Assembly (NCBI RefSeq): GCF_014672715.2
Contig: NZ_CP058566.2
Coordinates: 496,001 to 560,000 of the forward strand
Direction: 5' to 3'
Length of the DNA stretch: 64,000 nt
Source of the DNA: Dehalogenimonas etheniformans
Lineage (GTDB): Bacteria > Chloroflexota > Dehalococcoidia > Dehalococcoidales > Dehalococcoidaceae
The notes below the pieces were generated by a model. It did no database searches. It was not told the DNA's origin and was given only the letters and a program-made list of their open reading frames with translations. Each line of letters starts with the position of its first letter. The first letter of the stretch is position 1. The translations under genes were made by a program, and so were the position numbers. Positions 1 to 64,000 of the stretch are shown here, piece after piece.

Positions 1-1702
1 TCTCGGGTTTAACATATGAATTGGCGGCAGCGGTTGCGGCAAATGACGTGAAAACGTCCAACCGGGCGACGGCATCCGCCAGGGTGAGGAGGGCATCCGC
101 TGATTGGCCGATCTGGCCAAGAATTTGGCGATAAAGGGAACTCTCGATTTCAGCCAAGCGTTCTTTTGAACTCAGGATTTGCGCTTCGTATTCCTTGAGC
201 TCAGGGGTTACGTAACGCTCGGCGTTGGCCAGGGTCTGCTTGCGGATGAAACGGTCGGGGACCTGGGCTAAGTTTGCCTGAGACACTTCCAGATAGTAGC
301 CGAAAACCTGGTTATAGCCGACCTTCAAATTCTTGATGCCGGTTTTGACTCTTTCCTCAGCCTCCAGCCTGGCAATGAAGCTTTTGGCATTTGTGGCCAG
401 GTCCTTGATCTGATCGAGGTCGGCGGAAAAACCGGAGCGGATGACGCCGCCTTCACCGACGGCGGAGGAGGGTTCGGGTTCGACGGATTTTTCGATCAAA
501 GAGATGAGATCGGGGTGTTCTTTCAGTTCGGACCTTAATCCCTCGAGCGGTGCCCCGCGGAGCGCCCGCGCCAGTTCCGGGACGGCCTCCAGGCTGCGCT
601 TTAAGGCAATCAGTTCTCTCGGCAAAGCGGCAAAGTTGCGAATTCGGTTGGCCAACCTTTCGATGTCGGCGACGGGCTTTAACCACCGGGAGATTTCCTC
701 ACGGGCGGCGTTGTTGCTCAGGATAGCCTCGACGATCATGTGCCGTTCGATAATTTTCTTCGAGTCGAGCAGGGGCTGCCCAAGCCACCGGCGCAACAGA
801 CGGGCACCCATCGGTGATTTGGTGGAATCAAGGACCCCGAGCAAAGAACCGGCGATGGCACCGGTGGTGGCGTTTTTGAATATCTCAAGGTTGTTTACTG
901 TGTTCTCGTCAAGAGCCATGTATTCGCCGGTCGAATAGGCTGAAAGATGGCTTAAGCCTGCGATTGAATCTTTATTAGTCTCTTTTAGATATGCGACGAT
1001 AGCCTCGGCAGCGGAAACAGCCAGAGGCCAGTGTCCTACACCGTAACCTTCGAGGGTGGCGACGCCGAAATGCTCTTTAAGCAGATCGGCTGCCGTGGCA
1101 TTATCGAATCGATAAGAATCGAGTTCAGAAACCGGTACGGGCGATGAAGGCCGGTAGCCGCAACCTTTGGGCACGATAATCTCGGCGGGGGCGAGACGCT
1201 CGATTTCGCTTTCGAGTCGGGCGGCTGGGAACTGCGTGGCTGCAAATTGCCCCGTCGAGATGTCGATATAGGCCAGTCCAGACTGTTCCTCCCCTGGGAC
1301 TACGGCCACCAGGTAGTTGTTAGTTTTGATGTCGAGGAGCCCGGGCTCGATGACCGTGCCTGGGGTGACCAGGCGTACTACTTCGCGGTCCATGAGTCCC
1401 TTGGTATCGCCGGGGCGAGCGGTCTGCTCGCAGATGGCTACTTTATGGCCGCGGTTGATGAGGCGGGCGAGGTAGTTGTCGACCGCATGATATGGGATGC
1501 CCGCCATTGGTACTTTAACGCCTTTACCCATTTCACGAGCAGTGAGGACGATCTCGAGTTCACGTGCCGTGAGTTCGGCATCGGAGTCGAACGTCTCGTA
1601 GAAATCACCGAGGCGAAAGAAGACTATCGCTTCGGGATAGCGACGCTTGATGCGCAGGTACTGGGAGCGGAGGGGGGTAAGGCTTTCGGTCACAGCGGTC
1701 AT
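1..1702 (-). CDS. mutS: DNA mismatch repair protein MutS (C-terminal part outside window)
   Basis: Mismatch recognition ATPase of methyl-independent mismatch repair. Translating the minus strand from an ATG at 1702 gives an uninterrupted frame of about 567 codons to the window edge. Near the N-terminus is the mismatch-binding motif RLGDFYETFDSDA, with the Phe-X-Glu that stacks on the mispaired base, followed by the connector, core and lever regions typical of MutS. The Walker ATPase domain must lie left of base 1. The gene follows thiE by about 50 bases on the same strand and may be read from the thiamine operon. The fragment looks intact. Confidence 0.93.
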   Translation of the reverse strand, partial: MTAVTESLTPLRSQYLRIKRRYPEAIVFFRLGDFYETFDSDAELTARELEIVLTAREMGKGVKVPMAGIPYHAVDNYLARLINRGHKVAICEQTARPGDTKGLMDREVVRLVTPGTVIEPGLLDIKTNNYLVAVVPGEEQSGLAYIDISTGQFAATQFPAARLESEIERLAPAEIIVPKGCGYRPSSPVPVSELDSYRFDNATAADLLKEHFGVATLEGYGVGHWPLAVSAAEAIVAYLKETNKDSIAGLSHLSAYSTGEYMALDENTVNNLEIFKNATTGAIAGSLLGVLDSTKSPMGARLLRRWLGQPLLDSKKIIERHMIVEAILSNNAAREEISRWLKPVADIERLANRIRNFAALPRELIALKRSLEAVPELARALRGAPLEGLRSELKEHPDLISLIEKSVEPEPSSAVGEGGVIRSGFSADLDQIKDLATNAKSFIARLEAEERVKTGIKNLKVGYNQVFGYYLEVSQANLAQVPDRFIRKQTLANAERYVTPELKEYEAQILSSKERLAEIESSLYRQILGQIGQSADALLTLADAVARLDVFTSFAATAAANSYVKPE

Positions 1703-1751
1703 TTTACCCGATGTATTGGGAGGGTGTCACCCGGTAGTAGGTTGAGTATTT

Positions 1752-2387
1752 TTATACGGAAAAGGCACTCCGGAGGTCGAAAACGCGCTGAATGAGATCT
1801 TCAGCTCCAATCAAATCCGAGACAATGGCAAAGCATTTACATTCCCTTTCTGCCAGCGATCCGATATTCTCCCTGTTAATGCCGCCAATGGCGACGACCG
1901 GCAGGTGAGAACGTTTAAGGGCATATTCTAGCAAGGCAACTCCGCCAGGGGGCGCTGCATCTGGCTTGGTGGAGGTGGCGAACACGGGGCCAACGCCGAG
2001 GTAATCGACCTCGGGGATTGTCAAAGCTTTGTCGATTTCTTCAGGTGTAGCGACCGAGAGTCCAATGAGCATGTCTGCGCCGACGACCCGGCGGGCGGCG
2101 TCGGAGGGAAGATCGTCCTGCCCGAGGTGAAGGCCTTCAGCCCCGCAAGCTATAGCGAGTCCGGCGTCGTCGTTGACGATGAAACAAGCGTCGTATTCGC
2201 GGCACAGTCGGCTGATGGCGACACACTCCTCATACTTACGGCGCATCGGGAAGTCTTTCTCACGGTACTGGATGATCTTGATTCCAGCCTTCAACAAAAA
2301 ACGGGCGGTCTCCACATTGCCCCGGCTGCCCGAACAGGCATCAGACAGGATGGCGTAGATATCGGTCTGTGGAAGGTTTTTTTTCAT
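1752..2387 (-). CDS. thiE: Thiamine-phosphate synthase ThiE
   Basis: Joins HMP pyrophosphate and HET phosphate (the thiazole) to make thiamine monophosphate in the cytoplasm. The 211-residue TIM barrel shows the family signatures: IIQYREKDF (phosphate/pyrimidine contacts, near residue 38), FIVNDDAGLA (metal-binding Asp), GLHLGQDDLP and, near the C-terminus, VVAIGGINRENI. Length is normal for the family. It starts 14 bases after the AIR-synthase-like gene and so lies downstream of the TPP riboswitch, which agrees with the assignment. Confidence 0.95.
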   Translation of the reverse strand: MKKNLPQTDIYAILSDACSGSRGNVETARFLLKAGIKIIQYREKDFPMRRKYEECVAISRLCREYDACFIVNDDAGLAIACGAEGLHLGQDDLPSDAARRVVGADMLIGLSVATPEEIDKALTIPEVDYLGVGPVFATSTKPDAAPPGGVALLEYALKRSHLPVVAIGGINRENIGSLAERECKCFAIVSDLIGAEDLIQRVFDLRSAFSV

Positions 2388-2401
2388 CGGGATTGCCCGT
2401 G

Positions 2402-3463
2402 CTAGGCTCCCTGGACGGCTTTCGAAAAAGCCTTCCAGAAGGGGTCAACGATCGGATGGACAAGGCGAGTCTCTCGGCCTCGGTCGACGAGTACCATCCC
2501 GGCTTCGGGCGGGGTCAATTCCCCGATGATCGACGACGGGATTCCTTTAGCACTGAGCGCCTGGATGATGTCGCAAGCCTTATGCGGCCGGCAGGTGATG
2601 ATCAAGGTGCCTTCGGAAATGGCGGCGTAAGGATCGCTTATACCGAACAGGCGGCAAATTTCGGGCACGCCGTCGGCGACGACAATGTCGTCTTTAATGA
2701 TCCTGGCGCCCAAGCCGGCGGCCTGGGCTACCTCGAATAAGCCGCCCCAGATGCCGCACTCCGTGGCGTCATGCATAGAACTAACCCCGTTGTCGCGGAC
2801 ACCTACCGAGACCGCGGCCAGGGCGTCATCGACCACCGACATCCGGTAAAAAAGCCCCTCGGCGCGGCGGGCAAAATCATCTCCGAATTCCTTTGCGATC
2901 AGACCCGGGAACACCGCGGCGAAGATACCGCAGGCTTCAATGGCGGGACCTTTGGTGACAATGATCTTGTCGCCCTCCTTGGCGAAACGCGGGGATACGT
3001 ATTCAGAAAGTTCACCGGTGCCAATCATGGTAGCGCCCCCGACCATGGGATAGTTGCAGCCTTCATAACGGGCGGTGTGGCCGGTGATAATATTAATACC
3101 CATCTTTTCGCATTCCCGGTGCATGACCTCCCACATTGAAGCCAACTGTTCCTTGGTCATGTCCATCGGTAGATTGAGGTCGATCGACAGGAATTTGGGC
3201 TTGAGACCTGAAGTGACCGAATCCGAGGCGATGATGTGAATGGCGAACCATGCGGCGCGCTCGAAGCCATATTGAGGCACGATGAAAATAGGATCGGTAG
3301 TGAATGATACCGCCTTGCCGCCGATCTCTGCGATGCCGACGTCGACACCATGCTGAGGACCGACCAGAACCTTATCACTTTTGGCGCCAAGACGGGGGAA
3401 AATTATCTCCCGGAAAATTTCCGGAGAGATTTTGCCAATTTCAGGCATTTCAGCAGTGGCCAT
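2402..3463 (-). CDS. AIR synthase / HypE-like protein under TPP riboswitch control
   Basis: A 353-residue protein of the PurM/HypE/ThiL (AIR synthase) superfamily. These enzymes bind ATP and phosphorylate or activate a substrate. It shows a VSFTTDPIF strand near residue 52, an ITGHTARYEG loop, a MHDATECGIWGGL glycine-rich helix near residue 230 (compare MRDPTRGGL in HypE), and a C-terminal domain ending without the PRIC tail of HypE. Position as first gene behind a TPP riboswitch and directly before thiE suggests a thiamine role. A thiamine-monophosphate kinase substituting for canonical ThiL is one possibility. It lacks the usual ThiL GDDAA motif, so exact function is unknown. An AAGGAG ribosome site precedes the ATG. 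Confidence 0.75.
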   Translation of the reverse strand: MATAEMPEIGKISPEIFREIIFPRLGAKSDKVLVGPQHGVDVGIAEIGGKAVSFTTDPIFIVPQYGFERAAWFAIHIIASDSVTSGLKPKFLSIDLNLPMDMTKEQLASMWEVMHRECEKMGINIITGHTARYEGCNYPMVGGATMIGTGELSEYVSPRFAKEGDKIIVTKGPAIEACGIFAAVFPGLIAKEFGDDFARRAEGLFYRMSVVDDALAAVSVGVRDNGVSSMHDATECGIWGGLFEVAQAAGLGARIIKDDIVVADGVPEICRLFGISDPYAAISEGTLIITCRPHKACDIIQALSAKGIPSSIIGELTPPEAGMVLVDRGRETRLVHPIVDPFWKAFSKAVQGA

Positions 3464-3488
3464 AATTAATAAACTCCTTACATAAAAT

Positions 3489-3520
3489 AAATTCCGGAAG
3501 GCAATGCGCTTCCGGAATTT
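3489..3520 (-). terminator. Expression-platform hairpin of the TPP riboswitch
   Basis: A perfect 12-base inverted repeat (AAATTCCGGAAG / CTTCCGGAATTT, 8-base loop) lies between the riboswitch aptamer and the AIR-synthase-like start codon. On the minus strand it is followed by a T-rich stretch (TATTTTATG). It probably acts as the ligand-dependent terminator, about 25 bases before the ATG. Confidence 0.7.
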
Positions 3521-3613
3521 ATCTACTTCCCTACGCTCGCATTACCGAGACCAGGTTCCAAGGGTCGCCCCGATCAATAATCGGGTCTCTCAGCCTTTCG
3601 GCTCCCCCAGTAA
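3521..3613 (-). promoter_or_regulatory. TPP riboswitch (THI element)
   Basis: Reading the minus strand gives the conserved TPP aptamer segments in order: GGGGGAGCC, GGCTGAGAGACCC, then CCCTTGGAACCTG, GGTAATGCGAGCG and TAGGGAAG. These are the P2/P3 GCUGAGA core and the P4/P5 GAACCUG...UAAUGC...GCGUAGGGAA core. A strong hairpin follows, so control is probably by transcription termination. It governs the AIR-synthase-like gene and thiE. Confidence 0.95.
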
Positions 3614-3656
3614 ATCCTATTCAATTGTAGGTTATGATAGCATAAATTAAGGGCGG

Positions 3657-4790
3657 CTAATAGCGTAGCACCGCGGCGACACCGGTGTCGCTCGGCAGTT
3701 CATCCGATTTGAGAGAATACACGTTGCCGCCAGTGGCAAGTGTTTTCTTGATCAGAAACTCTATAAGATCGTAAGCGCCGTTGGATGGTTCTTTGACTAC
3801 CTTGACGCAATGTTCGGCTTCGTCGAAGGCGCCCCAGCGCTCCAGTCCTTCGGCGAAGAAAAGAGAATAAACCCGCCCGTCGACCGCTGCCGGAATGACC
3901 TGCGCCAGATCGCTGATCGAAGGACCCTGGCCGGTGGCATTGATATATTGGGAAAGCCTCTTAGACTGCTCCTGCATGAAATATGGGCGCACTAATTTCC
4001 AGGCATTTTTCTGCAGAGTATCCGGGTTTACCCGGTCCGGGTTGCCTTCAATGCCTTCGGAGAGCAAATTGTCGTAGCTGCAAACCGTTCGGAATAGAGC
4101 ACGGTGGTTTTCTACTCCAGCAACGACAAGGGGCGCTTTTTCACCGGCCAATACGGTTTCCAGGCTACGGTTTACCTGCTGGAAAAATATGGCCGCGCGT
4201 TCCTTTTCCAGGTCATTGGGGGCGCCTTGTCCGTGGAACATGGTAGCCCCGGCTCCTAGGGTATGTTGCTGGAGCTGTTTTTCAGCTTCGTCATAACGCA
4301 TGGATTCCTCAAGGCTATGCGGCATCTTAACCGGAATGATTTCCTGGCAATTACCCATCAGGCACCTGAAAAAAGCCGCCCGGTTCAGACTTAGGGCCAG
4401 AAGATAATAGACTCCATCGTTGATCACTAGAGGCAAAAGGGGCTTTATGAAGTACTCGCCGGATGCCACCGCGGTCTCGGCGACCTCAAAGGGCAGATTG
4501 AAATGGGAGAATGAATTTCTAGAAATAAAGAGGGCGAGTCCTTCCTCCTGGTGCTGCCAAAACAGAGCATCCCGGAGCAATTCCCGGGCGGGCGAAAGCA
4601 GATTGCGGGCTTCCGCGGTTTTCAATCCCATTTGAGTGAGTTTGGTTTCGGCATCATCAAGGAGATGCCGCAGGAGCAGGGGATCGCCTTCCATATCGGC
4701 AACGCGGTGGGTGGGCATGTAAATAGAGACTGCCGGACCATCCGGTTTTTGAAGCAGGGTCAGCAGATCAGCTTTTCTCAACACATCCAT
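3657..4790 (-). CDS. Bacterial archaeo-eukaryotic release factor (baeRF) family protein
   Basis: A 377-residue protein resembling the bacterial aeRF1-like families (baeRF3/7 type): it opens with a short helix and the VSIYMPTHR strand, has a central domain with PLVVAGVENHRALFR, and ends in a GGNVYSLKSDELPSD segment typical of the C-terminal L7Ae-like fold. Known family members are proposed to act on stalled ribosomes or stress-bound ribosomes; no biochemical role is shown here. A GGAGG site lies upstream of the ATG. It diverges from the YtxH cluster, which suggests a shared stress context. Confidence 0.75.
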   Translation of the reverse strand: MDVLRKADLLTLLQKPDGPAVSIYMPTHRVADMEGDPLLLRHLLDDAETKLTQMGLKTAEARNLLSPARELLRDALFWQHQEEGLALFISRNSFSHFNLPFEVAETAVASGEYFIKPLLPLVINDGVYYLLALSLNRAAFFRCLMGNCQEIIPVKMPHSLEESMRYDEAEKQLQQHTLGAGATMFHGQGAPNDLEKERAAIFFQQVNRSLETVLAGEKAPLVVAGVENHRALFRTVCSYDNLLSEGIEGNPDRVNPDTLQKNAWKLVRPYFMQEQSKRLSQYINATGQGPSISDLAQVIPAAVDGRVYSLFFAEGLERWGAFDEAEHCVKVVKEPSNGAYDLIEFLIKKTLATGGNVYSLKSDELPSDTGVAAVLRY

Positions 4791-5121
4791 GGGGTAACAT
4801 TCCTCCTTGTTATCAATAGTTTTATATAAAATCCATCTTATCGCCGGAGTCAGTCAGAACCTTGCTCACGACCCGACGGCATATATTATCGTGTGTCGGG
4901 CGCTCATCCGCTATCCGTAATCATACTTATTCTCCGCCCGTTGGGTACGTATTCAACGACGGTTCCCCAGCCTTAACAACTTCCGCGAGTTAGGTACCCC
5001 GCATCGAATAATTGAGTAATTCTACGGATTTTAAAGTCTGTCCCGGAGGGTTAATATAGAGGTAACAAAGCCGCCGCCGACGTGGCAAGAATTCGATAAT
5101 CGGTGAACGAGGAGGGACAGA
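4791..5121. other. Intergenic region between divergent baeRF and ytxH genes
   Basis: About 330 bases with no credible gene. It must hold the promoters for both flanking units. An imperfect hairpin (CCCGAC...GTCGGG, about 4875-4905) and an AGGAGGGACAG ribosome site just before base 5122 are visible. Nothing else is recognised. Confidence 0.5.
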
Positions 5122-5358
5122 ATGGAAGAGAACACAAACAGAGGTTTACTGGCAGGGCTGTTGATGGGGACAGCTATCGGTGTCGGTCTGGGCTTATTGT
5201 ACGCTCCCAGGAGCGGCGCCGAAACCAGGGACATGCTGCGAAAACGTGCTGATGAAATGAAAAGCCGCGCTGAATCCCTGGGCAATTCAATCCGGGATAA
5301 AGTCGCCGCAATCGGTCATCCAATAGGAGGTGACGGTTCGGGAGAAGCAGAGCCTTAA
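5122..5358 (+). CDS. YtxH-domain protein, copy 1
   Basis: A 78-residue protein of the YtxH (general-stress / gas-vesicle-like) family. It starts with a glycine-rich membrane segment (LLAGLLMGTAIGVGLGLLYAPRSG, residues about 9-32) ending in the family hallmark YAPxSG, followed by a charged amphipathic helix (residues 33-65) and a short acidic tail. A strong AGGAGGG site precedes the ATG. First of three paralogues in a row. The molecular role of the family is not established. Confidence 0.85.
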   Translation: MEENTNRGLLAGLLMGTAIGVGLGLLYAPRSGAETRDMLRKRADEMKSRAESLGNSIRDKVAAIGHPIGGDGSGEAEP

Positions 5359-5387
5359 ACCGCGAGATAAATAAGGGAGGTTGGATT

Positions 5388-5642
5388 ATGGAGAAAGGAA
5401 AAGTCATGGGAATTGCTGCCGGTGTTTTAGCCGGGGCGGCCTTTGGGGCTGGCGCAGCGTTGCTGCTGGCTCCACAGTCCGGCCGAAAAACTAGGAGCGA
5501 TATCCGAAAACGAGCAGAAGACCTGAAAGCGCGAGCCGACAGCTTTGTTGCTGATATCAAAGAACGCGATGAAGCCTTTTGCCAGGCGGTCAAGGAAGGC
5601 GCTGACGATTACCGCCGGGATATGATGGCAAAGTACGGATAA
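5388..5642 (+). CDS. YtxH-domain protein, copy 2
   Basis: An 84-residue YtxH paralogue: MEKGKVMGIAAGVLAGAA opens a glycine/alanine-rich membrane helix that ends in LLLAPQSGRKTR, followed by a charged coiled-coil-like helix. AGGGAGG precedes the ATG at the right distance. It lies 29 bases after copy 1 and is probably co-transcribed. Confidence 0.85.
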   Translation: MEKGKVMGIAAGVLAGAAFGAGAALLLAPQSGRKTRSDIRKRAEDLKARADSFVADIKERDEAFCQAVKEGADDYRRDMMAKYG

Positions 5643-5687
5643 CTTAAAGAGCTGCGATTCGTTGTAAAAAATAAAAGGAGGAATCAA

Positions 5688-5921
5688 ATGGAAAAAGGTG
5701 TGACCAAAGGTTTGGCAATCGGACTCATCGTCGGGGCGGCGATCGGAGCTGGGCTGGGACTGTTGTATGCCCCTCAGTCGGGTAAAAAGACCCGCAAGGA
5801 GATCATTGACAGGGCTGAAGACTTCACCGACACCGTCAAAGAGCGTGCTGAAAAATTCAGTGACCTGGTGGGCAGCAAGACCGATAAATACCGCAAAAAG
5901 ATCATGGAATCGATCTCCTAA
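5688..5921 (+). CDS. YtxH-domain protein, copy 3
   Basis: A 77-residue YtxH paralogue with the same plan: a glycine-rich N-terminal membrane segment ending in LLYAPQSGKKTR and a charged helix containing EDFTDTVKERAEKF. AAAGGAGG precedes the ATG. It ends the three-gene cluster and is followed within about 60 bases by a long perfect hairpin. Confidence 0.85.
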   Translation: MEKGVTKGLAIGLIVGAAIGAGLGLLYAPQSGKKTRKEIIDRAEDFTDTVKERAEKFSDLVGSKTDKYRKKIMESIS

Positions 5922-5982
5922 ACGGACGATCCCCGAGAAGCAGGAAATGGATTAGACATAAACCCTATCTTCCCGTGCCTGG

Positions 5983-6028
5983 CAACAGAAGCCAGCCGAA
6001 AGGACAATAACTCGGCTGGCTTCTGTTG
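5983..6028. terminator. Long perfect hairpin after the ytxH cluster
   Basis: A perfect 17-base inverted repeat (arms 5983-5999 and 6012-6028, 12-base loop) followed by a weak T-rich stretch. The stem is strong enough to end transcription of the ytxH unit. It also overlaps the leader of the next gene. Confidence 0.65.
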
Positions 6029-6074
6029 TTCTGCAGTGAACCGGATTTGTTGTAAGATATTTCGAGCGAGGTCA

Positions 6075-6419
6075 TTGTTGGAAGCCGATTTCAAGGGCCG
6101 GGCGCGTTTGCGCAACGAAGCCGGGACTGTCCGGACGATGGTCAGCATGTATTGCGGTGAAATCCACCGTTCAAAAGAGCTGTGCAATGAATGCCAGGAA
6201 CTGACCAATTACGCCATGGAGCGGCTCGACAAGTGCCCTTTCGGCGAGGGCAAAACGGTATGCTCGCTGTGCGAGGTGCATTGTCACAAGCCTGAGATGC
6301 GACGGAAGATCCGTGATGCTATGCGATATGCCGGTCCCAGGATGATCTCAAGACACCCATTGCTGGCCATCAACCATCTCATTCACAAGCGGCGCAAAAA
6401 GCCTGTTCCCCAGAGTTGA
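6075..6419 (+). CDS. Nitrous-oxide-stimulated-promoter family protein
   Basis: A small Cys-rich protein of the family named for a nitrous-oxide-stimulated promoter (PF11756-like). The body contains TVRTMVSMYCGEIHRSKELC, then CNEC, CPFGEGKTVCSLC and HCHKPEMRRKIRDAMRYAGP, so at least six Cys and one His could bind metal. The open frame begins at a GTG at 6036, but a TTG at 6075 or 6078 is preferred. It has GAGCGAGG upstream and the family homology begins just after it. Function is unknown. Confidence 0.75.
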   Translation: MLEADFKGRARLRNEAGTVRTMVSMYCGEIHRSKELCNECQELTNYAMERLDKCPFGEGKTVCSLCEVHCHKPEMRRKIRDAMRYAGPRMISRHPLLAINHLIHKRRKKPVPQS

Positions 6420-6426
6420 AATGCAT

Positions 6427-7017
6427 TTACCCCGGTCCGGCAGTTTGTGAAGAATATGGCCATCTATCCGCGTCCAGGGTATAGATAAGGCCCTCGCAAG
6501 TGTTGCCGCCCCGGACCGATTCCGCGTAATATCCAGCCTGGACCATGCCCAGACGGGAGGCTAACCTCCGAGAGCGGAAGTTACGGGGATCGACGTCGAC
6601 AGTGATTCTGCGTTTGCCCAGGGCACTGAACAGATGGGAGGTGACCGCCGGCACTGCTTCTGTGGCATAACCTTTGCCTTGAAATTCCGGAGCTAGGGTG
6701 AATCCCAGTTCAACTTCACCACGCTCGGCGTTAACGAAATGGATTCCGATATCGCCTATCAAGATGTGATCGTCGCCGAGGAAAATACCCAGTTGGTACC
6801 AGGTTCCCGGTTGATCAAGCTGATCTGCGGTGCCGGAGATGAAGGCGGCCGCATCGGATATCGCGGCAGGGTGAAACGATTGGTAGAGGTAAACATCCGG
6901 AAGCGACCGGTATGAGAACAACGCCCCGGCATCACCCTGATTCAGCTTCCGAAGCCGGAGTCTTTCAGTTTGGATCGAAACTTCAGCAGCCGGCAAAGAG
7001 TTTACCCGACGCCTCAA
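6427..7017 (-). CDS. GNAT-family N-acetyltransferase (RimJ/RimL type)
   Basis: Transfers an acetyl group from acetyl-CoA to an amine; the substrate cannot be told. The 196-residue sequence shows the RimL-like opening TERLRLRKLNQGDAGALF, the acetyl-CoA-binding segment FTLAPEFQGKGYATEA (Q/RxxGxG/A) and DPRNFRSRRLASRLGM near the C-terminus. The frame opens with TTG one base after the stop of the glutaredoxin-PDZ gene, so the two probably form one operon. Confidence 0.85.
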   Translation of the reverse strand: MRRRVNSLPAAEVSIQTERLRLRKLNQGDAGALFSYRSLPDVYLYQSFHPAAISDAAAFISGTADQLDQPGTWYQLGIFLGDDHILIGDIGIHFVNAERGEVELGFTLAPEFQGKGYATEAVPAVTSHLFSALGKRRITVDVDPRNFRSRRLASRLGMVQAGYYAESVRGGNTCEGLIYTLDADRWPYSSQTAGPG

Positions 7018-7018
7018 G

Positions 7019-7540
7019 TTACAACAGCCCTTCAGCCTGACGCGGCTGGCCTTCCCGGAAGAAACCGATGCGGATCCGGGCCCCTTTCTCCAGACGTGAT
7101 AAAGCCAGGTTGAGGTCTGAAGCGGTGTTCACAGCCGTGGCGTCGATCCGGGTGATGACGTCGCCGGGTTTGAGACCAGCTTGTGCCGCGGGCATTCCGG
7201 GTTTAACTGCGCCGATGTAGGCGCCCGAGAGAACCCCCAGGCCATGAGCGGCGCTATACTTGGCGGCATCAGCCACAGAAGCGCCGAACGAAGGCGCCTG
7301 GGAAGCCCTGGCTTGCGAAAGGTAATATTCAAGCTGCTGACGGTCGAAACCGATCACCAGTTTGCCATCGATGTCGGTAACCGGAACAGCCATTCTGCCG
7401 GTTCGCCGGGCCAATTCTTGGGCGGCAGAGGCGTCACGAGACACGTCAATCTCTTCAAAGGGTATACCGCGTTGTGAAAGGAACTCTTTCACGGTATGGC
7501 AGTGCGGTCAGGTCTGAGTGGTGTAAACGGTCACTTTCAT
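7019..7540 (-). CDS. Glutaredoxin-PDZ protein with in-frame TGA (candidate selenoprotein)
   Basis: A glutaredoxin/thioredoxin-fold domain (residues 1 to about 80) joined to a PDZ domain (residues about 90-173, with GAYIGAVKPGMPAAQAGLKPGD). From an ATG at 7540, preceded by GAGG, the frame reads MKVTVYTTQT, a TGA at 7508-7510, then PHCHTVKEF. The family motif here is T-C-P-x-C, so TGA sits exactly at the first catalytic Cys. The frame after the TGA is clean to the stop at 7019. Residues fit NrdH/Grx-like proteins (AVPVTDIDGKLVIGFD). A hairpin starting 11 bases after the TGA fits a bacterial SECIS. Alternatives are a nonsense mutation or restart at the GTG at 7492, which would drop the redox motif. 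Confidence 0.8.
7464..7497 (-). promoter_or_regulatory. Candidate bacterial SECIS hairpin
   Basis: In the mRNA, ten bases after UGA comes AUACC, then a perfect 7-base-pair stem GUGAAAG/CUUUCAC with the 5-base loop AGUUC, a 5-base bulge, and GGUAU pairing with AUACC. The loop has G at its second position followed by U. That G lies 24 bases past the UGA, inside the range usual for SelB-binding hairpins. Confidence 0.65.
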
Positions 7541-7667
7541 ATCTATTTTACCTCATAATTAGTATATCGCTACTCTTTGTTACGCTCAAAATCCGGAAGT
7601 GACTTGCTCGCGAAGGAACGGTATTATTACTGTTTGATAACAAGCCTCAGAACCTGGAGGAAGGCGA

Positions 7668-8615
7668 ATGGAAGGACATGGTGAATCCAAATTGGCGGTC
7701 ATTGCCGCTATTATTGCCAATCTGGCTATCGCCGTCATCAAGTTCATCGCCGCAGCTATCTCGGGTTCTTCGGCGATGATATCCGAGGGTATCCATTCCC
7801 TGGTGGATACAGGTAACGGAGGCCTTATCCTTTTAGGGATGAAGGAATCCAAGAAGAGCGCTGACGCGTTACATCCGTTCGGATATGGAAAATCGTTGTA
7901 TTTTTGGACACTGGTAGTTTCAGTATCAATCTTCGGGATCGGCGGCGGATTGTCACTCTATGAAGGCATCTCGCACATTCGTCACGTCGCCCCCGAAGCG
8001 GTAACCTCGAATCCGACGATCAACTACATTGTCCTCGGCATCGCTACTTTGATAGAAGGATGGTCGTTTTCGATAGCTATCCGAGAATTCCGCAAGTCGA
8101 AGGGGCAAAAGCGATCGTGGCAGTTCATCAAGAGTACGAAGGATCCAAGTACTTTCACCGTCGTCCTGGAAGACGGCGCTGCCATGCTGGGTTTGATTTT
8201 TGCTTTCCTCGGCGTCTTCTTCGGTCATCTCTTCCACAACCCGTACCTCGACGGTACGGCTTCGATCATAATAGGTTTGCTGCTCATGAGCGTGGCTTTC
8301 GTTTTAGCCTTTGAAACTAAAGGATTACTCCTAGGGGAAGGCGCAGATCCACAAACCGTTGCTGACATCCGCCTGAAGGTAGTATCCGACCCAGCGGTGG
8401 ATCAGGCTGCAGAAATCTTGACGATGTACATGGGCCCTCACGATCTTCTGGTCAACCTAGGAGTCAAATTCAAGACAGGCATCACCGCCGAAAAAATGCA
8501 TGACGCGATTCACCGGATAGAGAAGAACATCAACGCTGATTACCCTGAGTGTGTCAGAGTATACATCGAAGTAGAGTCACTGGGTAGGAGTCAATCCCCG
8601 GACGAATCCGAATGA
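7668..8615 (+). CDS. Cation diffusion facilitator family transporter
   Basis: A membrane antiporter that exports divalent cations such as Zn2+, Co2+ or Fe2+. The 315-residue protein begins with transmembrane helices LAVIAAIIANLAIAVIKF and carries the CDF signatures SAMISEGIHSLVDTGNGGL (metal-binding residues in helix 2) and HPFGYGKSLYFWTL. The C-terminal cytoplasmic domain (from about residue 215) ends in HRIEKNINADYPECVRVYIE. The Ser-x-x-x-Glu / His-x-x-x-Asp arrangement departs from the classical HD-HD, so the metal is uncertain. It has a GGAGG-like site upstream and a hairpin terminator directly after. Confidence 0.9.
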   Translation: MEGHGESKLAVIAAIIANLAIAVIKFIAAAISGSSAMISEGIHSLVDTGNGGLILLGMKESKKSADALHPFGYGKSLYFWTLVVSVSIFGIGGGLSLYEGISHIRHVAPEAVTSNPTINYIVLGIATLIEGWSFSIAIREFRKSKGQKRSWQFIKSTKDPSTFTVVLEDGAAMLGLIFAFLGVFFGHLFHNPYLDGTASIIIGLLLMSVAFVLAFETKGLLLGEGADPQTVADIRLKVVSDPAVDQAAEILTMYMGPHDLLVNLGVKFKTGITAEKMHDAIHRIEKNINADYPECVRVYIEVESLGRSQSPDESE

Positions 8616-8616
8616 A

Positions 8617-8642
8617 AAAGCCCCCTCTATTGAGGGGGCTTT
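8617..8642. terminator. Bidirectional rho-independent terminator
   Basis: AAAGCCCCCTC / GAGGGGGCTTT with a 4-base TATT loop, flanked by A- and T-rich bases. It ends the CDF transporter gene and could also serve the convergent zinc-ribbon gene. Confidence 0.85.
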
Positions 8643-8662
8643 CAGTATCGGTATCACCTTGC

Positions 8663-8869
8663 TTATTGGGCGACGACCCGGCGCCGGCGATCGATCTTAC
8701 CCGGAATAACTACCGGCTCTTTTTCGGCGATCGCTTCTTCCTGGCTAAGGTGACGGCCAGGATAATTGACCCAACCGCATTGAAAACATTGCTCGTAGGC
8801 GCCGTATTCATCGCTGTCGCCGTAGAGGTCGCCGACGTGACAGCGCGGACAACTCTTGATCTTGTACAC
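8663..8869 (-). CDS. Small zinc-ribbon protein
   Basis: A 68-residue protein with two CxxC knuckles (SCPRCHVGDLY and QCFQCGWVNYPG) spaced like a zinc ribbon, followed by a basic tail ending RRRRVVAQ. It starts at a GTG with AGGAGG at good spacing. Zinc binding is inferred from the four Cys. The function is unknown; a nucleic-acid-binding role would fit the fold and charge. Confidence 0.75.
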   Translation of the reverse strand: MYKIKSCPRCHVGDLYGDSDEYGAYEQCFQCGWVNYPGRHLSQEEAIAEKEPVVIPGKIDRRRRVVAQ

Positions 8870-8931
8870 TGGATCCTCCTTCTTGAATCGATCCGAACAC
8901 CGACATTTTATACCCAGTGGGAGACGATGTA

Positions 8932-9075
8932 AGTGACCAAGGTCACTCAGTCGGCCACGAATGCGATCTCATTCTTATTATCAACAGATTGCATTCACAC
9001 TCTCTCCATATTCGGTTGATATGATGGAAGAAACGGAGAACCCGGGCCTTTTCCATTTACGTCCGCATAGGACGT
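8932..9075. promoter_or_regulatory. Two palindromes upstream of the two-component genes
   Basis: AGTGACC-AA-GGTCACT at 8932-8947 and ACGTCC-GCATA-GGACGT at 9059-9075 lie between the zinc-ribbon gene and the response regulator. Such paired inverted repeats could be binding sites for a dimeric regulator, perhaps the response regulator itself. This is inference from symmetry only. Confidence 0.35.
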
Positions 9076-9121
9076 GACCAATATCAATTGATTGCGCCCT
9101 TCGAAAGAACAAGGATATATT

Positions 9122-9811
9122 ATGGATGTGACTAAAAAGATCCTGGTAGTGGACGACGAACAGAAAATTGTGGATATTGTGCGCGCTTATCTGGAGCGAG
9201 AAGGCTTCCGAGTGCTTACCGCTTACGACGGTGAAACAGCCCTGAAAGTATTCCGCCAGGATAAGCCTGATCTTATCGTACTCGACCTGATGCTGCCGAA
9301 ACTATCCGGGAACGACGTCTGCCGCATTATCCGAAAAGAATCGGAAGTTCCGATCATCATGCTTACCGCCCGTGATGAACTGACCGACAAGATCGTCGGG
9401 CTGGAAATCGGCGCCGATGACTACCTGACCAAGCCCTTCGAAGGGCGGGAACTGGTGGCCAGGGTGAAGGCGATACTGCGGCGAACCGAACCAAGAGCGT
9501 CTGTTCCACTCGTCCGGTGTGGAGACATCACGGTGGATACCGAGCGACGGCAAGTCAAAGTCAGGGACCGGATAATCGAACTCACCACCACTGAATTTGA
9601 ATTACTCAAACTGTTGGCGTCATATCCTGGTAAGGTGTTTTCCCGGACTGACTTGCTTGACCGGCTCCAGGGCGACGCCTACGAGGGTTACGAACGGACT
9701 ATCGACAGCCACATCAAAAACCTGAGGCGTAAGATAGAGCCCGATGTGGATAAACCTTCCTACATTCATACCATTTACGGTGCAGGTTACAAGCTGGAGC
9801 TGCCTGCGTGA
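9122..9811 (+). CDS. OmpR/PhoB-type response regulator
   Basis: DNA-binding response regulator of a two-component system. The receiver domain (KILVVDDEQKIVDIV, phosphoacceptor in LIVLDLMLPKLSG, LTAR and the Lys in YLTKPFEGREL) is followed by a winged-helix domain (LTTTEFELLKLLASYPGKVF and RTIDSHIKNLRRKIE). The start at 9122 (MDVTKK) is chosen because AAGGATATATT precedes it; a longer frame opens at 9092. The kinase gene overlaps its stop by 4 bases. Confidence 0.95.
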   Translation: MDVTKKILVVDDEQKIVDIVRAYLEREGFRVLTAYDGETALKVFRQDKPDLIVLDLMLPKLSGNDVCRIIRKESEVPIIMLTARDELTDKIVGLEIGADDYLTKPFEGRELVARVKAILRRTEPRASVPLVRCGDITVDTERRQVKVRDRIIELTTTEFELLKLLASYPGKVFSRTDLLDRLQGDAYEGYERTIDSHIKNLRRKIEPDVDKPSYIHTIYGAGYKLELPA

Positions 9812-11220
9812 AAAGCCTGGCCTGGAAAATCGGCGGCGCTCTCGTCCTGACCGCACTCATTGCCGTCTCAGTCATGGCATACTTAACAAACGAGAATACG
9901 CACCGGGAGTTCCATACTTATATCCAGGCTAATCCGGCTTTCGAAGATACTGTCGCCCGAACCCTGGGACTGGTCTATATCCGTGGCGGCTGGTCGGGGC
10001 TAGCTGATGTGCTACCGCAGATGCTGGCCTTCGAAGGCGACCGGCTAATTGTGGCCGACGTCAACAACATAATCGTCGGCGATTCGGCGGGGCTGGCGAT
10101 CGGTCAGACGGTTGGCCAGGCCCAGTTGACCGGAGGACATGAAGTTGAAGTAGCGTCGGGCTTTCCCAGTCCCGGCGACGGACAGGTGGTAGGACAATTT
10201 TTCTATCTCGGGCAGGCGGGTGGGGTGCTCGACGCAGAGCAGACGTTCTTGAGTCAAACCAACCGCTGGCTATGGCTTTCGGGCGGCATCGGCGTGGTCA
10301 TTGCCGTGGCGCTGGCGGCAGCGCTGGCCTATAGTTTCATCCAGCCGCTTCGCGCACTGAGCGCTGGCGCCAACGAGATTGCGGCCGGCAACCTGGGTTA
10401 CCGGGTGAGGGTGAAGTCCAGGGATGAGACGGGAAAATTGGCCGAATCATTTAATATTATGGCCGGGTCGCTCGAAAAAAGCGAACAAGCCCGAAAACGG
10501 CTGCTGGCCGATGTCGCTCACGAATTGAGGACGCCACTGACCATCATTAATGGTACGGTGGACGCCATGATCGACGGCGTAATGCCCAAAGACGAGGGGC
10601 AATTAAAGATCATCAAGGGTGAAACGGTGGTACTAACTCGCCTGATCAGCGACCTCCGTGATCTGTCCCTAGCCGAAGCCGGCAAGCTCAAATTGGAAAA
10701 TTCAATGATCGACCTGACCGACCTGGTGCAATGGAAACTCGACCAGTTCCGCCCGATAGCAGAAGCCAAAGGCGTGACGATCAAGTTCGAGGACGGGAAC
10801 GAAATGTTGCCGGTATCCGCCGACTGGGTGCGCATGGAACAGGTGCTGGCCAACCTGTTGTCCAACGCCATCCGGCACACCCCGGAAGGGGGGGCGGTCA
10901 CCGTTCATCTGTCTCAAACGACCCTAAAGGGCAAACCTTCGGTAACCATCGCCATAGCCGATACCGGAGAAGGCATTGTCCTGGAAAAGCTGGAGCATAT
11001 CTTCGATCGATTCTACCGCATTCAGGATTCGAGGGCGCGGACCGAGGGTAACGGCGCCGGATTGGGGTTGGCCATAGTTAAACAGATGGTGGCGGCTCAA
11101 GGCGGCGAGGTAACGGTGACAAGCGATCCAGGCGAAGGGTCCACTTTCCTTGTTACGCTACCGGGAATCGAGAAACCGTCCGACCAGGTCAAGCCCGGAT
11201 CATCACCAGAAGCATCTTGA
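9808..11220 (+). CDS. Sensor histidine kinase
   Basis: Membrane sensor kinase partnered with the response regulator it overlaps by ATGA. A first membrane helix (residues about 8-25), an extracellular domain of about 130 residues and a second helix (GIGVVIAVALAAALAYSFI) lead into HAMP, the phosphoacceptor box DVAHELRTPL near residue 237, and an ATPase domain with N box NLLSNAIRHTPEGG, ADTGEGI and GAGLGLAIV. The signal is unknown. Its 3' end overlaps the convergent cupin gene by about 30 bases. Confidence 0.95.
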   Translation: MKSLAWKIGGALVLTALIAVSVMAYLTNENTHREFHTYIQANPAFEDTVARTLGLVYIRGGWSGLADVLPQMLAFEGDRLIVADVNNIIVGDSAGLAIGQTVGQAQLTGGHEVEVASGFPSPGDGQVVGQFFYLGQAGGVLDAEQTFLSQTNRWLWLSGGIGVVIAVALAAALAYSFIQPLRALSAGANEIAAGNLGYRVRVKSRDETGKLAESFNIMAGSLEKSEQARKRLLADVAHELRTPLTIINGTVDAMIDGVMPKDEGQLKIIKGETVVLTRLISDLRDLSLAEAGKLKLENSMIDLTDLVQWKLDQFRPIAEAKGVTIKFEDGNEMLPVSADWVRMEQVLANLLSNAIRHTPEGGAVTVHLSQTTLKGKPSVTIAIADTGEGIVLEKLEHIFDRFYRIQDSRARTEGNGAGLGLAIVKQMVAAQGGEVTVTSDPGEGSTFLVTLPGIEKPSDQVKPGSSPEAS

Positions 11221-11518
11221 ATGGGGTGACGGCTCTGATGGCATGGGGCTCGTTGGCCGGCATGATGATCATCTGACCTTCGATCACCCGGTTCTTTTGG
11301 CCCGAGATGCTTATCTCGGCTTCGCCATCAATAGCATAAACGAAGGCATCAAACGGCGCCGAATGTTCCGATAAGCCGTGCCCGGCATCGAAGGCGAAGA
11401 CTGTTATGGTCCCGGCTTTTTTGTCTGCCACGGTGCGGCTGACCACCGCCCCGTCCTGATAGCCGATCAGCTTCGCCAGTTCCACTACCCGTCCGACCAG
11501 CGATTCCTGTCTCGTCAT
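11189..11518 (-). CDS. Small cupin-domain protein
   Basis: A 109-residue single-domain cupin. The barrel motifs are GHGLSEHSAPFDAFVYAIDGE (motif 1; His and Glu positions partly conserved) and QMIIMPANEPHAIRA (motif 2 with His). A metal site is plausible. The substrate is unknown and the size fits small regulatory or isomerase-like cupins. It is convergent with the kinase gene and overlaps its end. Confidence 0.8.
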   Translation of the reverse strand: MTRQESLVGRVVELAKLIGYQDGAVVSRTVADKKAGTITVFAFDAGHGLSEHSAPFDAFVYAIDGEAEISISGQKNRVIEGQMIIMPANEPHAIRAVTPFKMLLVMIRA

Positions 11519-11654
11519 AATCTTCCCTCCGATGGTTCTTTGTTTCAGTGTATCACACCAAACTACCGGGTTTTACATCATTCAGTCGCTGGGTTATACT
11601 CTGCCGGAAAAATCGCCGTTTTTCACACCAAGATTCAATCTGGAAGGATTACGC

Positions 11655-12614
11655 ATGGTCGAGAGTGTCCTGCCCTGGGTGCTTTTTAACATCTTTCTGG
11701 TAGCGATGCTGATGTTGGATCTGCTCGTTTTCAATCGCAAAGCCCACGCTATCGGGATGAAAGAGTCACTCGTCTGGACTGGCGTCTGGGTCAGCCTAGC
11801 TGTCATTTTCGGGCTTGGCATCTGGTTCTTCGAAGGTTCAACTCATGCCATCAGTTTTTTCAGCGGGTATGTCATCGAGGAATCCCTCTCGGTAGACAAC
11901 CTCTTCGTCTTTCTAATGCTTTTCACCTATTTTTGCGTGCCCAAGGAACACGAACACCGCGTCCTGTTCTGGGGTGTGCTGATGGCTATCGTACTCAGGG
12001 CTGCTTTTATCCTAGGCGGTATCGCCCTGTTCCACGCCCTCGAGTGGATAATTTACGTATTCGGCGCCTTCCTGATATTTACCGGCATTCGCATGGGTTT
12101 ACAATCTGACGACAATCCGCATCCCGAAGCCAACCCGGTGGTCAAATTACTGTGTAAATTCCTGCCGATGACTCCTAAGTATCACGGGGGGAAATTTTTT
12201 ACTCTGGAAAACGGCCGCCGCTTGGCAACGCCCCTGTTTATGGTTTTCATGGCTGTTAATTTGACCGATGTCATTTTTGCCGTTGACTCGATACCTGCTG
12301 TGCTGGCGATCACCCAGGACCCGTTCATCGTCTACACCTCTAACATGTTCGCCATTATGGGCTTGCGGTCCATATATTTTGCCCTGTCGGGTTTTGCCAA
12401 GCGCTTGCACTACCTGCATTACGGCTTGGCTGCAGTACTGGTCTTCTTGGGTGTCAAGATGATACTCTCTGGATTTATCGAGATACCGACCGTTCTTTCC
12501 CTGCTCATTATCGCCACGATCCTGGGAGTCGCCGTTATCGCCTCTCTCCGCCGGCCGGCAGTGGTAGAAACAACCGCGGAAACGTTTCCTGCGGACGTAG
12601 AAAAGAAGGAATAG
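11655..12614 (+). CDS. TerC-family integral membrane protein
   Basis: Membrane protein of the TerC/Alx family, linked to tellurite resistance and manganese export. It has about nine hydrophobic helices, with the family motif ESLSVDNLFVFLMLFTYF near residue 75 and FAVDSIPAVLAITQDPFIVY further on, which hold the conserved membrane Asp residues. The start at 11655 (MVESVLPW) has GGAAGG upstream; an earlier in-frame opening at 11532 would add about 41 non-conserved residues. The TfoX-like gene follows within 6 bases. Confidence 0.9.
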   Translation: MVESVLPWVLFNIFLVAMLMLDLLVFNRKAHAIGMKESLVWTGVWVSLAVIFGLGIWFFEGSTHAISFFSGYVIEESLSVDNLFVFLMLFTYFCVPKEHEHRVLFWGVLMAIVLRAAFILGGIALFHALEWIIYVFGAFLIFTGIRMGLQSDDNPHPEANPVVKLLCKFLPMTPKYHGGKFFTLENGRRLATPLFMVFMAVNLTDVIFAVDSIPAVLAITQDPFIVYTSNMFAIMGLRSIYFALSGFAKRLHYLHYGLAAVLVFLGVKMILSGFIEIPTVLSLLIIATILGVAVIASLRRPAVVETTAETFPADVEKKE

Positions 12615-12619
12615 GGCGT

Positions 12620-12928
12620 ATGTCAGCGACCAAAGCTTTCCTCGACTTAGTCCTGGAAAGACTGGGGACCGTCACCGGCAAAAGCATGTTCGGCGGTTTC
12701 GGCGTGTTCCACGACGGGGAGATGTTCGGTTTGATCTCCAATGGCATTCTCTACCTGAAAGCCGACGATTCAAATCCGGAAGACTACCTGGCGCGCGGTA
12801 GCAACCAGTACAAACCGATGCCCTATTTCAGAGTACCGGAAGAGGTCTTCGAAAACTCCGAAGAGTTGCCGAAATGGGCCCAGAAATCGGTGACCATCGC
12901 CTACGCCGTGCCAAAAAAGAAGAAATGA
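12620..12928 (+). CDS. TfoX/Sxy N-terminal-domain protein
   Basis: A 102-residue protein matching the N-terminal domain of TfoX/Sxy: LERLGTVTGKSMFGGFGVFHDGEMFGLI, then YLKAD and PYFRVPEEVFE. Full-length Sxy acts with CRP in competence gene activation, but stand-alone N-terminal domains are common in non-competent bacteria and have no assigned job. It may share a transcript with the terC gene. Confidence 0.85.
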   Translation: MSATKAFLDLVLERLGTVTGKSMFGGFGVFHDGEMFGLISNGILYLKADDSNPEDYLARGSNQYKPMPYFRVPEEVFENSEELPKWAQKSVTIAYAVPKKKK

Positions 12929-12994
12929 TGTTTCAAGGAATGCGCATACTCCGGTTCTCTTGATGGTATAATCGTTTCCGAAGCGAGGAAAGCC

Positions 12995-13213
12995 ATGTCT
13001 GACCTTGAGGACTACAAGATCATGTATCGCAAACAAGAGGCGGAATTCCTCGCGGAGCGGAAAAAACTCATCGCCCAGAAACAGCTTATCGGCAGGGTGT
13101 TTACCACCGAGGCAATTCACAAACGTGAGCATATCGAAAAGCGCATAGCCGAACTGGAGCGCAAAATCATCGAGATCCGTACCATTCTGGGCGAAAACTA
13201 CAAGAACAACTAG
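12995..13213 (+). CDS. Small coiled-coil protein
   Basis: A 72-residue, highly charged protein predicted to be almost wholly helical (MSDLEDYKIMYRKQEAEF, then repeats of Glu/Lys/Ile in heptad-like order such as HIEKRIAELERKIIEI). No family is recognised. It is 3 bases from the metallopeptidase gene, so the pair is probably co-translated. AGCGAGG precedes the ATG. Confidence 0.6.
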   Translation: MSDLEDYKIMYRKQEAEFLAERKKLIAQKQLIGRVFTTEAIHKREHIEKRIAELERKIIEIRTILGENYKNN

Positions 13214-13216
13214 CTC

Positions 13217-13591
13217 ATGGACGCCAAGAGCTTTTCAGGGCTGGTGTCACAAGCCCTGGACAACCTGCCAGATGAATTCCTGGACCTTTTGGAAAACGTC
13301 GAGATCGTCGTCGAAGACTATCCCTCCCTCCGGCAAAGACGCGGTTCCAAGCGCAATGAGCTGCTCGGTTTATACGAGGGAGTTCCCCTTACAGAACGTG
13401 ACACCCACTATGGGCTGGTGCTACCGGATAAAATCACAATTTTCCAGAAACCTATTGAAGCGATCTGCAGGACGGATGCGGAAATAATCGACCAGGTAGA
13501 AAAGACGGTGCGTCATGAGGTTGCTCACCATTTCGGCATGACCGATGTGCAGCTCGATGAAATCGAGGAAGGCTGGTCGAAGGAAGGCTGA
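13217..13591 (+). CDS. Zincin-like metallopeptidase family protein
   Basis: A 124-residue protein of the small zincin-like family (DUF1025 type). The zinc signature is TVRHEVAHHFGMTD near the C-terminus (HExxH with a downstream Asp), preceded by the conserved ITIFQKPIEAIC strand. The N-terminus contains LDNLPDEFLDLLENVEIVVED. Proteolytic activity is unproven for the family. It is packed between a coiled-coil gene and an acetyltransferase. Confidence 0.85.
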   Translation: MDAKSFSGLVSQALDNLPDEFLDLLENVEIVVEDYPSLRQRRGSKRNELLGLYEGVPLTERDTHYGLVLPDKITIFQKPIEAICRTDAEIIDQVEKTVRHEVAHHFGMTDVQLDEIEEGWSKEG

Positions 13592-13592
13592 T

Positions 13593-14420
13593 TTGTCCGA
13601 AGGCGATGTCATCCGGAAAACTCCACTCCCAATCACGATCGAAAGTCTCACCCGCGATCTGAAGGCGCTGGGCCTGGCGCCCGGAATGACGATACTTGTT
13701 CACTCCTCGTTATCCGCGATGGGGTGGGTGTGCGGAGGGGCGGTGGCTGTCATCAAGGCACTCGAGGAAGTTCTTGGGGAGACTGGCACCCTGGTGATGC
13801 CGGCTCATTCCGGCGAATATTCCGACCCGGCTTACTGGAAAAACCCTCCCGTTCCTGAAACATGGTGGCAGACGATCCGCGACCAAATGCCGGCATTCGA
13901 TCCCGACCTGACGCCAACACGAAGCATGGGAGCCATTGCCGAAACTTTCAGAAAACAGACTGGGGTAGTTCGGAGCAACCATCCTCAAGTGTCATTCGCG
14001 GCGCGTGGTCCCTCTGCGTCCGAAATAATATCCGATCACTCGTTAGAATACGCTCTCGGCGACCATAGCCCGCTGGGGAAATTGTACGCCATTGGCGGGC
14101 ATGTCCTGCTTTTAGGTTGCGGGTACGGCAACAACACCTCGCTTCACCTGGCGGAATTCCGGGCGAATTATCCCGGGAAACGAGTTGAGCGGGGAGGGGC
14201 GCCCGTCGTTGAGAACAGGAAGAGAGTTTGGAAAGTCATCGAAGACTTCGGTGATGATTCGGACGATTTCGAAAAAATCGGGGCGGATTTCGAGTTATCT
14301 TGCGCCGGAGAACTCCGGATCGGCAAAGTTGGACTGGCCACCGCTCGGCTGATGCCCGTTAGAGTCCTGGTCGATTTTGCTGTGGGCTGGATGGCTCAGA
14401 ATAGGAACCTTGGGGAGTAA
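13593..14420 (+). CDS. AAC(3)-family N-acetyltransferase
   Basis: Member of the aminoglycoside 3-N-acetyltransferase / antibiotic acetyltransferase family, using acetyl-CoA. Signatures seen: ILVHSSLSAMGWVCGGAVAVI, GTLVMPAHSGEYSDP, TPTRSMGAIAETFRKQTGVVRSNHP and GHVLLLGCGYGNNTSLHLAE. Start is set at the TTG at 13593, one base after the preceding stop and with GGAAGG upstream; the open frame extends back to 13545. A true resistance phenotype cannot be concluded, as the family also has other substrates. Confidence 0.85.
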   Translation: MSEGDVIRKTPLPITIESLTRDLKALGLAPGMTILVHSSLSAMGWVCGGAVAVIKALEEVLGETGTLVMPAHSGEYSDPAYWKNPPVPETWWQTIRDQMPAFDPDLTPTRSMGAIAETFRKQTGVVRSNHPQVSFAARGPSASEIISDHSLEYALGDHSPLGKLYAIGGHVLLLGCGYGNNTSLHLAEFRANYPGKRVERGGAPVVENRKRVWKVIEDFGDDSDDFEKIGADFELSCAGELRIGKVGLATARLMPVRVLVDFAVGWMAQNRNLGE

Positions 14421-14425
14421 AAAGG

Positions 14426-14992
14426 ATGGAACGCTGCGGCTGGGCTAACGGAGATGAATTAATGGCCAAATACCATGATGAGGAGTGGGGCATTCCCACC
14501 CACAGCGACCGGAAACATTTCGAGTTCATGATCCTTGAAGCCTTCCAGGCGGGACTTTCGTGGATGACGATACTCAGAAAACGCGAAGCCTTCAAGAAAG
14601 CCTTTGCCGGGTTTGATCCTGAGGCAGTGGCCAAATTCGACCAGACGAAGGTTTCCGAACTGCTCAATGACAAGCGCATCGTAAGGAACAGGCTCAAAAT
14701 CGAAGCAGCGATAACTAACGCAAGAAAATTCATCGAAATTCAAAAAGAATTCGGATCATTCGATAAATACATCTGGGGGTTTGTCGAAGGGAAGCCAATT
14801 GTTCATAAGCAGAACGACTTGTCTGAAATTCCGGCAACGACCGAGCTTTCAGACATTATCAGCAAAGATCTGAAAAAACGCGGCTTCAAGTTTGTCGGGT
14901 CGACGATCGTGTATTCCCACCTCCAGGCGGTGGGCATCGTCAACGACCACCTGTTGGACTGCCCCAGGTACCAGGCGGCGGCAGGGAAATGA
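14426..14992 (+). CDS. tag: DNA-3-methyladenine glycosylase I
   Basis: Base-excision repair enzyme that removes 3-methyladenine. The 188-residue protein has the family opening MERCGWANGDELMAKYHDEEWG, with the N-terminal zinc ligands Cys4 and His17. It continues with FEFMILEAFQAGLSWMTILRKR, and C-terminal ligands appear in YSHLQAVGIVNDHLLDCPRY. Length is normal. It follows the AAC(3)-like gene by 5 bases and is closed by a hairpin terminator. Confidence 0.95.
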   Translation: MERCGWANGDELMAKYHDEEWGIPTHSDRKHFEFMILEAFQAGLSWMTILRKREAFKKAFAGFDPEAVAKFDQTKVSELLNDKRIVRNRLKIEAAITNARKFIEIQKEFGSFDKYIWGFVEGKPIVHKQNDLSEIPATTELSDIISKDLKKRGFKFVGSTIVYSHLQAVGIVNDHLLDCPRYQAAAGK

Positions 14993-15000
14993 ACAAAACA

Positions 15001-15034
15001 AAGACGCCCCGGAGATTTTCCGGAGCGTCTTTTC
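15001..15034. terminator. Bidirectional terminator after tag
   Basis: AAGACGC...GCGTCTT with an inner CCGGA/TCCGG stem, flanked by A-rich and T-rich bases. It ends tag and the convergent M29 peptidase gene. Confidence 0.8.
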
Positions 15035-15043
15035 TACCTTAGC

Positions 15044-16150
15044 CTAGAAATCGATGACGAATTTGCCGTCTTTATAGAGCAGGTCGCCGTCGACGCGGAT
15101 CTCTCCGCCCTGACGCAGATCGCAGACCATGTCCCAGTGAATGGCGGACTCGTTGACCGAACCAGTCTCCGGATAGCCCGCGCCCAAGGCCATGTGGAAG
15201 CTGCCGCCGATCTTCTCATCGAACAGTATCTCACCGGTGAACCTGGTAATGCCCTCGTTGGTGCCGATGGCGAACTCACCCAGCCGCCGGGCGCCTTCAT
15301 CGGTATCGAGGGTTTTCAGTAAAAACTCCTCGTTCTTCTCCGCGGTAGCCTTAACAACTTTGCCGTTTTCAAACCACAGCCTGACGCCTGTGACCTCGCG
15401 ACCGCTTTCGATGGCGGGATAAGAAAAATAAACGTGACCATTGGCAGAATCTTCAACCGGTCCGGTGAAGACTTCACCGTCGGGCATATTGTACTGGCCG
15501 TCGCATTTTACGAACTTGCGTCCCTTGATCGACAACTTGAGGTCGGTACCGGGGGCAGTGACATGCACTTCTCTCCGCCCTTTAAGCCAGTCAACTACTT
15601 TTTGCAGGCGGTCGCTTTGCTTCAGCCAATAGCCGATGGGATCATCCAGGTCAGGCATGCAGGCGCCGAAGACGAAATCCTCGTATTCCTCCAGGCTCAT
15701 TTCAGCGTCCTGGGCCATCGCCGCTGTCGGAAAAGGGACTACCACCCAGTTGAATTCACCGGTTCCAGAACGTTTCATCATCGTCTTCATCAGGCCGGAC
15801 CGGCCTCGATCGAATAGCACCATTTTTTCAGGGGCGACATTCGATAATTTCTTGGTATTATCGTCGGCCAGGACGGCAAACCGGGCATCATATTCCTCGG
15901 CAATATAGCGCTGAGGCTGGTGAACGTACTGGATCTGTTCATCGGTGCCGAAGCGGTATAGGATGTCCTCGAAATCGCCGCGGGGCAAAACGATCGGGAA
16001 TCCTCCGGCCTTTACAACCTCTGTGTAAATTGCCCGGGTGAGCGGCTGGGCGGCAACCGGCGCGTTAATGACGACCTTATTTCCGGATTTGATCTTGGTG
16101 GAGTATTTAACCACCAGTTCGGCCAGTTTCTGGATACGGGGATCGGCCAT
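15044..16150 (-). CDS. M29-family aminopeptidase
   Basis: Cytoplasmic metal-dependent aminopeptidase of the thermophilic M29 family. The 368-residue protein has an N-terminal domain (LAELVVKYSTKIKSGNKVVI) and a catalytic C-terminal domain with EVFTGPVEDSANGHVYFSYP, GTNEGITRFTGEILFDEKIGG, SFHMALGAGYPETGSVNESA and IHWDMVCDL. These carry the Glu/His/Tyr/Asp residues that bind two metal ions in the family. AAGGAG precedes the ATG. It appears monocistronic. Confidence 0.93.
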   Translation of the reverse strand: MADPRIQKLAELVVKYSTKIKSGNKVVINAPVAAQPLTRAIYTEVVKAGGFPIVLPRGDFEDILYRFGTDEQIQYVHQPQRYIAEEYDARFAVLADDNTKKLSNVAPEKMVLFDRGRSGLMKTMMKRSGTGEFNWVVVPFPTAAMAQDAEMSLEEYEDFVFGACMPDLDDPIGYWLKQSDRLQKVVDWLKGRREVHVTAPGTDLKLSIKGRKFVKCDGQYNMPDGEVFTGPVEDSANGHVYFSYPAIESGREVTGVRLWFENGKVVKATAEKNEEFLLKTLDTDEGARRLGEFAIGTNEGITRFTGEILFDEKIGGSFHMALGAGYPETGSVNESAIHWDMVCDLRQGGEIRVDGDLLYKDGKFVIDF

Positions 16151-16266
16151 GATTAGTCTCCTTTTTATTCTATCGGAATATTCTAGTCCTCATACGAACA
16201 TGGGGCAAGGACTCAAATTGGAACGCTTTGCGAATAATGTCACATTGAAGACGAAAGACGCTCGAG

Positions 16267-16911
16267 TCAATCAAAGATATTGGTTATTTTAACGACGAGG
16301 GCGCCCCGCGATTTTATCGCGGAATCGTTGGTACCGACGTCGATGTGGATTACGGGTATACCGTACCCCTCGTAGAATTTCAACAGTGGCAGCGTTTTCT
16401 CAGCGAAGATCGCCAGTTTTCGCACCACGTCTTCCTTGGTATCGTCGACTCGCCCTTCGCGATCGCCGCCGGCGTTGGTGCAGATCCGTTCCCGCACCGT
16501 TGCCGCATCGCATCCCAGGACGACTACGGCTTTCATTTTGATTATTCGTTCGAGGCCAGCAGCCTGTCCGGCGTGACGGGGCATGCCGTTCATTATTATG
16601 AGGTCACCACTTCCGATACGATTTTTTTCTATGAATTCGCCCAACAACTTCTCTGCAATGCCAAACTGCGAATCGGTCAGGAGGGCGCCGGAGCCCAAAG
16701 AGATTTTCACGATTTCCAATTCAACTTCGGAAAGCAAATCCGTAGGATTCGCAGCATAACCACGCAACTGAGCGCCAAAATCGAAATGGAAACATTTACG
16801 GCCGGCAAGACCTTCGTTCTCCAGGAGATCACCTAGAGGCGTCTTGCCGGAACCAGTTGGTCCGAGGAGCAGAATGGCGTTTGGTAAATATTCAGATTGG
16901 TTTTCGTCCAT
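16267..16911 (-). CDS. Adenylate-kinase-like P-loop NTPase
   Basis: A 214-residue protein with a Walker A loop (LLLGPTGSGKTPLGDLL, residues about 14-30) and an NMP-kinase-like layout: GDLIIMNGMPRHAGQAAGLE resembles the NMP-binding segment, and CTNAGGDREGRVDDTKEDVVRK resembles the lid with its conserved Arg and Asp. Nucleotide phosphorylation is likely, with substrate unknown. It is not the canonical adk. Confidence 0.7.
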   Translation of the reverse strand: MDENQSEYLPNAILLLGPTGSGKTPLGDLLENEGLAGRKCFHFDFGAQLRGYAANPTDLLSEVELEIVKISLGSGALLTDSQFGIAEKLLGEFIEKNRIGSGDLIIMNGMPRHAGQAAGLERIIKMKAVVVLGCDAATVRERICTNAGGDREGRVDDTKEDVVRKLAIFAEKTLPLLKFYEGYGIPVIHIDVGTNDSAIKSRGALVVKITNIFD

Positions 16912-16941
16912 AATCGTCCTAATGAATGAAGAATTTGGCCA

Positions 16942-17247
16942 TCAAGCCACTAGCAGCGCCAGCAAAGCCAGGAGTAACGCGATGTCGAGCAGGAGCAGCA
17001 GGGACGTCAATTGGCGCCCCGGGTCTTGTTGCCTTGATGCTTTGATTCCAAGGAACGCGGCTGGTATTAGGAGAAAGGGAAGAGCCAGTACCAAACCGAC
17101 GAAAAGAGATATGGCCAAAATGCTGCATGAAGCGGTGACACTATAGATAATCAGGAAAGACATGACGCTGATAGCGGCAGCCGATAATCCAATCGAGATA
17201 GCGGCTGAAGGCAATCTCGCCCTAGCTGGTGAAGGGTCTGTATTCAA
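16942..17247 (-). CDS. Hypothetical membrane protein
   Basis: A 101-residue protein made almost wholly of three or four hydrophobic helices (LPSAAISIGLSAAAISVM, LAISLFVGLVLALPFLLI and LLLLLDIALLLALLALLVA). No family recognised. It overlaps the end of the GrpB-family gene by 4 bases, so the two are probably translated together. Confidence 0.6.
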   Translation of the reverse strand: MNTDPSPARARLPSAAISIGLSAAAISVMSFLIIYSVTASCSILAISLFVGLVLALPFLLIPAAFLGIKASRQQDPGRQLTSLLLLLDIALLLALLALLVA

Positions 17248-17765
17248 ACTCCGGCCGCCTTCCGGTCTATGTCTTTAATGAAGGCATCCTTGCTGGCAAT
17301 ATAGGACTCGATATCTCCCGGATATTGTTTTGCCAGAGTGGATTTCAGGAGGCAATATGCCTCCAATTCATCGGGATGGGCCATCATGTAATCACGAAAT
17401 GCGAGGTGGCGGGCGATTTGCGGATTACCGTACTGGAAGACATGCAAGTGGTGGCTCCGTTCGCCCGAGGTTTCCTTAACAAAGAAACGTCGACCGGGAA
17501 TTCCGTATTCGCCCCTGCCAGAATATCCAACGGCGGCCAACCGGCCGTTCGCGGCGTCAACCAGATCGATATTCGTTACCACCGGCATCATGTCGATGAT
17601 CGGTTTGGCTGCGGCACCGGGAATCGAGGTGGAACCGATATGATGAATTTCCGTAACCAGACTCCCCAGGGCAACCTTAACGGCTTCGGCCTCAGAATTG
17701 AATACTGTAGGCCAGGCCGGGTCATAACAGACTACCTTGACTTTCCTGGATTGACGGATATTCAC
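17244..17765 (-). CDS. GrpB-family nucleotidyltransferase-fold protein
   Basis: Member of the GrpB/UPF0157 family, which has a nucleotidyltransferase-like fold. Signatures: VVCYDPAWPTVF, HHIGSTSIPGAAAKPIIDMM and SHHLHVFQYGNPQIARHLAF. Start is uncertain: the frame opens with TTG at 17801, while a GTG at 17765 lies closer to the family homology. Some members occur as coenzyme A biosynthesis or antibiotic-modifying enzymes; no specific role is claimed here. Confidence 0.8.
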   Translation of the reverse strand: MNIRQSRKVKVVCYDPAWPTVFNSEAEAVKVALGSLVTEIHHIGSTSIPGAAAKPIIDMMPVVTNIDLVDAANGRLAAVGYSGRGEYGIPGRRFFVKETSGERSHHLHVFQYGNPQIARHLAFRDYMMAHPDELEAYCLLKSTLAKQYPGDIESYIASKDAFIKDIDRKAAGV

Positions 17766-17915
17766 GAACAAATAAACCTGATTTTCCTGTTGACAGCGCA
17801 ACTAGCGTAGTGGCATACTCTAGTGCGGTTGAAAGTTGGTATCCAAGCCAAGGTATTTTGTCCCACGGTCCGGATGACCAAACCGTAAACCAAAGTATAT
17901 AAAAAAAAGGAGCAA

Positions 17916-18227
17916 ATGTCATTCATGGCCCAAGACAAAACCATTCAATGCGCAGACTGCGGCTCTGATTTCACGTTCAGCGCCTCTGAGCAGGAGTTCT
18001 TCGCCTCCAAGGGTTTCACCAACGAGCCCAAGCGCTGCCCCACCTGCCGCCAGGCCCGCAAGCAGACTCGCGGCGGTTCCGGCGGTTCCAATTCAGGAGG
18101 CGCTCGCCAGATGTTCCCTGCCGTATGTGCTGCCTGCGGCAAAGAGACCCAGGTGCCCTTCGAGCCCCGCAACGGCCGCCCGGTTTATTGCAGCGATTGT
18201 TTCGCTAAATCCAAGAGCGCCTACTAA
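17916..18227 (+). CDS. Zinc-ribbon protein
   Basis: A 103-residue protein with two CxxC-CxxC modules. The first is IQCADCGSDFTFSASEQEFF plus KRCPTCRQARK, the second VCAACGKETQVPFEP plus YCSDCFAK, with a Gly/Ser-rich linker between them. This matches the common 'zinc-ribbon domain' proteins (CxxC-x-E-FY type) of unknown function. AAAAAGGAG lies before the ATG, and a strong terminator follows. Confidence 0.85.
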   Translation: MSFMAQDKTIQCADCGSDFTFSASEQEFFASKGFTNEPKRCPTCRQARKQTRGGSGGSNSGGARQMFPAVCAACGKETQVPFEPRNGRPVYCSDCFAKSKSAY

Positions 18228-18247
18228 TTTCCCCGAGTATGAAATTC

Positions 18248-18279
18248 AAAGAGCCCCCTGAATGGGGGCTCTTTGTTTT
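18248..18279 (+). terminator. Rho-independent terminator
   Basis: AAAGAGCCCCC-TGAAT-GGGGGCTCTTT followed by GTTTTG, directly after the zinc-ribbon gene and before crcB. Confidence 0.9.
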
Positions 18280-18311
18280 GTGCAATTCGCAAAATTGACT
18301 AAAATGTCGCG

Positions 18312-18698
18312 ATGAAGATAGTTATTCTTATCGCCGGGGCGGGGGCTCTGGGATCGGTGTGCCGCTATGCGCTTTCCGGCGCGGTTTACGCCGCGCTCGG
18401 CCAGAACTTTCCCTATGGCACCCTGGTGGTCAATGTTATCGGCAGCTTCCTTCTCGGACTGCTGATGCAAATGGGTTTGAATACAGACCTGATCCCGCCG
18501 CACCTGCGCACCGTGGTGGCTATCGGCTTCCTCGGCGCCTTCACGACATTTTCTACATTCACCTACGAAACAGTCCAATTTATCCAGGACGGCGCGTGGG
18601 GATCCGCTGCGCTTAATATAGCTACCAGCCTTATTTTGGGAATCGCAGCCGTAATCGCCGGGATTTATACCGGGCGGCTCTTTGCGGGAGGGACCTGA
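18312..18698 (+). CDS. crcB: Fluoride exporter CrcB/FluC
   Basis: Small dual-topology membrane channel that exports fluoride. The 128 residues form four helices and hold GALGSVCRYALSG (near residue 9), PYGTLVVNVIGSFLLGLLMQ (conserved Asn) and GFLGAFTTFSTFTYET (Phe-box and Thr/Ser track). No fluoride riboswitch was seen in the short leader. The DUF190 gene overlaps its stop, a pairing often seen for crcB. Confidence 0.93.
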   Translation: MKIVILIAGAGALGSVCRYALSGAVYAALGQNFPYGTLVVNVIGSFLLGLLMQMGLNTDLIPPHLRTVVAIGFLGAFTTFSTFTYETVQFIQDGAWGSAALNIATSLILGIAAVIAGIYTGRLFAGGT

Positions 18699-19033
18699 TG
18701 CGTACTATTGAAGGCGAGCAGGTATTGATGCGCATTTTCATCGGCGAGTCTGATATCGCCGGCGGCAAGCTGCTCCATATGGCTCTGCTGGAACTTTTCA
18801 AGAAAAAAGGTCTGGCCGGAGCGACTGTTCTCCGGGGAATCGCCGGATTCGGGGCCCACAGCCGGATCCATTCCGCTCACCTGCTGCAACTGTCACAGGA
18901 CTTGCCGGTAATCGTCGAGGTGGTTGATTCCCAGGAGCACCTAGATGAGGTACTGCCCGAAGTTGGAAAACTGATGACGGGCGGGCTGATCACGATCGAG
19001 AAGGCGAGGGTGATCAGCTACTCGCCTGGATAA
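18698..19033 (+). CDS. DUF190-family protein
   Basis: A 111-residue PII-like-fold DUF190 protein: LMRIFIGESDIAGGKLLHMAL, then KGLAGATVLRGIAGFGAHS, and PVIVEVVDSQEHLDEVLPE. The start codon overlaps the crcB stop (TGATG). Its frequent linkage to CrcB suggests a part in fluoride response, perhaps as a sensor, but this is unproven. Confidence 0.88.
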   Translation: MRTIEGEQVLMRIFIGESDIAGGKLLHMALLELFKKKGLAGATVLRGIAGFGAHSRIHSAHLLQLSQDLPVIVEVVDSQEHLDEVLPEVGKLMTGGLITIEKARVISYSPG

Positions 19034-19167
19034 CCCCTGAACCACTGGATCCAATTTTATTTCGAAATGAACCTGGTACTAAAACCATCATTCTCTTGAC
19101 TACAAATGTCCATAATAGTATACTCAACGCCGCCCCTCAGTCAGAAAGGCGCGGGCAAGGAGATTTT

Positions 19168-19707
19168 ATGCCGGAATTACTTACAGTTAGAGAAGTCGCG
19201 GATTACTTGAGAGTTACCCAAAAGACGGTATACAGGTTGCTGCAACAGGGATCGATTCCAGCTTTGAAGGTAAGCCATAGCTGGCGGTTCGATAAAGCCT
19301 CGATCGACGAATGGTTGAAGTCAACCGCGGTCGGCGCAAAAGCCAACATCCTGGTTGTCGATGACGATCAGACCATCCGCGACCTTTTCCGTGATATCCT
19401 CGAGGATGCCGGACACCGGGTGATCACCGCCGGCAGCGGTGCCGAGGCACTTGAATACATTAAAGCCAAGGATTTCGCGTTGGTTTTTCTCGACCTCAAG
19501 ATGCCTGGCATGAGCGGGGCGGATGTGCTGAGGAAGATCCGGGCAATCGATCCCGATCTGCCGGTGACTATCATCACCGGGTTCCCCGACAGCGAGTCCA
19601 TGGCCGCCGCGCTGGCGCAGGGGCCATTCGGAGTGATGAACAAGCCATTCGGCGAGGCTGACGTCCTGAACGCCGTAAAAAGCTTTATTCGAATCGGCCG
19701 AAGCTAA
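19168..19707 (+). CDS. Excisionase-type HTH fused to a receiver domain
   Basis: Response regulator with reversed order. A MerR/excisionase-type DNA-binding domain (LTVREVADYLRVTQKTVYRL to RFDKASIDEWLK, residues 1-52) precedes a receiver (residues about 57-180). The receiver has ILVVDDDQTIRDLF, LVFLDLKMPGMSG with the phosphoacceptor Asp, and MNKPFGEAD. Start set at 19168, with AAGGAG upstream; the open frame reaches back to 19096. The PAS kinase downstream is the likely partner. Confidence 0.88.
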   Translation: MPELLTVREVADYLRVTQKTVYRLLQQGSIPALKVSHSWRFDKASIDEWLKSTAVGAKANILVVDDDQTIRDLFRDILEDAGHRVITAGSGAEALEYIKAKDFALVFLDLKMPGMSGADVLRKIRAIDPDLPVTIITGFPDSESMAAALAQGPFGVMNKPFGEADVLNAVKSFIRIGRS

Positions 19708-19763
19708 GGCGGCCGCCGTGATCACTGGCGAATTCCGATATACCGATTGCTGGGAGAGCACAC

Positions 19764-21287
19764 ATGCCAGGTCGTGAGGCTGAGCGTCGCGGCATAACCA
19801 TCCGCCAGGTCGTGGAGGAACGGTTGCTCGGCGACGCAGCCAATACCTTCCGGACGATGTTCGAACGTTCAGGCACCGCCGTAGCCGTATTGAACGACGC
19901 CGGCATTATGGTAATGGCGAACGAAAGTATGTCCAAGCTTATTGATCTCCCTGTGCCTGAGATCGAGGGCAAACACTCCTGGTTCGAGTTCGTAGCCGAA
20001 GCCGACCGCAAAAAAGCCCAGGACTATCATCGGCTGCGCCGCAGCCATCCGGGCACCGCCCCGGAGCATTACGAGTTCAAACTGATCGACCAGAACGGCG
20101 GCAGTCACGAGATAGAGATCACCGTCGCGATGTTCCCAGGCACCGATCTTTCACTGCTGTCTTGCATCGACGTCACGCACTTGAAAACAGCCCAGGAGAT
20201 GGGCAGGCTGACCCGCTTCGCCGTTGAAAATGCGCCGGAATCGATCCTCTGGCTGAGCGAAGGGGGGGCCATCCTTTATGCCAACGGCGCGGCTTGCCGC
20301 ATGCTGGGCTACAACGTCGGTCAGTTGATGTCTCACAACATTTCAGACATCGACACCAGTCGTTCGCGGCGCGAATGGCTCAGGCTGCTCAAGGAACTGA
20401 AGCAATCTGGCTCCATGGTGTGGCAATCGGAATACCGCCGGCAAGACGGTCATGTCATCCCGGTCGAAGTCTTGATAAACTACATCCTGCTTAACGACAA
20501 GAACTATTATTGGACTTTTGCCAGGGATGCTTCCGCCCGACAGCAGGCGGAAAGGCGCGAACTACAGCTTCAGTCGGAGCTCAGCGTTTCAGCCAGGCTG
20601 GCTTCCATAGGAGAACTGGCAGCGGGAGTTGCGCACGAGATCAACAATCCATTGACCGGGATCATCGGTTTTTCCGAGCGGCTGATCCGAAAGATACCTG
20701 ATGAGAAAATTGGCGGAGACCTCAAGAGGATACACAGCGAGGCGATACGGGCGGCGAAAGTGGTCCAAAACCTCCTGACCTTTGCCCGGCGCAGGCAACC
20801 GTCCAAGGAACCGGTGGACATCAACAACATTATCAAAGAATCCCTCGCTCTGCGCGAGTATGAACTCAGGCATCGCGGGATTCAGGTCGTGACCCACCTG
20901 GCGGATCTGCCATGTTTCATGGCGGATTATTACCAGATTGAGCAGGTTTTCGTTAATCTGATCGTCAACGCAGAACAGGCGATGACGGCAGCCAAAAAAG
21001 GTGACCGGCTGGCGGTGACCACCGGCGTGCTCGAAGGCCAGATACTGGTCACCTTCGCCGATAACGGACCCGGCATAAAACCCGAGAACCTGGAAAAGTT
21101 GTTCGATCCTTTCTTTACGACGCGTACCGAAAGCGGCGGGACCGGCTTGGGGCTTTCAATCTGCCATGGCATCGTCCTGGAACACGGCGGACGAATCAGC
21201 GCTACAAGCGAATACGGGGAGGGGGCGACGTTTACGGTGGCCTTGCCCCTTAAAAACAACGAGTGTCCCGAGGTCGAAAAGAGCTAG
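19764..21287 (+). CDS. PAS-domain sensor histidine kinase (soluble)
   Basis: A 507-residue kinase without obvious membrane helices. Two PAS domains (about residues 30-145 and 155-275) are followed by the phosphoacceptor box GELAAGVAHEINNPLTGIIG (near residue 290) and an ATPase domain with NLIVNAEQAMTAAKKGD, FADNGPGIKPENL and TGLGLSICHGIV. This is the NtrB/HPK4-like type. It lies 57 bases after the HTH-receiver gene and probably phosphorylates it. A cytoplasmic redox or ligand signal is plausible. Confidence 0.93.
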   Translation: MPGREAERRGITIRQVVEERLLGDAANTFRTMFERSGTAVAVLNDAGIMVMANESMSKLIDLPVPEIEGKHSWFEFVAEADRKKAQDYHRLRRSHPGTAPEHYEFKLIDQNGGSHEIEITVAMFPGTDLSLLSCIDVTHLKTAQEMGRLTRFAVENAPESILWLSEGGAILYANGAACRMLGYNVGQLMSHNISDIDTSRSRREWLRLLKELKQSGSMVWQSEYRRQDGHVIPVEVLINYILLNDKNYYWTFARDASARQQAERRELQLQSELSVSARLASIGELAAGVAHEINNPLTGIIGFSERLIRKIPDEKIGGDLKRIHSEAIRAAKVVQNLLTFARRRQPSKEPVDINNIIKESLALREYELRHRGIQVVTHLADLPCFMADYYQIEQVFVNLIVNAEQAMTAAKKGDRLAVTTGVLEGQILVTFADNGPGIKPENLEKLFDPFFTTRTESGGTGLGLSICHGIVLEHGGRISATSEYGEGATFTVALPLKNNECPEVEKS

Positions 21288-21556
21288 ACGGCTCCCAGCA
21301 ATCTTTTTCGGGCCTCGGATTCGTCCATCCCTTCAACCGCGACGGTTTTATGGCGGCCGGTGCGGCCCCGCACCAACTTGACGGCGTTTTTGGCAATGCC
21401 GAGGCGTTCGGCAATAAAATCGATGAGAGCCTCATTGGCGATTCCCCGCTCAGGTGTTGCCGCCACCTTGATCTTGACCGCTTCTCCGTAAAGCCCGACC
21501 ACCTCGGTTTTCCGGGCGCCGGGCTGGACGTGGATATCGATCAGGGACCGGTTCAA
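21284..21556 (-). CDS. DUF167 (YggU-type) protein
   Basis: A 90-residue protein of the YggU/DUF167 family: IDIHVQPGARKTEVVGLYGEA, IKVAATPERGIANEALIDFI and KLVRGRTGRHKTVAVEG. Function is unknown in general. Its start overlaps the end of the membrane protein gene upstream, and its end overlaps the kinase gene by 4 bases. Confidence 0.9.
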   Translation of the reverse strand: MNRSLIDIHVQPGARKTEVVGLYGEAVKIKVAATPERGIANEALIDFIAERLGIAKNAVKLVRGRTGRHKTVAVEGMDESEARKRLLGAV

Positions 21557-22992
21557 ACCCGAGCTTCAATCGCTGCCGGCGTGATGTTTCGAGAACGGTA
21601 TTCTATCAGCACGGCGGCCAGCAAAATGATGTCAAAGTAGAAAAAATAGGAACCGAGGCTACGCCAGGCAAAAAACACCGGCAGGATAGCCAGCAGCAGC
21701 CCCGTCGACGGATACTTCGATCCATTCTTGTAATACCACCATAATCCGCCAGCGAGGGCGGCGATCTCAAGAACGGTGAATATCGCCGACGATTGGATAT
21801 TGACAATACCCGTCTCCGTCAGGCTGACCAGGCCAACGCCGAGCGGGTAGAGAGGATCGATCATCGGGGCCATCACCGATGTGAACCACAGAACCGGGCT
21901 GGCAATAATGAACGGGAGGTTGAAAGCGGCGAACGCCGCAACTGCCAGGCTGAGTCCGACCGCAGCCCGCTTTATTCCCCAAAGGTGATAGGCATAGAGA
22001 GTGGCGAACGGTACCAGGAACCATACAGTCTGGTAAGCCGCAGCGCCGGCGCCCAGAAGGAGCATGGCTAGTTTGGGGTGTTTTGGGATGAGCAGCCAGC
22101 CGGCGACCATGAACGGGAAGACAACGAGACGTTTCTCCAGCCCAATCAGACCGGTAATCCATAATTCGAGACTGACCGCGGCGGCGAGGGCAAAAATCAA
22201 TCGGCTGCCGCGGGGAACACGCCAAAGGCCGAACACGATGGCCGCCACTAAAAAAATCCCGACAACCACCTGCATATTGTCCATGCCTGCCAAGACAAAA
22301 GGAACTGAAATCAGGAACGAGCCTGCAGGATACGACAAGCGCGATTCAAGCTCAACCGGCACAGCAGCGGGATTGGATTTTGATTGTTCCCATAGGGAGG
22401 TGAGCGCCTCCTGGCTGGGATATGGGAAAACTTCAGTAAACCGGCCTTTCTGGATGGGGGTTAAGTTGACAAAGGGGCCGTTGTTATCGCTAGCCAGGCC
22501 GTCATAAGTCTCCATGGCGGTGATGATATTTGATGAGGCGTAGGGATTTTTCCCACCGATGAAATTTTCAGTAGCCTGCTGAGTTAAGGCGGCGCCGTCA
22601 GAATATCGCGGCTGCGTCTTGAAATAGGCTAGCGCCGATTTTATCGGGTCGCTGAAGGAGTCAGGCTTGATAATATCGGTTTTCAGTCCAATATAGATAC
22701 CGGCGATAGACACCCCGGCAAAGGCTAATAAAACGACGATCGTTACGGTTACTTTTTTCAAGTGATCATTCCAGCGGGCCAATAACACGTCAGTCCGCGG
22801 AAGAGCTACGAACCACAGGACACCAAACCAGGCGATCCAGGAGATGATACCCAGAATAGACTTGCTCGGGGAAACGACATACGGCCCGCCGGTCAGGCTG
22901 GAAAATCCCAGTTTCAAAAAGATACTTATGAAAAACAGGTTTACCCTTGGGGTCAGGAGTTTAAGAATCGGTGCGAGTGTTAATCGTTTCAA
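21553..22992 (-). CDS. Multi-pass membrane protein, glycosyltransferase-like
   Basis: A 479-residue protein with about ten to twelve hydrophobic helices and one soluble loop (residues about 120-200, starting TDIIKPDSFSDPIKSALAYF). The layout resembles lipid-linked mannosyl/arabinosyl transferases of the GT-C/GT87 group. A TQPRYSD segment follows the first helices, but no diagnostic catalytic motif was confirmed. Its stop overlaps the DUF167 start. Confidence 0.6.
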   Translation of the reverse strand: MKRLTLAPILKLLTPRVNLFFISIFLKLGFSSLTGGPYVVSPSKSILGIISWIAWFGVLWFVALPRTDVLLARWNDHLKKVTVTIVVLLAFAGVSIAGIYIGLKTDIIKPDSFSDPIKSALAYFKTQPRYSDGAALTQQATENFIGGKNPYASSNIITAMETYDGLASDNNGPFVNLTPIQKGRFTEVFPYPSQEALTSLWEQSKSNPAAVPVELESRLSYPAGSFLISVPFVLAGMDNMQVVVGIFLVAAIVFGLWRVPRGSRLIFALAAAVSLELWITGLIGLEKRLVVFPFMVAGWLLIPKHPKLAMLLLGAGAAAYQTVWFLVPFATLYAYHLWGIKRAAVGLSLAVAAFAAFNLPFIIASPVLWFTSVMAPMIDPLYPLGVGLVSLTETGIVNIQSSAIFTVLEIAALAGGLWWYYKNGSKYPSTGLLLAILPVFFAWRSLGSYFFYFDIILLAAVLIEYRSRNITPAAIEARV

Positions 22993-23149
22993 TGTATTTT
23001 CAGATACAACTTCAATCGCTGAATTTTAGCAAATACCGCAGACATAATATAACAATAGTGCCGCCAACGGCAATCAGCCACGGTTCTAAAATGGCCCAAA
23101 CTGTCTGATATAATACCTGTTGAAAAGCAACTCATTGCGAGAGGTAGCC

Positions 23150-23635
23150 ATGCCTTCACTTGAGACCCAACTTTCGAAATTGCTTCAGGACAAGGGCTTA
23201 ACAATCGGCACCGTGGAATCGGCAACCGGGGGCATGATCGCCGAATGGTTGACTTCGATCCCGGGCTCATCCAAGTATTTCAAGGGCGGATTGGTTACCT
23301 ATCAAAATGAATTGAAGATACGGCTCGCGGGGGTTAAATACGAAACGCTGCTGGCTTACGGGGCAGTCAGCCCTCAGGTGGCGGAACAGATGGCAGCCGG
23401 CGGGCGCAAAGCATTGGGCGTCGACATCTGCATCTCCGATACCGGCATTGCCGGTCCCGGCGGCGAGACGGCCGACAAGCCGGTTGGGCTGTTCTACCTG
23501 GGTTTGGCGACTCCCGAGGGCGTCTGGAACCGCAAGTTCATCTTCAAAGGGGACCGCAATAAAAACCGGGAATCAGCCGCGGCAGCGGCGTTAAAATGGG
23601 CGATCGAGCGCCTGGGTGGAGCTACAACCCCTTGA
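23150..23635 (+). CDS. cinA: CinA-family nicotinamide-nucleotide amidohydrolase
   Basis: C-terminal-type CinA (PncC) that deamidates nicotinamide mononucleotide in NAD recycling. Motifs: IGTVESATGGMIAEWLTSIPG, FKGGLVTYQNELKIRLAGV and GVDICISDTGIAGPGGETAD. It is a stand-alone PncC domain of about 161 residues. The start at 23150 has GAGAGG upstream; the open frame begins at 23120. It is convergent with rph, whose end it overlaps by 14 bases. Confidence 0.92.
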   Translation: MPSLETQLSKLLQDKGLTIGTVESATGGMIAEWLTSIPGSSKYFKGGLVTYQNELKIRLAGVKYETLLAYGAVSPQVAEQMAAGGRKALGVDICISDTGIAGPGGETADKPVGLFYLGLATPEGVWNRKFIFKGDRNKNRESAAAAALKWAIERLGGATTP

Positions 23636-24341
23636 TAGCGGCTGCTTGGATTTCGAATAACTGCCTGATACCCTTTTCCCCCATGGCGATGACCGCCTCG
23701 AGGGTTTCTTTCGCGTAGGCTTTTTTCTCCGCCGTCCCCTGCACTTCTATGAATTCCCCCCTGGAATTCATCACGAGATTGAAATCAGACTCGGCGTTGC
23801 AGTCCTCTTCAAAAGCCGGGTCGAGCAGGATATTGCCCTTATAAACGCTGACCGAAACGGCTGCCACCTGCGATCTAAGCGGCATATTCTTAAAGATACC
23901 CAGCCGGTGCAGCTTGGAGAACGCCAGGTACAAAGCGACATATCCCCCGGTGATCGAGGCGGTTCTAGTTCCGGCATCGGCTTGAAGCACATCGCAATCT
24001 ACGGTAAAACTGCGCTCACCCAGGGCTGCCAGATCTGTCACCGCTCGGAGTGACCTGCCAACCAGCCGTTGTATCTCCTGGCTGCGGCCTGAAATCTTAC
24101 CGGCAGAATCCCGAGGCGTACGCGTGGAAGTCGATCTCGGCAGCATGGCGTACTCGGCTGTTACCCAGCCTGTGCCGCTGTTTTTCAAAAATGGCGGTAC
24201 TCTGTCCTCCATGGTAACGGACACCACCACCCTGGTGTTGCCCTGTTCGATTAGCACCGAACCCTCGGCATAGGTCTGGAAACCGGCGGTAATCTTAATG
24301 GGACGCAACTGATCGAGGGCACGGCCGTCTAATCTGGGCAT
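23622..24341 (-). CDS. rph: Ribonuclease PH
   Basis: Phosphate-dependent 3'-5' exonuclease that trims tRNA precursors. The 239 residues hold MPRLDGRALDQLRPIKI, GWVTAEYAMLPRSTSTRTPR, EIQRLVGRSLRAVTDLAALG and TVDCDVLQADAGTRTASITG, with the catalytic Asp and the phosphate-binding Arg residues. Normal length. A small gap separates it from proA. Confidence 0.96.
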   Translation of the reverse strand: MPRLDGRALDQLRPIKITAGFQTYAEGSVLIEQGNTRVVVSVTMEDRVPPFLKNSGTGWVTAEYAMLPRSTSTRTPRDSAGKISGRSQEIQRLVGRSLRAVTDLAALGERSFTVDCDVLQADAGTRTASITGGYVALYLAFSKLHRLGIFKNMPLRSQVAAVSVSVYKGNILLDPAFEEDCNAESDFNLVMNSRGEFIEVQGTAEKKAYAKETLEAVIAMGEKGIRQLFEIQAAAIKGL

Positions 24342-24377
24342 ACTTGTACCTTTCGCATTATAGATTATCGAATGAGG

Positions 24378-25655
24378 TCAGGGACGAGTTTGGCCGGAGC
24401 CGTATACCAGCCACTTGTAGCTGGTGATTTCCTTTAGACCGAGCGGGCCGCGGGCATGCATCTTTTGCGTCGAAATACCCACTTCCGCCCCGAGGCCGAA
24501 CTGGGCGCCATCGGTGAAGCGGGTCGAGGAATTGACATAAACCGCGGCCGCATCCACCTCGTTTAAAAACCGTTGCGCGTTGGAATAATCCTCAGTTATT
24601 ATGGCCTCTGAATGACCGTCTCCGTAGGCGGCGATGTGATCGAGGGCTTCATCAAGGGAATCGACGACCTTGACCGCGGCAGTCAGCGCTAAAAATTCTT
24701 TGCCCCAATCTTCGTCAACAGCTGATACCAGTTTCAATTCCGGCTGAGAGCCCAGTATGGCCATGGATCTTGGGTCGCAATGCAGTTCGACACCCGTATT
24801 AGCTAATTCGGCTGCGGCTTTCGGAAGGAACGCCGCGGCGATTTCCCGGTGGACCAGGATCGTATCGAGGGCGTTGCAGGCGGAAGGCTTCTGCACCTTG
24901 GCGTTGTAAACGATGGCAACCGCGCGGTCTATCCTGGCGGAGGCATCGACGAAGGTGTGGCAGACACCTGCGCCGCCGGCAACCACCGGAATAGTGGAAT
25001 TCTCTTTGACAAACTTGATCAGACCGGTTCCGCCCCGAGGGATGACCAGGTCAATCCGGTCGTTCATTTTCAACAGATGCGGCACCAGGGAGCGGTCAGT
25101 GTTATCGATGAACTGGACGACGTTCGGATCGATCCCGGCGCGTTCAAGAGCGCCAATGATTATTTTTACTAACGCGCGATTGGAGTTGATCGTTTCCTTG
25201 CCGCCGCGGAGGATGACGGCATTGCCAGCCTTGAGACACAATGCGGTAATATCGACAGTGACGTTGGGGCGCGATTCGTAAATGGCTGCGATTACCCCGA
25301 GTGGAACTCTTTTTTTCCCAAGGGTTAAGCCGTTCGAAAGGGTGCGCATGTCAAAGATCTCGCCGATGGGGTCCGGCAGACCGCCGACGCTCCGCACGTC
25401 GGCGGCAATCAAATCGATAGTGTACGGAGTGAGAGCCAGGCGATCCAGCATTGCCGGAGCCATACCGATTTTTCTGGCTTCCAACTGGTCAATGGCATTC
25501 GCTTCAAGGATTGTCTCTTTTTGGGAGAGGAGGTCAGCGGCGATATTTTCCAGCGCCGAATTCTTGGCCGCGATTCCGGTGTAAGCCAGTTTCCGGCTGG
25601 CCAGTTTGGCGCGACGGCACTGCATTTCCAGTTCAATAACGGGGTCCACGGTCAT
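24378..25655 (-). CDS. proA: Glutamate-5-semialdehyde dehydrogenase
   Basis: Second step of proline synthesis: reduces gamma-glutamyl phosphate to the semialdehyde with NADPH. Motifs: KRVPLGVIAAIYESRPNVTV, NAVILRGGKETINSNRALV, and the catalytic-Cys segment NAKVQKPSACNALDTILVH. It ends with ARGPLGLKEITSYKWLVYG. About 425 residues, as usual. ProB is not adjacent in this window. Confidence 0.96.
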   Translation of the reverse strand: MTVDPVIELEMQCRRAKLASRKLAYTGIAAKNSALENIAADLLSQKETILEANAIDQLEARKIGMAPAMLDRLALTPYTIDLIAADVRSVGGLPDPIGEIFDMRTLSNGLTLGKKRVPLGVIAAIYESRPNVTVDITALCLKAGNAVILRGGKETINSNRALVKIIIGALERAGIDPNVVQFIDNTDRSLVPHLLKMNDRIDLVIPRGGTGLIKFVKENSTIPVVAGGAGVCHTFVDASARIDRAVAIVYNAKVQKPSACNALDTILVHREIAAAFLPKAAAELANTGVELHCDPRSMAILGSQPELKLVSAVDEDWGKEFLALTAAVKVVDSLDEALDHIAAYGDGHSEAIITEDYSNAQRFLNEVDAAAVYVNSSTRFTDGAQFGLGAEVGISTQKMHARGPLGLKEITSYKWLVYGSGQTRP

Positions 25656-25736
25656 CACCTTAATTCAAGATAGGCAAAGTATAGTTGAAGGTTTTAACTG
25701 AGGCAAGGAACCTCGTCAGCCGGCCTCCGGCGCAAT

Positions 25737-27260
25737 TCAGGCGCTTCCGCTACTCGATCCTCCGGATATCGGTGTTTTCAATAATGTCTCGGTGATCTTC
25801 CGTAGATGATAACCCGTTATGGAGAGCGTCACTGCCAGCGGGAACACTTTGGGCCTCCTGAACAGGCTGAACGCCAAAAGCCTCCAATAATAAGTACGAC
25901 CTTTTTCGATAATCCCGAGCTTCCATAATGAACGGAAGAACGCCGCTATGTGGTGAAATTCGAAACGAGGAAGGCGTCCCCGAATTCGCGGGTTGTAGTT
26001 GCGCAGGAACAATTTGGTGCGCTCATAATAGTGTTTGGGTGAGTAAATGGTTTCAAGCAGGTGCCGGTAACCCTCTATGAGGGTTTTACGTGGCATCTTT
26101 GGTTCGAAATTGAGAGTGGAATCGGTGTTGTCCCCGCCAAAATCCTCGATCATCCGGTTTTCCTTCTCGAGGCGTTGGAATAACCGGGTGCCCCGGGGCG
26201 CGTTTAATAAACCCACCATAGCAGTGACTATGCCGCTATTCTGGATAAAAGCTATCTGCGATTTGAAAATCGAGGGTGGATCAGAGTCGAAGCCGACAAT
26301 GAAGCCACCCTGGACCTGGAGGCCGGCAGCCTGGATTCTCTTGACGGCGGCTACCATGTCACGGTTTTCGTTCTGACCTTTGTCACATTCCGCCAGGCTC
26401 TCGGCGTTGGGGGTTTCGACACCGACGAAGACCTGGAAAAAGCCAGCATCCGCCATGGCTTTCATGAGGTCGTCGTCATCGGCAAGGTTTATTGATACCT
26501 CGGTCGACAGGCTGAAAGGGAATTTGTTCTTCTCCTGCCAGCTGGTGATGGCGGGAAGCACCTCAGCCTTCAAGTGCCGTTTGTTGCCGATGAGATTGTC
26601 ATCAACGAAGAATACACCGGAACGCCAGCCGTAATCGTACAGAGATTGTAATTCGCGTACAACCTGATCTGCGGTTTTGACCCTCGGTTTGCGGCCGAAG
26701 AGGACGACGATGTCGCAGAATTCGCAATTGAACGGGCAGCCCCGTGAGTACTGCAGCGACATCGAGGAATAAGCAGCTTTATCAAGGAGTTTCCACATTG
26801 GCAGGGGCGTAGCGGTGATATCTGGTTTATCCTCGGATCGATAAACCGGCTGTGCCTCGCCCGCCGCCCAATCGGCAAGAAACAGCGGCAGGGTAATTTC
26901 AGCCTCATCCAATACGAAGTGATCTACACCCGAGATTCTATCGTACTCGGTAGTGAAATAAGGACCCCCGGCGACGATGGTTTTGCCGGCCGCCCTGGCT
27001 TTTTCGATTAATTCTTCCGCCGATTTTCGCTGGATCGCCATCGCGGAAATATAGACTGCGTCAGCCCAATCCAAATCTCTTTGATTGAAACTGGTGACAT
27101 TGAGGTCAAGCAGTCTGATTTCCCATTCATTCGGCAGCATCGCTGCAATGGTCAACAAACCAAGAGGAGGGAAAGACGCCCTTTTACTGACGAATTTAAG
27201 GGCGTGACGGAAACTCCAGAAGGTTTCTGGATAACGGGGATAAACCATGAGAATTTTCAT
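25737..27260 (-). CDS. B12-binding-domain radical SAM protein (HpnR-like, DUF4070)
   Basis: A 507-residue protein with an N-terminal B12-binding-like domain (MKILMVYPRYPETFWSF, PPLGLLTIAAMLP), a radical SAM core with the cluster motif RGCPFNCEFCDIV (Cys-x3-Cys-x2-Cys), and a C-terminal DUF4070-like region starting near residue 380. The closest characterised type appears to be the hopanoid C-2 methylase HpnR group, but substrate is unknown. It follows the hydrogenase operon by 63 bases on the same strand. Confidence 0.82.
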   Translation of the reverse strand: MKILMVYPRYPETFWSFRHALKFVSKRASFPPLGLLTIAAMLPNEWEIRLLDLNVTSFNQRDLDWADAVYISAMAIQRKSAEELIEKARAAGKTIVAGGPYFTTEYDRISGVDHFVLDEAEITLPLFLADWAAGEAQPVYRSEDKPDITATPLPMWKLLDKAAYSSMSLQYSRGCPFNCEFCDIVVLFGRKPRVKTADQVVRELQSLYDYGWRSGVFFVDDNLIGNKRHLKAEVLPAITSWQEKNKFPFSLSTEVSINLADDDDLMKAMADAGFFQVFVGVETPNAESLAECDKGQNENRDMVAAVKRIQAAGLQVQGGFIVGFDSDPPSIFKSQIAFIQNSGIVTAMVGLLNAPRGTRLFQRLEKENRMIEDFGGDNTDSTLNFEPKMPRKTLIEGYRHLLETIYSPKHYYERTKLFLRNYNPRIRGRLPRFEFHHIAAFFRSLWKLGIIEKGRTYYWRLLAFSLFRRPKVFPLAVTLSITGYHLRKITETLLKTPISGGSSSGSA

Positions 27261-27323
27261 ATACCGGCTCCAAGGGGATTTGCAGGTGGGTCTTTATCAG
27301 AGTAACTACAAGGAAAGGATAAG

Positions 27324-27701
27324 TCAACCGTGATGCATTTCCGTTTCTAGCTCGCCGGTCCCCATGGGGATTTCCATTCGCACCTTGATCGCTTCCCCTT
27401 CGACAACCACAGGAAAAATACAGGCATCCTTCGTGCGCAATTTGAAGGGTCCGAATTTAAATCCCGAAAGGCATTTACCACTAGAGATGTAAAACTTAGC
27501 GCCATGGATCGGGCAGGAAATAACCTTTCCCTCAAGTTTTCCCGAGGCCAATTCGCCACCGAGGTGGCTGCAAGTCTCGTTTATGGCGTAGAAGTTGCCG
27601 CTAGAGTTGATAACCAACAATTTCTTGTCGCATACCAAAAAGGACTTCATCTGCCCGTCAAGAATATCTCCGGTCTTTGCCACATCAATGTATTTTTCCA
27701 T
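27324..27701 (-). CDS. Rieske [2Fe-2S] domain protein, last gene of hydrogenase operon
   Basis: A 125-residue soluble Rieske ferredoxin-like protein. Cluster ligands are in CSHLGGEL and CPIHGAKFYISSGKCLSG (Cys-x-His / Cys-x2-His). No signal peptide is present. It lies 26 bases after the two-cluster ferredoxin gene and so ends the hydrogenase operon. It might link the complex to another redox partner. Confidence 0.85.
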   Translation of the reverse strand: MEKYIDVAKTGDILDGQMKSFLVCDKKLLVINSSGNFYAINETCSHLGGELASGKLEGKVISCPIHGAKFYISSGKCLSGFKFGPFKLRTKDACIFPVVVEGEAIKVRMEIPMGTGELETEMHHG

Positions 27702-27727
27702 CTAGTATCTTCCGAGGACCCAAATTG

Positions 27728-28087
27728 TTATATATTATGCGTGGAAGGTCCTCTGTGGTAGATCACCGTTACTTCCTGTTTTTTGTGAATACGTGGGGCG
27801 GCATAGACCAAGTCGTGACTGATGGCCTGCTGCAGGCAGACATCGACACAGTTTGCGCAGTAGACACATTTCAACGGATCGTAGCGCACCTGGCGAGATG
27901 GCACATCAATAGTTATGGCGCCCGAAGGGCACAATCGAGCGCAATCGTTGCATAGATCGCACTTATTGCTATCCCAACGGACTTTGCCACGAAATCCTGC
28001 AACGGGTTCTTTTACAACAACTGGATAACACACCGTTGCCGGTTTGCTGAACAGGTTTTTGATTACGGTCGGCAGCATCCAGGGCAT
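27728..28087 (-). CDS. NuoI/EchF-like ferredoxin subunit (2x[4Fe-4S])
   Basis: A 119-residue polyferredoxin subunit with the two cluster motifs CDLCNDCARLCPSG and CVYCANCVDVC, after a NuoI-like N-terminus (MPWMLPTVIKNLFSKPATV). It corresponds to EchF/NuoI, which passes electrons to the small subunit. Its AGGAG site overlaps the stop of the large-subunit gene. Confidence 0.88.
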   Translation of the reverse strand: MPWMLPTVIKNLFSKPATVCYPVVVKEPVAGFRGKVRWDSNKCDLCNDCARLCPSGAITIDVPSRQVRYDPLKCVYCANCVDVCLQQAISHDLVYAAPRIHKKQEVTVIYHRGPSTHNI

Positions 28088-28096
28088 TCGTTTCTC

Positions 28097-29176
28097 CTAG
28101 CGTTCCGTGCAAGAAATGCAGGGGTCGATGGAAAGAGTAATAATGGGCACATCGGCAAGCTCGCAGCCGGGCAGCATCGCGAGGAGGGTAGGAATATTGG
28201 CGAAGGTTGGAGTACGGATTTTGCAACGCTCGAGGTTATTGGATCCGTTGCCTTTGACATAATAAAATAGTTCACCGCGGGGTTGCTCAACTCGGGTGAT
28301 AGTCTCCCCCTCCGGGAATGTGTCGACGCGAACCAACAATTCTCCGGACGGCGCCATCTCCAGGGACCTTGTGACCAGTTCGATCGATTGATAGAGTTCT
28401 CTTACCCTGACTAGCGCACGAGCATAACTGTCGCCGGCGGTTTCCACGACCGGCTCGAAACCGATGTCTTTGAACGCGGCATAACCCGTCGATCTTATGT
28501 CGGAGGAGACGCCGCTGGCTCGCAATGTTGGGCCGACGGCCCCCAGCAAGCGCGCTTGTTCGGTGGTTAGTATACCCTTGCCTATGGCTCGTTTTTTGAG
28601 CGTCGGGTCGTTCAACAGGGTCGGTTTGACCGTTTTATCCATAAAATTCTTGAAATCCGCTAGTTTTGTCTTGATCGTCTTCACTGTTTCGGGATCGATG
28701 TCCCGGCGCACTCCGCCTACCAGCACTGCGGAATGGATGACCCGGTTGCCTGTAGTCATCTCCAGGATGTCCATGATGATTTCCCTGGCACGCCAGATCT
28801 GCATGAACAGGCTCTCAAAACCCATTGCATCAGCCAACAAACCAAGCCACAGAGCATGACTGTGAAGGCGCGATAATTCAGCCCAGGCGGTTCGCAGATA
28901 CCGGGCACGCTCTGGAACGGTTACCCCGCAGAGTTTTTCGACCGCTTCGCAGTAGCACAAAGCATGCTGAATACTGCATATACCGCAAATGCGTTCCACA
29001 AGAAAGACATTGTTGCGGAAAGGGTTCAACTCGCAAGCTTTTTCGATTCCCCTATGGACGTAGCCGATAACCGGGGTCGCTCCGGTAACGATCTCATCTT
29101 CACATTCCAACTTAAGCTGCACCGGTTCAGGAAAGACCGGATGCTGGGGGCCGAAGGGTATTACGGTGCGCGCCAT
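28097..29176 (-). CDS. Group 4 [NiFe] hydrogenase large subunit (EchE/NuoD-like)
   Basis: Catalytic subunit of an energy-converting hydrogenase. The Ni-binding Cys pairs are intact: ERICGICSIQHALCYCEA (N-terminal, near residue 60) and DPCISCTER at the very C-terminus. The 359-residue body is like EchE/CooH. The protein ends three residues after the last Cys, so there is no C-terminal extension for a maturation protease to cut. It lies directly after the NuoC-GltD fusion gene. Confidence 0.92.
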   Translation of the reverse strand: MARTVIPFGPQHPVFPEPVQLKLECEDEIVTGATPVIGYVHRGIEKACELNPFRNNVFLVERICGICSIQHALCYCEAVEKLCGVTVPERARYLRTAWAELSRLHSHALWLGLLADAMGFESLFMQIWRAREIIMDILEMTTGNRVIHSAVLVGGVRRDIDPETVKTIKTKLADFKNFMDKTVKPTLLNDPTLKKRAIGKGILTTEQARLLGAVGPTLRASGVSSDIRSTGYAAFKDIGFEPVVETAGDSYARALVRVRELYQSIELVTRSLEMAPSGELLVRVDTFPEGETITRVEQPRGELFYYVKGNGSNNLERCKIRTPTFANIPTLLAMLPGCELADVPIITLSIDPCISCTER

Positions 29177-30559
29177 CTAAACCTCCACGTCACAGCGCCA
29201 GCAACGGCGGCCCTCTTTTATCGCCATTTCAGGAGTTAAGCCGAGCTCTTCCTCGCCGACCTCGTCAACCTTTCCGAATGGAACGTTTGGCTGCTGTTGT
29301 CTTTTCCGCGGTTCCCGCCGGTCAAAAATGGTATCTCTTGAGAGCGCTTCAGCAGGTAGTGGAGGGGTCTCCGGCCAGTCGATAGTTCCGCCAAGGAATT
29401 TTTGTATGCTCTCGGCAGCCCGTCTCCCTGATGCAATAGCTTCAATTACCGAAGTCGGTCCCATGGTTATGTCTCCGGCAGCAAATATCCGGTCTTTATT
29501 GGTTTTTAGTGTCTCTTTGTCGACACTCACGATATTATGGCCGTCGCGTTGTTCCGCTTCAAGGCCAAGACGCTTCAACAGATCCACTTTTCCACTTACC
29601 GCGGCGATAACGCCGGATTTGCGAATTCCCTGATGGGCTCCGAATGCAATCAGAACCGCATCGAAGCCTTCGTCCAGGAGATTTTCCAGGTTATCTACAC
29701 GGTGGTTGGTTTCGATTTTGACACCAAATCCGGCAATCGCCCCGATTTCCGCATCCAGGATAGATCGCGGCAGTTCGGTTTCGGGGATGCCGTAGCGAAG
29801 ATGACCGCCAGTTTCAGGCAGCGCTTCAAAAACTGTTACGGCGTTGCCTAGTCTGGCCAGAAAATAAGCCGCGGTGAGCCCGGCAGGTCCGGAACCAACA
29901 ATTGCAATTCGGTGACCGGTGGATGGCAGAGGCGAGGGTTCCACGTAATGGCCGCGCTCATAGGCCAATCGTTTGAGCAGTTTGATCGAGATACCTTCAT
30001 TTTGTTTATCCTGCCGGCAGGCGGCTTCGCAGGAAGCCAGGCAGACGCGGCCAAGGATACCTGGAAAAGGCACTGACTGATGGATGACAGCCAGCGCGGC
30101 ATCGAATTCGCCTTCACCGCATAATCGGACGTATCGGGGGATGTCGATACCGGCAGGGCAGGATTGATGACATGGGGCGTTGAGGCGGATTGCTTTTCTG
30201 GGTTGGTAATCAGGCGGCTTCACTAGGTAGGTTTTAGGGCTGTCTTTGGTCACCATCATACCGCCGAGATAGTCGAGAGATTGGTTCTCAAATTTAATCC
30301 CGAAGAGTTCGGAAATCTCGTTTTCGATCAGGCTGGCGCACAAGTAGACCGAAGATAGACTGGGTACGGTGTCATTTTTCGCGATTTTAAGCCGCCAGTG
30401 CTCCATGTGCTGGCTGTTGTCAAGATTGAAATGATAGATGATCTCAAATCCGCCGTCAGCATCAATGGCCGTGGCAGTACAGAACATGCCGCCGGCGGAA
30501 CGCATTACCGACGCGTTGGGAACCAATCTTTCGGCGGTCACGACACGTTCGTTATTCAT
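29177..30559 (-). CDS. NuoC/EchD-like domain fused to a truncated GltD/NfnB-type flavoprotein
   Basis: A 460-residue fusion. Residues 1 to about 115 match the NuoC/EchD 30-kDa subunit (YLCASLIENEISELFGIKFE). After a linker comes a GltD-type [4Fe-4S] module (APCHQSCPAGIDIP, near 128-141; RVCLASCEAACR, 171-182). An FAD Rossmann motif follows (VGSGPAGLTAAYFLARLG, 221-238), then FAAGDITMGPTSVIEAIASG (359-378), and it ends RRCWRCD. The NAD(P)H-binding insert with GGGN-x-A-x-D, expected after residue 315, is missing: the chain runs from FGAHQGIRKSG almost directly to the final FAD segment. It may carry electrons without binding NAD(P)H. It overlaps the upstream gene by 8 bases. Confidence 0.88.
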   Translation of the reverse strand: MNNERVVTAERLVPNASVMRSAGGMFCTATAIDADGGFEIIYHFNLDNSQHMEHWRLKIAKNDTVPSLSSVYLCASLIENEISELFGIKFENQSLDYLGGMMVTKDSPKTYLVKPPDYQPRKAIRLNAPCHQSCPAGIDIPRYVRLCGEGEFDAALAVIHQSVPFPGILGRVCLASCEAACRQDKQNEGISIKLLKRLAYERGHYVEPSPLPSTGHRIAIVGSGPAGLTAAYFLARLGNAVTVFEALPETGGHLRYGIPETELPRSILDAEIGAIAGFGVKIETNHRVDNLENLLDEGFDAVLIAFGAHQGIRKSGVIAAVSGKVDLLKRLGLEAEQRDGHNIVSVDKETLKTNKDRIFAAGDITMGPTSVIEAIASGRRAAESIQKFLGGTIDWPETPPLPAEALSRDTIFDRREPRKRQQQPNVPFGKVDEVGEEELGLTPEMAIKEGRRCWRCDVEV

Positions 30560-31157
30560 GCGCGGGAGCCTCGGTGTTGAAATCCAGTGCTTGGGCTAAA
30601 AGGAAATTGCCCTCGATCACGTTGGTCGGGCAGATCCTGAAACATTCCCGGCACTTTGAGCATTCCTTTGCAGCTATCTCTGGCATGAAGGTCACTTCAC
30701 GGGAAGCGCCGCGCCCGATAAAGCTGACCGCACCCAGCTTTTTTACCTCGTTGCAGTAGCGCACGCACATGCCGCACAAAATGCAGAAGGTGCCGTCTTT
30801 CTTGAACCTGTTGACGTTAGCGCCGTATTCCCTGGCCAGGTCCTTGACGACTTTGGCGCCGGGCGCTTGTGTCAACAATAATTCGACCAAGACCTTGCGA
30901 ATGCGCCGGATGCGTTCACTTTCTGTGAAGACCACAAGTTTGTCTTCTGCAGGGTAAACACAGGAAGCTACAATCCGTTTTCTGGCGCCCTGGCGTATCT
31001 CCACACTGCACAATCGGCAGCCGCCGTAGGGTTCAAGGTCTTTATGATGACAAAGAGTCGGAATGTGGATGCAAGCGCTCTGAGCCGCCTCGAGGATGGT
31101 CATTCCGGGGTGGGCAATTATTTCCTGCCCGTCGATGGTAAGTTTTAAGTCAGGCAT
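30552..31157 (-). CDS. NuoG/HoxU-like Fe-S subunit
   Basis: A 201-residue protein equal to the N-terminal part of NuoG or to HoxU: a [2Fe-2S] ferredoxin domain (ACIHIPTLCHH, GGCRLCSVEI), a His-type segment region, and [4Fe-4S] motifs CILCGMCVRYCNEV and CSKCRECFRICPTNVIEG. It has no molybdopterin-like domain. It is one base from the NuoF gene and probably links the NADH module to the hydrogenase. Confidence 0.9.
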   Translation of the reverse strand: MPDLKLTIDGQEIIAHPGMTILEAAQSACIHIPTLCHHKDLEPYGGCRLCSVEIRQGARKRIVASCVYPAEDKLVVFTESERIRRIRKVLVELLLTQAPGAKVVKDLAREYGANVNRFKKDGTFCILCGMCVRYCNEVKKLGAVSFIGRGASREVTFMPEIAAKECSKCRECFRICPTNVIEGNFLLAQALDFNTEAPAHE

Positions 31158-33083
31158 CTATTTTACCTTATGCCTTACTTTGATCGGCTCTTTGGGGGTG
31201 CCTTCCGGTGCATTTCGACCGGGTACTTTCAGAATAGCGCCAAACTTGGGCGGGCAGATGTCTACGCAGGCGCCACACTTGATGCATTTCGATTGCTCTA
31301 TGACGTGGACCATCTGCTTGGAACCGACTATCGCCGAAGAGGCGCAAGTGCGGATACAAAGCGAACAGGCTTTGCATTTATCCGCATCGATGTAGAAGGT
31401 GACAAGATCCGGGCAAATCCCGGCCGGGCATTTTTTGTCGCGGATATGGGTTTCGTATTCCGGGCGGAAATAGCGGAGAGTTGTCAGAAGCGGGTTGGCC
31501 GCGGTCTGCCCCAGGGCGCAGAGACAGGCATCCTTCAGAGTCTCTGCCAACTCCTCGAGTGTATCGAGTTCCTCCATTTCCGCTTCGCCGCGGGTAATCC
31601 TGGTGACGATGTCGATCATCTGTTTTAAGCCTTCGCGGCACGGAAGGCATTTGCCGCAAGACTCGTCGGCCAGGAAAGTGAGGAAGTATTTGGCCAGGTC
31701 GACCATGCAGGTTTCTTCATCCAGGACGATCATGCCACCGGAGCCGACCATCGACCCCAGCTTATCCAATTCATCGAAATCTACCGGCGTATCCATGTAT
31801 TCTACGGGAATGCAGCCGCCAGACGGACCGCCCGTCTGCACCGCCTTCAGTTTCTTGCCGTCGCGGACGCCGCCCCCGATTTTAAAAACGATATCCTTGA
31901 GGGTGGTGCCCATCGGCACTTCCACCAGGCCGGTATTATTCACCTTGCCTACCAGGGCGAAGATCTTGGTTCCGGACGATCCGCTGGTGCCGATGCTTTT
32001 GAACCACTCGGCGCCGCGGTTGATGATCTGAGGCACGTTAGCCCAAGTTTCAACGTTATTCAAATTGCTGGGTTTGTTCCATAGTCCTCTGACAGCAGTT
32101 CGGATGTATTTCGGTCTCGGCTCGCCGACCCGTCCCTCGATGGCGGTCATCAGCGCGGATGATTCCCCCGATACAAAAGCGCCGGCGCCCTGATGCACTT
32201 TGACGGTGAAATCGAAACCGCTGCCGAGGATGTTCTTTCCTAGCAGCCCGTATTCTTCGGCCTGGGCGATAGCCCTGAACAGGTTGGTTACCGCCAGTGG
32301 GTATTCGGCCCGCACGTAAACGTAACCTTCGTGGCTGCCAATGGCATAGGCGCCGATCATCAAGCCTTCCAGGACGCAGTGCGGGTTGCCCTCCATGACC
32401 GATCTGTCCATGAACGCGCCGGGATCGCCCTCATCGCAGTTGACAATGACATACTTCGGTTCGCCGGGGGCATTCTTGGTGGTGAACCATTTTTTACCGG
32501 CCGGGAAACCCGCGCCGCCCCGTCCTCGAAGCTGAGCTTGTTCCACCTCTGAGAGTACTTGATCCGGGGTCATACCTGATACAACCTTGGAGAGCGCCTT
32601 ATATCCGCCTACGGCGAGGTAGTCCTCAATGTTTTTGGGGTCTATACGCTGATTGTCGCCGAGCACCAGCCGGTACTGGTAACGGTAGAACGGAATATCA
32701 GATTGTTTGGCGATCTTTTCGCCGGTAGCGGGATCGGTGAAGAGAAGTCGCTCGACGATATTGCCTGACTTGACCGCGGCGACGACCTCGGGGACATCAG
32801 TTGGCTGAACCTGTAAATAACACACATCGGAGGGGTGAATAACCACCACTGTTCCCTTTTCGCAGAAACCGTGACAGCCGGTGTGGCGGATGTCGATGCT
32901 GTCGCTTAACCCTTGAGCGGCTAGTTCGGCGATGAACAATTCGCCTAGTTTACCGGCTCCAAGAGCCAGGCAGCCCGTACCGCCGCAGATAGAGATGCAT
33001 GGTTTATCATGCTTCCGTTGTTCAATTATTCTTTGCCTCAGGCTCGCCAGAGCCCCGGGTGAGTCCAGCCTGTTCATCGTCAT
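31158..33083 (-). CDS. NuoF/HydB-like NADH-binding flavoprotein subunit
   Basis: A 641-residue subunit of the type found in NAD-linked and bifurcating hydrogenases. Order: N-terminal thioredoxin-like [2Fe-2S] domain (CISICGGTGC), FMN/NADH core (RGRGGAGFPAGKKW and CDEGDPGAFMDRSVMEGNPH), SLBB region, [4Fe-4S] motif CGKCLPCREG, and a C-terminal two-cluster ferredoxin (CKACSLCIRTC and CIKCGACVDIC). It forms the NADH site with NuoE. It starts immediately after nuoE. Confidence 0.94.
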   Translation of the reverse strand: MTMNRLDSPGALASLRQRIIEQRKHDKPCISICGGTGCLALGAGKLGELFIAELAAQGLSDSIDIRHTGCHGFCEKGTVVVIHPSDVCYLQVQPTDVPEVVAAVKSGNIVERLLFTDPATGEKIAKQSDIPFYRYQYRLVLGDNQRIDPKNIEDYLAVGGYKALSKVVSGMTPDQVLSEVEQAQLRGRGGAGFPAGKKWFTTKNAPGEPKYVIVNCDEGDPGAFMDRSVMEGNPHCVLEGLMIGAYAIGSHEGYVYVRAEYPLAVTNLFRAIAQAEEYGLLGKNILGSGFDFTVKVHQGAGAFVSGESSALMTAIEGRVGEPRPKYIRTAVRGLWNKPSNLNNVETWANVPQIINRGAEWFKSIGTSGSSGTKIFALVGKVNNTGLVEVPMGTTLKDIVFKIGGGVRDGKKLKAVQTGGPSGGCIPVEYMDTPVDFDELDKLGSMVGSGGMIVLDEETCMVDLAKYFLTFLADESCGKCLPCREGLKQMIDIVTRITRGEAEMEELDTLEELAETLKDACLCALGQTAANPLLTTLRYFRPEYETHIRDKKCPAGICPDLVTFYIDADKCKACSLCIRTCASSAIVGSKQMVHVIEQSKCIKCGACVDICPPKFGAILKVPGRNAPEGTPKEPIKVRHKVK

Positions 33084-33542
33084 TTACTTGTACTGCTCAA
33101 GGACTTTCTCGGTTTCTGCCGGGGGCAGCTTGCCGTGGTACTCGCCGTCGACTACCATGACCGGTCCCAGCGCGCAGCATCCCAGGCAGTTCACCGTTTC
33201 AAGAGAAAAACGCATATCGTCGGAGGTTTCCCCTGGCCCGACGCCTATTTTATCGGCGGCTTTTTCAAGTATTTTGGGCGCCCCGTGCACGTGGCAGGCG
33301 GTACCCATGCACACCATAACGTGATGGCGGCCGTGGGGTTTGAGACTAAATACTTTATAGAACGTAGCCACATGATAAACGCGGTTAAGCGGAACTCCCA
33401 ATGCTTCGGTGACCCGCAGCAAGGCTTTTTTTGGCAGCCAGCCGTATTCCTTCTGGATTGCCAGCAATGATTGGATGAGCATGTCGGGCTGGCCTTTGAA
33501 AGGCTCTAATAGTTTATCAAGTTTACTGAGATCAGTTTCCAA
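33084..33542 (-). CDS. NuoE-like [2Fe-2S] subunit
   Basis: A 152-residue thioredoxin-fold subunit with the [2Fe-2S] ligands in CMGTACHVHG and CLGCCALGPVMVVDG. It opens with a helical segment (LLEPFKGQPDMLIQSLLAIQ) ahead of PKKALLRVTEALG. It pairs with NuoF. It overlaps the end of the NuoB-like gene by 11 bases, a sign of coupled translation. Confidence 0.93.
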   Translation of the reverse strand: METDLSKLDKLLEPFKGQPDMLIQSLLAIQKEYGWLPKKALLRVTEALGVPLNRVYHVATFYKVFSLKPHGRHHVMVCMGTACHVHGAPKILEKAADKIGVGPGETSDDMRFSLETVNCLGCCALGPVMVVDGEYHGKLPPAETEKVLEQYK

Positions 33543-34005
33543 CGCTTTCCACCTTCTCGGGTTGCTTGACGCCTTTTTCGGACAACACTTTTAGTCCCAG
33601 GACGACACCGTCGATGATAGCCTCCGGCCGGGCGGCGCATCCCGGTACATAGACGTCGACAGGGATCACCTGGTCGACTCCGCCGATGACATTTGGGCAG
33701 TTATGGAACACCCCGCCGCTGCAGCCGCAGGTACCGATAACGATCACTACCTTGGGTTCCGGCATCTGGTCGTAGAGGTTGCGCAGCACTCTGGAGTTCC
33801 GCTTGTTGGCGGGACCGGTAACCAGCAGCACATCGGCATGTTTCGGGTTGCCCATATTAACGATTCCGAAGCGTTCGACGTCGTAAAGCGGCGTCAGGCA
33901 GGCCAGTATTTCGATATCGCAGCCGTTGCAGCTGCCGCAATCAAAATGCAGCAGCCACGGCGATTTTAAACGGGAAGTGGCAACGGCTTTGGTCAGTGTG
34001 TTCAT
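33532..34005 (-). CDS. [NiFe] hydrogenase small subunit (EchC/NuoB-like)
   Basis: Subunit carrying the cluster next to the Ni-Fe site: FDCGSCNGCDIEI, IGTCGCSGG and VYVPGCAARPEAI provide the Cys ligands of the proximal [4Fe-4S]. About 157 residues, the size of EchC. The start at 34005 (MNTLTKAV) is chosen because ATGA overlaps the NuoH-like stop; the frame opens at 34062. Confidence 0.92.
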   Translation of the reverse strand: MNTLTKAVATSRLKSPWLLHFDCGSCNGCDIEILACLTPLYDVERFGIVNMGNPKHADVLLVTGPANKRNSRVLRNLYDQMPEPKVVIVIGTCGCSGGVFHNCPNVIGGVDQVIPVDVYVPGCAARPEAIIDGVVLGLKVLSEKGVKQPEKVESVGN

Positions 34006-34844
34006 CCGAGGGCCTTCAGTGCAAAAATATTGATGGCTCCGAGACCCAGCCCAATCATCCATGTCAGGCGCAGCATGTCGCGCCAGGTCAATCTGGCGGT
34101 GATGTTATCGACCACCACGACGACAAACCAGGCCGCCAGAGCCAGCAGGATGCCCCACCCTAGCCAGAACAGCGACATCACTGCCAGAACCAGCACCAGT
34201 TCAAAAGTATGGGCGATTTCGATTATCGCCAGTTCCCGGCCGCTGTATTCGGTCATCACCCCTTTTACGATCTCTTGGTGCCCGTGTTCGGACGCGGCGA
34301 TATCGAACGGCGATTTGCGCATGATGATGATCAGGGCAACGACGAAAGCAAGGAAGACAGGCCACAACGAGGGTAGCAGGGCTGTGCCGATTCCTGAGAT
34401 CATGAAAGTGCCGGTTTTAATGTAGATAGCGATAGCGCCGAGCAGCAGTATCGGCTCGTAAGCCAGCATCTGCAGCAGTTCGCGGTTAGCACCGGCGTGG
34501 CTGTAAGGGGATTTGACACTGAACGCACCGACAATCAGGAAAATATCGGCTACCCCGAGGAGCAGAATCAGGTATAAAAGGTCCTGCCTCAATGCAAACA
34601 TGATCGTTGCCGCAAGGATGAAACCCAGGTAACCCCACACCGCCATGACCTGGAAGCCGCTGGAGGGTGCCGGTTTTTTACCTAATAATTTGAGAATGTC
34701 GTATATCGGCTGCAGCAGCGGCGGACCGACGCGTCCTTGCATCCTCGCAGAAAGCCGCCGGTCGAGGCCGCGCAAAAGGCTGCCGGCGATGGCAGGAATC
34801 AGTATAGCTGCGATTACAGCCAGGACACTCTGCCAAAATGTCAT
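34002..34844 (-). CDS. EchB/NuoH-like membrane subunit
   Basis: A 280-residue integral membrane protein with about eight helices. It shows the NuoH/HyfC-type segments ARMQGRVGPPLLQPIYDILK and SPFDIAASEHGHQEIVKG (conserved Glu). It anchors the peripheral arm and takes part in ion coupling. It overlaps both neighbours by 4 bases. Confidence 0.92.
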   Translation of the reverse strand: MTFWQSVLAVIAAILIPAIAGSLLRGLDRRLSARMQGRVGPPLLQPIYDILKLLGKKPAPSSGFQVMAVWGYLGFILAATIMFALRQDLLYLILLLGVADIFLIVGAFSVKSPYSHAGANRELLQMLAYEPILLLGAIAIYIKTGTFMISGIGTALLPSLWPVFLAFVVALIIIMRKSPFDIAASEHGHQEIVKGVMTEYSGRELAIIEIAHTFELVLVLAVMSLFWLGWGILLALAAWFVVVVVDNITARLTWRDMLRLTWMIGLGLGAINIFALKALG

Positions 34845-36775
34845 AGTACCAGTACCACCGCCAGGCTCAAGATCAAAATTCCGAGTCCCAGTTTTTGAAG
34901 ATTACCCTCGAATCCTTCGGAAAAGACATTTAGGAAGTAGCTGCTGCCAAGCTTAAGTTCGGTTTCGCTGTCTGCCACTGCGTTAAAGGAAGTTGTTGAG
35001 GACGCACAGTTTTCGCCGCACATGTAGGCTGATATGGTATCGGTTTTCACCTTCCTGGTTCTCATTAAGATCAGGCCGATGAGGGCCAGGAGTAAGAAAA
35101 TCGACCAGATGGCAAATACTCCAATACCGGTTTGGAAATTAGAGCTCGACGTTGTGAAGCTTGAAGGGAATGCCGTAGAAAGGATGGGAGAAATGAAACC
35201 GCTGAATAATCTGCTGAACAATAGGCTCAGGGTTAAAGCCGCAATAAGGAGTATTACTACAGGCAAATGATATAGAGCAGAGAAATGCTCACGTGTCGGG
35301 ACGGTTTGACCCGGCGCTTGGGTGAACATCCTGCCGAGCCACTTGGCCCAGAACACGATGGTGAAACTGGAGCCGGTAACCAATAGAAGAACCGTAATCG
35401 GGAGGAGCAATCCCGATGTTGCCCCGGCAGATTCGAGCGCCGCCCATTTGCCGATAACCATGCCGAACGGGGCAAAGACCATGGTCACGATCGCGGCGAT
35501 GACGATAAAGCTGATCATCGGGCGGCGATAGACCAGGCCTTGCATATCTTCGATGTTCCGGCTGCCGATACCGTGGTCGATGATGCCGACTCCAAGGAAA
35601 AGCAGCGCTTTTGATACCGCATGGAACACGGTTATCGCCAGAGCTGCGGTTATGGCTATCGGGGTATTGATGCCGGCACACATGATGATAAGACCAAGAT
35701 TGGATATCGTGGAAAGTGCCAGGACCCGCTTGGATTCGCTCTGGCTGAGAGCCATAGCCGCCGCCGCGGTGAAAGTAAAACCGCCGAGGATGACCGCAGC
35801 CGACGACAAGGCTGTACCTTCGAAACCCGGCGCCATCCTTAGGATCAGGAAAACACCCGCTTTGACCATGGTGCTGGAATGCAGTAACGCTGAAACGGGT
35901 ACTGGAGCCACCATAGCACCCAATAGCCAGGTGTGGAAAGGCACCTGGGCGGCTTTGACGAAGGAAGCGAGGAACAGGCAAGCCATAGGGAACATCAGCA
36001 CGGTTGCGCCATTATTGATCAGGCTTTGAAGGGAAACACTTTCCAACTGACCATTGGCGTAGATGATCCCGACGATCAGTCCCAGTCCGCCGATAAGGTT
36101 CATCCACAGGGCGCGGAAGGCGTTCTTTACTGCCTCCGGTGTCTCCTCGTGGCGGATGAGGGCATAGCAGCACAGGGTGGTGATTTCCCAGAAGAAGTAC
36201 AACCACCGCATGTTATCGGCAAAAACGATGCCGTTCATCGCTCCCAGCAGAATGACCATGAAGAAGAAAAAGGTATTCTGCCGGGTGCGGCTCAGGTTCT
36301 TATGATTTTCGTGGTCGGCCATATATCGGAGTGAGTAAACGCAGATAAGACCGCCGATAATCGAAATAATCAGGCTCATCAGGACCGATAAGTGGTCAAT
36401 GAAAAATACCGGCGCCGCCGAATCGGCCGTTTGGGACTGCAGGTACAACGCAAGGAGTATTTGCGCCGATACCAAACCGATCACCATCAGATTCCGCGAC
36501 TGCCTGCCGTTTTTCCGGTAATCGTTGATGCCTGCGTACAGGAAATAGCCCAGAAGAATGAAATCGAATACGGTAACTAACGTTTCCCAGGAAGAGGCAG
36601 CATTGAGGTTCAGCGGGAAATCGTCGGAAATAGCGAGGCCGATTGAAGCAACTGCGACAACGGCAGAAACGCAAAAAACCAGAATAGCCAGGGCGGAACG
36701 GCTACGCCCGAACGCAAGGCAGAGGGAGCCAATAATAAAAGGGGCCAGGATTAAAAGCGCAAGAGAAAATGGCAC
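34841..36775 (-). CDS. EchA/NuoL-like ion-pumping membrane subunit
   Basis: A large antiporter-like subunit of about 644 residues and fourteen or more helices. The proton-transfer region is visible: MRWLYFFWEITTLCCYALI (conserved Glu), KAAQVPFHTWLLGAMVAPVP (Lys and His) and HAVSKALLFLGVGIIDH. First gene of the operon. The frame opens at a TTG at 36790, but a GTG at 36775 has AGGAG just before it and is preferred. It would export H+ or Na+ in the complex. Confidence 0.92.
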   Translation of the reverse strand: MPFSLALLILAPFIIGSLCLAFGRSRSALAILVFCVSAVVAVASIGLAISDDFPLNLNAASSWETLVTVFDFILLGYFLYAGINDYRKNGRQSRNLMVIGLVSAQILLALYLQSQTADSAAPVFFIDHLSVLMSLIISIIGGLICVYSLRYMADHENHKNLSRTRQNTFFFFMVILLGAMNGIVFADNMRWLYFFWEITTLCCYALIRHEETPEAVKNAFRALWMNLIGGLGLIVGIIYANGQLESVSLQSLINNGATVLMFPMACLFLASFVKAAQVPFHTWLLGAMVAPVPVSALLHSSTMVKAGVFLILRMAPGFEGTALSSAAVILGGFTFTAAAAMALSQSESKRVLALSTISNLGLIIMCAGINTPIAITAALAITVFHAVSKALLFLGVGIIDHGIGSRNIEDMQGLVYRRPMISFIVIAAIVTMVFAPFGMVIGKWAALESAGATSGLLLPITVLLLVTGSSFTIVFWAKWLGRMFTQAPGQTVPTREHFSALYHLPVVILLIAALTLSLLFSRLFSGFISPILSTAFPSSFTTSSSNFQTGIGVFAIWSIFLLLALIGLILMRTRKVKTDTISAYMCGENCASSTTSFNAVADSETELKLGSSYFLNVFSEGFEGNLQKLGLGILILSLAVVLVL

Positions 36776-36828
36776 TCCTGCTCCTAACAAATGCCCAAAT
36801 GGCGACTCTTGTACCTGAAATGTAAGAG

Positions 36829-36857
36829 ATTATGGTCGTAAGAGTAATATTTGTCAA
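36829..36857 (-). promoter_or_regulatory. Sigma-70-type promoter of the hydrogenase operon
   Basis: Minus-strand TTGACA (36857-36852), a 17-base spacer and CATAAT (36834-36829). The predicted transcription start leaves a leader of about 45 bases before the GTG start at 36775. It drives the ten-gene hydrogenase operon. Confidence 0.75.
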
Positions 36858-36891
36858 CAATAAGTGAAGGAATGTAACTTTTATGAATTTT

Positions 36892-37914
36892 TCAGGCAAT
36901 AGTATCCGGAACAACTACAACCTTTAAAGATGTATCCGCCCCTACCACCAGCCCGAAGCCATCGACGATCTTCGAGAGGGGCACCCGGTGGCTGATCATC
37001 TTTTTCGCGTCGAACCGCTTGGTTGCAATTAGTTCTAGAGATTCCTTTATCTCGTCCGTGGCGGCGCCATAGGAAAAGAGCACGGAGATCTCCTCCCGCC
37101 AGAAACGCACCGATGGCAATTCCAGCGGCTTCTGCGGTACGGCGAAAAACAGGATGGTGCCCCGTTTGTCCACAGACGCGATAGCGTCGGCCACGGCTTT
37201 ATCGGCCCCAGCGCAGACAATGACCGTTTCGGCCAGTTGTCCGCCGTTGGCCCTTTTGAGTTCGTCGGGCGAGTAGGTTGCGGCGTTTATGGCGACATCG
37301 ACCCCAAGCTCGGCGGCTTTGCCTAGCCGGAGATCGTTGATATCAGTGGCAATGACCTTTGCGCCGGCGGCTTTTGCCAGTTGTACGTGACATAATCCTG
37401 AGATGCCGGAACCGATGATCAAAACCGTCTGCCCATGACGGATTTTGAGGCGCTTCTGCCCGGATACCACGCAGGCCAGCGGCTCGATCATCGCCGCCTC
37501 TTCAAAACTCACCTGGTCGGGCAGCCGGAAAGTGCCGTATCTCACGTTTATTTCAGGGATGCGGATGTATTCAGCGAACCCCCCAGGGTCGTAATTGCCG
37601 GTATGCAGCGTCTCGCAGGCGGTCTCACGTCCGGTGCGGCAATAGTGGCAGTCAAAGCAAGGAACGTGGTGGGAGACAAAGACCCGGTCGCCAATGCCAT
37701 AGCTTTTGACGTCCTCACCGATTTTAACTATCTCGCCGGCCATTTCGTGACCGAGGATTCTCGGCGCCTTCGGCTTGCGATACCATTCCATCACATCGGT
37801 ACCGCAGATTCCGCAAGCCTTCATTTTGACGAGAATTTCATCGGGGCCGATTTCCGGCGCCGGCCGTTCTTCGATGCGGATATCCGTGTTGGAGTAGTAA
37901 ACGGAGACTTTCAT
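36892..37914 (-). CDS. Zinc-dependent medium-chain alcohol/polyol dehydrogenase
   Basis: NAD(P)-dependent dehydrogenase of the sorbitol dehydrogenase-like group. Seen: catalytic zinc region CGICGTDVMEWYRKPKAPRI and GHEMAGEIVKIG, structural-zinc Cys in PCFDCHYCRTGRETAC, EPLACVVSGQKRLK, and the cofactor loop LIIGSGISGLCHVQLAKAAG. 340 residues, normal. Substrate cannot be told. It lies between the hydrogenase promoter and a small membrane protein gene. Confidence 0.9.
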   Translation of the reverse strand: MKVSVYYSNTDIRIEERPAPEIGPDEILVKMKACGICGTDVMEWYRKPKAPRILGHEMAGEIVKIGEDVKSYGIGDRVFVSHHVPCFDCHYCRTGRETACETLHTGNYDPGGFAEYIRIPEINVRYGTFRLPDQVSFEEAAMIEPLACVVSGQKRLKIRHGQTVLIIGSGISGLCHVQLAKAAGAKVIATDINDLRLGKAAELGVDVAINAATYSPDELKRANGGQLAETVIVCAGADKAVADAIASVDKRGTILFFAVPQKPLELPSVRFWREEISVLFSYGAATDEIKESLELIATKRFDAKKMISHRVPLSKIVDGFGLVVGADTSLKVVVVPDTIA

Positions 37915-37974
37915 TTTTTGACCAGTGGAATGATTGCTATTCCATATTCACGTTAGAATCAAGATCCTAGAGGA

Positions 37975-38211
37975 TTATTTTCCTTTGATTTTTCTAAGTT
38001 GTGCAATTCCACAGAATGTTGATGCTAATCCCAGCGGTATTATCGCGATAGTTGTGTACCGAATCATTGTCAATTCGGGATGAACAACTTGATCTACACT
38101 CCTCGGATCGGGTACCGGAAATGGGTAATACGACATAATTGCCGCCGTGGCTAGGCAGTCCGCTACCAATATTGAAATCCCCAGGATGATTTGAGCAATA
38201 GCTAGTTTCAT
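37975..38211 (-). CDS. Small two-helix membrane protein
   Basis: A 78-residue protein with a hydrophobic N-terminal helix (LAIAQIILGISILVADCLA), a short Pro-rich loop, and a second helix (YTTIAIIPLGLASTFCGIA) ending in the basic tail QLRKIKGK. No family recognised. It probably spans the membrane twice. Confidence 0.55.
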   Translation of the reverse strand: MKLAIAQIILGISILVADCLATAAIMSYYPFPVPDPRSVDQVVHPELTMIRYTTIAIIPLGLASTFCGIAQLRKIKGK

Positions 38212-38273
38212 AATTTTTGCCCTTTAATTTGAGATATAAAGGGTATTTGACTTTTTTCCCATAGAGATTTTTG

Positions 38274-39041
38274 CTATTGTTGATAAATCCTTAACGCTTC
38301 CTCCGCAGTCAATCCTTTGTGTACGATCGCCTTAACAGCTTTGATCATCCCAGCTGGATTGGTTGATTGAAAGATATTGCGGCCCATATCCACCCCAGCC
38401 GCCCCCGCCTTGATGGCGTTCTCCGTCATCTGCAATGCTTCCATTTCCGGCATCTTCTTGCCGCCGGCAATGACGATTGGAACAGGGCATCCGGCCACCA
38501 CCTTCTGGAAATTGTCACAATAATAGGTTTTGACAATGCGAGCCCCAGCCTCGGCGGCGATGCGGCAGGCCAGACCCAGGTAGCGCGCGTCGCGTCCCAT
38601 TTCCTTGCCAACAGCGGTAACCGCCATGACCGGCAGACCGTACCGCTCAGCCTCATTTACCAGTTTGCCGAGGGAGGTGATGGTCAGGTTTTCATCGGGA
38701 GCTCCAACAAAAATGGACATTCCGACCGCCGCGGCGTTGAGCCGAAGTGCCTCTTCGACGGAAACGATAACTTCCTCCCGGGAAAGTTCGCCCAGGATGC
38801 TGGTGCCGCCGGAAACCCGAAGGCACACCGAGGCATTGATGGACGGGCTGATGCAGCTCCGGAGCATGCCCCGGGTGATGAATACGCAATCCGCCTCACC
38901 AACGAGCGGAGGAATGCAGGCGCCGAACTCGGCTAAGCCGGTAGTCGGACCCTGGAAATATCCGTGATCGACAGCCAGCATGACCGTTCGGCCGTCCTTT
39001 TGGAAGATGCGTGAAAGGCGATTACCGATGCCAAAGTCCAT
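38274..39041 (-). CDS. DhnA/LsrF-type class I aldolase family protein
   Basis: A 255-residue TIM-barrel aldolase of the DhnA family, which includes archaeal ADH synthase, class I fructose-bisphosphate aldolase and LsrF. Motifs: VMLAVDHGYFQGPT, ARIVKTYYC (Schiff-base Lys), VIAGGKKMPEMEAL and GAAGVDMGRNIFQS. The reaction is uncertain: sugar phosphate aldolase or the ADH-type aromatic route are both possible. Confidence 0.85.
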   Translation of the reverse strand: MDFGIGNRLSRIFQKDGRTVMLAVDHGYFQGPTTGLAEFGACIPPLVGEADCVFITRGMLRSCISPSINASVCLRVSGGTSILGELSREEVIVSVEEALRLNAAAVGMSIFVGAPDENLTITSLGKLVNEAERYGLPVMAVTAVGKEMGRDARYLGLACRIAAEAGARIVKTYYCDNFQKVVAGCPVPIVIAGGKKMPEMEALQMTENAIKAGAAGVDMGRNIFQSTNPAGMIKAVKAIVHKGLTAEEALRIYQQ

Positions 39042-39165
39042 AGAATGCTCCTAAATCTATATCGAGACTAGTATAGGTAAACAAACATTGGGTGGCAACT
39101 GTTTATCGCGCAAGTTGCAATGATTTTGCCGATGCTTTATTGTGGCATTAAAGAGGTAGTTAACA

Positions 39166-39705
39166 TTGGAAGATCAAAACAAATCCAAAATGACATTGAT
39201 CCTTGGAGCAGGCAACATTGCCGCGGGCGATGAAGGCTTTGGTGTTCACGTCGCTCGGCGCCTAGCTAAAATGGAATTGCCCGAAGGAGTTAGAGTTCTA
39301 GAAGGCGGCATTGGCGGTTTTGATCTCTTGGGACCTTTGGAAGGGGTGGACCGTCTTATTGTGGTAGACATAATGGCATTAGATCAACCTGCCGGCGACC
39401 TTTTCTTATTCAAGCCGGGAGGGACATCGATCGAGCCCGGGAAAAAGGTGGTTTCATTTCACCAGGTTGGAATCCTCGAACTAATACAGATTGCGGCGAT
39501 AATCGGGCGAAATCCTGAGGTTTACTTCCTTGTGACTCCTCCAGAGACTATGGACTGGAGCTTCGACCTGTCACCGGTATTATCGAAGGCTGCCGATGAA
39601 GCAGTCGAATTCCTGGAAAACATAATCAAAGACGATTTCGCGGGGTTAAAGAAATACGTTACCTCTTTCCCAACGATTTACTCACTTGCTTCGATACAAA
39701 CGTAA
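39166..39705 (+). CDS. Hydrogenase maturation protease (HycI/HyaD family)
   Basis: Nickel-dependent endopeptidase that trims the C-terminus of [NiFe] hydrogenase large subunits. Signatures: LILGAGNIAAGDEGFGVHVA (metal ligand), EGGIGGFDLLGPLEGVDRLI (second ligand Asp) and KVVSFHQVGILEL (His). About 179 residues, with a TTG start behind AAGAGGTAG. Its target may not be the large subunit in this window, which ends right after its last Cys. Confidence 0.88.
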   Translation: MEDQNKSKMTLILGAGNIAAGDEGFGVHVARRLAKMELPEGVRVLEGGIGGFDLLGPLEGVDRLIVVDIMALDQPAGDLFLFKPGGTSIEPGKKVVSFHQVGILELIQIAAIIGRNPEVYFLVTPPETMDWSFDLSPVLSKAADEAVEFLENIIKDDFAGLKKYVTSFPTIYSLASIQT

Positions 39706-39716
39706 AAATATGTTGT

Positions 39717-40775
39717 CTATAACTTGCTGATATTATTGCTGCCATAGTTAACGACCCATATGTTGGCCCCATCGAAACATATTGACCTCGGGTTAGCACC
39801 CACAATATAGATACCAACAGTGAGACCATCGCTTGCCCTGAATTGGTTGACGCTGTTATTAAGGTCGTTGGCGACCCAGATACTTTGACCGTCAAAACAC
39901 ACTGCCGTCGGATTACTGACACTATAGGTTCCTACGACTCCACCGTCTATCGCCCGAACTTTAGATATGTTGTTGCTTCCATAATTTCCGAGCCAAAGGT
40001 TCGTACCATCAAAACAAATCGAGCGCGGATTGGTCCCTACATTATACGTTCCCAGTATAGTACCGTCGCTAGCCTTGATTTTATTCACGTTGTTGCTGCC
40101 ATCATTTGCAACCCAGATATTAGTTCCGTCAAAACAGATTGCCTTAGGATTGGTACCTACGTTATAGGTACCTAAGACCGCTCCATTGTTGGCTTTGATT
40201 TTAGTCAAATTGTTACTTCCGGCATTTGCAACCCAAATATTAGCTCCGTCGAAACAAACGCCCGAGGGATTTGAGCCAACGGTGAAAGTGTTCACGATTG
40301 AACCATTATTGGCAGCAATCTTGCTCACACTATTGTTGCCATGAGCTACCCAGATGTTAGCTCCATCAAAACACATCGCGACTGGAGAGGACCCAACAGC
40401 GTAATTACCTAAGTTGAGTCCATCGTTGGCTCTAAATTTAGTCAAAGTGCCGGCAACGGAATTGGCTACCCAGATGTTTGCTCCATCGAAACACGCTGCA
40501 GTAGGGGAGGTACCAACGGAATACGCGATGCCTGATTGATTCGCCTGCCACCAACGCTGGAGAGCGATATCCGTCAGGTTCAAAGAACCACCAGCAGGAC
40601 CCTGGGGACCTGTGGCTCCGGTGTCCCCTTTTTGACCTTGAGGACCGGGTTCACCTTGCGGGCCGGCTGATCCGGAACAAGCTAGATTTGAGATAGCCAG
40701 CACAATCAATACGCACCCGATACTGAGTATTCTCAAAATTGATTGTGATCGACGGGTATACTTGACCATTAGCAT
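39717..40775 (-). CDS. Lipoprotein with collagen-like stalk and beta-propeller repeats
   Basis: Secreted, lipid-anchored protein. A signal segment (ILRILSIGCVLIVLAISNLA) ends in the lipobox LACS. A short Gly-x-y collagen-like stalk follows (GPQGEPGPQGQKGDTGATG). Then come about seven repeats of roughly 40 residues carrying CFDGANIWVAN and a shifting VGTNP loop, typical of NHL/YVTN-like propellers. Cys and Asn recur at fixed positions. The binding partner is unknown. GGAGG precedes the ATG. Confidence 0.8.
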   Translation of the reverse strand: MLMVKYTRRSQSILRILSIGCVLIVLAISNLACSGSAGPQGEPGPQGQKGDTGATGPQGPAGGSLNLTDIALQRWWQANQSGIAYSVGTSPTAACFDGANIWVANSVAGTLTKFRANDGLNLGNYAVGSSPVAMCFDGANIWVAHGNNSVSKIAANNGSIVNTFTVGSNPSGVCFDGANIWVANAGSNNLTKIKANNGAVLGTYNVGTNPKAICFDGTNIWVANDGSNNVNKIKASDGTILGTYNVGTNPRSICFDGTNLWLGNYGSNNISKVRAIDGGVVGTYSVSNPTAVCFDGQSIWVANDLNNSVNQFRASDGLTVGIYIVGANPRSICFDGANIWVVNYGSNNISKL

Positions 40776-40937
40776 TTCGGATTGCCTCCATTCGTTTAGC
40801 TTTATGCATAGATTATTTATCGAACAATGTCAGATTAAAATCACCAATAAGTCCTTGTTCAGTAGAACTTAAGTACCGGATATTCCGGTTATCACCATTT
40901 TTCTAATCAACTGTGGGACATGACTAATCAGATGATA

Positions 40938-41798
40938 TTAATCTTCATTCAAATTCATTGTCGGTAAGCCCTGGAAAGGCAAATCCAAGGATCTGATCAA
41001 GTCTCCAGCGTTTCTGGGAGCATACGCTTTCCAATGGTTATTAAAGAGGGCAAAAGTTTGTTTAGCGGTTGTAGCCGACTTCTTAACCCGTTCGGTCAAT
41101 TCTTCAATTTCCTCGGGCGGGTATAGATAGCGGTAGCGCGTTTCATTGTTCCCGGTCCACCAGTCGGCAGCGTTCCGACCGTGGAATCTGAAGTACGCTA
41201 ATTTGGTGGAAGTAGCCGGCAAGTCTCGTGCAATAGAGAAGCTAAACTTAGGTTCATCGATTTGAACCCAGGCGACATCATAAGTTGAAAGAAGGGTGGC
41301 GGTCGTGGGGTCGTCACTCCAGCTCTTGTGCCGTAACTCTACAGCCATTGGGTAATCTCTAAAGGTCCTCAGAACCGCTTCTAGGATTTGGCGGCCGAGC
41401 GCGCCATTTTCAAAACTTGGTGGAAACTGCGCCAGTATTGCTCCCAGCTTACCCGCCCGTGCGATAGGCTCGATTCCCTTCAAATACAGATCAACATCGT
41501 CTCGTGAGATGGCTGCTGCTTCACCGGTAGCCGCCTCGAACATCTTCGGATGGGTGAATTTTTGCCATAGCTTGGCGGTGAAGATGAAATCATCAGGCGT
41601 CTTTCTGACCCAACTTTCAGCCCAGGAGGGGTTGATCGGAGAATAGAACGACGAGTTGATTTCGACGCAACCAAAAAACTGGCTGTAAAAACCAAGCTCA
41701 TTTTTCGTGCCGGGTGGGTAGAAGTAACCGTTCCAAGTCCCTTCACCCCGGGGATAGCTCCAACCCGAAGTGCCGATACAGTATTGAGCCATGCACAA
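40938..41798 (-). CDS. DUF72-family protein
   Basis: A TIM-barrel protein of the YecE/DUF72 family: YCIGTSGWSYPRGEGTWNGY, CVEINSSFYSPINPSWAESW, GAILAQFPPSF and AYFRFHGRNAADWWTG, then TFALFNNHWKAYAPRNA. Length about 286. Start is either a TTG at 41798 or the ATG at 41792. The biochemical role is not known. Confidence 0.9.
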   Translation of the reverse strand: MCMAQYCIGTSGWSYPRGEGTWNGYFYPPGTKNELGFYSQFFGCVEINSSFYSPINPSWAESWVRKTPDDFIFTAKLWQKFTHPKMFEAATGEAAAISRDDVDLYLKGIEPIARAGKLGAILAQFPPSFENGALGRQILEAVLRTFRDYPMAVELRHKSWSDDPTTATLLSTYDVAWVQIDEPKFSFSIARDLPATSTKLAYFRFHGRNAADWWTGNNETRYRYLYPPEEIEELTERVKKSATTAKQTFALFNNHWKAYAPRNAGDLIRSLDLPFQGLPTMNLNED

Positions 41799-41821
41799 AT
41801 TCTAACACTCCCAGCAAGAGG

Positions 41822-44800
41822 CTAATGCCAGTCCTTCGATGAAGGCGCTTTTTCCAAAGCGGAGAAGGGCCTCACCTCGTTCACCACCACATTATGGGTG
41901 CCTTCCCGGCGAGTCAGACGGCCCTTGACCACCAGGAACGGTGATTTGAACTTGTGCTCCTGGCGCCCGTAAACCTGTGGGAAGACCATTAGAGGCACAT
42001 GGCCGAACTCGTCTTCAAGGGTAATAAAGACCACTTTGCCGCGCGGCCGCTGGCGGCGGATGACCATGCCGGCGGTGGTCACCTCATCACCGTCGTTGAG
42101 GCGTTCGATATCTTTGCTGGAACTCACCCAACGGCTGAAGCGGGGTCTCAAAGAGGCCATGATATGTCCGGCGGGGAATAGCCCGAGGACGTTGTACTCC
42201 TCCTGCATCTTTTCCCAAGGGGTGAGCGATGAAAGTTTCGTCATATCCTGGGCCACCGGTAGGGGCAAGAAGAGTTGGGAATTGACCGGGCGATAGCGAA
42301 GGCCAATCTCCCACTTGACCTGGCGGCGGTTTGGCTCCAGGGAATCGAAGGCGCCGGCCGCAGCCAATGCCAGAGCCGTCTCTTCGAGTATGCCGCTACG
42401 TTCCAGGAAATCGCCGACACTATTGAAGAGGCCCGATTTCTGGCCGGCGAGGATTGCGTCCGCTGAGGCGGATCCCAGTCCACCGACGTGCAGGAATCCC
42501 AGCCGTAGAGCGTTACCCTCGATGACGCTGACCGAAGAACTGCGATTGATGTCCGGATTGAGTACGGTCACGCCATGGCGCCGGGCATCTTCCTTGAGCG
42601 TTTCCAGGTTGTAGAAACCCATGGGCTGCTGGTTGAAAATGGCAACGAAGAACTCCAGCGGGTAATAGAGCTTCAGCCATGACGCCTGATAGGCAGTCAC
42701 GCCGAAGGCGAAGGCGTGAGATTCCGGAAACATATACTGGCCGTTGAACTTTTCCCAGATTGCCTCGGCGGCGGTTTCACCGACACCGCGGGCGGCGGCG
42801 CCTTCCATGAATTGCTTGTGATAGTGACTGAGCAAAGCCTCGTTATGATGGCGGCCGAAGGCGCGCCGTAGTTGGTCGGCGGCAAGGGGGGAAAAGCCGG
42901 CGATGTCCATAGCTAACTGGTTGACCTGGTCCTGGAAGAGTATGATGCCCAGGGTGCGCCCCAGCGACTTCTCCTCCAGCGGATGGTCGTAGACTACAGG
43001 TTTCTGCTTAGAGCGACGGGCGAGGTAGTCCTGGACGCCGCCGTTGACGCCGACACCGGGACGAACTGCCGCGACCTCGTGGGCCATATCGAGGAGGTTG
43101 CGCGGCTTCATGCGGGTGATGGTCTGCATCTGGGCAGCAGACTCCACCTGAAAAATGCCGATGGTATCGCCCTTACACAGCATGTTGTAGACCTTCTGAT
43201 CATCGAAGTCGATGCGGGACATGTCGATGCGCTGGCCGGTGCGTTTTTTGATCAGTTCGACCGCTTCCTGCATCTGGGACAGAGCACCGAGAGCCAGGAA
43301 GTCGATCTTAACGAAGCCGGCGTCGTCGATGCTGTCTTTGTCCCACTGGCAGACGTAGCGGCCGTCGATGGCGCCGCGCTGCACCGGCACGATGTCAGTC
43401 AGGGGGTCGGTGGAAATGATCATGCCTCCGGGGTGCTGCCCCATGTATTTCGGGAAGCCGTCCAGCTCGGCGGCCAGTTCGATGAGGTCGCGCCACACTG
43501 GCGAATCGATCTTGTCCCGGAAGTGGAGGTTCTTTTCCATCTGCGCCCCAAGTTTCCGGGCGCTGCCCCAATCGACGTGCTTGGAAAGCTGGTCGACCTC
43601 CTCCAGAGGCAGCCCCAGGGCTTTGCCGAGGTCGCGGACGGCGCCCTTGATCTGGTAGGTGGCAATGGTTCCGGCCAGGGCGGCGTTGCGCCAGCCCCAT
43701 TTGCCGTGCGTCCGCAGGATGAGGTCTTCACGGATAGAGCGGGGAAAGTCCAGGTCGATGTCCGGCACGCAGCCCATGGCGTCTTCAGGAAGAAAGCGTT
43801 CCAGGGAAAGTTTGTATTTAAGCGGGTCGATGTGCGACAGGCCGATGAGGTAGCCGATGAGAAGGGCCACCGAGGAGCCGCGGCCTCGGCCGGGAGGATT
43901 CTCCTCAAGGGTCAGTGACGGGTCGGACAAGCCCTGGTCGATCATAGCATCCCGCCCCAGAGTGATGACATCACGATAGAGGAGAAGGAAGCCGGCCAGC
44001 TTGTGCTTCCTGATAAGCCGGAACTCCTCATCCAGGCGGGACTTGACCTTGGGGGTAATGGCACCGTAGCGCCGCACTGCGGCATCAAGACACAGTTTTT
44101 CCAGGAAGCTATCCGGGGTAAAGCCATTCGGCACGGGGTAGTCCGGGAAGGTGTAGCCGGAGTCCTGGGTCAGGTCGAAGCGGCAGCGTTCAGCGATCTT
44201 TGCCGTGTTGGACACTGCCTCGGGGCAGAAGTCGAAGATGGCTTCAATCTCGGAAATGGGACGCAGATAGAACTCGGAGTTGTGGCGACGCTGCCGGTGG
44301 CTGGCCTCCAGGCTCTGGCAGGCCTTGATGGCGGCCAGGCAGTCCTGCAGGCGGTGACGCTCGCGGACATGGTAGTGGACGTTGCCGGTGGCGACAAGCT
44401 GGGCGCCGCACTCGCGGGCGAGGGCGACGAGTGCCTTGTTGCGGGCGCGGTCACCATAGACCAGATTGCTCTGAAGCTCGACGAAATAGTTATCGCTGCC
44501 GAACCAGCCAAGATACTGCCGGATGAGCTGGCGCGCTTCGTCGAGTTTTCCTGACTCAACGAGTTGCGAAAGTTCACCCTTCGGGCAACCGGACAGGCAG
44601 ATGAGACCCCGTGCGTGTTCCCCGATGATTTCCGGGGGCATTTCCGGATTGAGCCGGTCGGGGGCTTCGTGGGCGGCGGTGATGAGGCGGCAGAGGTTAC
44701 GGTAACCTTCACGATTCTCGGCGAGGAAGGTCAGGTGGTAGCCGCCCTTCAGTGTGATCTCAGCGCCGATAATGCCGGAAAATTCCAGCGACTTCGAGAG

Positions 44801-44956
44801 ATGGGCGTAGCGCATCGCCCCGCACAGGTTGTCGTGGTCGGTGACGGCCAGCGCAGTGTAGCCAAGTTCCTTCGACCGGGTAAGCAGTTCCTCCAGCGAG
44901 GAAGCGCCGTCGTGGAAAGAGTAGTAGCTGTGGCAGTGAAGTTCGGCGTAAGGCAT
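41822..44956 (-). CDS. dnaE2: Error-prone DNA polymerase III alpha subunit DnaE2 (ImuC)
   Basis: C-family polymerase for translesion synthesis. The 1044 residues are shorter than replicative DnaE (about 1160), as in DnaE2. A PHP domain opens the protein (YAELHCHSYYSFHDGASSLE, LAVTDHDNLCGAMRY). The polymerase palm contains GRGRGSSVALLIGYLIG and PDIDLDFPRSIREDL with the catalytic Asp residues, followed by helix-hairpin-helix and OB-fold regions. Last gene of the imuB operon. Confidence 0.93.
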   Translation of the reverse strand: MPYAELHCHSYYSFHDGASSLEELLTRSKELGYTALAVTDHDNLCGAMRYAHLSKSLEFSGIIGAEITLKGGYHLTFLAENREGYRNLCRLITAAHEAPDRLNPEMPPEIIGEHARGLICLSGCPKGELSQLVESGKLDEARQLIRQYLGWFGSDNYFVELQSNLVYGDRARNKALVALARECGAQLVATGNVHYHVRERHRLQDCLAAIKACQSLEASHRQRRHNSEFYLRPISEIEAIFDFCPEAVSNTAKIAERCRFDLTQDSGYTFPDYPVPNGFTPDSFLEKLCLDAAVRRYGAITPKVKSRLDEEFRLIRKHKLAGFLLLYRDVITLGRDAMIDQGLSDPSLTLEENPPGRGRGSSVALLIGYLIGLSHIDPLKYKLSLERFLPEDAMGCVPDIDLDFPRSIREDLILRTHGKWGWRNAALAGTIATYQIKGAVRDLGKALGLPLEEVDQLSKHVDWGSARKLGAQMEKNLHFRDKIDSPVWRDLIELAAELDGFPKYMGQHPGGMIISTDPLTDIVPVQRGAIDGRYVCQWDKDSIDDAGFVKIDFLALGALSQMQEAVELIKKRTGQRIDMSRIDFDDQKVYNMLCKGDTIGIFQVESAAQMQTITRMKPRNLLDMAHEVAAVRPGVGVNGGVQDYLARRSKQKPVVYDHPLEEKSLGRTLGIILFQDQVNQLAMDIAGFSPLAADQLRRAFGRHHNEALLSHYHKQFMEGAAARGVGETAAEAIWEKFNGQYMFPESHAFAFGVTAYQASWLKLYYPLEFFVAIFNQQPMGFYNLETLKEDARRHGVTVLNPDINRSSSVSVIEGNALRLGFLHVGGLGSASADAILAGQKSGLFNSVGDFLERSGILEETALALAAAGAFDSLEPNRRQVKWEIGLRYRPVNSQLFLPLPVAQDMTKLSSLTPWEKMQEEYNVLGLFPAGHIMASLRPRFSRWVSSSKDIERLNDGDEVTTAGMVIRRQRPRGKVVFITLEDEFGHVPLMVFPQVYGRQEHKFKSPFLVVKGRLTRREGTHNVVVNEVRPFSALEKAPSSKDWH

Positions 44957-44965
44957 CGAAATAAC

Positions 44966-45250
44966 CTAATAGCTCTGGTGGTACCATTTACCGTCGACAA
45001 GGTCCTTGAAGAGGGTCAGTCGCCGCCCATTGACGAGGATGACGGCGTAGTACATACGGGAGAGCGCTCTCGCTCGCCACCACTCGTCATCGAGGCGCCA
45101 GATGTCATCGATGACGGCGACAGGTAGCTTACGCCCCAGGGTTACCACCCTCGGTTGCCCGGAAGCCTCCTCATCGACGGCGATAGGTTCAGGCAGGTTT
45201 ACCGGTTTAAGGGTATCAGCGTGAAGCGTCTTTCCGGTATCCGTGACCAT
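44966..45250 (-). CDS. Small protein linked to imuB-dnaE2 (DUF6504-like)
   Basis: A 94-residue protein lying between imuB and dnaE2 and overlapping the end of imuB by 52 bases. It contains RKLPVAVIDDIWRLDDEWWRARALSRMYY, resembling the small DUF6504-type partners encoded with ImuB in other bacteria. Its role is unknown; a mutasome accessory is a reasonable inference from position. Confidence 0.7.
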   Translation of the reverse strand: MVTDTGKTLHADTLKPVNLPEPIAVDEEASGQPRVVTLGRKLPVAVIDDIWRLDDEWWRARALSRMYYAVILVNGRRLTLFKDLVDGKWYHQSY

Positions 45251-46383
45251 GGCTCGACCTCTTTGATCTTAAATAATTGCGGCGCGCCGAGCTTGAGTTC
45301 CAGTTGCTTGATATCGCCGGCCAGTTTCTCGCCCGACCTGACCTCGGTGAAGATGCTGCTCTGGCGTCCGTCGGGGCGGCCGATGCGGGTGATCTTCATG
45401 CCCAGTTCCTCTACCGGGCCGGGCTGGGGACAGTATTCCATGACCTGCCTGATGCGGGTCAGGGCTGTTTTGATGTTCATTGCGGGCTCCTTGAAGTGGA
45501 CCGCCTTTTGCCAGTGCTCGGACAGGCTGGTGTGGCTCCAGAGTTCGACGCAGCGGATGCCGGCGCCGCGGTGGCCGAAGCGGGCGAAGGCTCGAGAAAG
45601 GAGCGATTCGATAGCCATTAGCATGATGTCCAGCGACTCCGTGGCCGAGGGCAGGCTGGTGCTCTCCTCGATGAGTTCCTCCGACAGGCGGGGGTAGAGC
45701 AGCGTGTCGTCGAAACCGGCGGCGAGTTCGCCGATGCGCCTGCCCTCGGGGCCGAACTGTGCCTCCAGCTTGGAGATTTGAATTTCGGCGACCTTGCCGA
45801 GACTGTGCAGCCCGAAATCGTGAAGCCTCATCTTGCTCTTGAGCGACACCGGCAGCAGGTCGCAGGAAAGGTCTTTAAAGTAGGCGGCGGCGTCGCCTTG
45901 AATTGTTTTGTAACCATCGAAAGCGCTGTCGAGGGCGGCGAGATAGGCAGGAAACTTGCCCGCGGCGATACCCAGGCGTGCCTCGAAGCCTTCGGGGAGG
46001 GACTTGCGCACTGCGGAGACAAGGTCGTCATCGGTGGGGTAGAGCATCTCCAGGCCGTCGCAGCCGATGTAGATGTCGCCCAGGGCGCTGCCTTCGACGA
46101 GCGGGCTGACCTTCTCAAGGGCGTCCAGCACGCCGTTGAAGACGCTCCAGTAGTGGGCCATGTCGGCGTGGAGGAGCTCCATCTCGCCGTGGCGGGAGAG
46201 GGCCTGCTGGAGGGGCATGTCGCGCTCGAGGCCTTTGAGATCGGGGGAGAAGTCCAGCAGCAGTTTCTGGGAGCCGACGGAGTAGGTGACCGCGGCGGGG
46301 CGGCCGGCCAGTTCGGGCTTCTTCAGTATTTCGCACCGCAGGGGGAAGTGGGGCAGGAGGACACACAGCAGCTTCATCATCAA
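45199..46383 (-). CDS. imuB: ImuB-type Y-family polymerase-like protein
   Basis: A 394-residue Y-family homologue that serves as mutasome hub rather than polymerase. The palm metal ligands are altered: the N-terminal region reads CVLLPHFPLRC instead of DMDAFFAS, and the SxDE site is IYIGCDGLEML. The thumb/little-finger region is present (LGLHSLGKVAEIQISKLEAQFG). First gene of the operon with a LexA-like box upstream. No recA-like imuA lies in the window. Confidence 0.88.
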   Translation of the reverse strand: MMMKLLCVLLPHFPLRCEILKKPELAGRPAAVTYSVGSQKLLLDFSPDLKGLERDMPLQQALSRHGEMELLHADMAHYWSVFNGVLDALEKVSPLVEGSALGDIYIGCDGLEMLYPTDDDLVSAVRKSLPEGFEARLGIAAGKFPAYLAALDSAFDGYKTIQGDAAAYFKDLSCDLLPVSLKSKMRLHDFGLHSLGKVAEIQISKLEAQFGPEGRRIGELAAGFDDTLLYPRLSEELIEESTSLPSATESLDIMLMAIESLLSRAFARFGHRGAGIRCVELWSHTSLSEHWQKAVHFKEPAMNIKTALTRIRQVMEYCPQPGPVEELGMKITRIGRPDGRQSSIFTEVRSGEKLAGDIKQLELKLGAPQLFKIKEVEPWSRIPERRFTLIPLNR

Positions 46384-46715
46384 CCTTCAATTATTATTTT
46401 CTCAAAAATGCATAAATCGACTGAAACGACTCTCTTTTTACGTTCATTTTTCACCGAAGGGGACAGAAGGGAAGTGAAACAAATCTTTGACTGTGCATTG
46501 TCTCGTCCTCATCTTCCCCGCCCCGGGCACAAATATTGTGCCCTACGGAGTGTTCTAACTCAAGTGTTCTAATATTATAATAGAACCGTTGTTCATTTGT
46601 CAATAGGGGGGTGCCGACGTTGTCGGATGGAGAGAAGCGTCGCATAATTATTGGTGAACTGTTCAATAGGGCACCGAGACTCTTCACTTCATTCAAAATG
46701 ACAAAGGGGAGACAT
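46384..46715. other. Divergent control region between imuB and the HAD gene
   Basis: About 330 bases. Visible: a palindrome GGGCACAA-ATA-TTGTGCCC (46525-46543), a direct repeat GTGTTCTAA at 46550 and 46564, an inverted repeat GTTCTA...TAGAAC (46567-46586), and the LexA-like box at 46583. These are operator candidates for imuB. Confidence 0.55.
46583..46594. promoter_or_regulatory. LexA (SOS) box candidate
   Basis: GAAC-CGTT-GTTC, the Gram-positive/Chloroflexi-type LexA palindrome (GAAC-N4-GTTC), lies about 200 bases before imuB and 120 bases before the HAD gene. SOS control of the mutasome is the usual arrangement. Confidence 0.65.
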
Positions 46716-47798
46716 TTGAAAAATATTTATGAACTGATCGTCATCGACTTGGACGGGACCATCGTCGATGCTCATGGCAATATCTCTAACGCCGATAAAA
46801 TCGCCATCGCCGAAGCTAGAACCCTCGGCATCAGGGTTGCCCTTTCCACGGGAAGGGTCGTCGATGCGTGCCGCAAATACATCACAGAACTTGGGCTTGA
46901 CGGAGTCCACATCTTTTTTGACGGCGCTCTGGTATATGATCCGAGCCTCAAGGACATGATCTACTCCCAACCGATAAAAACCGAAACCCTGAAAGAAGCC
47001 ATCGCCTTCGCTCGCCAGAACCGGATTTATATCGAGCTTTACGCCATCGACCGTTATTTCGTCGAAGAGATAAACTGGGCCGACAAGATACACCGCGAGT
47101 TTTTCGGGCTGCACAGCACGTTAGCCAATTTCGATGACATTGCCGGCAAGGAAACCATCATAAAATGTGAGTTGATGGTTCACAACGATGCAGAGGAAGC
47201 CAAATATCAACGTTTCATTGAGCATTTTAAAGACAAATTGCGAGGCTCGATCGCGCGTACTCCCGCCTACCCGGACGTCCGGTTTGTAAACGTGGTCGAC
47301 CCCAGGGTCTCCAAGGGTTCGGCCCTCGAAAAGCTGGCGGAACATCTCGATATCGATCTGGACAGGGTGATGGCGATAGGAGACGGCACCAACGACCTGT
47401 CGCTCCTCGAAAAGGCCGGGCTGAAGATCGCCATGGGGAATGCCCGCGATGAGCTGAAAAGCATCGCAGATCACGTCACCCTGCCGGTAGATAAATCCGG
47501 CGTCGCGGCGGCAATAAATAAATTCATCCTGGAGGGTGAAACCGGGCGAGGCAAGCCTCGCCCTTACGATGGAATGGACGGAGGGCACATGAAATTTCGG
47601 ATTGTCGTCGAAAAGGATCCTGAAACGAATGAATTTTCCGCCTATTGCCCCGAACTGCCTGGTTGCAACAGTTGCGGGATGACCGAAGAAGATGCGGTCG
47701 CCAATGCCACCGAGGCGATCAAGCTATATCTCGAGCCATCGGAAATCGGCAAAGAATGCACCGGTAAAGTTTGCGAGGTCGAGGTAAACCTGGATTGA
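46716..47798 (+). CDS. HAD (Cof-type) phosphatase reading frame running into HicB
   Basis: Residues 1 to about 275 are a Cof-type HAD phosphatase: the frame starts at a TTG at 46716 (AAAGGGGAG upstream), with ELIVIDLDGTIVDAHG (nucleophile DLDGT), STGRVVDACR and MAIGDGTNDLSLLEKAG. Instead of stopping, the frame passes through a 20-base palindromic repeat into a HicB-like domain that ends at 47798. Either the HAD stop codon was lost on insertion of the repeat or this is a true fusion. HAD substrate unknown. Confidence 0.75.
   Translation: MKNIYELIVIDLDGTIVDAHGNISNADKIAIAEARTLGIRVALSTGRVVDACRKYITELGLDGVHIFFDGALVYDPSLKDMIYSQPIKTETLKEAIAFARQNRIYIELYAIDRYFVEEINWADKIHREFFGLHSTLANFDDIAGKETIIKCELMVHNDAEEAKYQRFIEHFKDKLRGSIARTPAYPDVRFVNVVDPRVSKGSALEKLAEHLDIDLDRVMAIGDGTNDLSLLEKAGLKIAMGNARDELKSIADHVTLPVDKSGVAAAINKFILEGETGRGKPRPYDGMDGGHMKFRIVVEKDPETNEFSAYCPELPGCNSCGMTEEDAVANATEAIKLYLEPSEIGKECTGKVCEVEVNLD
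47544..47563. repeat. REP-like palindrome within the HAD/HicB frame
   Basis: GGGCGAGGC-AA-GCCTCGCCC, a perfect 9-base inverted repeat. It joins the HAD part to the HicB part and encodes RGKPRPYDG without a stop. It looks like a short interspersed palindrome rather than protein sequence under selection. Confidence 0.7.
47589..47798 (+). CDS. hicB: HicB-family antitoxin (also readable as C-terminus of the HAD frame)
   Basis: A HicB-type antitoxin domain of 69 residues: FRIVVEKDPETNEFSAYCPE, LPGCNSCGMTEEDAVANATE and AIKLYLE. An internal ATG at 47589 has GGAGGG 5 bases upstream, so it could be made as a separate protein. hicA follows with overlapping stop/start codons. HicB normally binds HicA and represses the operon, often with an added DNA-binding domain that is absent here. 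Confidence 0.82.
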   Translation: MKFRIVVEKDPETNEFSAYCPELPGCNSCGMTEEDAVANATEAIKLYLEPSEIGKECTGKVCEVEVNLD

Positions 47799-48025
47799 CC
47801 TATCACATACCGCACCGGCCCACTGAAATGGTGGTCAAGGTGCTGGAGCGCCACGGTTTTGTCCTTATTGCTCAACGCGGCAGCCACCAGAAGTGGCGAT
47901 CCTGCGTGATTTCCAAAGAATGCAGGCAGGTGATAGTGCCCTTTCACCAGGGCCATGATCTGCCCACAGGCACGATGAAAAGCATCATCGAGGGTAGCGG
48001 ATTACCCCCGACAGATTTTAGTTAG
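47795..48025 (+). CDS. hicA: HicA-family mRNA interferase toxin
   Basis: A small double-stranded RNA-binding-fold toxin. Motifs: MVVKVLERHGFVLIAQRGSHQKW (catalytic His in RGSHxK) and VIVPFHQGHDLPTGTMKSII. The start is a TTG at 47795 overlapping the hicB stop, or the ATG at 47828. It has the typical LPTGT loop. Order is hicB-hicA, the reverse of the most common one but known. Confidence 0.85.
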   Translation: MTYHIPHRPTEMVVKVLERHGFVLIAQRGSHQKWRSCVISKECRQVIVPFHQGHDLPTGTMKSIIEGSGLPPTDFS

Positions 48026-48041
48026 TTATCCGAAGGTCGCT

Positions 48042-48254
48042 TCAGGAATTCGCTTCTTCAAACATCTGCCAGGCCAGGCGTTCGACATCTTCTCTTTTGA
48101 ATCTTCGATCACCCCGGCTGGAGATACGCCAGTATTCGATCCTGCCCTGATCTCCCCAACGCCGGAGAGTGCTCTTGGAAACGTTGAGAAGTTGACTGGC
48201 TGCACGAACGTTAAGCATACGGCCTGCGGATATGGTCGTCTGTACTGCGCTCAT
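48042..48254 (-). CDS. Excisionase-type HTH DNA-binding protein
   Basis: A 70-residue MerR/excisionase-like protein: MLNVRAASQLLNVSKSTLRR (helix-turn-helix), WGDQGRIEYWRISSRGDRRF and KREDVERLAWQMF. It lies just after hicA on the opposite strand. It may be a small regulator or a leftover of a mobile element. Confidence 0.8.
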   Translation of the reverse strand: MSAVQTTISAGRMLNVRAASQLLNVSKSTLRRWGDQGRIEYWRISSRGDRRFKREDVERLAWQMFEEANS

Positions 48255-48760
48255 ACCCCTAATAACGGGAAATCAGGAAAAATGTCAGCGGGGGTTCGAC
48301 GCTCATACTCTGACGTCGCCTTAATGAACAAAAACCGATAGAGACAATCCAGTGAAAGCGCAAAAACGTTAAATGAGATGTAACCTTTGGGGGGTAGAAA
48401 AGATTGAGGCACTTTGGAGAAGAATTGACTGAAATAAAAAAGGGGCCCCAGGTAACCTTTGCCCCCTAAGTAGAATCTACCGGACTCTCTGAACAGAACC
48501 TACGAAGTTTTCAAAAACACCAGCAAGGATGAACCCTGATTTTGTTTAGTTTACCTTCGAGATGTCCGGTCAGGTCATTGCCTAGCAGCCGTGCTCATTG
48601 CATTGGTTACCTGGGACAAGTCAATAATCCCACTATTATTGACCGGTGTCAAAGCCATTGGGGGATATTTAGAGGCGGATGATGGTCGTAATAACCTTGT
48701 CTATTCAGCACGGGATAAGCATCGGAACGAACATTATGAGCTAGCGCAAAACGGGATGCC
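48255..48760. other. Non-coding or degenerate gap in the hicBA region
   Basis: About 500 bases without a supported gene. GTAACCTTTG occurs at about 48379 and 48451, the second inside an imperfect AGGGGC...GCCCCCT hairpin. One open frame at 48591-48806 has no ribosome site and no recognisable domain and is not called. Low coding character, possibly a decayed element. Confidence 0.45.
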
Positions 48761-49045
48761 TTATGGACAGTCAGGGCAAGGTATCCAACCTTCGCCATGG
48801 CACTGAGGACATGGATATGGCTCAAAACCGCTGTTGATGGTGCCGTTCATGCACCTTCGGATTGGGACGGGATTTTTGCTATTGGGGCACCTGACGCGCC
48901 GCTGGTTGTTACACGTGGGACAAACGTGACCACCGGATCCGGTGCGCGATGGCGGAGGGGCTAGGAACGCAATTTCACAGCCGCACCGGCGGCAAGTCCG
49001 GTCGTTTTCTCCTACACTTGCGCGGCATTGTGGACAATAAGCCAT
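48761..49045 (-). CDS. Zinc-ribbon / DnaJ-Cys-like protein
   Basis: A 94-residue Cys-rich protein: MAYCPQCRASV and CRRCGCEIAF form one zinc ribbon. HVCPTCNNQRRVRCPNS and CPQCHGEGWIPCPDCP resemble the CxxCxGxG modules of the DnaJ zinc domain. Metal binding is clear from spacing. Its role is unknown. Confidence 0.7.
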   Translation of the reverse strand: MAYCPQCRASVGENDRTCRRCGCEIAFLAPPPSRTGSGGHVCPTCNNQRRVRCPNSKNPVPIRRCMNGTINSGFEPYPCPQCHGEGWIPCPDCP

Positions 49046-49104
49046 CTCAATTCCTCTTGAACCGGTATCCGCCAGTATATCGATTTCTGTCTAAGGAATT
49101 CCAA

Positions 49105-50031
49105 TTACTTTAGGTTTACATCGAAAAAATCGGCGACAATCTTATAAATTTCCGGCAGACTCGGCGAAATTGCGCCGCCGGCAGGCGCGAAACTGTGACC
49201 CGCATTTTTCACGACGACCAGGGTGGCCGGGACTTTGGCGGCGATCAACCGGTCGTAAAAGCCTTGAGATTGAGCTGGTGGCACCACGACGTCTTGATCG
49301 CCCTGTATTATCAGGAACGGCGGATTGCCTGCGGCCACGTAGCTTACAGGGCTATATTTGTCCAGAGTTTTTGAATCCGATCCGCCGAAGATTGCGGCCG
49401 TGGCGAAAGGCGGAGCTCCTGCAAAAAGGGCGTTCAGATCCTCCGGACCGTAGGGGTCAACGACTGCCTTCACTTTACTGGACTGGTCCTGCCAGCCGCC
49501 GGTGCCTTCGAACTGGTTGACGCCGGCGGTGACTCCCAGCAGCGAAACCAGATGCCCGCCGGCGCTGGCGCCCATAGCCCCAATCCGAGCCGGATCGATA
49601 CCATAATCGGTAGCCTTTGCACGGAGGAATCGGACGGCGCATTTCACATCCTCTATGGGGGCAGGGAATTTGTAAGTCGGGGCCAAACGGTAGTTGATCG
49701 AGGCCACTAAATATCCACGGGAGGTAAGTTCGCCGGTATAACCAGGGGGTATCTCATTTTTATCGCCGCCTACCCAACCGCCGCCATGGACATAGATAAT
49801 CGCTGGTACGGGCCCGGTGGCTGCCTTGGGATAATAGACATCCATTCGTAAAGCAATGGGGCCTCCGGTGCCAAACACGACGTCCCTGTCTACGGTGCCG
49901 AGCTTTTCGGGCCTAACAGTGGTCAATTCAGAGACTGTAGTTGAGGGCGGAACCCGGGATTGGCCCTGACAGCCGGATAACACCAGCACAAACATGAGAA
50001 TGAAACTGGCAAGTTTGAACCGAGATTTCAT
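49105..50031 (-). CDS. Lipoprotein alpha/beta-hydrolase (esterase-like)
   Basis: Secreted esterase of the hormone-sensitive-lipase type. A lipoprotein signal (FILMFVLVLSGC) is followed by IIYVHGGGWVGGD (oxyanion hole), the nucleophile elbow GAMGASAGGHLVS, QGDQDVVVPP (Asp) and KNAGHSFAP (His). Start set at the ATG at 50031, as the longer frame lacks a signal-like start. Outer-surface anchoring is inferred from the lipobox. Confidence 0.85.
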   Translation of the reverse strand: MKSRFKLASFILMFVLVLSGCQGQSRVPPSTTVSELTTVRPEKLGTVDRDVVFGTGGPIALRMDVYYPKAATGPVPAIIYVHGGGWVGGDKNEIPPGYTGELTSRGYLVASINYRLAPTYKFPAPIEDVKCAVRFLRAKATDYGIDPARIGAMGASAGGHLVSLLGVTAGVNQFEGTGGWQDQSSKVKAVVDPYGPEDLNALFAGAPPFATAAIFGGSDSKTLDKYSPVSYVAAGNPPFLIIQGDQDVVVPPAQSQGFYDRLIAAKVPATLVVVKNAGHSFAPAGGAISPSLPEIYKIVADFFDVNLK

Positions 50032-50142
50032 AGTTAACCAGGGAAAACGAGAAGGAATACACAAATATTCTGATAAATTATATCACGTTCAATCTAAATA
50101 CGGTTTCGGTTGGGGATCGCCGAATTCGGCATCCGATCAAAA

Positions 50143-50967
50143 TCAGATAAATTCTGCCTTTTCAACCTTCAGCCTGATATATTCAAAATCGCCCTCAGGG
50201 GCGTTCCAAACGGCGTTGCCTTCGGTGGGGATGCGGAAGCCGTTGAATTCCTGGTAATGGGACCATGTACCTGACCAGGGGGTCATTTTGCCGGTGTCAT
50301 TGCGGAACCTGCCCGAAGAAATGAAAGCGACAATTTCATCTTCGCTATTGAAGCGAAAAATTCCAGAGGCGGTTATGCCGCTGTCAGATATGGTTGCTCC
50401 TGCGGTCTGATCGTCAATCGCTTTCCAGGTGATATTTCCAGCCAGGATGGCGGTGGGGAGCACGGGCAATTCGGAAAGGTATCTTAAAAGAGAAGCATGG
50501 TCCATCTTAGGGCCGCGGACATCGAACAGGGGGAAGGTCGAAAGGATGCTGATGAGCATATTGCCTTTGCCGTTGGAATAACGGTCGCGGGCGGCGACCC
50601 AGGCAGGGCCGAGTTTCATCCGGGCAACCCAGGAAAAGGCAGTCGGCACCACGGAATAATATTGATCCGCTTCGATTTTGATCCAACGCTGGTTGAAGCG
50701 CATCTGGCCTGTCTGCTTCAGATGAAGGCGGCTTACGTAAGGAGTGCCTGGTTTGACAACTTTGGTGAGATAGCGGCGGACGGGGGCGGGGAATTCGGCG
50801 ATCGATGATACTTCGAAAGTTTTTTCGAGGGTCTGAGCCCCGGCATTTAGCGTTTCAATCTCGACGCGGCGAGATTCATTCCAGTTTTTTGACCCTCGAC
50901 CGATTAATACGGCCATAAGGATAGCGACGATAAGGTCGAATACGAGAAATGCGATGAGCCAAGTCAT
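50143..50967 (-). CDS. DUF6544/DUF6920-like membrane-anchored protein
   Basis: A 274-residue protein with one N-terminal membrane helix (WLIAFLVFDLIVAILMAVLI) and a soluble part containing PAPVRRYLTKVVKPGTPYVS, LKQTGQMRFNQRWIKIEADQ and YQEFNGFRIPTEGNAVWNA. These match a family of unknown function. The start at 50967 is the first with the membrane helix at the N-terminus. Confidence 0.7.
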   Translation of the reverse strand: MTWLIAFLVFDLIVAILMAVLIGRGSKNWNESRRVEIETLNAGAQTLEKTFEVSSIAEFPAPVRRYLTKVVKPGTPYVSRLHLKQTGQMRFNQRWIKIEADQYYSVVPTAFSWVARMKLGPAWVAARDRYSNGKGNMLISILSTFPLFDVRGPKMDHASLLRYLSELPVLPTAILAGNITWKAIDDQTAGATISDSGITASGIFRFNSEDEIVAFISSGRFRNDTGKMTPWSGTWSHYQEFNGFRIPTEGNAVWNAPEGDFEYIRLKVEKAEFI

Positions 50968-51046
50968 AATTTTCGGTGGCTTATCCTTCGAATACGATTG
51001 AGATTCTTCCCCATCGACTACGCTCAGGATCAGAATGATAAAACGA

Positions 51047-51079
51047 TTATAAACTCTCTTGAACGAGGCGGGCAAGGTC
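51047..51079 (-). repeat. Remnant copy of the uvrC 3' end
   Basis: Minus-strand translation gives DLARLVQESL followed by a stop, close to the last residues of UvrC (LARLIKESL, stop at 51157). The remnant lies about 80 bases after the real uvrC end. It suggests that a partial duplication of the uvrC tail was left behind. Confidence 0.6.
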
Positions 51080-51156
51080 GTATGATCGGGTAGGTGGACT
51101 ATTCGGGGACGATTGCCACGGACTGCCATTCAAGGCAGTCCTCGCAAAGACAGTTT

Positions 51157-52974
51157 TTATAAGCTCTCTTTGATGAGGCGGGCGAGTTGCGGCGTGATGC
51201 CTTTGACCTCGGCGATCTCCTCTACCGATGCGGCTCGGATGCCGGGGACGGAAGCAAAACGTTTGATCAGCGCTCGGCGCCTTGCGGGACCGATGCCGGG
51301 AATCTCATCGAGCTTGGAGCCGACCGACTTTTTCTCCCTGATGTTCGTATGGTAGCCCAGGGCAAAACGGTGGGCTTCGTCACGGACTCTTTGGAGGAGG
51401 CGGCGGGCGGGAGAACGCTCCTCGAGGACGATGGGTTGTGATTTGCCGGGCAGGAAGATCTCCTCGCGTTCCTTGGCCAGTCCCAGGATGGGAGTATTTT
51501 CCGCGTCTTTTTCCTTGAGAGCCTCGACCGCCGCTGATAGTTGCCCCTTGCCGCCGTCGATGAGCATCAGGTCGGGCAGGCTGGCCCACTTTTCCTCGGA
51601 TTCGCCTTTTGCCCGGGCGAAACGGCGGCCGACGACCTCTTTCATCATGGCAAAATCGTCGGCGCTTTCGACGGTCTTGATGCGGAAGCGGCGGTAGTTT
51701 TTGGAGTCCGGCCTGCCGCCGGTGAAAACGACCATCGAGCCCACCGCCATCTTACCCTGGATGTTGGAGATATCGTAGCCCTCGATGCGGTGGGGAGCCT
51801 CTTTGAGGTCGAGGACTTTGGCCAAATCTTCAAGCGCCGCCTTTGAGTCCTCGGCGCCGGTAAGCATCCGTTTCAATTTATATTGGTCGAGCCCCTTTTT
51901 GGCATTGTTGGCGACGGTGGCCATGAGTTCAACGCGCGGCCCTCGCCGGGGAACCGAAATCTCGACCCTGGTTCCCCGCTTCGACGATAGCCAGCCCGCC
52001 AACACCTCTTTATCGTCGGGTTCCGCTTGCAGGAGGATGAGGGGCGGCAGGTGGGCTGCGCCGCTGTAGAACTGGCCGATGAAACTGGCAAGCACCTGTG
52101 AAGGCGGCTGGTCCTTGGTGCCCTTGAGGATGAAATGCTCCCGGCCGATGAGCTTGCCGCCGCGGACGAAGAAGACCATGACGAAACTCTCGTCGCCGGT
52201 CTGGACATAGGCCACGGCATCCAGCTCTCCCTTGACCCGGGTGGCGATGCGCTGGGCTCCGATGACCGTCTCGATGTCGCGGATGCGGTCGCGCAAGACG
52301 GCAGCCAGCTCGAAATCCATCTTCTCGGCGGCGGCGGCCATGTCGGTTTTAAGCTGCCGGGCGACCCGGTCGAGCTTGCCTTCCAGGAACAGGACGGCCT
52401 GGTCGATATTCTTCTGGTACTCGTCCGCCAGCACCTTGCCGGTGCAGGGTGATGGACAGCGGTGCATGTCGTATTCCAGGCACGGCCGCTTGACCTTCTT
52501 CAGGTCCTGGGTACAGGCGCGGAAGGGGAAGATGCGGCGAAGGAGATCGAGGACGCCATGAACGCTGCGGGCATCGGTGAAGGGGCCGAAATAGCGCCCC
52601 TGGCCTTCGATGTAACGGCGGGTGACTTCCAGCTTGGGCCAGGCGCCGGGGGTGACCCGGAGGTAAGGCAGCCCCTTATCGTCCTTGAGCATGATGTTGT
52701 ACTGGGGACGGTGGCGCTTGATGAGGTTGAGTTCCAGGATGAGGGCATCCTGTCCCGAGGGGACGACGAAATACTCCAGGTCGCGGATATCGGCGACGAG
52801 GAGACGGGTCTTTTCATCGAGTTTGCCGGTGTTGCGGAAATAGCTGCGCACGCGGTTCTTGAGGTTGACTGCTTTGCCGACATAGATGATCCGGCCTTTT
52901 TCATCCTTGTAGATGTAGACGCCGGGAGCATCCGGCAACTGCCGCACCTGCTCTTCAACGAATGGGGTGGTCAT
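51157..52974 (-). CDS. uvrC: Excinuclease ABC subunit C
   Basis: Endonuclease of nucleotide excision repair that makes both cuts. The 605 residues show the N-terminal GIY-YIG nuclease (GVYIYKDEKGRIIYVGKAVN), the Cys-rich and UVR region, the RNase H-like C-terminal nuclease (PDLMLIDGGKGQLSA) and a helix-hairpin-helix pair (LDEIPGIGPARRRALIKRF). Its promoter is leaderless in form: extended -10 with TAAAAT 6 bases before the ATG. Confidence 0.96.
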   Translation of the reverse strand: MTTPFVEEQVRQLPDAPGVYIYKDEKGRIIYVGKAVNLKNRVRSYFRNTGKLDEKTRLLVADIRDLEYFVVPSGQDALILELNLIKRHRPQYNIMLKDDKGLPYLRVTPGAWPKLEVTRRYIEGQGRYFGPFTDARSVHGVLDLLRRIFPFRACTQDLKKVKRPCLEYDMHRCPSPCTGKVLADEYQKNIDQAVLFLEGKLDRVARQLKTDMAAAAEKMDFELAAVLRDRIRDIETVIGAQRIATRVKGELDAVAYVQTGDESFVMVFFVRGGKLIGREHFILKGTKDQPPSQVLASFIGQFYSGAAHLPPLILLQAEPDDKEVLAGWLSSKRGTRVEISVPRRGPRVELMATVANNAKKGLDQYKLKRMLTGAEDSKAALEDLAKVLDLKEAPHRIEGYDISNIQGKMAVGSMVVFTGGRPDSKNYRRFRIKTVESADDFAMMKEVVGRRFARAKGESEEKWASLPDLMLIDGGKGQLSAAVEALKEKDAENTPILGLAKEREEIFLPGKSQPIVLEERSPARRLLQRVRDEAHRFALGYHTNIREKKSVGSKLDEIPGIGPARRRALIKRFASVPGIRAASVEEIAEVKGITPQLARLIKESL

Positions 52975-52975
52975 A

Positions 52976-53025
52976 GGATTATTTTAACATAACGTTAGGG
53001 TGGGGCGAGGGTGAGGAGCGGGAGG
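52976..53025 (-). promoter_or_regulatory. Repeated promoter module A (uvrC)
   Basis: Minus strand: C-rich run, then ACGTTATGTTAAAATAATCC. It contains the extended -10 TGT-TAAAAT, 6 bases from the uvrC ATG, implying leaderless mRNA. The same module occurs before four upstream small genes. Confidence 0.7.
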
Positions 53026-53026
53026 G

Positions 53027-53476
53027 TTAGGGCTGTCTTTTTTTAAAATTCATTGTTAGATCGGCGATGTACTTTTTGACTTTATTTATGTCGTATTTAG
53101 CGACAATATTTATTTCACTTATGTCGTTTTTGTTTACTATCGCTGTGATATCAACAAAATGTTTTCGGGGACCATTAGGCCTACCGATGTTTCTCTCCGC
53201 TAATTCATCGAGAATATTCAGTATCGTTTCACGATTACTTTCACAAACCTGATAAAGATCTGTCCATCTTATTGTGTATATCCACTCTAGTAGGTTCACC
53301 TCCGAAACCATCCCTTTGAGATAACATTCCAATATGTTGGCTACATGTTCATTACATACTTCGACAATATCATTTTGCTTTGTTTGAAATAAGTTTATTG
53401 TACCTAATTCATTCAAATCAGAAAGATTAATTTTTAAATCGCGAAATCGTATTAGCTGTTCTTTACTAATCGCCAT
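53027..53476 (-). CDS. Unknown small protein, array gene 1
   Basis: A 149-residue protein with no recognised family. It is AT-rich, unlike its neighbours. Acidic and mostly helical in look (RFRDLKINLSDLNELG, IDELAERNIGRPNGPR region). It ends in basic FKKRQP. GGAAGGACG lies before the ATG, and copy B of the promoter module is about 40 bases upstream. It could belong to an immunity- or accessory-type cassette. Confidence 0.6.
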   Translation of the reverse strand: MAISKEQLIRFRDLKINLSDLNELGTINLFQTKQNDIVEVCNEHVANILECYLKGMVSEVNLLEWIYTIRWTDLYQVCESNRETILNILDELAERNIGRPNGPRKHFVDITAIVNKNDISEINIVAKYDINKVKKYIADLTMNFKKRQP

Positions 53477-53511
53477 TTACGTCCTTCCACTGAAGGTATC
53501 AACAAATGTGT

Positions 53512-53545
53512 GGATTATTTTAACATAACGTGGGGTGGGGGTGGG
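53512..53545 (-). promoter_or_regulatory. Repeated promoter module B
   Basis: Same module: minus-strand CCCCACCCCACGTTATGTTAAAATAATCC. The bases after it (ACACATTTGTTGA) resemble the first codons of uvrC. Confidence 0.65.
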
Positions 53546-53567
53546 AGAAGTTGAACCTGGATTAATA

Positions 53568-53912
53568 TTAAGCACCGGCGTTGTCAGAATGCTGTCTCAA
53601 TGACTTCAATCCTTTGATTGCATTTGAACAATGGGTTTTAATGTTTTCGGTCCATCCTAAAAGGTCCGAAATTGTTTGGTCCCAAGCCTCAGCTTCTGAT
53701 CTGGGAGTACTCATTAGATCTTTCGTGAGCCCTTCAATTATCTCTGTGTCTACGATCACATCTGATAGATCAACGCTTAATCTTAGGATTTTCTCATTCG
53801 AAACTCCGAGAGATTCAAGGTTCTTCCTTATCTCGTTTGCCAAAGCAACATTTCTTTTTACGCGGTCTTGTTGAGTTGCCGGGTTGTCCTCAGAGAAGCA
53901 TTTTACGAACAT
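53568..53912 (-). CDS. Unknown small protein, array gene 2
   Basis: A 114-residue helical protein (EIRKNLESLGVSNEKILRLS, DLLGWTENIKTHCSNAIKGL) with no recognised family. AT-rich; TTGAGGTG ribosome site. Promoter copy C lies just upstream and carries a remnant of the uvrC start region. Confidence 0.55.
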   Translation of the reverse strand: MFVKCFSEDNPATQQDRVKRNVALANEIRKNLESLGVSNEKILRLSVDLSDVIVDTEIIEGLTKDLMSTPRSEAEAWDQTISDLLGWTENIKTHCSNAIKGLKSLRQHSDNAGA

Positions 53913-53948
53913 ACACGCACCTCAATACGAATAACAAATGGTGTCATA

Positions 53949-53992
53949 GGATTATTTTAACATGAGGTGGGGGGTGGGGGAGGGGGGGTGGC
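53949..53992 (-). promoter_or_regulatory. Repeated promoter module C with uvrC 5' remnant
   Basis: Minus strand TGTTAAAATAATCC followed by TATGACACCATTTGTT and, later, GAGGTGCG. uvrC begins CCTATGACCACCCCATTCGTT...CAGGTGCGG, so this copy keeps about 30 bases of a decayed uvrC start. Confidence 0.7.
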
Positions 53993-53996
53993 GATT

Positions 53997-54410
53997 TTAT
54001 TCTCGACCCAGGCTTTTTTCTGCCTCATGGCTTAATTTTATTGATTCCGGCCCCATAAGATCACGCGCTTTTCGTAAAATTATTTTGTCGTTTCCGAAAG
54101 CCTCCATGATTGATGTTCTCAATTCTTCCCGGATGAAAGGAACTGGAGCTTTAATCAAATCTTCAAAGTACTCGAATAGCCTTTTGACCAATTCGGGATT
54201 CTGCTTGTTCTTTATCGATTCAAGCATTTGGGGGAATACAACGTCTTCAAAAAATACACCTAACAGTGGCTCATCCCCTTTTTCCGGATTCCACCACGTT
54301 TCTTCAAGTTTCGCTTTTTCAATAAATTCTGGAAAAGAAATAAGGAAATTAGAAATTACTTCACTGTAGGTCATATGTTGTACCGACCATCGTTCAACAT
54401 GGGATTTCAT
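53997..54410 (-). CDS. Unknown small protein, array gene 3 (DUF7674-like)
   Basis: A 137-residue acidic protein: ISNFLISFPEFIEKAKLEE, LGVFFEDVVFPQMLESIKN and RTSIMEAFGNDKIILRKARD, ending DLMGPESIKLSHEAEK. This pattern resembles small proteins of the DUF7674 type, whose function is unproven. The ATG lies 6 bases after the -10 of copy D, so the mRNA may be leaderless. Confidence 0.65.
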   Translation of the reverse strand: MKSHVERWSVQHMTYSEVISNFLISFPEFIEKAKLEETWWNPEKGDEPLLGVFFEDVVFPQMLESIKNKQNPELVKRLFEYFEDLIKAPVPFIREELRTSIMEAFGNDKIILRKARDLMGPESIKLSHEAEKSLGRE

Positions 54411-54456
54411 ATAATTATTCTAACATGACGTGGGGAGGGGAGGCGGGGTGGGGATT
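54411..54456 (-). promoter_or_regulatory. Repeated promoter module D
   Basis: C-rich run plus ACGTCATGTTAGAATAATTAT on the minus strand, then ATG. The extended -10 TGT-TAGAAT sits 6 bases from the start codon, again leaderless in form. Confidence 0.65.
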
Positions 54457-54561
54457 GAGTTAGGGGCGAATTGGATTATTTTGGTTCGGCGTTTAGGGAT
54501 GTCTCAATGAATTTAATTAAGGTAGGATGAACGAGGCTCGGCACAATAGTAGTGAAGTATG

Positions 54562-54837
54562 TTAATCGGCAGGCCATAAATACAAATTTGCGAGTCGATC
54601 AATCAGGTTTTCTAATTCTAAACCATATTCGTTCAATTCGGATTCGATTGTTAGACCTTCTTCCATTATTTCTTGACCGATGTCATCTCTTATTCTGTTA
54701 ATAAGCGCTGAATCACCACCGTTTAAGCTCTCTGGTTTGATCTTATCGATTAACTCAGGGTCGTGTTTCACAACGCAATGTAACAGAAAGGCGGTTTCCT
54801 TCGGATTGAGATCACCGTCGTCTTCCATTTTGGACAC
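54562..54837 (-). CDS. Unknown small acidic protein, array gene 4
   Basis: A 91-residue acidic protein (ETAFLLHCVVKHDPELIDKI, IGQEIMEEGLTIESELNEYG, ENLIDRLANLYLWPAD). No recognised family. It starts at a GTG at 54837 or the ATG at 54828. Its promoter is the most diverged copy, E. Small acidic proteins of this kind are common among immunity genes, but that is only a guess. Confidence 0.55.
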   Translation of the reverse strand: MSKMEDDGDLNPKETAFLLHCVVKHDPELIDKIKPESLNGGDSALINRIRDDIGQEIMEEGLTIESELNEYGLELENLIDRLANLYLWPAD

Positions 54838-54844
54838 CTATATC

Positions 54845-54890
54845 AGAAATTTTAACGTGGCGCGGAGGAGGGGAGGGGGTAGGGGGACCG
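54845..54890 (-). promoter_or_regulatory. Repeated promoter module E (diverged)
   Basis: CCCCTCCCCTCCTCCGCGCCACGTTAAAAT on the minus strand in part; TAAAAT kept, TG of the extended -10 changed to CG. Located just before array gene 4. Confidence 0.45.
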
Positions 54891-54916
54891 GGTTTGGACT
54901 GAACGCTGGTTCGTAT

Positions 54917-55447
54917 CTATGTCCCCGCCGAAAGAATGTAATTGTACTGGTCGGCGGGAAAATCATCCTGGTCCTGGAAAGGACCGCAATATCCCTGTTC
55001 AACTTCTTCATCCAGTTTACTGAATTCGACTGAAAACATCCGGAACTCATTATAGATAGGGACAGGGCGCGGACCTACGTTAACCAGATTCATCATCAAT
55101 CTTCCGCGAAATCCCGGATCGAGCTGAACCCCGCCAAAGGCATTTAAACCTTTCCTTGCCATCGAAGACCTTATCCCGAATCTGCCGACGATATTCAGCG
55201 GCAGGTTGATTCTTTCCAAAGAAAGAATAGCTATCATTTGACCGGGAAGAATGCTGTAACCATCGGGACATTCGCGAAGATCGACAACCTTACCGGTTTG
55301 GGTGTCGCCAACCGGACTGGCGAGGACCTTGTGAAACACTCTGAGATCGCAGGTGGCAGGTTCGACAAGGCAGTCATCGAAGGGATCTATAAGGGTTTGG
55401 CCGGAGAAAACCAGCTCCCTGATCTGACGCCCGGTTAAAACACTCAT
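54917..55447 (-). CDS. dCTP deaminase / dUTPase-superfamily protein, atypical
   Basis: A 176-residue trimeric-dUTPase-fold protein annotated by likeness to Dcd. Seen: DPFDDCLVEPATCDLRV, LPLNIVGRFGIRSSMARKGL and QLDPGFRGRLMMNLVNVGPR. In Dcd the base after PGxxG-x-x-x-x is a catalytic Glu (as in VLEFYN). Here the aligned residue reads Asn (LMMNLVN), which looks more like dUTPase. So the reaction could be dUTP hydrolysis rather than dCTP deamination. Last array gene's promoter lies between it and the array. Confidence 0.75.
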   Translation of the reverse strand: MSVLTGRQIRELVFSGQTLIDPFDDCLVEPATCDLRVFHKVLASPVGDTQTGKVVDLRECPDGYSILPGQMIAILSLERINLPLNIVGRFGIRSSMARKGLNAFGGVQLDPGFRGRLMMNLVNVGPRPVPIYNEFRMFSVEFSKLDEEVEQGYCGPFQDQDDFPADQYNYILSAGT

Positions 55448-55566
55448 TTATGCCTCCGCAGGTGATGACTATGGAGGGTCAAAGCTTGGTGATAATTGTA
55501 TCCCGAGAAACGCCTGAAAACAACGATTTTCTTGCAGCTAATTGGAACCGATAATAGAAGTATTGG

Positions 55567-56070
55567 TCAGTCGAGTTTTAAATATCGTTTTGCGAGCTCG
55601 GCAACTTGAGTATGCGTGCTCGCCCACGCCGTCCAAACCGATCCCGCCCAATCGTGAATGTTTTTTCGGTAATTCTCGCCGTTTATGCTGTTCAAAACAT
55701 TGGAAACGGTCAGGGTTCCAGTCATGGGCGGAGGATTGAAGCGGTGCCATTGTTTTGATTGCTTGGCGAGCGCCATGTGGGCGAGCTGGACCTGGCGGCC
55801 GGTGTAATCGCGTTCAAAAACCAGGTAAAGCCCGATCAGGGAAAAGGCAATCGAAATGGTTTTGACCTTCGGACCGGCGTGCTGGGCGCAGTAGGCGTCC
55901 ACGATCAGTTGGTGGGTGAATTCGGCGTCCGCCTGGTTTAAGGTGAAGCAGGATAGCTCATCGTAAAGGCGGCGGCAGGCGCACGAGGCGTTGAACCGGT
56001 CGTCAAGTCCAGTTTCAGTGGATTCGAGCTCAAGACCGCAGCCCGGGCAAATAGTTTTCTCAGCCGGCAT
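55567..56070 (-). CDS. DUF5946-family protein
   Basis: A 167-residue protein opening with a CxxC knuckle (TICPGCGLELEST), then FNASCACRRLYDELSCFTLN, HQLIVDAYCAQHAGP and RYTGRQVQLAHMAL-like segments (DYTGRQVQLAHMALAKQ). Matches the DUF5946 pattern. Cys-rich N-terminus may bind metal. No function is known. Confidence 0.75.
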   Translation of the reverse strand: MPAEKTICPGCGLELESTETGLDDRFNASCACRRLYDELSCFTLNQADAEFTHQLIVDAYCAQHAGPKVKTISIAFSLIGLYLVFERDYTGRQVQLAHMALAKQSKQWHRFNPPPMTGTLTVSNVLNSINGENYRKNIHDWAGSVWTAWASTHTQVAELAKRYLKLD

Positions 56071-56142
56071 ATCTCGCGTTTCGGGAATCCGACTTTGTTT
56101 CGGATTTCGATATTCGGATTTCGGATTTTACGCCTCGGCGGG

Positions 56143-57291
56143 TTAGTATCTCTTCTTCAACTCGTTGGCGATGATGTTGCGCAGGATCTGGTTGGTGCCT
56201 TCATAGAGCTGGGTGATCTTGGCGTCGCGCATGAATTTCTCGACCGGGTAGTCGCGCATGTAGCCGACGCCGCCCATGATCTGTACTGCATCGGTGGTGA
56301 CACGCATTGCGACGTCCGAGGCGTAGACCTTGCTCATGGCGGATTCCATGTTGGCGCTTTTCTGGAGGCCGGAATCCACAGTGCGGGCGGCGTTGTAGAC
56401 CATACAGCGGGCGGCCTCGATGTCCATGGCCATGTTGGCCAGCATGTGCTGGACGGCCTGGAAGGTGATGATGGCCTCGCCGAATTGGACGCGGTTTTCA
56501 GCGTGCTCCATGGCAGCCTCGAAAGCCCCCTGGGCGATGCCGACGGCCTGGGCGCCGATGCCGGGGCGGGACTTCTCGAAGAGCTTCATGGCGTAGAAGA
56601 AGCCCATGCCTTCCTTGCCGATGAGGTTCTCTTTAGGGATCAGGCAGTCGTCGAAGAGGAGTTCGCGGGTCGAAGACGTCCGGATGCCCATCTTCTTTTC
56701 CTTGCGGCCGAAGGTGAAGCCGGGGGTGTCTTTCTCCACGATGAAGGCGGACAGGCCGCGGGCGCCTTTGCCAGGTTCAGTGCGGGCGATGATGGTGTAG
56801 ATGGTGGCGTCGCCGCCGTTGGTTATGAAGCGCTTGCTGCCGTTGATGAGGTAGCCGTCGTTGGTTTTGACGGCGGTGGTTTTAAGGGCGGCGGCGTCCG
56901 AACCGGCGGTTTCCTCGGTGATAGCGAAGGCGCACAGTTTTTTGCCTGAGGCGATGTCGGGCAGGAAGCGGGCTTTTTGCTCGGCAGAACCGTTGTCTAT
57001 GAGGATGTCGGAGCCCAGGAAATTGGCGGCATAGGTCACGGCGATGCCGCCGCAAACGCGGGCGAACTGCTCGGCAGCCAGAACCAGCTCGAACGAGCCG
57101 CCGCCGATACCGCCGTATTCCTCCGGGATGGCGATGCCGTAAAGGCCGGAGGCGGCGATCTCCTTGACGATCTCCCAGGGGAACTGCTCTTTTTCATCAA
57201 GTTCGGCGCGGACCGGCAGGACCTTTTCCTCGGCGATGCCGCGGGCAAGGTCGCGGACGGTCGTTTGAAGCTCATTCAGGAAGTATTCCAC
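56143..57291 (-). CDS. Acyl-CoA dehydrogenase
   Basis: FAD-dependent dehydrogenase of acyl-CoA beta-oxidation-type reactions. Motifs: IPEEYGGIGGGSFELVLAAE, CAFAITEETAGSDAAALKTT, INGSKRFITNGGDATIYTII, and the catalytic Glu region QLYEGTNQILRNIIANEL. 382 residues, normal. Short- or branched-chain substrate cannot be chosen. Confidence 0.95.
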   Translation of the reverse strand: MEYFLNELQTTVRDLARGIAEEKVLPVRAELDEKEQFPWEIVKEIAASGLYGIAIPEEYGGIGGGSFELVLAAEQFARVCGGIAVTYAANFLGSDILIDNGSAEQKARFLPDIASGKKLCAFAITEETAGSDAAALKTTAVKTNDGYLINGSKRFITNGGDATIYTIIARTEPGKGARGLSAFIVEKDTPGFTFGRKEKKMGIRTSSTRELLFDDCLIPKENLIGKEGMGFFYAMKLFEKSRPGIGAQAVGIAQGAFEAAMEHAENRVQFGEAIITFQAVQHMLANMAMDIEAARCMVYNAARTVDSGLQKSANMESAMSKVYASDVAMRVTTDAVQIMGGVGYMRDYPVEKFMRDAKITQLYEGTNQILRNIIANELKKRY

Positions 57292-57427
57292 GGCGGCTCC
57301 TTATTAAGAAAATTATTGAGCGATAGTTCAACGAACGGCGCTATTATAGGGGGCGGGGAGTGGTTGTTCAAGTGGGGGGTGCCGGCAAATATATTTTCGA
57401 CCACCCACCAAAAACGTCACTAAACGC

Positions 57428-57458
57428 TTGACAATCTGAGGAACGGCAGTGCTATAAT
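57428..57458 (+). promoter_or_regulatory. Plus-strand promoter in the palindrome-rich gap
   Basis: TTGACA, a 19-base spacer, then TATAAT with TGC before it (extended -10). It reads toward the argS 3' end. Confidence 0.6.
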
Positions 57459-57557
57459 ACCTGCGATATATTAGCACACATGTACCATTACAATTACCCG
57501 CCCCTGATTGTTTTGCTAAGCGACTGGAAAATGAGTGAATCGATTACGTTCGTTGAT

Positions 57558-57579
57558 GATTTGTTTTCGAAAACAAATC
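57558..57579. repeat. Perfect 22-base palindrome
   Basis: GATTTGTTTTC / GAAAACAAATC without a loop. Shares GATTTGTTT with the second inverted repeat nearby. Confidence 0.7.
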
Positions 57580-57608
57580 TTACGATTGATGCAAAGCTGA
57601 TTTCGGAT

Positions 57609-57653
57609 GATTTGTTTCAGAAAAACAGGTTTTGCGGGACGCTGAAACAAATC
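57609..57653. repeat. 12-base inverted repeat with 21-base loop
   Basis: GATTTGTTTCAG (57609-57620) and CTGAAACAAATC (57642-57653), perfect arms. The loop holds a small AAAAC/GTTTT hairpin. Confidence 0.7.
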
Positions 57654-57774
57654 CAACCTTCTCCCGACACCAGACCACGCGGGAAATTGTTTCTCGAAAG
57701 ACCCTCAGCACCTGCTCCGATGTGGCAGGGATTCGTTTCATTCGTTTTCACGCGACGCGGAACGCGAAAGAATC

Positions 57775-59448
57775 CTACATGCATTCCGGCGCGGACATGC
57801 CCATGAGGTGCAGGGTGCGGGCCAGGACAGTGCGGGCGGCGACGGCGAGCTTCAAGCGGGCTTTGGACAGGCACAGGTCGGCAGAGACGACGCGGCAGTC
57901 CTTGTAGAACAGGTGGAAGGCATTGGCCAGCACCTGGGCGTAATAGGCGAGGTGGTGGGGTGAGAATGAGTCCGCGACCTGGGCGATAACCTCAGGCAAA
58001 AGCAGCATCTTGCGGAGGAGTTCAAGCTCGGCGGGTTCGACCAGCTTGGTGACATCGCCATCGGCATAATCGATCTCTTTATCGCGAGCAAGGCTGATGA
58101 TGGAGCAGATGCGAGCGTGGGCGTATTGAACATAATAGACCGGGTTTTCGGCAGATTGCTTCTTGGCCAGTTCGAGATCGAAATCCATCTGGGAGTCGGC
58201 GCTACGGGAGAGGAAGTTGAAGCGGCAGGCGTCGGACCCGACTTCATCGAGGACTTCCGAAAGAGTGATGATCTCGCCGGTGCGCTTGGACAGCCTGACC
58301 AGCTCCTCGCCGCGGCGGAGGGTAACAAGCTGGGAGATGATGACGTCGAGGCGGGCGGGATCGACGCCCAGCGCCTGGAGCACGGCTTTCATGCGGGACA
58401 CATGGCCCTGGTGGTCGGCGCCCCAGATGTTGATGACCATGTCGAAGCCGCGCCGGACGAATTTATCGTAATGGTAAGCGATGTCAGATGCGAAATAGGT
58501 CGGTGTGCCGTCTGTCCTGATAATGACATTGTCCTTGCTCTCGCCGAGGGCGGTGGAGGTGAACCAGACGGCGCCCTCTTTCTCGGCGACGTAGCCGGAT
58601 TTCTTGAGCATCTCGAGGACGCCGGCAAACTCGCCGCTGTCATAGAGGCTCTGCTCCGAGAACCAGCGGTCGAAGGTAACGCCCAGCCTGTTGAGATCCG
58701 TCCGGATGAGGTCAAGCATTTTCCGCAAACCTACAATGCCCAGTTGCTCTACCGCCTCATCCTTGGGCATCTCGTGGAACCGGTCGCCCTCTTCCTGGAG
58801 GATGTCCCGCGCCAGGTCGATCATATAGTGGCCGAAATAACCCTCGGCGGGCATCTCGGCATCGATGCCAAGCTGCTGCAGGTAGCGGGCATACAGCGAA
58901 CGCTTGAACGACATGACCTGGTTGCCGGCGTCGTTGACATAATATTCCTGTTGGACGTCGAAACCAGCGGCTCGAAGAGCCAAAGCAAGGCTACTGCCGA
59001 GCACCGCGCCGCGACCGTGGCCTACGTGGATGGGGCCGGTGGGGTTGGCGGAGACATATTCGATCTGAACCTTTTTGCCGTTGCCCTGATCGATGTTGCC
59101 ATAGCATTCGCCGGAAGCGATGACGTTCTCAACCTGTTCAGTGATCCAGGCGTCGGAGAGGGTGAAGTTCAAGAAACCGGGAGGGGCGACTGTAACGGAT
59201 TTTATCTCGGGCACGGCCGGTATAAAACCTGCGATGATCCCGGCGATGTCGAGGGGTTTCATGCCGGTGGCGCGAGCCATCTTAAGCGGGAGGCCGGAAG
59301 CATAGTCGCCATGCTGCGAATTTTGGGGGTGCTCGATGAGGATGGGAGGGACCGAAACCGCAGGCAATTTACCGGTTCCCTGGGCCTGAGCGACGGCTTC
59401 GGATATGAGTGAGATTATCGATTTCTTAACAGCTAATATTCCGTTCAA
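57775..59448 (-). CDS. argS: Arginyl-tRNA synthetase
   Basis: Class I synthetase charging tRNA-Arg. The 557 residues show the additional N-terminal domain, the HIGH-like [20 protein letters not shown], and the KMSKS-like [15 protein letters not shown]-terminal DALR domain ends in [15 protein letters not shown]. Start set at the TTG at 59448 with GGAG upstream; the frame reaches back to 59505. Confidence 0.96.
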
Positions 59449-59532
59449 TGGGCTACTCCGAGTTTTCGTTTTGAATAGGAAACGATTATAACACAGCCCG
59501 CTCAAGACGATGTCAACATTTGGGTAGGAATG

Positions 59533-60642
59533 TTAAGTGGATTCCACCAGGTTGTTTGGAATGATCCTGATAACGCGGTCATCGCCGGTAAGTGGGATGC
59601 CCCGGCCGTCGCGATTGTTGGTCATGATATAAAGGAGGTCGTCCGGTCCCGCCGTGGCGTCTCTTAGCCTGCCGAAATTTCCGTTCAGGTACCGGGTGAT
59701 GGTTCCGGTAGCCATGTCATATTTGAAAAGGCTCTGGCTTTCGAGTCCCGCAAAGTACAATGATCCATTTAGAATGGTCAACCCGGAGGGAGCCCAGGTC
59801 ACATTCCCGCTGGCTAGAACGGGAGGAGTCATGCCGGGGGCGGTTTCACTTCCCCGGACTAAAGGCCAGCCGTAATTCTTTCCGGCCTCGATGAGATTAA
59901 TCTCATCCTGGGCGCTTTGTCCGTGCTCGGTTTCCCACAGCCGACCCTGATTATCCCATACCAGCCCTTCCGGATTGCGATGCCCGTAGGAATAAATGGC
60001 TGAGTTGGGGAAAGGATTGGTTGCCGGGATCGCGCCGTCGTCATTGAGACGGAGAATTTTTCCCGCGAGCGAGTTAAGGTCCTGGGCTAAATTATCGTTG
60101 CCGGTTTCCCCGACGCAGATATAAAGCATCCCATCAGGACCGAATTTGATGCGCCCGCCGTCATGGATATTGCCGCCGGGAATGCCTTCGATGATAACGG
60201 TGTGATCGGAAAACGAAGTACCTTGCATAGTATAACGGACGACACGGTTAGCCAGACCGGTACCGGATTGGTAGGTATAGTAGAAATAGATCCAACCGTT
60301 AGTCGCGAACTGTGGATGAAGCACCATGCCGAGCAGGCCGCCTTCACCCACCGTAGCTACATCGGTGAAGGTCAAAACAGGTTGGCTTTGAAGCGTCCCG
60401 CCGGGATCAATAGTCCTCACCGTTCCGGGGCGTTCCGTGAGCAAGATGCTGTTGTCAGGCAAAAAGGCCATTTCCCAGGGAATATCCAGGTTCTCTGCGA
60501 TGGAGGAGGTTGGGGGCGGGACCGTGCGTCGGCCAAGGTAATCCCAATACAGGAATCCGCCAAAAACAAGGGCGGCGACGATCAACAATGCGATAATAAT
60601 ACGGTTTCTAGACAAACGAGTGTGATGCTCCCTTCGGTTCAT
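59533..60642 (-). CDS. PQQ-dependent sugar dehydrogenase (soluble GDH/Ylii type)
   Basis: A membrane-tethered beta-propeller enzyme that oxidises sugars with PQQ. The N-terminal helix (NRIIIALLIVAALVFGGFLYW) is followed by IPWEMAFLPDNSILLTERPG, NIHDGGRIKFGPDGMLYICV, SYGHRNPEGLVWDNQGRLWE and EHGQSAQDEINLIEAGKNYG, which hold the family His/Asp residues. No PQQ synthesis genes lie in the window, so cofactor supply is open. Confidence 0.88.
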   Translation of the reverse strand: MNRREHHTRLSRNRIIIALLIVAALVFGGFLYWDYLGRRTVPPPTSSIAENLDIPWEMAFLPDNSILLTERPGTVRTIDPGGTLQSQPVLTFTDVATVGEGGLLGMVLHPQFATNGWIYFYYTYQSGTGLANRVVRYTMQGTSFSDHTVIIEGIPGGNIHDGGRIKFGPDGMLYICVGETGNDNLAQDLNSLAGKILRLNDDGAIPATNPFPNSAIYSYGHRNPEGLVWDNQGRLWETEHGQSAQDEINLIEAGKNYGWPLVRGSETAPGMTPPVLASGNVTWAPSGLTILNGSLYFAGLESQSLFKYDMATGTITRYLNGNFGRLRDATAGPDDLLYIMTNNRDGRGIPLTGDDRVIRIIPNNLVEST

Positions 60643-60756
60643 TATAGGGCGTTAGAGCCAGAGATGGAATCTAACTGATTGCGAGACGCCCGCTATTTAT
60701 TTGGTGTCGGGTGATTGGGATTCTTCGCTGCGCTCAGAAAGACAGGCTGTGGGGGT

Positions 60757-63249
60757 CTAACTCCACTCCCCTGTCTGCGGCCAGATGCGGATTAGTTCGT
60801 CGTATAGGGCGCGATGTTCAGGTTTTTTCAGTCCCGGATCTTCCTGGAAGAGCCGGGTGGCTTCTTCACGCGCCATTTCCAGGATCGGGACATCGGAAAG
60901 CTTGGCCATTTTCAAGTCGGGCAAACCAGATTGGCGGGTGCCGAAGAATTCTCCAGGGCCTCGAAGCTTTAGATCTTCTTCAGCGAGAATGAAGCCATCC
61001 TGGGTTTTCTCGATCACTGAAAGGCGGGCGTTGGCAACCTCGGACGGATTTTCGGCCAAAAGCATGCAGTAGCTTTGTTCCGTGCCCCGGCCGACGCGGC
61101 CGCGGAATTGGTGAAGCTGTGAAAGACCAAAACGGTCGGCGGACTCGATCAGCATCACGGTGGCATTCGGAACATCGATGCCGACCTCGATGACCGGCGT
61201 TGAAACCAGGATGTCCAGTTTCCCTGCGCTGAAGGCTCCCATGACCGAATCCTTTTCAACCGCCGGCATCCTGCCGTGGAGCAGTCCAAGCTTGAAGTCC
61301 GGGAAGACGTCCTGTTTCAGGTTTTCATACTCGGCGGTTGCCGCCCTGGCCTGCACTGCCTCTGATTCTTCGACCAACGGGCAGATGATGAAAGCCTGCT
61401 GTTTCAGGTCTACCTGTTTCCTGATGAAGGCATAGGCGCTGGCGCGCTGTTCAGGTTTCAGCCACCGGGTTTTGATAGTCTGGCGGCCGGGCGGCAGTTC
61501 GTTGATGACCGAAAGGTCGAGATCCCCGTAAAGGGTCAGGGCGAGGGTGCGAGGAATCGGAGTTGCGGTCATGACAAGGATATGGGGATTGGTACCTTTC
61601 TGGCGCAGACTGAGTCTTTGCTCAACCCCAAACCGGTGCTGTTCGTCGATCACCGCAAGCCCCAATATCTTGAATTTAACATCCTTCTGGATGAGAGCGT
61701 GGGTGCCTATTACCAGATCGATGTCACCATTCTTGATTCTGCCGCGAATCGCGGTTTTTCCCGATTCCTTGGCATCACCGATGAGGAGAGCCACGGACAG
61801 GGGGCGGTCGGGTAAGATTCCGATATAGCTGGTGACTCCTTCGGTTATCTGTTTTTCAGTCGACAGGAGCTCAAGCATCCTAGTCAGAGATCGGAAATGC
61901 TGCTCCGCAAGGATTTCCGTCGGCGCCATGAAGGCAGCCTGGAATCCGGCGGCAACCGCCATCAGAATGGCAGCTGTAGCCACTACCGTCTTGCCAGAGC
62001 CGACTTCACCCTGTAACAGGCGGCTCATAGCCTCGGTGCGTTTCAGGTCTGCCAGGATCTCGTTGAGCGACTTCTGCTGAGCGCCGGTGAGGCTAAAGGA
62101 CAGCGATTTAAGAAACCTATCGAATAATGTTTTATCGGTGGGGATAGCCGAAGCCGGTTGTGAATGTTGCCAGGCACGTTTTCGAGCTAATACTCCTAAT
62201 TGCAGAAAGAAGAGTTCATCGAAAGCAAGGCGAACCCGCGCGGCATTTTTTGAGAGCTCGTCCTCCGGGAAATGTGCGTGGGAGATTGCGGACGGGAGAT
62301 CTGTAAGACCACGACGCTGCCTGATTGTGGAAGGCAGATAATCAGACAGAGACCCTGAGAACCCATCCACCACCTCTTTCATCAATTTCCGAACCGCGCG
62401 CGGGAACAAGCCTGCGGTCAGGGGGTAAACCGGCACTAACCGCCCGGTGTGAACCAATTCCTTTTCCTCGAGTTTTTCCCATTCAGGCGACTCGAAGACC
62501 AGCCTACCCTTCCAATCGCTGACCCGGCCGCTGATGACCACTCTGTCGCCGTTGTGGAGTTGCTTCACAAGGTAGGGGTTGTTGAACCACAATGCCCGGA
62601 TGTTACCCGTTTCGTCCCCCAGGATGGCTTCTGTGGAGCGCCGGCCGCCCGGCGTGGTCAACCGCACCTCCCAGATGTTGGCCACGATGGTCTGATCGGG
62701 TCCGGGGAGGAGAGAGGAAATCTTCGCCGTTTGAGAATAATCGACATGCCGCGTGGGGAAATGATAAAGAAGGTCACGGATACCAGTGATGCCCAACTTT
62801 TTGTACTTGGCGGCGGTGGCTTCGCTTATGCCTTTCAACGTGGTGACCGGCAATGATAGTGAAGATGGGGGAGCGGCCGGCGCCTTCGACTTCGGGGCTT
62901 TTTTCTTGTAGATGGCGGAGGGTTCGGCAATCTGAGGCGGCTCCATATCGACCGGTTTGGATAGCCCCGATTTTACTCCAACCGAAGTAGGGGTTCGAAA
63001 TTCTTCTACAAAGGATAGGAGATTTTCAATACTTAACCGACGGTCGGCGATCGCTTTTAAGGCATAGTCGAAATCGCCGATGTAACTGTTAAATTTGGTT
63101 AAACGAGTCTTGTCAGAGATGGAGGTAGCGACTTCAGCAGCCCAATTTGCCAGGAATTTATCAAATCCGCCGATGACAGCGGTATTCTGGAACCCTTTTT
63201 TCTTTTCTAAAGCAATTACAGCGTGGAGCCGCTCGATTGGTAAGGACAT
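60757..63249 (-). CDS. recG: ATP-dependent DNA helicase RecG
   Basis: Branch-migrating helicase for Holliday junctions and stalled forks. The 830-residue protein has an extended N-terminus, then the wedge (GITGIRDLLYHFPTRHVDYS), Walker A LLQGEVGSGKTVVATAA, DEQHRFG (box II), and FRGRVGRGTEQSYCMLL plus a TRG-like end (QSGLPDLKMAKLSD). The extra 130 N-terminal residues precede the wedge. Confidence 0.96.
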   Translation of the reverse strand: MSLPIERLHAVIALEKKKGFQNTAVIGGFDKFLANWAAEVATSISDKTRLTKFNSYIGDFDYALKAIADRRLSIENLLSFVEEFRTPTSVGVKSGLSKPVDMEPPQIAEPSAIYKKKAPKSKAPAAPPSSLSLPVTTLKGISEATAAKYKKLGITGIRDLLYHFPTRHVDYSQTAKISSLLPGPDQTIVANIWEVRLTTPGGRRSTEAILGDETGNIRALWFNNPYLVKQLHNGDRVVISGRVSDWKGRLVFESPEWEKLEEKELVHTGRLVPVYPLTAGLFPRAVRKLMKEVVDGFSGSLSDYLPSTIRQRRGLTDLPSAISHAHFPEDELSKNAARVRLAFDELFFLQLGVLARKRAWQHSQPASAIPTDKTLFDRFLKSLSFSLTGAQQKSLNEILADLKRTEAMSRLLQGEVGSGKTVVATAAILMAVAAGFQAAFMAPTEILAEQHFRSLTRMLELLSTEKQITEGVTSYIGILPDRPLSVALLIGDAKESGKTAIRGRIKNGDIDLVIGTHALIQKDVKFKILGLAVIDEQHRFGVEQRLSLRQKGTNPHILVMTATPIPRTLALTLYGDLDLSVINELPPGRQTIKTRWLKPEQRASAYAFIRKQVDLKQQAFIICPLVEESEAVQARAATAEYENLKQDVFPDFKLGLLHGRMPAVEKDSVMGAFSAGKLDILVSTPVIEVGIDVPNATVMLIESADRFGLSQLHQFRGRVGRGTEQSYCMLLAENPSEVANARLSVIEKTQDGFILAEEDLKLRGPGEFFGTRQSGLPDLKMAKLSDVPILEMAREEATRLFQEDPGLKKPEHRALYDELIRIWPQTGEWS

Positions 63250-63350
63250 TTGACCTATATTATAGCGGAAAAAGCGGAGCTAAGCACTAAAAACCAAACT
63301 GTCAATAATACGAGGATAGAGTCCGATACTTAGGCTAGAACTCAATTCGG

Positions 63351-64000
63351 CTAAGCCTTGCCCATTACCGAGACCGAAATCACATTCGGCCCCATATAGC
63401 AGCCCAAGACCGGGCTGAATGTGGTCAGATAGATATTTTCCCTAGGATATATGGCTCCGAGTCTTTCGATTAAAGCATCCGCCATGTCGGGCGTAGTGGC
63501 ATATTCTACGGCCATCTCGTCAATTCGCTTGTGGCTGGCGGCAAAATTGTATAGCACGTCGATCCCGGCTTTCATGGTCCGGACTTGGGTCAAAGGAGAT
63601 ACTTCGCCGTCTTTGGTGGTTAGAACCGGCTTTACAGAAAGCAACACTCCTAAAAAACCCTTGGCCTTGCCAATTCGCCCCCCGCGGGCAAGGTATTTAA
63701 GAGTATCGAACGCCACGACAGGTTTGATATCAGCGACGCGGCTTTGCACGGCTTTTTTGAGGTCTGCAAGAGACATCCCTGAGGAAGCCTGCTTGGAAGC
63801 CCATATCGCCAAAATCCCCAGCGCTGCCGCGGTGGATTCCGAATCGATGACTTCAATGTTACATTCCGCTTTTACCATTTGTGTCGCTGATAACGCAGAA
63901 TCGTAAGTTCCGGAGAGCTTTTTGGAGATTGTGAGAACCATGACTTCATGAGTCTCGGCGCATAATTTTTTGTAGACGCTGGCAAAGGCGTTTGGGGAGG
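63351..64000 (-). CDS. DegV-family fatty-acid-binding protein (N-terminus outside window)
   Basis: Members bind fatty acids and feed the FakA kinase. The visible 216 residues read PPNAFASVYKKLCAETHEVM, then TISKKLSGTYDSALSAT (fatty-acid contact Ser), SMGAxx-like VIDSESTAAALGILA, and FDTLKYLARGGRIGKAKGFL near the C-terminus. The frame stays open past base 64000, so the N-terminal part is missing. Confidence 0.9.
   Translation of the reverse strand, partial: SPNAFASVYKKLCAETHEVMVLTISKKLSGTYDSALSATQMVKAECNIEVIDSESTAAALGILAIWASKQASSGMSLADLKKAVQSRVADIKPVVAFDTLKYLARGGRIGKAKGFLGVLLSVKPVLTTKDGEVSPLTQVRTMKAGIDVLYNFAASHKRIDEMAVEYATTPDMADALIERLGAIYPRENIYLTTFSPVLGCYMGPNVISVSVMGKA

Follow-up and report, generated by a model that had tools for sequence, protein, structure and literature searches.

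A gene of Dehalogenimonas etheniformans that appears to be broken by a stop codon is almost certainly intact, making a small redox protein with selenocysteine (Sec) in its active site. The gene, which fuses a glutaredoxin domain to a PDZ domain (Grx-PDZ), lies in the 64,000 bp stretch of DNA that was analysed as a whole (the window), corresponding to bases 496001-560000 of the complete 2,068,322 bp genome. Judged from its sequence and from those of its relatives, it is very likely to be a real selenoprotein gene. The following features of the gene were identified (here and below in window coordinates, unless the genome is named):

7019..7540, minus strand: Sec-glutaredoxin-PDZ gene, 173 codons followed by TAA, with TGA as codon 11
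7508..7510, minus strand: TGA predicted from the frame and the homologues to be read as selenocysteine (U11 in a U-P-H-C motif)
7551..7554, minus strand: GAGG ribosome-binding site, 10 nt 5' of the ATG, identified by direct reading
7561..7589, minus strand: weak sigma-70-like promoter match (TTGAGC-17-TATACT, 9/12), in a scan with a background of approximately one match of such quality per shuffled region

Translation of the minus strand from 7540 to 7019 gives MKVTVYTTQT-TGA-PHCHTVKEFLSQRG...AEGLL-TAA, a product of 173 residues in which the TGA of codon 11 is the sole internal stop. The original prediction, made from the DNA sequence of the window, was that the frame is clean on both sides of the TGA and starts at an ATG with GAGG upstream. 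Both statements are borne out by the translation, with the ATG at 7540-7538 and the GAGG at 7554-7551, and in the seven other genomes of the genus the frame is retained before and after the TGA (68-89% identity). Without recoding, an ORF finder yields a 157 aa ORF from a GTG at 7492, a start that falls past the first catalytic residue and within the hairpin described below.

It had also been proposed that the TGA occupies the position of the first catalytic Cys of a CPxC site, and the homologues do have Cys at this position. TGA is found at codon 11 in 8/8 genomes of the genus and in 17 further Dehalococcoidia (seven genomes of the order and ten of the class), the frames of which are otherwise open. 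Other relatives carry TGC or TGT (Cys), the main alternative to TGA, and no other stop codon was found at this position among the homologues. The homologue alignment suggested as a check on the prediction thus contains TGA or Cys at this site rather than random stops, with one Ser. This Ser is encoded by TCA in an orthologue (L037, genome G013) in which the hairpin is perfect and the genome of which has both selA and tRNA-Sec; either Sec gave way to Ser very recently, or one base is wrong in this metagenome-assembled genome (MAG). At least six Sec/Cys switches are required by the best tree topology, three of which are forced by well-supported branches. The order also contains Sec glutaredoxins of this family that consist of a single domain (L043, L047 and L053). 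The complete genomes of a sister genus (G008-G010) lack the Grx-PDZ gene and also lack selA. A wide scan of 84,980 species genomes used a pattern that demanded Cys and so retrieved Cys forms only; among the 80 loci listed, all matches with both domains are from Chloroflexota.

The TGA is followed by a putative bacterial SECIS (bSECIS) element:

7474..7492, minus strand: candidate SECIS hairpin, with a 7 bp stem (GUGAAAG/CUUUCAC, 7492-7486 with 7480-7474) and the loop AGUUC (7485-7481)

The 7 bp stem and AGUUC loop are as originally described, but the stem begins 15 nt past the TGA and not 11. The GU of the loop does correspond to nt 24-25 past the TGA, and the assertion that the hairpin suits the range of bacterial SECIS elements also holds. 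According to the relevant passages of a 2026 review (PMC13188914), a bSECIS element has a loop of 3-9 nt with a G in the first two loop positions, a stem of 4-16 bp, a location 16-37 nt from the UGA and an MFE ≤ -7.5. The window hairpin lies within all of these published limits, with a loop of 5 nt (beginning A-G, with G second), a stem of 7 bp, a spacing of 22 nt and a folding energy of -7.9 kcal/mol.

Comparison of the window sequence alone with codon-shuffled controls gave p ~0.02, and such p-values are modest for each gene. When the homologues were compared (these genes being related to each other), all seven stem pairs were found in the same columns in 25/28 Sec genes versus 0/33 Cys genes, and the mean folding z relative to synonymous-codon shuffles was -2.46 for the Sec genes and -0.25 for the Cys genes. 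In the Sec alignment, 94.9% of cells are paired (versus 34.7-64.8% when the partner strand is slid), both sides of a pair have changed together in 7 cells (versus 2.6 ± 1.1 following shuffling) and the second stem pair varies among U-A, U-G and C-G. In the Cys set, 48% of cells are paired and there is no excess of paired changes. Among the three Sec genes that depart from this pattern, two have their own 7 bp stem shifted by one base, while the third has a 7 bp stem one step up. L156 and L160 (genomes G294 and G274, of one family) have a one-base shift of the stem and a GGUU loop; in the tree, they are Sec forms within a mostly Cys clade. The shifted hairpin and this position in the tree suggest that the SECIS element of these two genes was gained independently. 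A tree-aware analysis of the association between hairpin and Sec averaged 3.7 pairs in the expected direction and 0.0 in the opposite direction, in a test that cannot reach significance because there are only four supported independent pairs. The conservation of the frame around the TGA and the excess of the hairpin over shuffled sequences confirm that the observation is real and more than chance.

A search of the genome for selA, selB, selC and selD, which had been suggested as a further check, identified all four genes in one cluster, in the order selC, selD, selA, selB and within bp 2021937-2026516 of the genome:

2021937 (genome): selC, 70.0 bits, identified by ARAGORN as tRNA-SeC with anticodon TCA
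2022078 (genome): selD, 362 bits, with its own in-frame TGA
2023144 (genome): selA, 525 bits
2024663 (genome): selB, 354 bits

The fdnG gene of the same genome has one in-frame UGA, and the sequence after it can form a hairpin with an apical AGUUU. Where a Sec form could be located (25 genomes), a selA match above the cut-off accompanies it in 23; the remaining two are incomplete MAGs, G032 (94% complete) and G114 (85% complete). In G032, the UGA and SECIS element are present (locus L035) and neither a selA match nor a strong tRNA-Sec match was found; incompleteness may explain the absence of selA. The original prediction regarded selenocysteine use as poorly documented in this lineage. This view has to be abandoned, as such use is already published for Dehalogenimonas: tRNA-Sec, SelD and formate dehydrogenase selenoproteins have been reported for D. 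alkenigignens (PMC4918011), selCDAB and Sec-FdnG across the genus (PMC13390414) and a Sec formate dehydrogenase for strain GP (PMC7729418).

Could the TGA be a real stop, leaving either a pseudogene or a 157-residue product initiated at GTG 7492? The mechanical ORF list does include this ORF, but initiation there, within the SECIS stem, would delete strand 1 along with the first catalytic residue. Furthermore, the start, the 10 codons that precede the TGA and the motif have been retained throughout the genus as well as among Cys homologues, and the TGA is kept in 8/8 species with no other stop in any of them, making termination at this codon very unlikely. The probability that the codon is a sequencing error is vanishingly small: while a single base change would restore a Cys codon (TGC or TGT), the same TGA and hairpin occur in eight separate genomes of the genus and in 17 other Dehalococcoidia, and the Cys homologues are without the hairpin. 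Reading of the UGA by some other means, whether through reassignment to Trp or Cys or through leaky termination, is extremely unlikely. A changed code would also leave frames open across UGA, but in this lineage UGA terminates ordinary genes under table 11 (the orthologue L039 itself ends in TGA), the recoded site aligns with a catalytic Cys rather than with Trp, and the gene has a SECIS-like hairpin in a genome with a complete sel cluster.

The predicted selenoprotein has two domains, the second of which was absent from the original description:

7319..7540, minus strand: glutaredoxin domain, approximately residues 1-74 (PF00462; TIGR02196, YruB family)
7022..7288, minus strand: PDZ domain, approximately residues 85-173 (PF13180; HtrA/DegQ type)

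The glutaredoxin domain scores 69.9 bits with PF00462 (gathering score 22.9) and 94.7 bits with NCBIfam TIGR02196 (YruB glutaredoxin; curated cut-off 88.55). With C written for U, the protein scores 60.1 with NCBIfam NF041212 (Uxx-star), below the cut-off of 66, which some of its orthologues exceed. Its score with NF041199 (Trx7/PDZ seleno) is 45.6 relative to a cut-off of 300, with a match to the PDZ part only. The catalytic motif is U11-P-H-C14, with U in the first and C in the second catalytic position, and the resolving Cys14 is invariant among the aligned homologues. Both domains are present in an AlphaFold2 model (mean pLDDT 86.8), the pTM of which (0.61) leaves their mutual placement uncertain. 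No signal peptide is apparent. The C-terminal tail was considered as a ligand for the protein's own PDZ domain, and this idea was dropped because the model assigns the last residues to the PDZ domain itself, as its final strand.

The gene immediately following Grx-PDZ is as follows:

6427..7017, minus strand: GNAT acetyltransferase gene, co-directional, starting directly 3' of the Grx-PDZ gene

A GNAT acetyltransferase is encoded in the same region in 6/8 genomes of the genus, and none was seen outside it. The genus-level neighbours are the GNAT acetyltransferase, YtxH and YgbA_NO. The existence of a conserved operon partner was rejected because no neighbour is consistent outside of the genus, and for the same reason no client can be deduced from the context. 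A cation-efflux gene lies divergently upstream of Grx-PDZ and is not conserved as a neighbour. Elsewhere in the window, a gene encoding a baeRF (bacterial archaeo-eukaryotic release factor) family protein lies beside small YtxH-like genes at 3657-4790 (minus strand) and 5122-5921 (plus strand); this region is conserved in the genus, and the HMM match covers the first YtxH gene only. A TPP riboswitch (RF00059, 67.9 bits) is located at 3511-3618 on the minus strand, upstream of genes for an AIR-synthase-related protein (2402-3463) and the thiamine phosphate synthase ThiE (1752-2387).

A second locus of the genome encodes a Cys paralogue of the Sec glutaredoxin. At L185 (490-2643; genome approximately 1642490-1644643), genes for an MsrA-like/glutaredoxin (Cys) fusion, a TrxR-like flavoprotein and an MsrB-like protein are found in a row, where the names MsrA and MsrB were read from the sequences and not from HMM matches. 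The Cys paralogue thus appears to be wired to methionine sulfoxide reduction. In all, the genome has two genes for TrxR-like flavoproteins, at 671169 and 1643335.

In the proposed mechanism, SelB carrying Sec-tRNA(Sec) would bind the hairpin just 3' of UGA(11) in the cell and decode this codon as selenocysteine. The product would be a cytosolic protein in which a U-P-H-C glutaredoxin domain is joined to a PDZ domain of the HtrA type. Its selenolate would attack a client disulfide or a sulfenyl or selenenyl sulfur, following which the resolving Cys14 would release the client. The resulting Se-S bond would most likely be re-reduced by a thioredoxin-reductase-like flavoprotein. Analysis of the protein and its relatives indicates that Grx-PDZ probably acts as a disulfide reductase. 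The PDZ domain may dock clients via their C-termini, a role that we suggest tentatively. Together, the cGrx1 protein described below and the Cys paralogue at L185 lead us to infer a cytosolic selenol-disulfide reductase that is recycled by a TrxR-like enzyme and for which the PDZ domain may choose the clients.

A different function is conceivable for the same selenoprotein, in which the UxxC head would serve not as a disulfide reductase but as a ligand for, or carrier of, a metal(loid) or selenium. According to the part of the 2026 review (PMC13188914) that deals with them, UXX-star proteins may use their Sec to bind metals or unknown substrates; the window protein is near to the Uxx-star cut-off (60.1 versus 66), some orthologues pass it, and the cation-efflux gene lies divergently upstream. 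However, this gene is not a conserved neighbour, the resolving Cys14 is invariant and the nearest relative of solved structure has been described as a thiol-disulfide oxidoreductase acting on MsrA (PMC7642778). We consider a ligand or carrier role to be unlikely, and a disulfide reductase remains the preferred reading.

As a broader and speculative proposal, the Grx-PDZ proteins could be Chloroflexota-specific, substrate-directed selenoredoxins in which a cytosolic PDZ domain steers the redox head to particular C-termini; the head would have switched repeatedly from one to the other of Sec and Cys, and SECIS elements would have arisen more than once, in different registers. Dehalogenimonas bacteria respire organohalides and break down chlorinated contaminants of groundwater. 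The gene enlarges their small known set of selenoproteins by one and suggests that formate dehydrogenase is not the only thing affected by their selenium supply. Such a gene is easily mis-annotated, because a standard ORF caller places its start past the first catalytic residue. The family also provides a compact natural series of Sec, Cys and Ser forms (the Ser form retaining a SECIS element) in which the interchange of Sec and Cys can be studied.

Among characterized proteins, the closest solved structure is that of cGrx1 from Clostridium (Alkaliphilus) oremlandii (PDB 7c10, with a TM score of 0.93 to the 73-residue target and 52% identity over these 73 residues; also 7c12). cGrx1 contains selenocysteine natively, in a U(or C)PXC motif; it has been proposed to reduce selenoprotein MsrA and is described with GSH as its reductant (PMC7642778). 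It shares with the window protein the same fold and the same UPxC site, with Sec first and a resolving Cys, but it is a single-domain protein, whereas the window protein adds a PDZ domain and is found in Chloroflexota. Of the related family models, TIGR02196 (YruB) describes the glutaredoxin domain only (74 positions), with no PDZ domain, and is silent on Sec. NF041212 (Uxx-star (seleno)protein) shares the domain and the UxxC motif, with the window protein falling just under its cut-off. NF041199 (Trx7/PDZ (seleno)protein) is likewise a selenoprotein family in which a redox domain is paired with PDZ; it differs in having another thioredoxin-fold domain and CxxU rather than the UxxC of the window protein. 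Sec-FdnG and Sec-SelD of Dehalogenimonas share with Grx-PDZ the genome, the sel machinery and an in-frame UGA (followed in FdnG by a downstream hairpin), but these proteins are unrelated to it and were already published (PMC4918011, PMC13390414, PMC7729418). A word search for glutaredoxin in PMC4918011 and PMC13390414 gave no mention, and neither literature searches nor the table passages of PMC13188914 revealed a Grx-PDZ fusion as a selenoprotein. Sec-glutaredoxin itself is an established selenoprotein family, listed in Table 1 of that review. The Grx-PDZ selenoprotein therefore belongs to a known kind, the Sec-glutaredoxins, within which its fusion to a PDZ domain is unusual.

Follow-up and report, generated by a model that had tools for sequence, protein, structure and literature searches.

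Dehalogenimonas etheniformans encodes, in the middle of a [NiFe] hydrogenase operon, a 460-residue fusion of a NuoC domain with a GltD-type iron-sulfur flavoprotein module that lacks the NAD(P)H-binding domain. We propose, with a probability of roughly two in three, that this protein once served as an input module for NADPH and was turned into an adaptor that carries electrons inside the complex when a Bfu module assumed the nucleotide chemistry. The architecture of the protein, the exactness of the loss, its conservation, the purifying selection acting on it and the co-occurrence of the loss with a gene cassette were established computationally. A preliminary description of the window (the whole 64,000-nucleotide stretch of DNA analyzed, bases 496,001-560,000 of the single contig) had suggested a module devoid of its own nucleotide site, and an internal carrier is supported as its most likely role.

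Results

Architecture of the NuoC-GltD fusion

Pfam identified Complex1_30kDa (residues 7-93), Fer4_20 (127-201), and split FAD-domain matches from residue 216. GltD-type matches from NCBIfam and the PDB ran from the 120s to the 310s, skipped approximately 130-150 target residues, and resumed at the C-terminal FAD segment, in agreement with the initial observation that both FAD segments are kept. Pfam, these two-block matches and a gap of 132 alignment columns together bear out a 460-residue NuoC-GltD fusion without an NAD(P)H domain (Table 1). Its N-terminal Fe-S domain and divided FAD domain assign the protein to the GltD/NfnB type, although it has no NAD(P)H domain; it is predicted to bind FAD.

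Table 1. Features of the fusion gene and its operon, in window coordinates and in order along the minus strand.
Feature	Position	Strand	Basis
NuoL/MrpA/HyfB-like proton channel subunit	34841..36790	-	Pfam, NCBIfam
NuoH/HycD-like membrane subunit	34002..34844	-	Pfam
NuoB-like small subunit (CGSCNGC)	33532..34062	-	Pfam, motif
NuoE / BfuC-like subunit	33084..33542	-	Pfam, NCBIfam
NuoF / BfuB-like subunit, 641 aa: [2Fe-2S]-type N terminus, FMN domain, C-terminal dicluster	31158..33083	-	Domains, Cys positions
HoxU / BfuA-like subunit, 201 aa, 8-base overlap with next gene	30552..31157	-	Pfam, NCBIfam
NuoC-GltD fusion without NAD(P)H domain, 460 aa	29177..30559	-	Pfam, NCBIfam, PDB matches, alignment, model
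NuoC (Complex1_30kDa) domain, residues 1-100	30260..30559	-	Pfam 7-93; pLDDT mostly 85-96, final block 72
N-terminal Fe-S domain, residues 125-213 (C130, C134, C173, C177, C181)	29921..30187	-	Fer4_20
FAD domain, first half, residues 214-308 (GSGPAGL, E245, GG, GIP)	29636..29920	-	Alignments, model
E262, at the flavin-N5 arginine position (StnC R239, NfnB R201)	29774..29776	-	Alignments
Splice loop, residues 309-322	29594..29635	-	Alignments; pLDDT <50
FAD domain, second half, residues 315-395 (AxSG, FAAGD, GPTSVIEA)	29375..29617	-	Alignments, model
C-terminal pair C453/C456	29192..29203	-	Alignment, Cys positions
Group 4 [NiFe] hydrogenase large subunit (RICGIC, DPCISC Ni-ligand motifs)	28097..29176	-	Pfam, motifs
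NuoI-like 2x[4Fe-4S] ferredoxin subunit	27728..28087	-	Pfam, Cys positions

An AlphaFold model of the protein (mean pLDDT 86, pTM 0.71) has a FAD domain mostly above 90 and two stretches, residues 102-116 and 309-322, that lie in large part below 50. The NuoC domain, at first placed at residues 1-115, is present, but its modeled fold covers only residues 1 to approximately 100, and residues 102-116 form a low-confidence linker. Using VIA-align, residues 123-458 of the model superimposed on residues 97-568 of 9bov (Z 38.6, 2.4 Å, 307 aligned), and the model matched StnC (8oh5) to a similar extent (Z 37.4, 2.4 Å, 307 aligned). The aligned range comprises 336 residues of the model versus approximately 470 in the 9bov chain, which fits a missing domain. 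Foldseek returned the same top entries. The structural comparison originally proposed, with NfnB, GltD and DPD, recovered the shared Fe-S domain and FAD fold (5jca, 2vdc and 1h7w; Z 26-30); unlike these proteins, the fusion lacks the NADPH domain and uses two C-terminal cysteines for cluster 1. The modeled fold is that of an NfnB/StnC module minus its NAD(P)H domain.

Eight cysteines occur in the GltD part (C130, C134, C147, C173, C177, C181, C453 and C456). C147 is variable in a seven-row alignment, in which the other seven are invariant, as are the FAD-pocket residues, across two bacterial families. C130, C134, C173, C177 and C181 are all invariant in a 51-row alignment of 10 fusions and 41 GltD homologues selected from the 78 distinct ones described below (51 of 59 rows kept; short NuoC-only rows were left out). 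The Fe-S cysteines are kept, as had been stated, but not as one N-terminal set: two of the usual four cluster-1 cysteines (C130 and C134) are N-terminal, and the other pair is C453/C456, which probably completes the cluster held by C130/C134, as in StnC-type proteins.

Exactness of the loss

In the seven-row alignment, the missing NAD(P)H block falls between K314 and S315 (window 29617/29618) and is 132 columns long; the edges of the deletion are identical in all five short fusions identified below. The 132 extra columns are also present in long fusions from G422, G441 and G439 in a wider alignment. Past the junction, the next strand has the sequence AAxSG in short forms (5/5) and AAIGQ in the long forms.

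Of the two findings that would overturn the description, a relocated NAD(P)H domain was not found in the window, and a frameshift hiding one was excluded. A tblastn search of the window with the insert returned only the FAD Rossmann segment of the fusion itself (E 0.014) and noise, and a six-frame motif scan gave only two matches (20618 and 50783), in plus-strand frames with stop codons nearby. Frameshift, misassembly and decay were ruled out by the single 2.07-Mb contig, the identical layout in three sister-genus genomes and low dN/dS, and a chance lone deletion was ruled out by the occurrence of the form in five genomes from two families. Among the three sister-genus genomes, pairwise dN/dS was 0.04-0.08 for the whole fusion gene and 0.00-0.12 by region (FAD halves, 0.035-0.082; splice region, 0.00-0.04). 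Within the sister genus, strong purifying selection thus acts on the domain-less fusion.

Short fusions co-occur with NuoE, NuoF and HoxU

Read along the minus strand, the operon encodes NuoL, NuoH, NuoB, NuoE, NuoF, HoxU, the NuoC-GltD fusion, the hydrogenase large subunit and a 2x[4Fe-4S] protein. Its Ni-ligand motifs, [4Fe-4S] small subunit, and NuoH and NuoL membrane subunits place the predicted enzyme among the group 4 [NiFe] hydrogenases; RICGIC with DPCxxC, and likewise CGSCNGC, occur in all 10 fusion operons found. NuoF and NuoE are assigned to the Bfu family on the basis of the FMN domain and of additional cluster cysteines at both the N and the C terminus, the cluster content being predicted. 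In the short form, no nucleotide site other than the FMN site of NuoF is predicted for the complex. Directly after the operon lies a gene for a Rieske-type ferredoxin (27324-27701, minus strand), homologues of which were not found close to the operon at either L047, the sister-genus locus, or the f81 loci searched, and downstream of it a gene for a B12-binding radical SAM protein with DUF4070 (25737-27260, minus strand). Genes resembling hypB and hypA, named by eye from their translations, lie immediately downstream of the hydrogenase operon in G153 (L081 4290-5314, minus strand) and G415 (L082 5737-6761, minus strand).

Ten NuoC-GltD fusions were found, of which five are short (G000, the window genome; G008, G009 and G010, of the sister genus; and G153, of family f81) and five are long (G415, G342, G422, G441 and G439). 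The long fusions comprise approximately 592-610 residues and have a complete domain with GGGNAAID in every case. Genes for NuoE, NuoF and HoxU separate nuoB from the fusion gene in every short-form operon (5/5) and in none of the long-form operons; in the latter, nuoB abuts or overlaps the fusion gene directly (5/5), and no nuoE, nuoF or hoxU homologue was found at the locus (5/5). BfuB homologues are encoded elsewhere in four of the five long-form genomes (E ≤ 1e-60), with none in G342. The absence of NuoE-NuoF-HoxU from long forms holds for the operon, not for the genome, and a partnership in trans is possible.

The domain-less fusion, which the preliminary description advised seeking in other genomes, was found with the same splice in five genomes in total: besides the window genome, all three of the sister genus (51-52% identity, syntenic operon) and G153. 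It is absent from the seven other genomes of its own genus (G001-G007), which are also without the Mbh-Bfu hydrogenase large subunit (best matches approximately 34-36%). That Mbh-Bfu is missing from 7/7 sampled congeners and present in 3/3 sister-genus genomes suggests loss or transfer in the own genus. Reductive dehalogenase matches number 53 in the window genome and 20-37 in the others (11 family genomes checked), and the host bacteria appear to breathe chlorinated compounds. Together with the genome sizes, these counts suggest that the sister genus is Dehalococcoides. At G008:C1:677094-678974 (plus strand), a second BfuB-like gene, open in G009 and G010, contains five stop codons and is a possible pseudogene.

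Searches yielded seven fusions among 393 genomes of the class, six (three of them new) among 52 genomes of family f81, and five, all previously found, among 400 genomes of the phylum. Two further phyla, centred on a Desulfobacula genome and an uncultured Eubacteriales record, gave 0/395 and 0/398 at E ≤ 1e-85. In the class, phylum and two-further-phyla searches the best four or five candidates per genome were scored, and distant fusions could escape. None of eight loci from a related-locus search carried a domain-less fusion.

Replacement of the flavin-N5 arginine

By alignment, StnC R239 is the arginine of 'IPQYRL'. According to PMC10482914, its NfnB counterpart, R201, contacts N5 of FAD and is considered a requirement for bifurcation by NfnB, and R239 is needed for full activity of StnC, the R239A mutation nearly abolishing activity. 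This position is arginine in all five long fusions and in none of the five short ones, which have glutamate (window protein and G153), alanine (G008 and G010) or threonine (G009).

We collected 78 distinct GltD homologues, two of which were not parsed by pattern (both have arginine by eye). Among the 76 parsed sequences, arginine occupies the position in 64/65 with the domain and in 1/9 without it; the two others, both with arginine, have no measurable spacing. Five of the nine domain-less proteins form one clade, and the nine are not independent events. The GltD tree shows four losses of the domain, two of which fall on well-supported branches, and a phylogenetic test of domain loss against arginine comprises two independent contrasts on supported branches, for which significance is not claimed. 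L086 is the sole domain-less protein that keeps the arginine. The exception among domain-bearing proteins, L006, has glutamine there and a motif degraded to GGGSLAFR; this GltD-like protein with ferredoxin domains (1243-3117, minus strand; approximately C1:2027858-2029732 of the window genome) is a possible half-way case.

Domain-less GltD modules are not unique to the fusion: others occur at L084 (G226), L085 (G364), L086 (G094) and L087 (G069). The window protein stands apart from these by its fusion to NuoC within Mbh-Bfu and by the existence of a matched long form. L084 (823-12691, plus strand) has two NuoE-NuoF sets and a 600-residue HoxU/domain-less GltD fusion, no hydrogenase, and a downstream pair resembling NfnA and NfnB. 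In a model of the L084 fusion (mean pLDDT 82.7, pTM 0.83), 391 residues align to StnC at 9.4 Å; both parts match separately, and the placement of HoxU is not fixed. The structure-match lists were filled with complex I and Nfn chains, and no other fold was prominent. Two associations were named by eye: at L086 (9346-10623), the domain-less GltD precedes an aldehyde:ferredoxin oxidoreductase-like gene, and at L087 (9208-11463) it is apparently fused to an OYE-like domain. The NCBIfam family NF045663 (dicluster-binding oxidoreductase near selenoproteins) matches the window protein in one stretch, residues 128-457 to profile positions 18-310, and seems from this alignment to be without the NAD(P)H domain at the corresponding point; however, the window protein scores 158 bits against a cut-off of 530, and NF045663 is a 759-position family without NuoC.

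Direction of change

The 10 fusions form one branch of a GltD tree computed without the insert and arginine columns (SH-aLRT 99). Because the homologues that surround them carry the NAD(P)H domain, the direction of change is, judged from sequence, most simply a domain loss, although the tree evidence rests on few independent changes (two on well-supported branches). In the NuoC-GltD tree, the short forms fall on one side of a branch (97/96). A tree of the operon core (NuoL, NuoH, NuoB, large subunit and ferredoxin) conflicts with this topology and groups G153 with the long-form family (100/100), and an AU test on the fusion itself does not reject a tree in which G153 joins the long forms (p 0.076). 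Because the placement of G153 is incongruent and the AU test leaves that grouping standing, horizontal exchange of a cassette consisting of NuoE, NuoF, HoxU and the short fusion, two separate conversions, or regain of the domain from a short ancestor is possible.

Discussion

In our proposal, the window protein serves as adaptor subunit in a [NiFe] hydrogenase that is bound to the membrane and presumably translocates protons. In its ancestor, a long NuoC-GltD fusion of the kind that five sister operons encode today, NADPH would have delivered electrons to the GltD FAD and thence, via two [4Fe-4S] clusters, to the NuoI and NuoB clusters and the Ni-Fe site. The GltD module of the long operons may feed the hydrogenase from NADPH in the manner of the StnC module, and the YRR motif that follows GGGNAAID in long forms is one that we take to fit NADPH. 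In the short lineage, the NuoE-NuoF-HoxU (Bfu) cassette would have come to separate nuoB from the fusion gene, the GltD module would have had its NAD(P)H domain cut out exactly, and the arginine serving the flavin would have been lost. The two remaining Fe-S clusters and FAD would then couple the Bfu module, through HoxU, to the hydrogenase core, with FAD retained to carry or store electrons within the complex, no longer in contact with a pyridine nucleotide. Physiologically, the complex may convert H2 to NADH and reduced ferredoxin or operate in reverse.

A more specific arrangement, possible though doubtful, is that HoxU or the NuoI-like ferredoxin docks on the side of the FAD where the NAD(P)H domain used to sit, making FAD an obligatory hub between two Fe-S chains. 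If so, the swap of one domain for a three-gene cassette would have turned an NADPH-linked hydrogenase into an NADH-plus-ferredoxin-linked bifurcating one.

We doubt that the FAD domain is instead merely a structural scaffold, with FAD absent or redox-silent and electrons passing through Fe-S clusters only, from HoxU to NuoI to NuoB. Both the nucleotide domain and the flavin arginine are lost, as such a relic would allow, and to our knowledge neither complex I nor other group 4 hydrogenases need a flavin of this kind; however, the FAD-pocket residues and cluster cysteines are invariant in seven rows from two families, and dN/dS in the FAD halves is 0.03-0.08.

The preliminary description also entertained a bifurcating flavin. 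Bifurcation of the Nfn type at the retained FAD is unlikely, because the N5 arginine is replaced in all five short fusions and the adjacent NuoE-NuoF are of the Bfu type, for which bifurcation has been proposed at FMN. It is very improbable that the FAD is a second bifurcating flavin in series with the Bfu core, taking single electrons from clusters and splitting them between two paths as in HdrA. The thioredoxin reductase-like FAD of HdrA can bifurcate when fed by clusters, according to PMC12054007 and PMC9304861, a similar role has been proposed for the HdrA of Bam-Bfu, and our model matches HdrA (5odh; Z 19.2, 168 aligned, 2.8 Å), with which it shares a FAD of this type predicted to exchange electrons with Fe-S clusters. 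However, the arginine on the N5 side is replaced by E, A or T, a bifurcating core of the Bfu type is already encoded, and the sequences are not close; the inserted ferredoxin domain of HdrA gives way to a 14-residue loop, and its C-terminal ferredoxin domains are absent as well (no ferredoxin Pfam match). Docking on the FAD in trans by some other protein that brings an NAD(P)H site is scarcely credible. The genome does encode three further GltD-like proteins, but these are complete ORFs elsewhere, no NAD(P)H domain of this kind was found in the operon or window, and the flavin arginine is lost.

The preferred reading, an internal carrier, bears on a complex already foreseen in print, so the layout was not as new as first thought. 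Schut et al. (2022) predicted an Mbh-Bfu complex in Dehalococcoides, with BfuABC genes inside a group 4 hydrogenase cluster, as in the window, and with subunit G holding a flavin site 'of unknown function' (PMC9304861). The window protein is very probably this Mbh-BfuG, because it is, besides NuoF, the only subunit of the operon with a flavin domain. The part of PMC9304861 available contains no mention of a lost NAD(P)H domain, of NuoC (0 occurrences) or of domain-bearing sisters without BfuABC, and in the literature we found no description of the missing nucleotide domain, the NuoC fusion, sisters bearing the NADPH domain or a module exchange. Judged against these sources, the Mbh-Bfu prediction is known, and the matched domain-bearing sister fusions, the exact domain loss and its association with the cassette are new.

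The closest structural relatives, StnC (8oh5; PMC10482914) and subunit A of NfnABC (9bov, 9n5u), likewise combine a GltD module containing Fe-S clusters and FAD with a HoxU/NuoG-like region and a HydBC/BfuBC core (Z 37-39). Both have the NAD(P)H domain, and StnC binds NADPH and has R239, whereas the window protein lacks domain and arginine. In Stn and Nfn-Bfu the GltD domain with its NADPH site is part of the BfuA chain; in the window the GltD domain is without that site and fused to NuoC, and HoxU is a separate gene. The StnC module feeds a NuoG-like chain and a bifurcating HydBC-type core, electrons passing from NADPH and FAD through clusters C7, C6, C5, C4 and C3 to the FMN of that core, and the FAD of StnC does not bifurcate (PMC10482914).

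The relatives of the window protein suggest that its NADPH part was lost because another module for electron input had joined the gene cluster. This provides a specific origin for a flavin so far left unexplained, in a complex kept in 3/3 sampled sister-genus genomes, and points to an apparent exchange of a whole module in an energy-converting hydrogenase. The long and short forms constitute natural before-and-after pairs, and the role of an internal, nucleotide-free flavin is therefore directly testable by comparing them.
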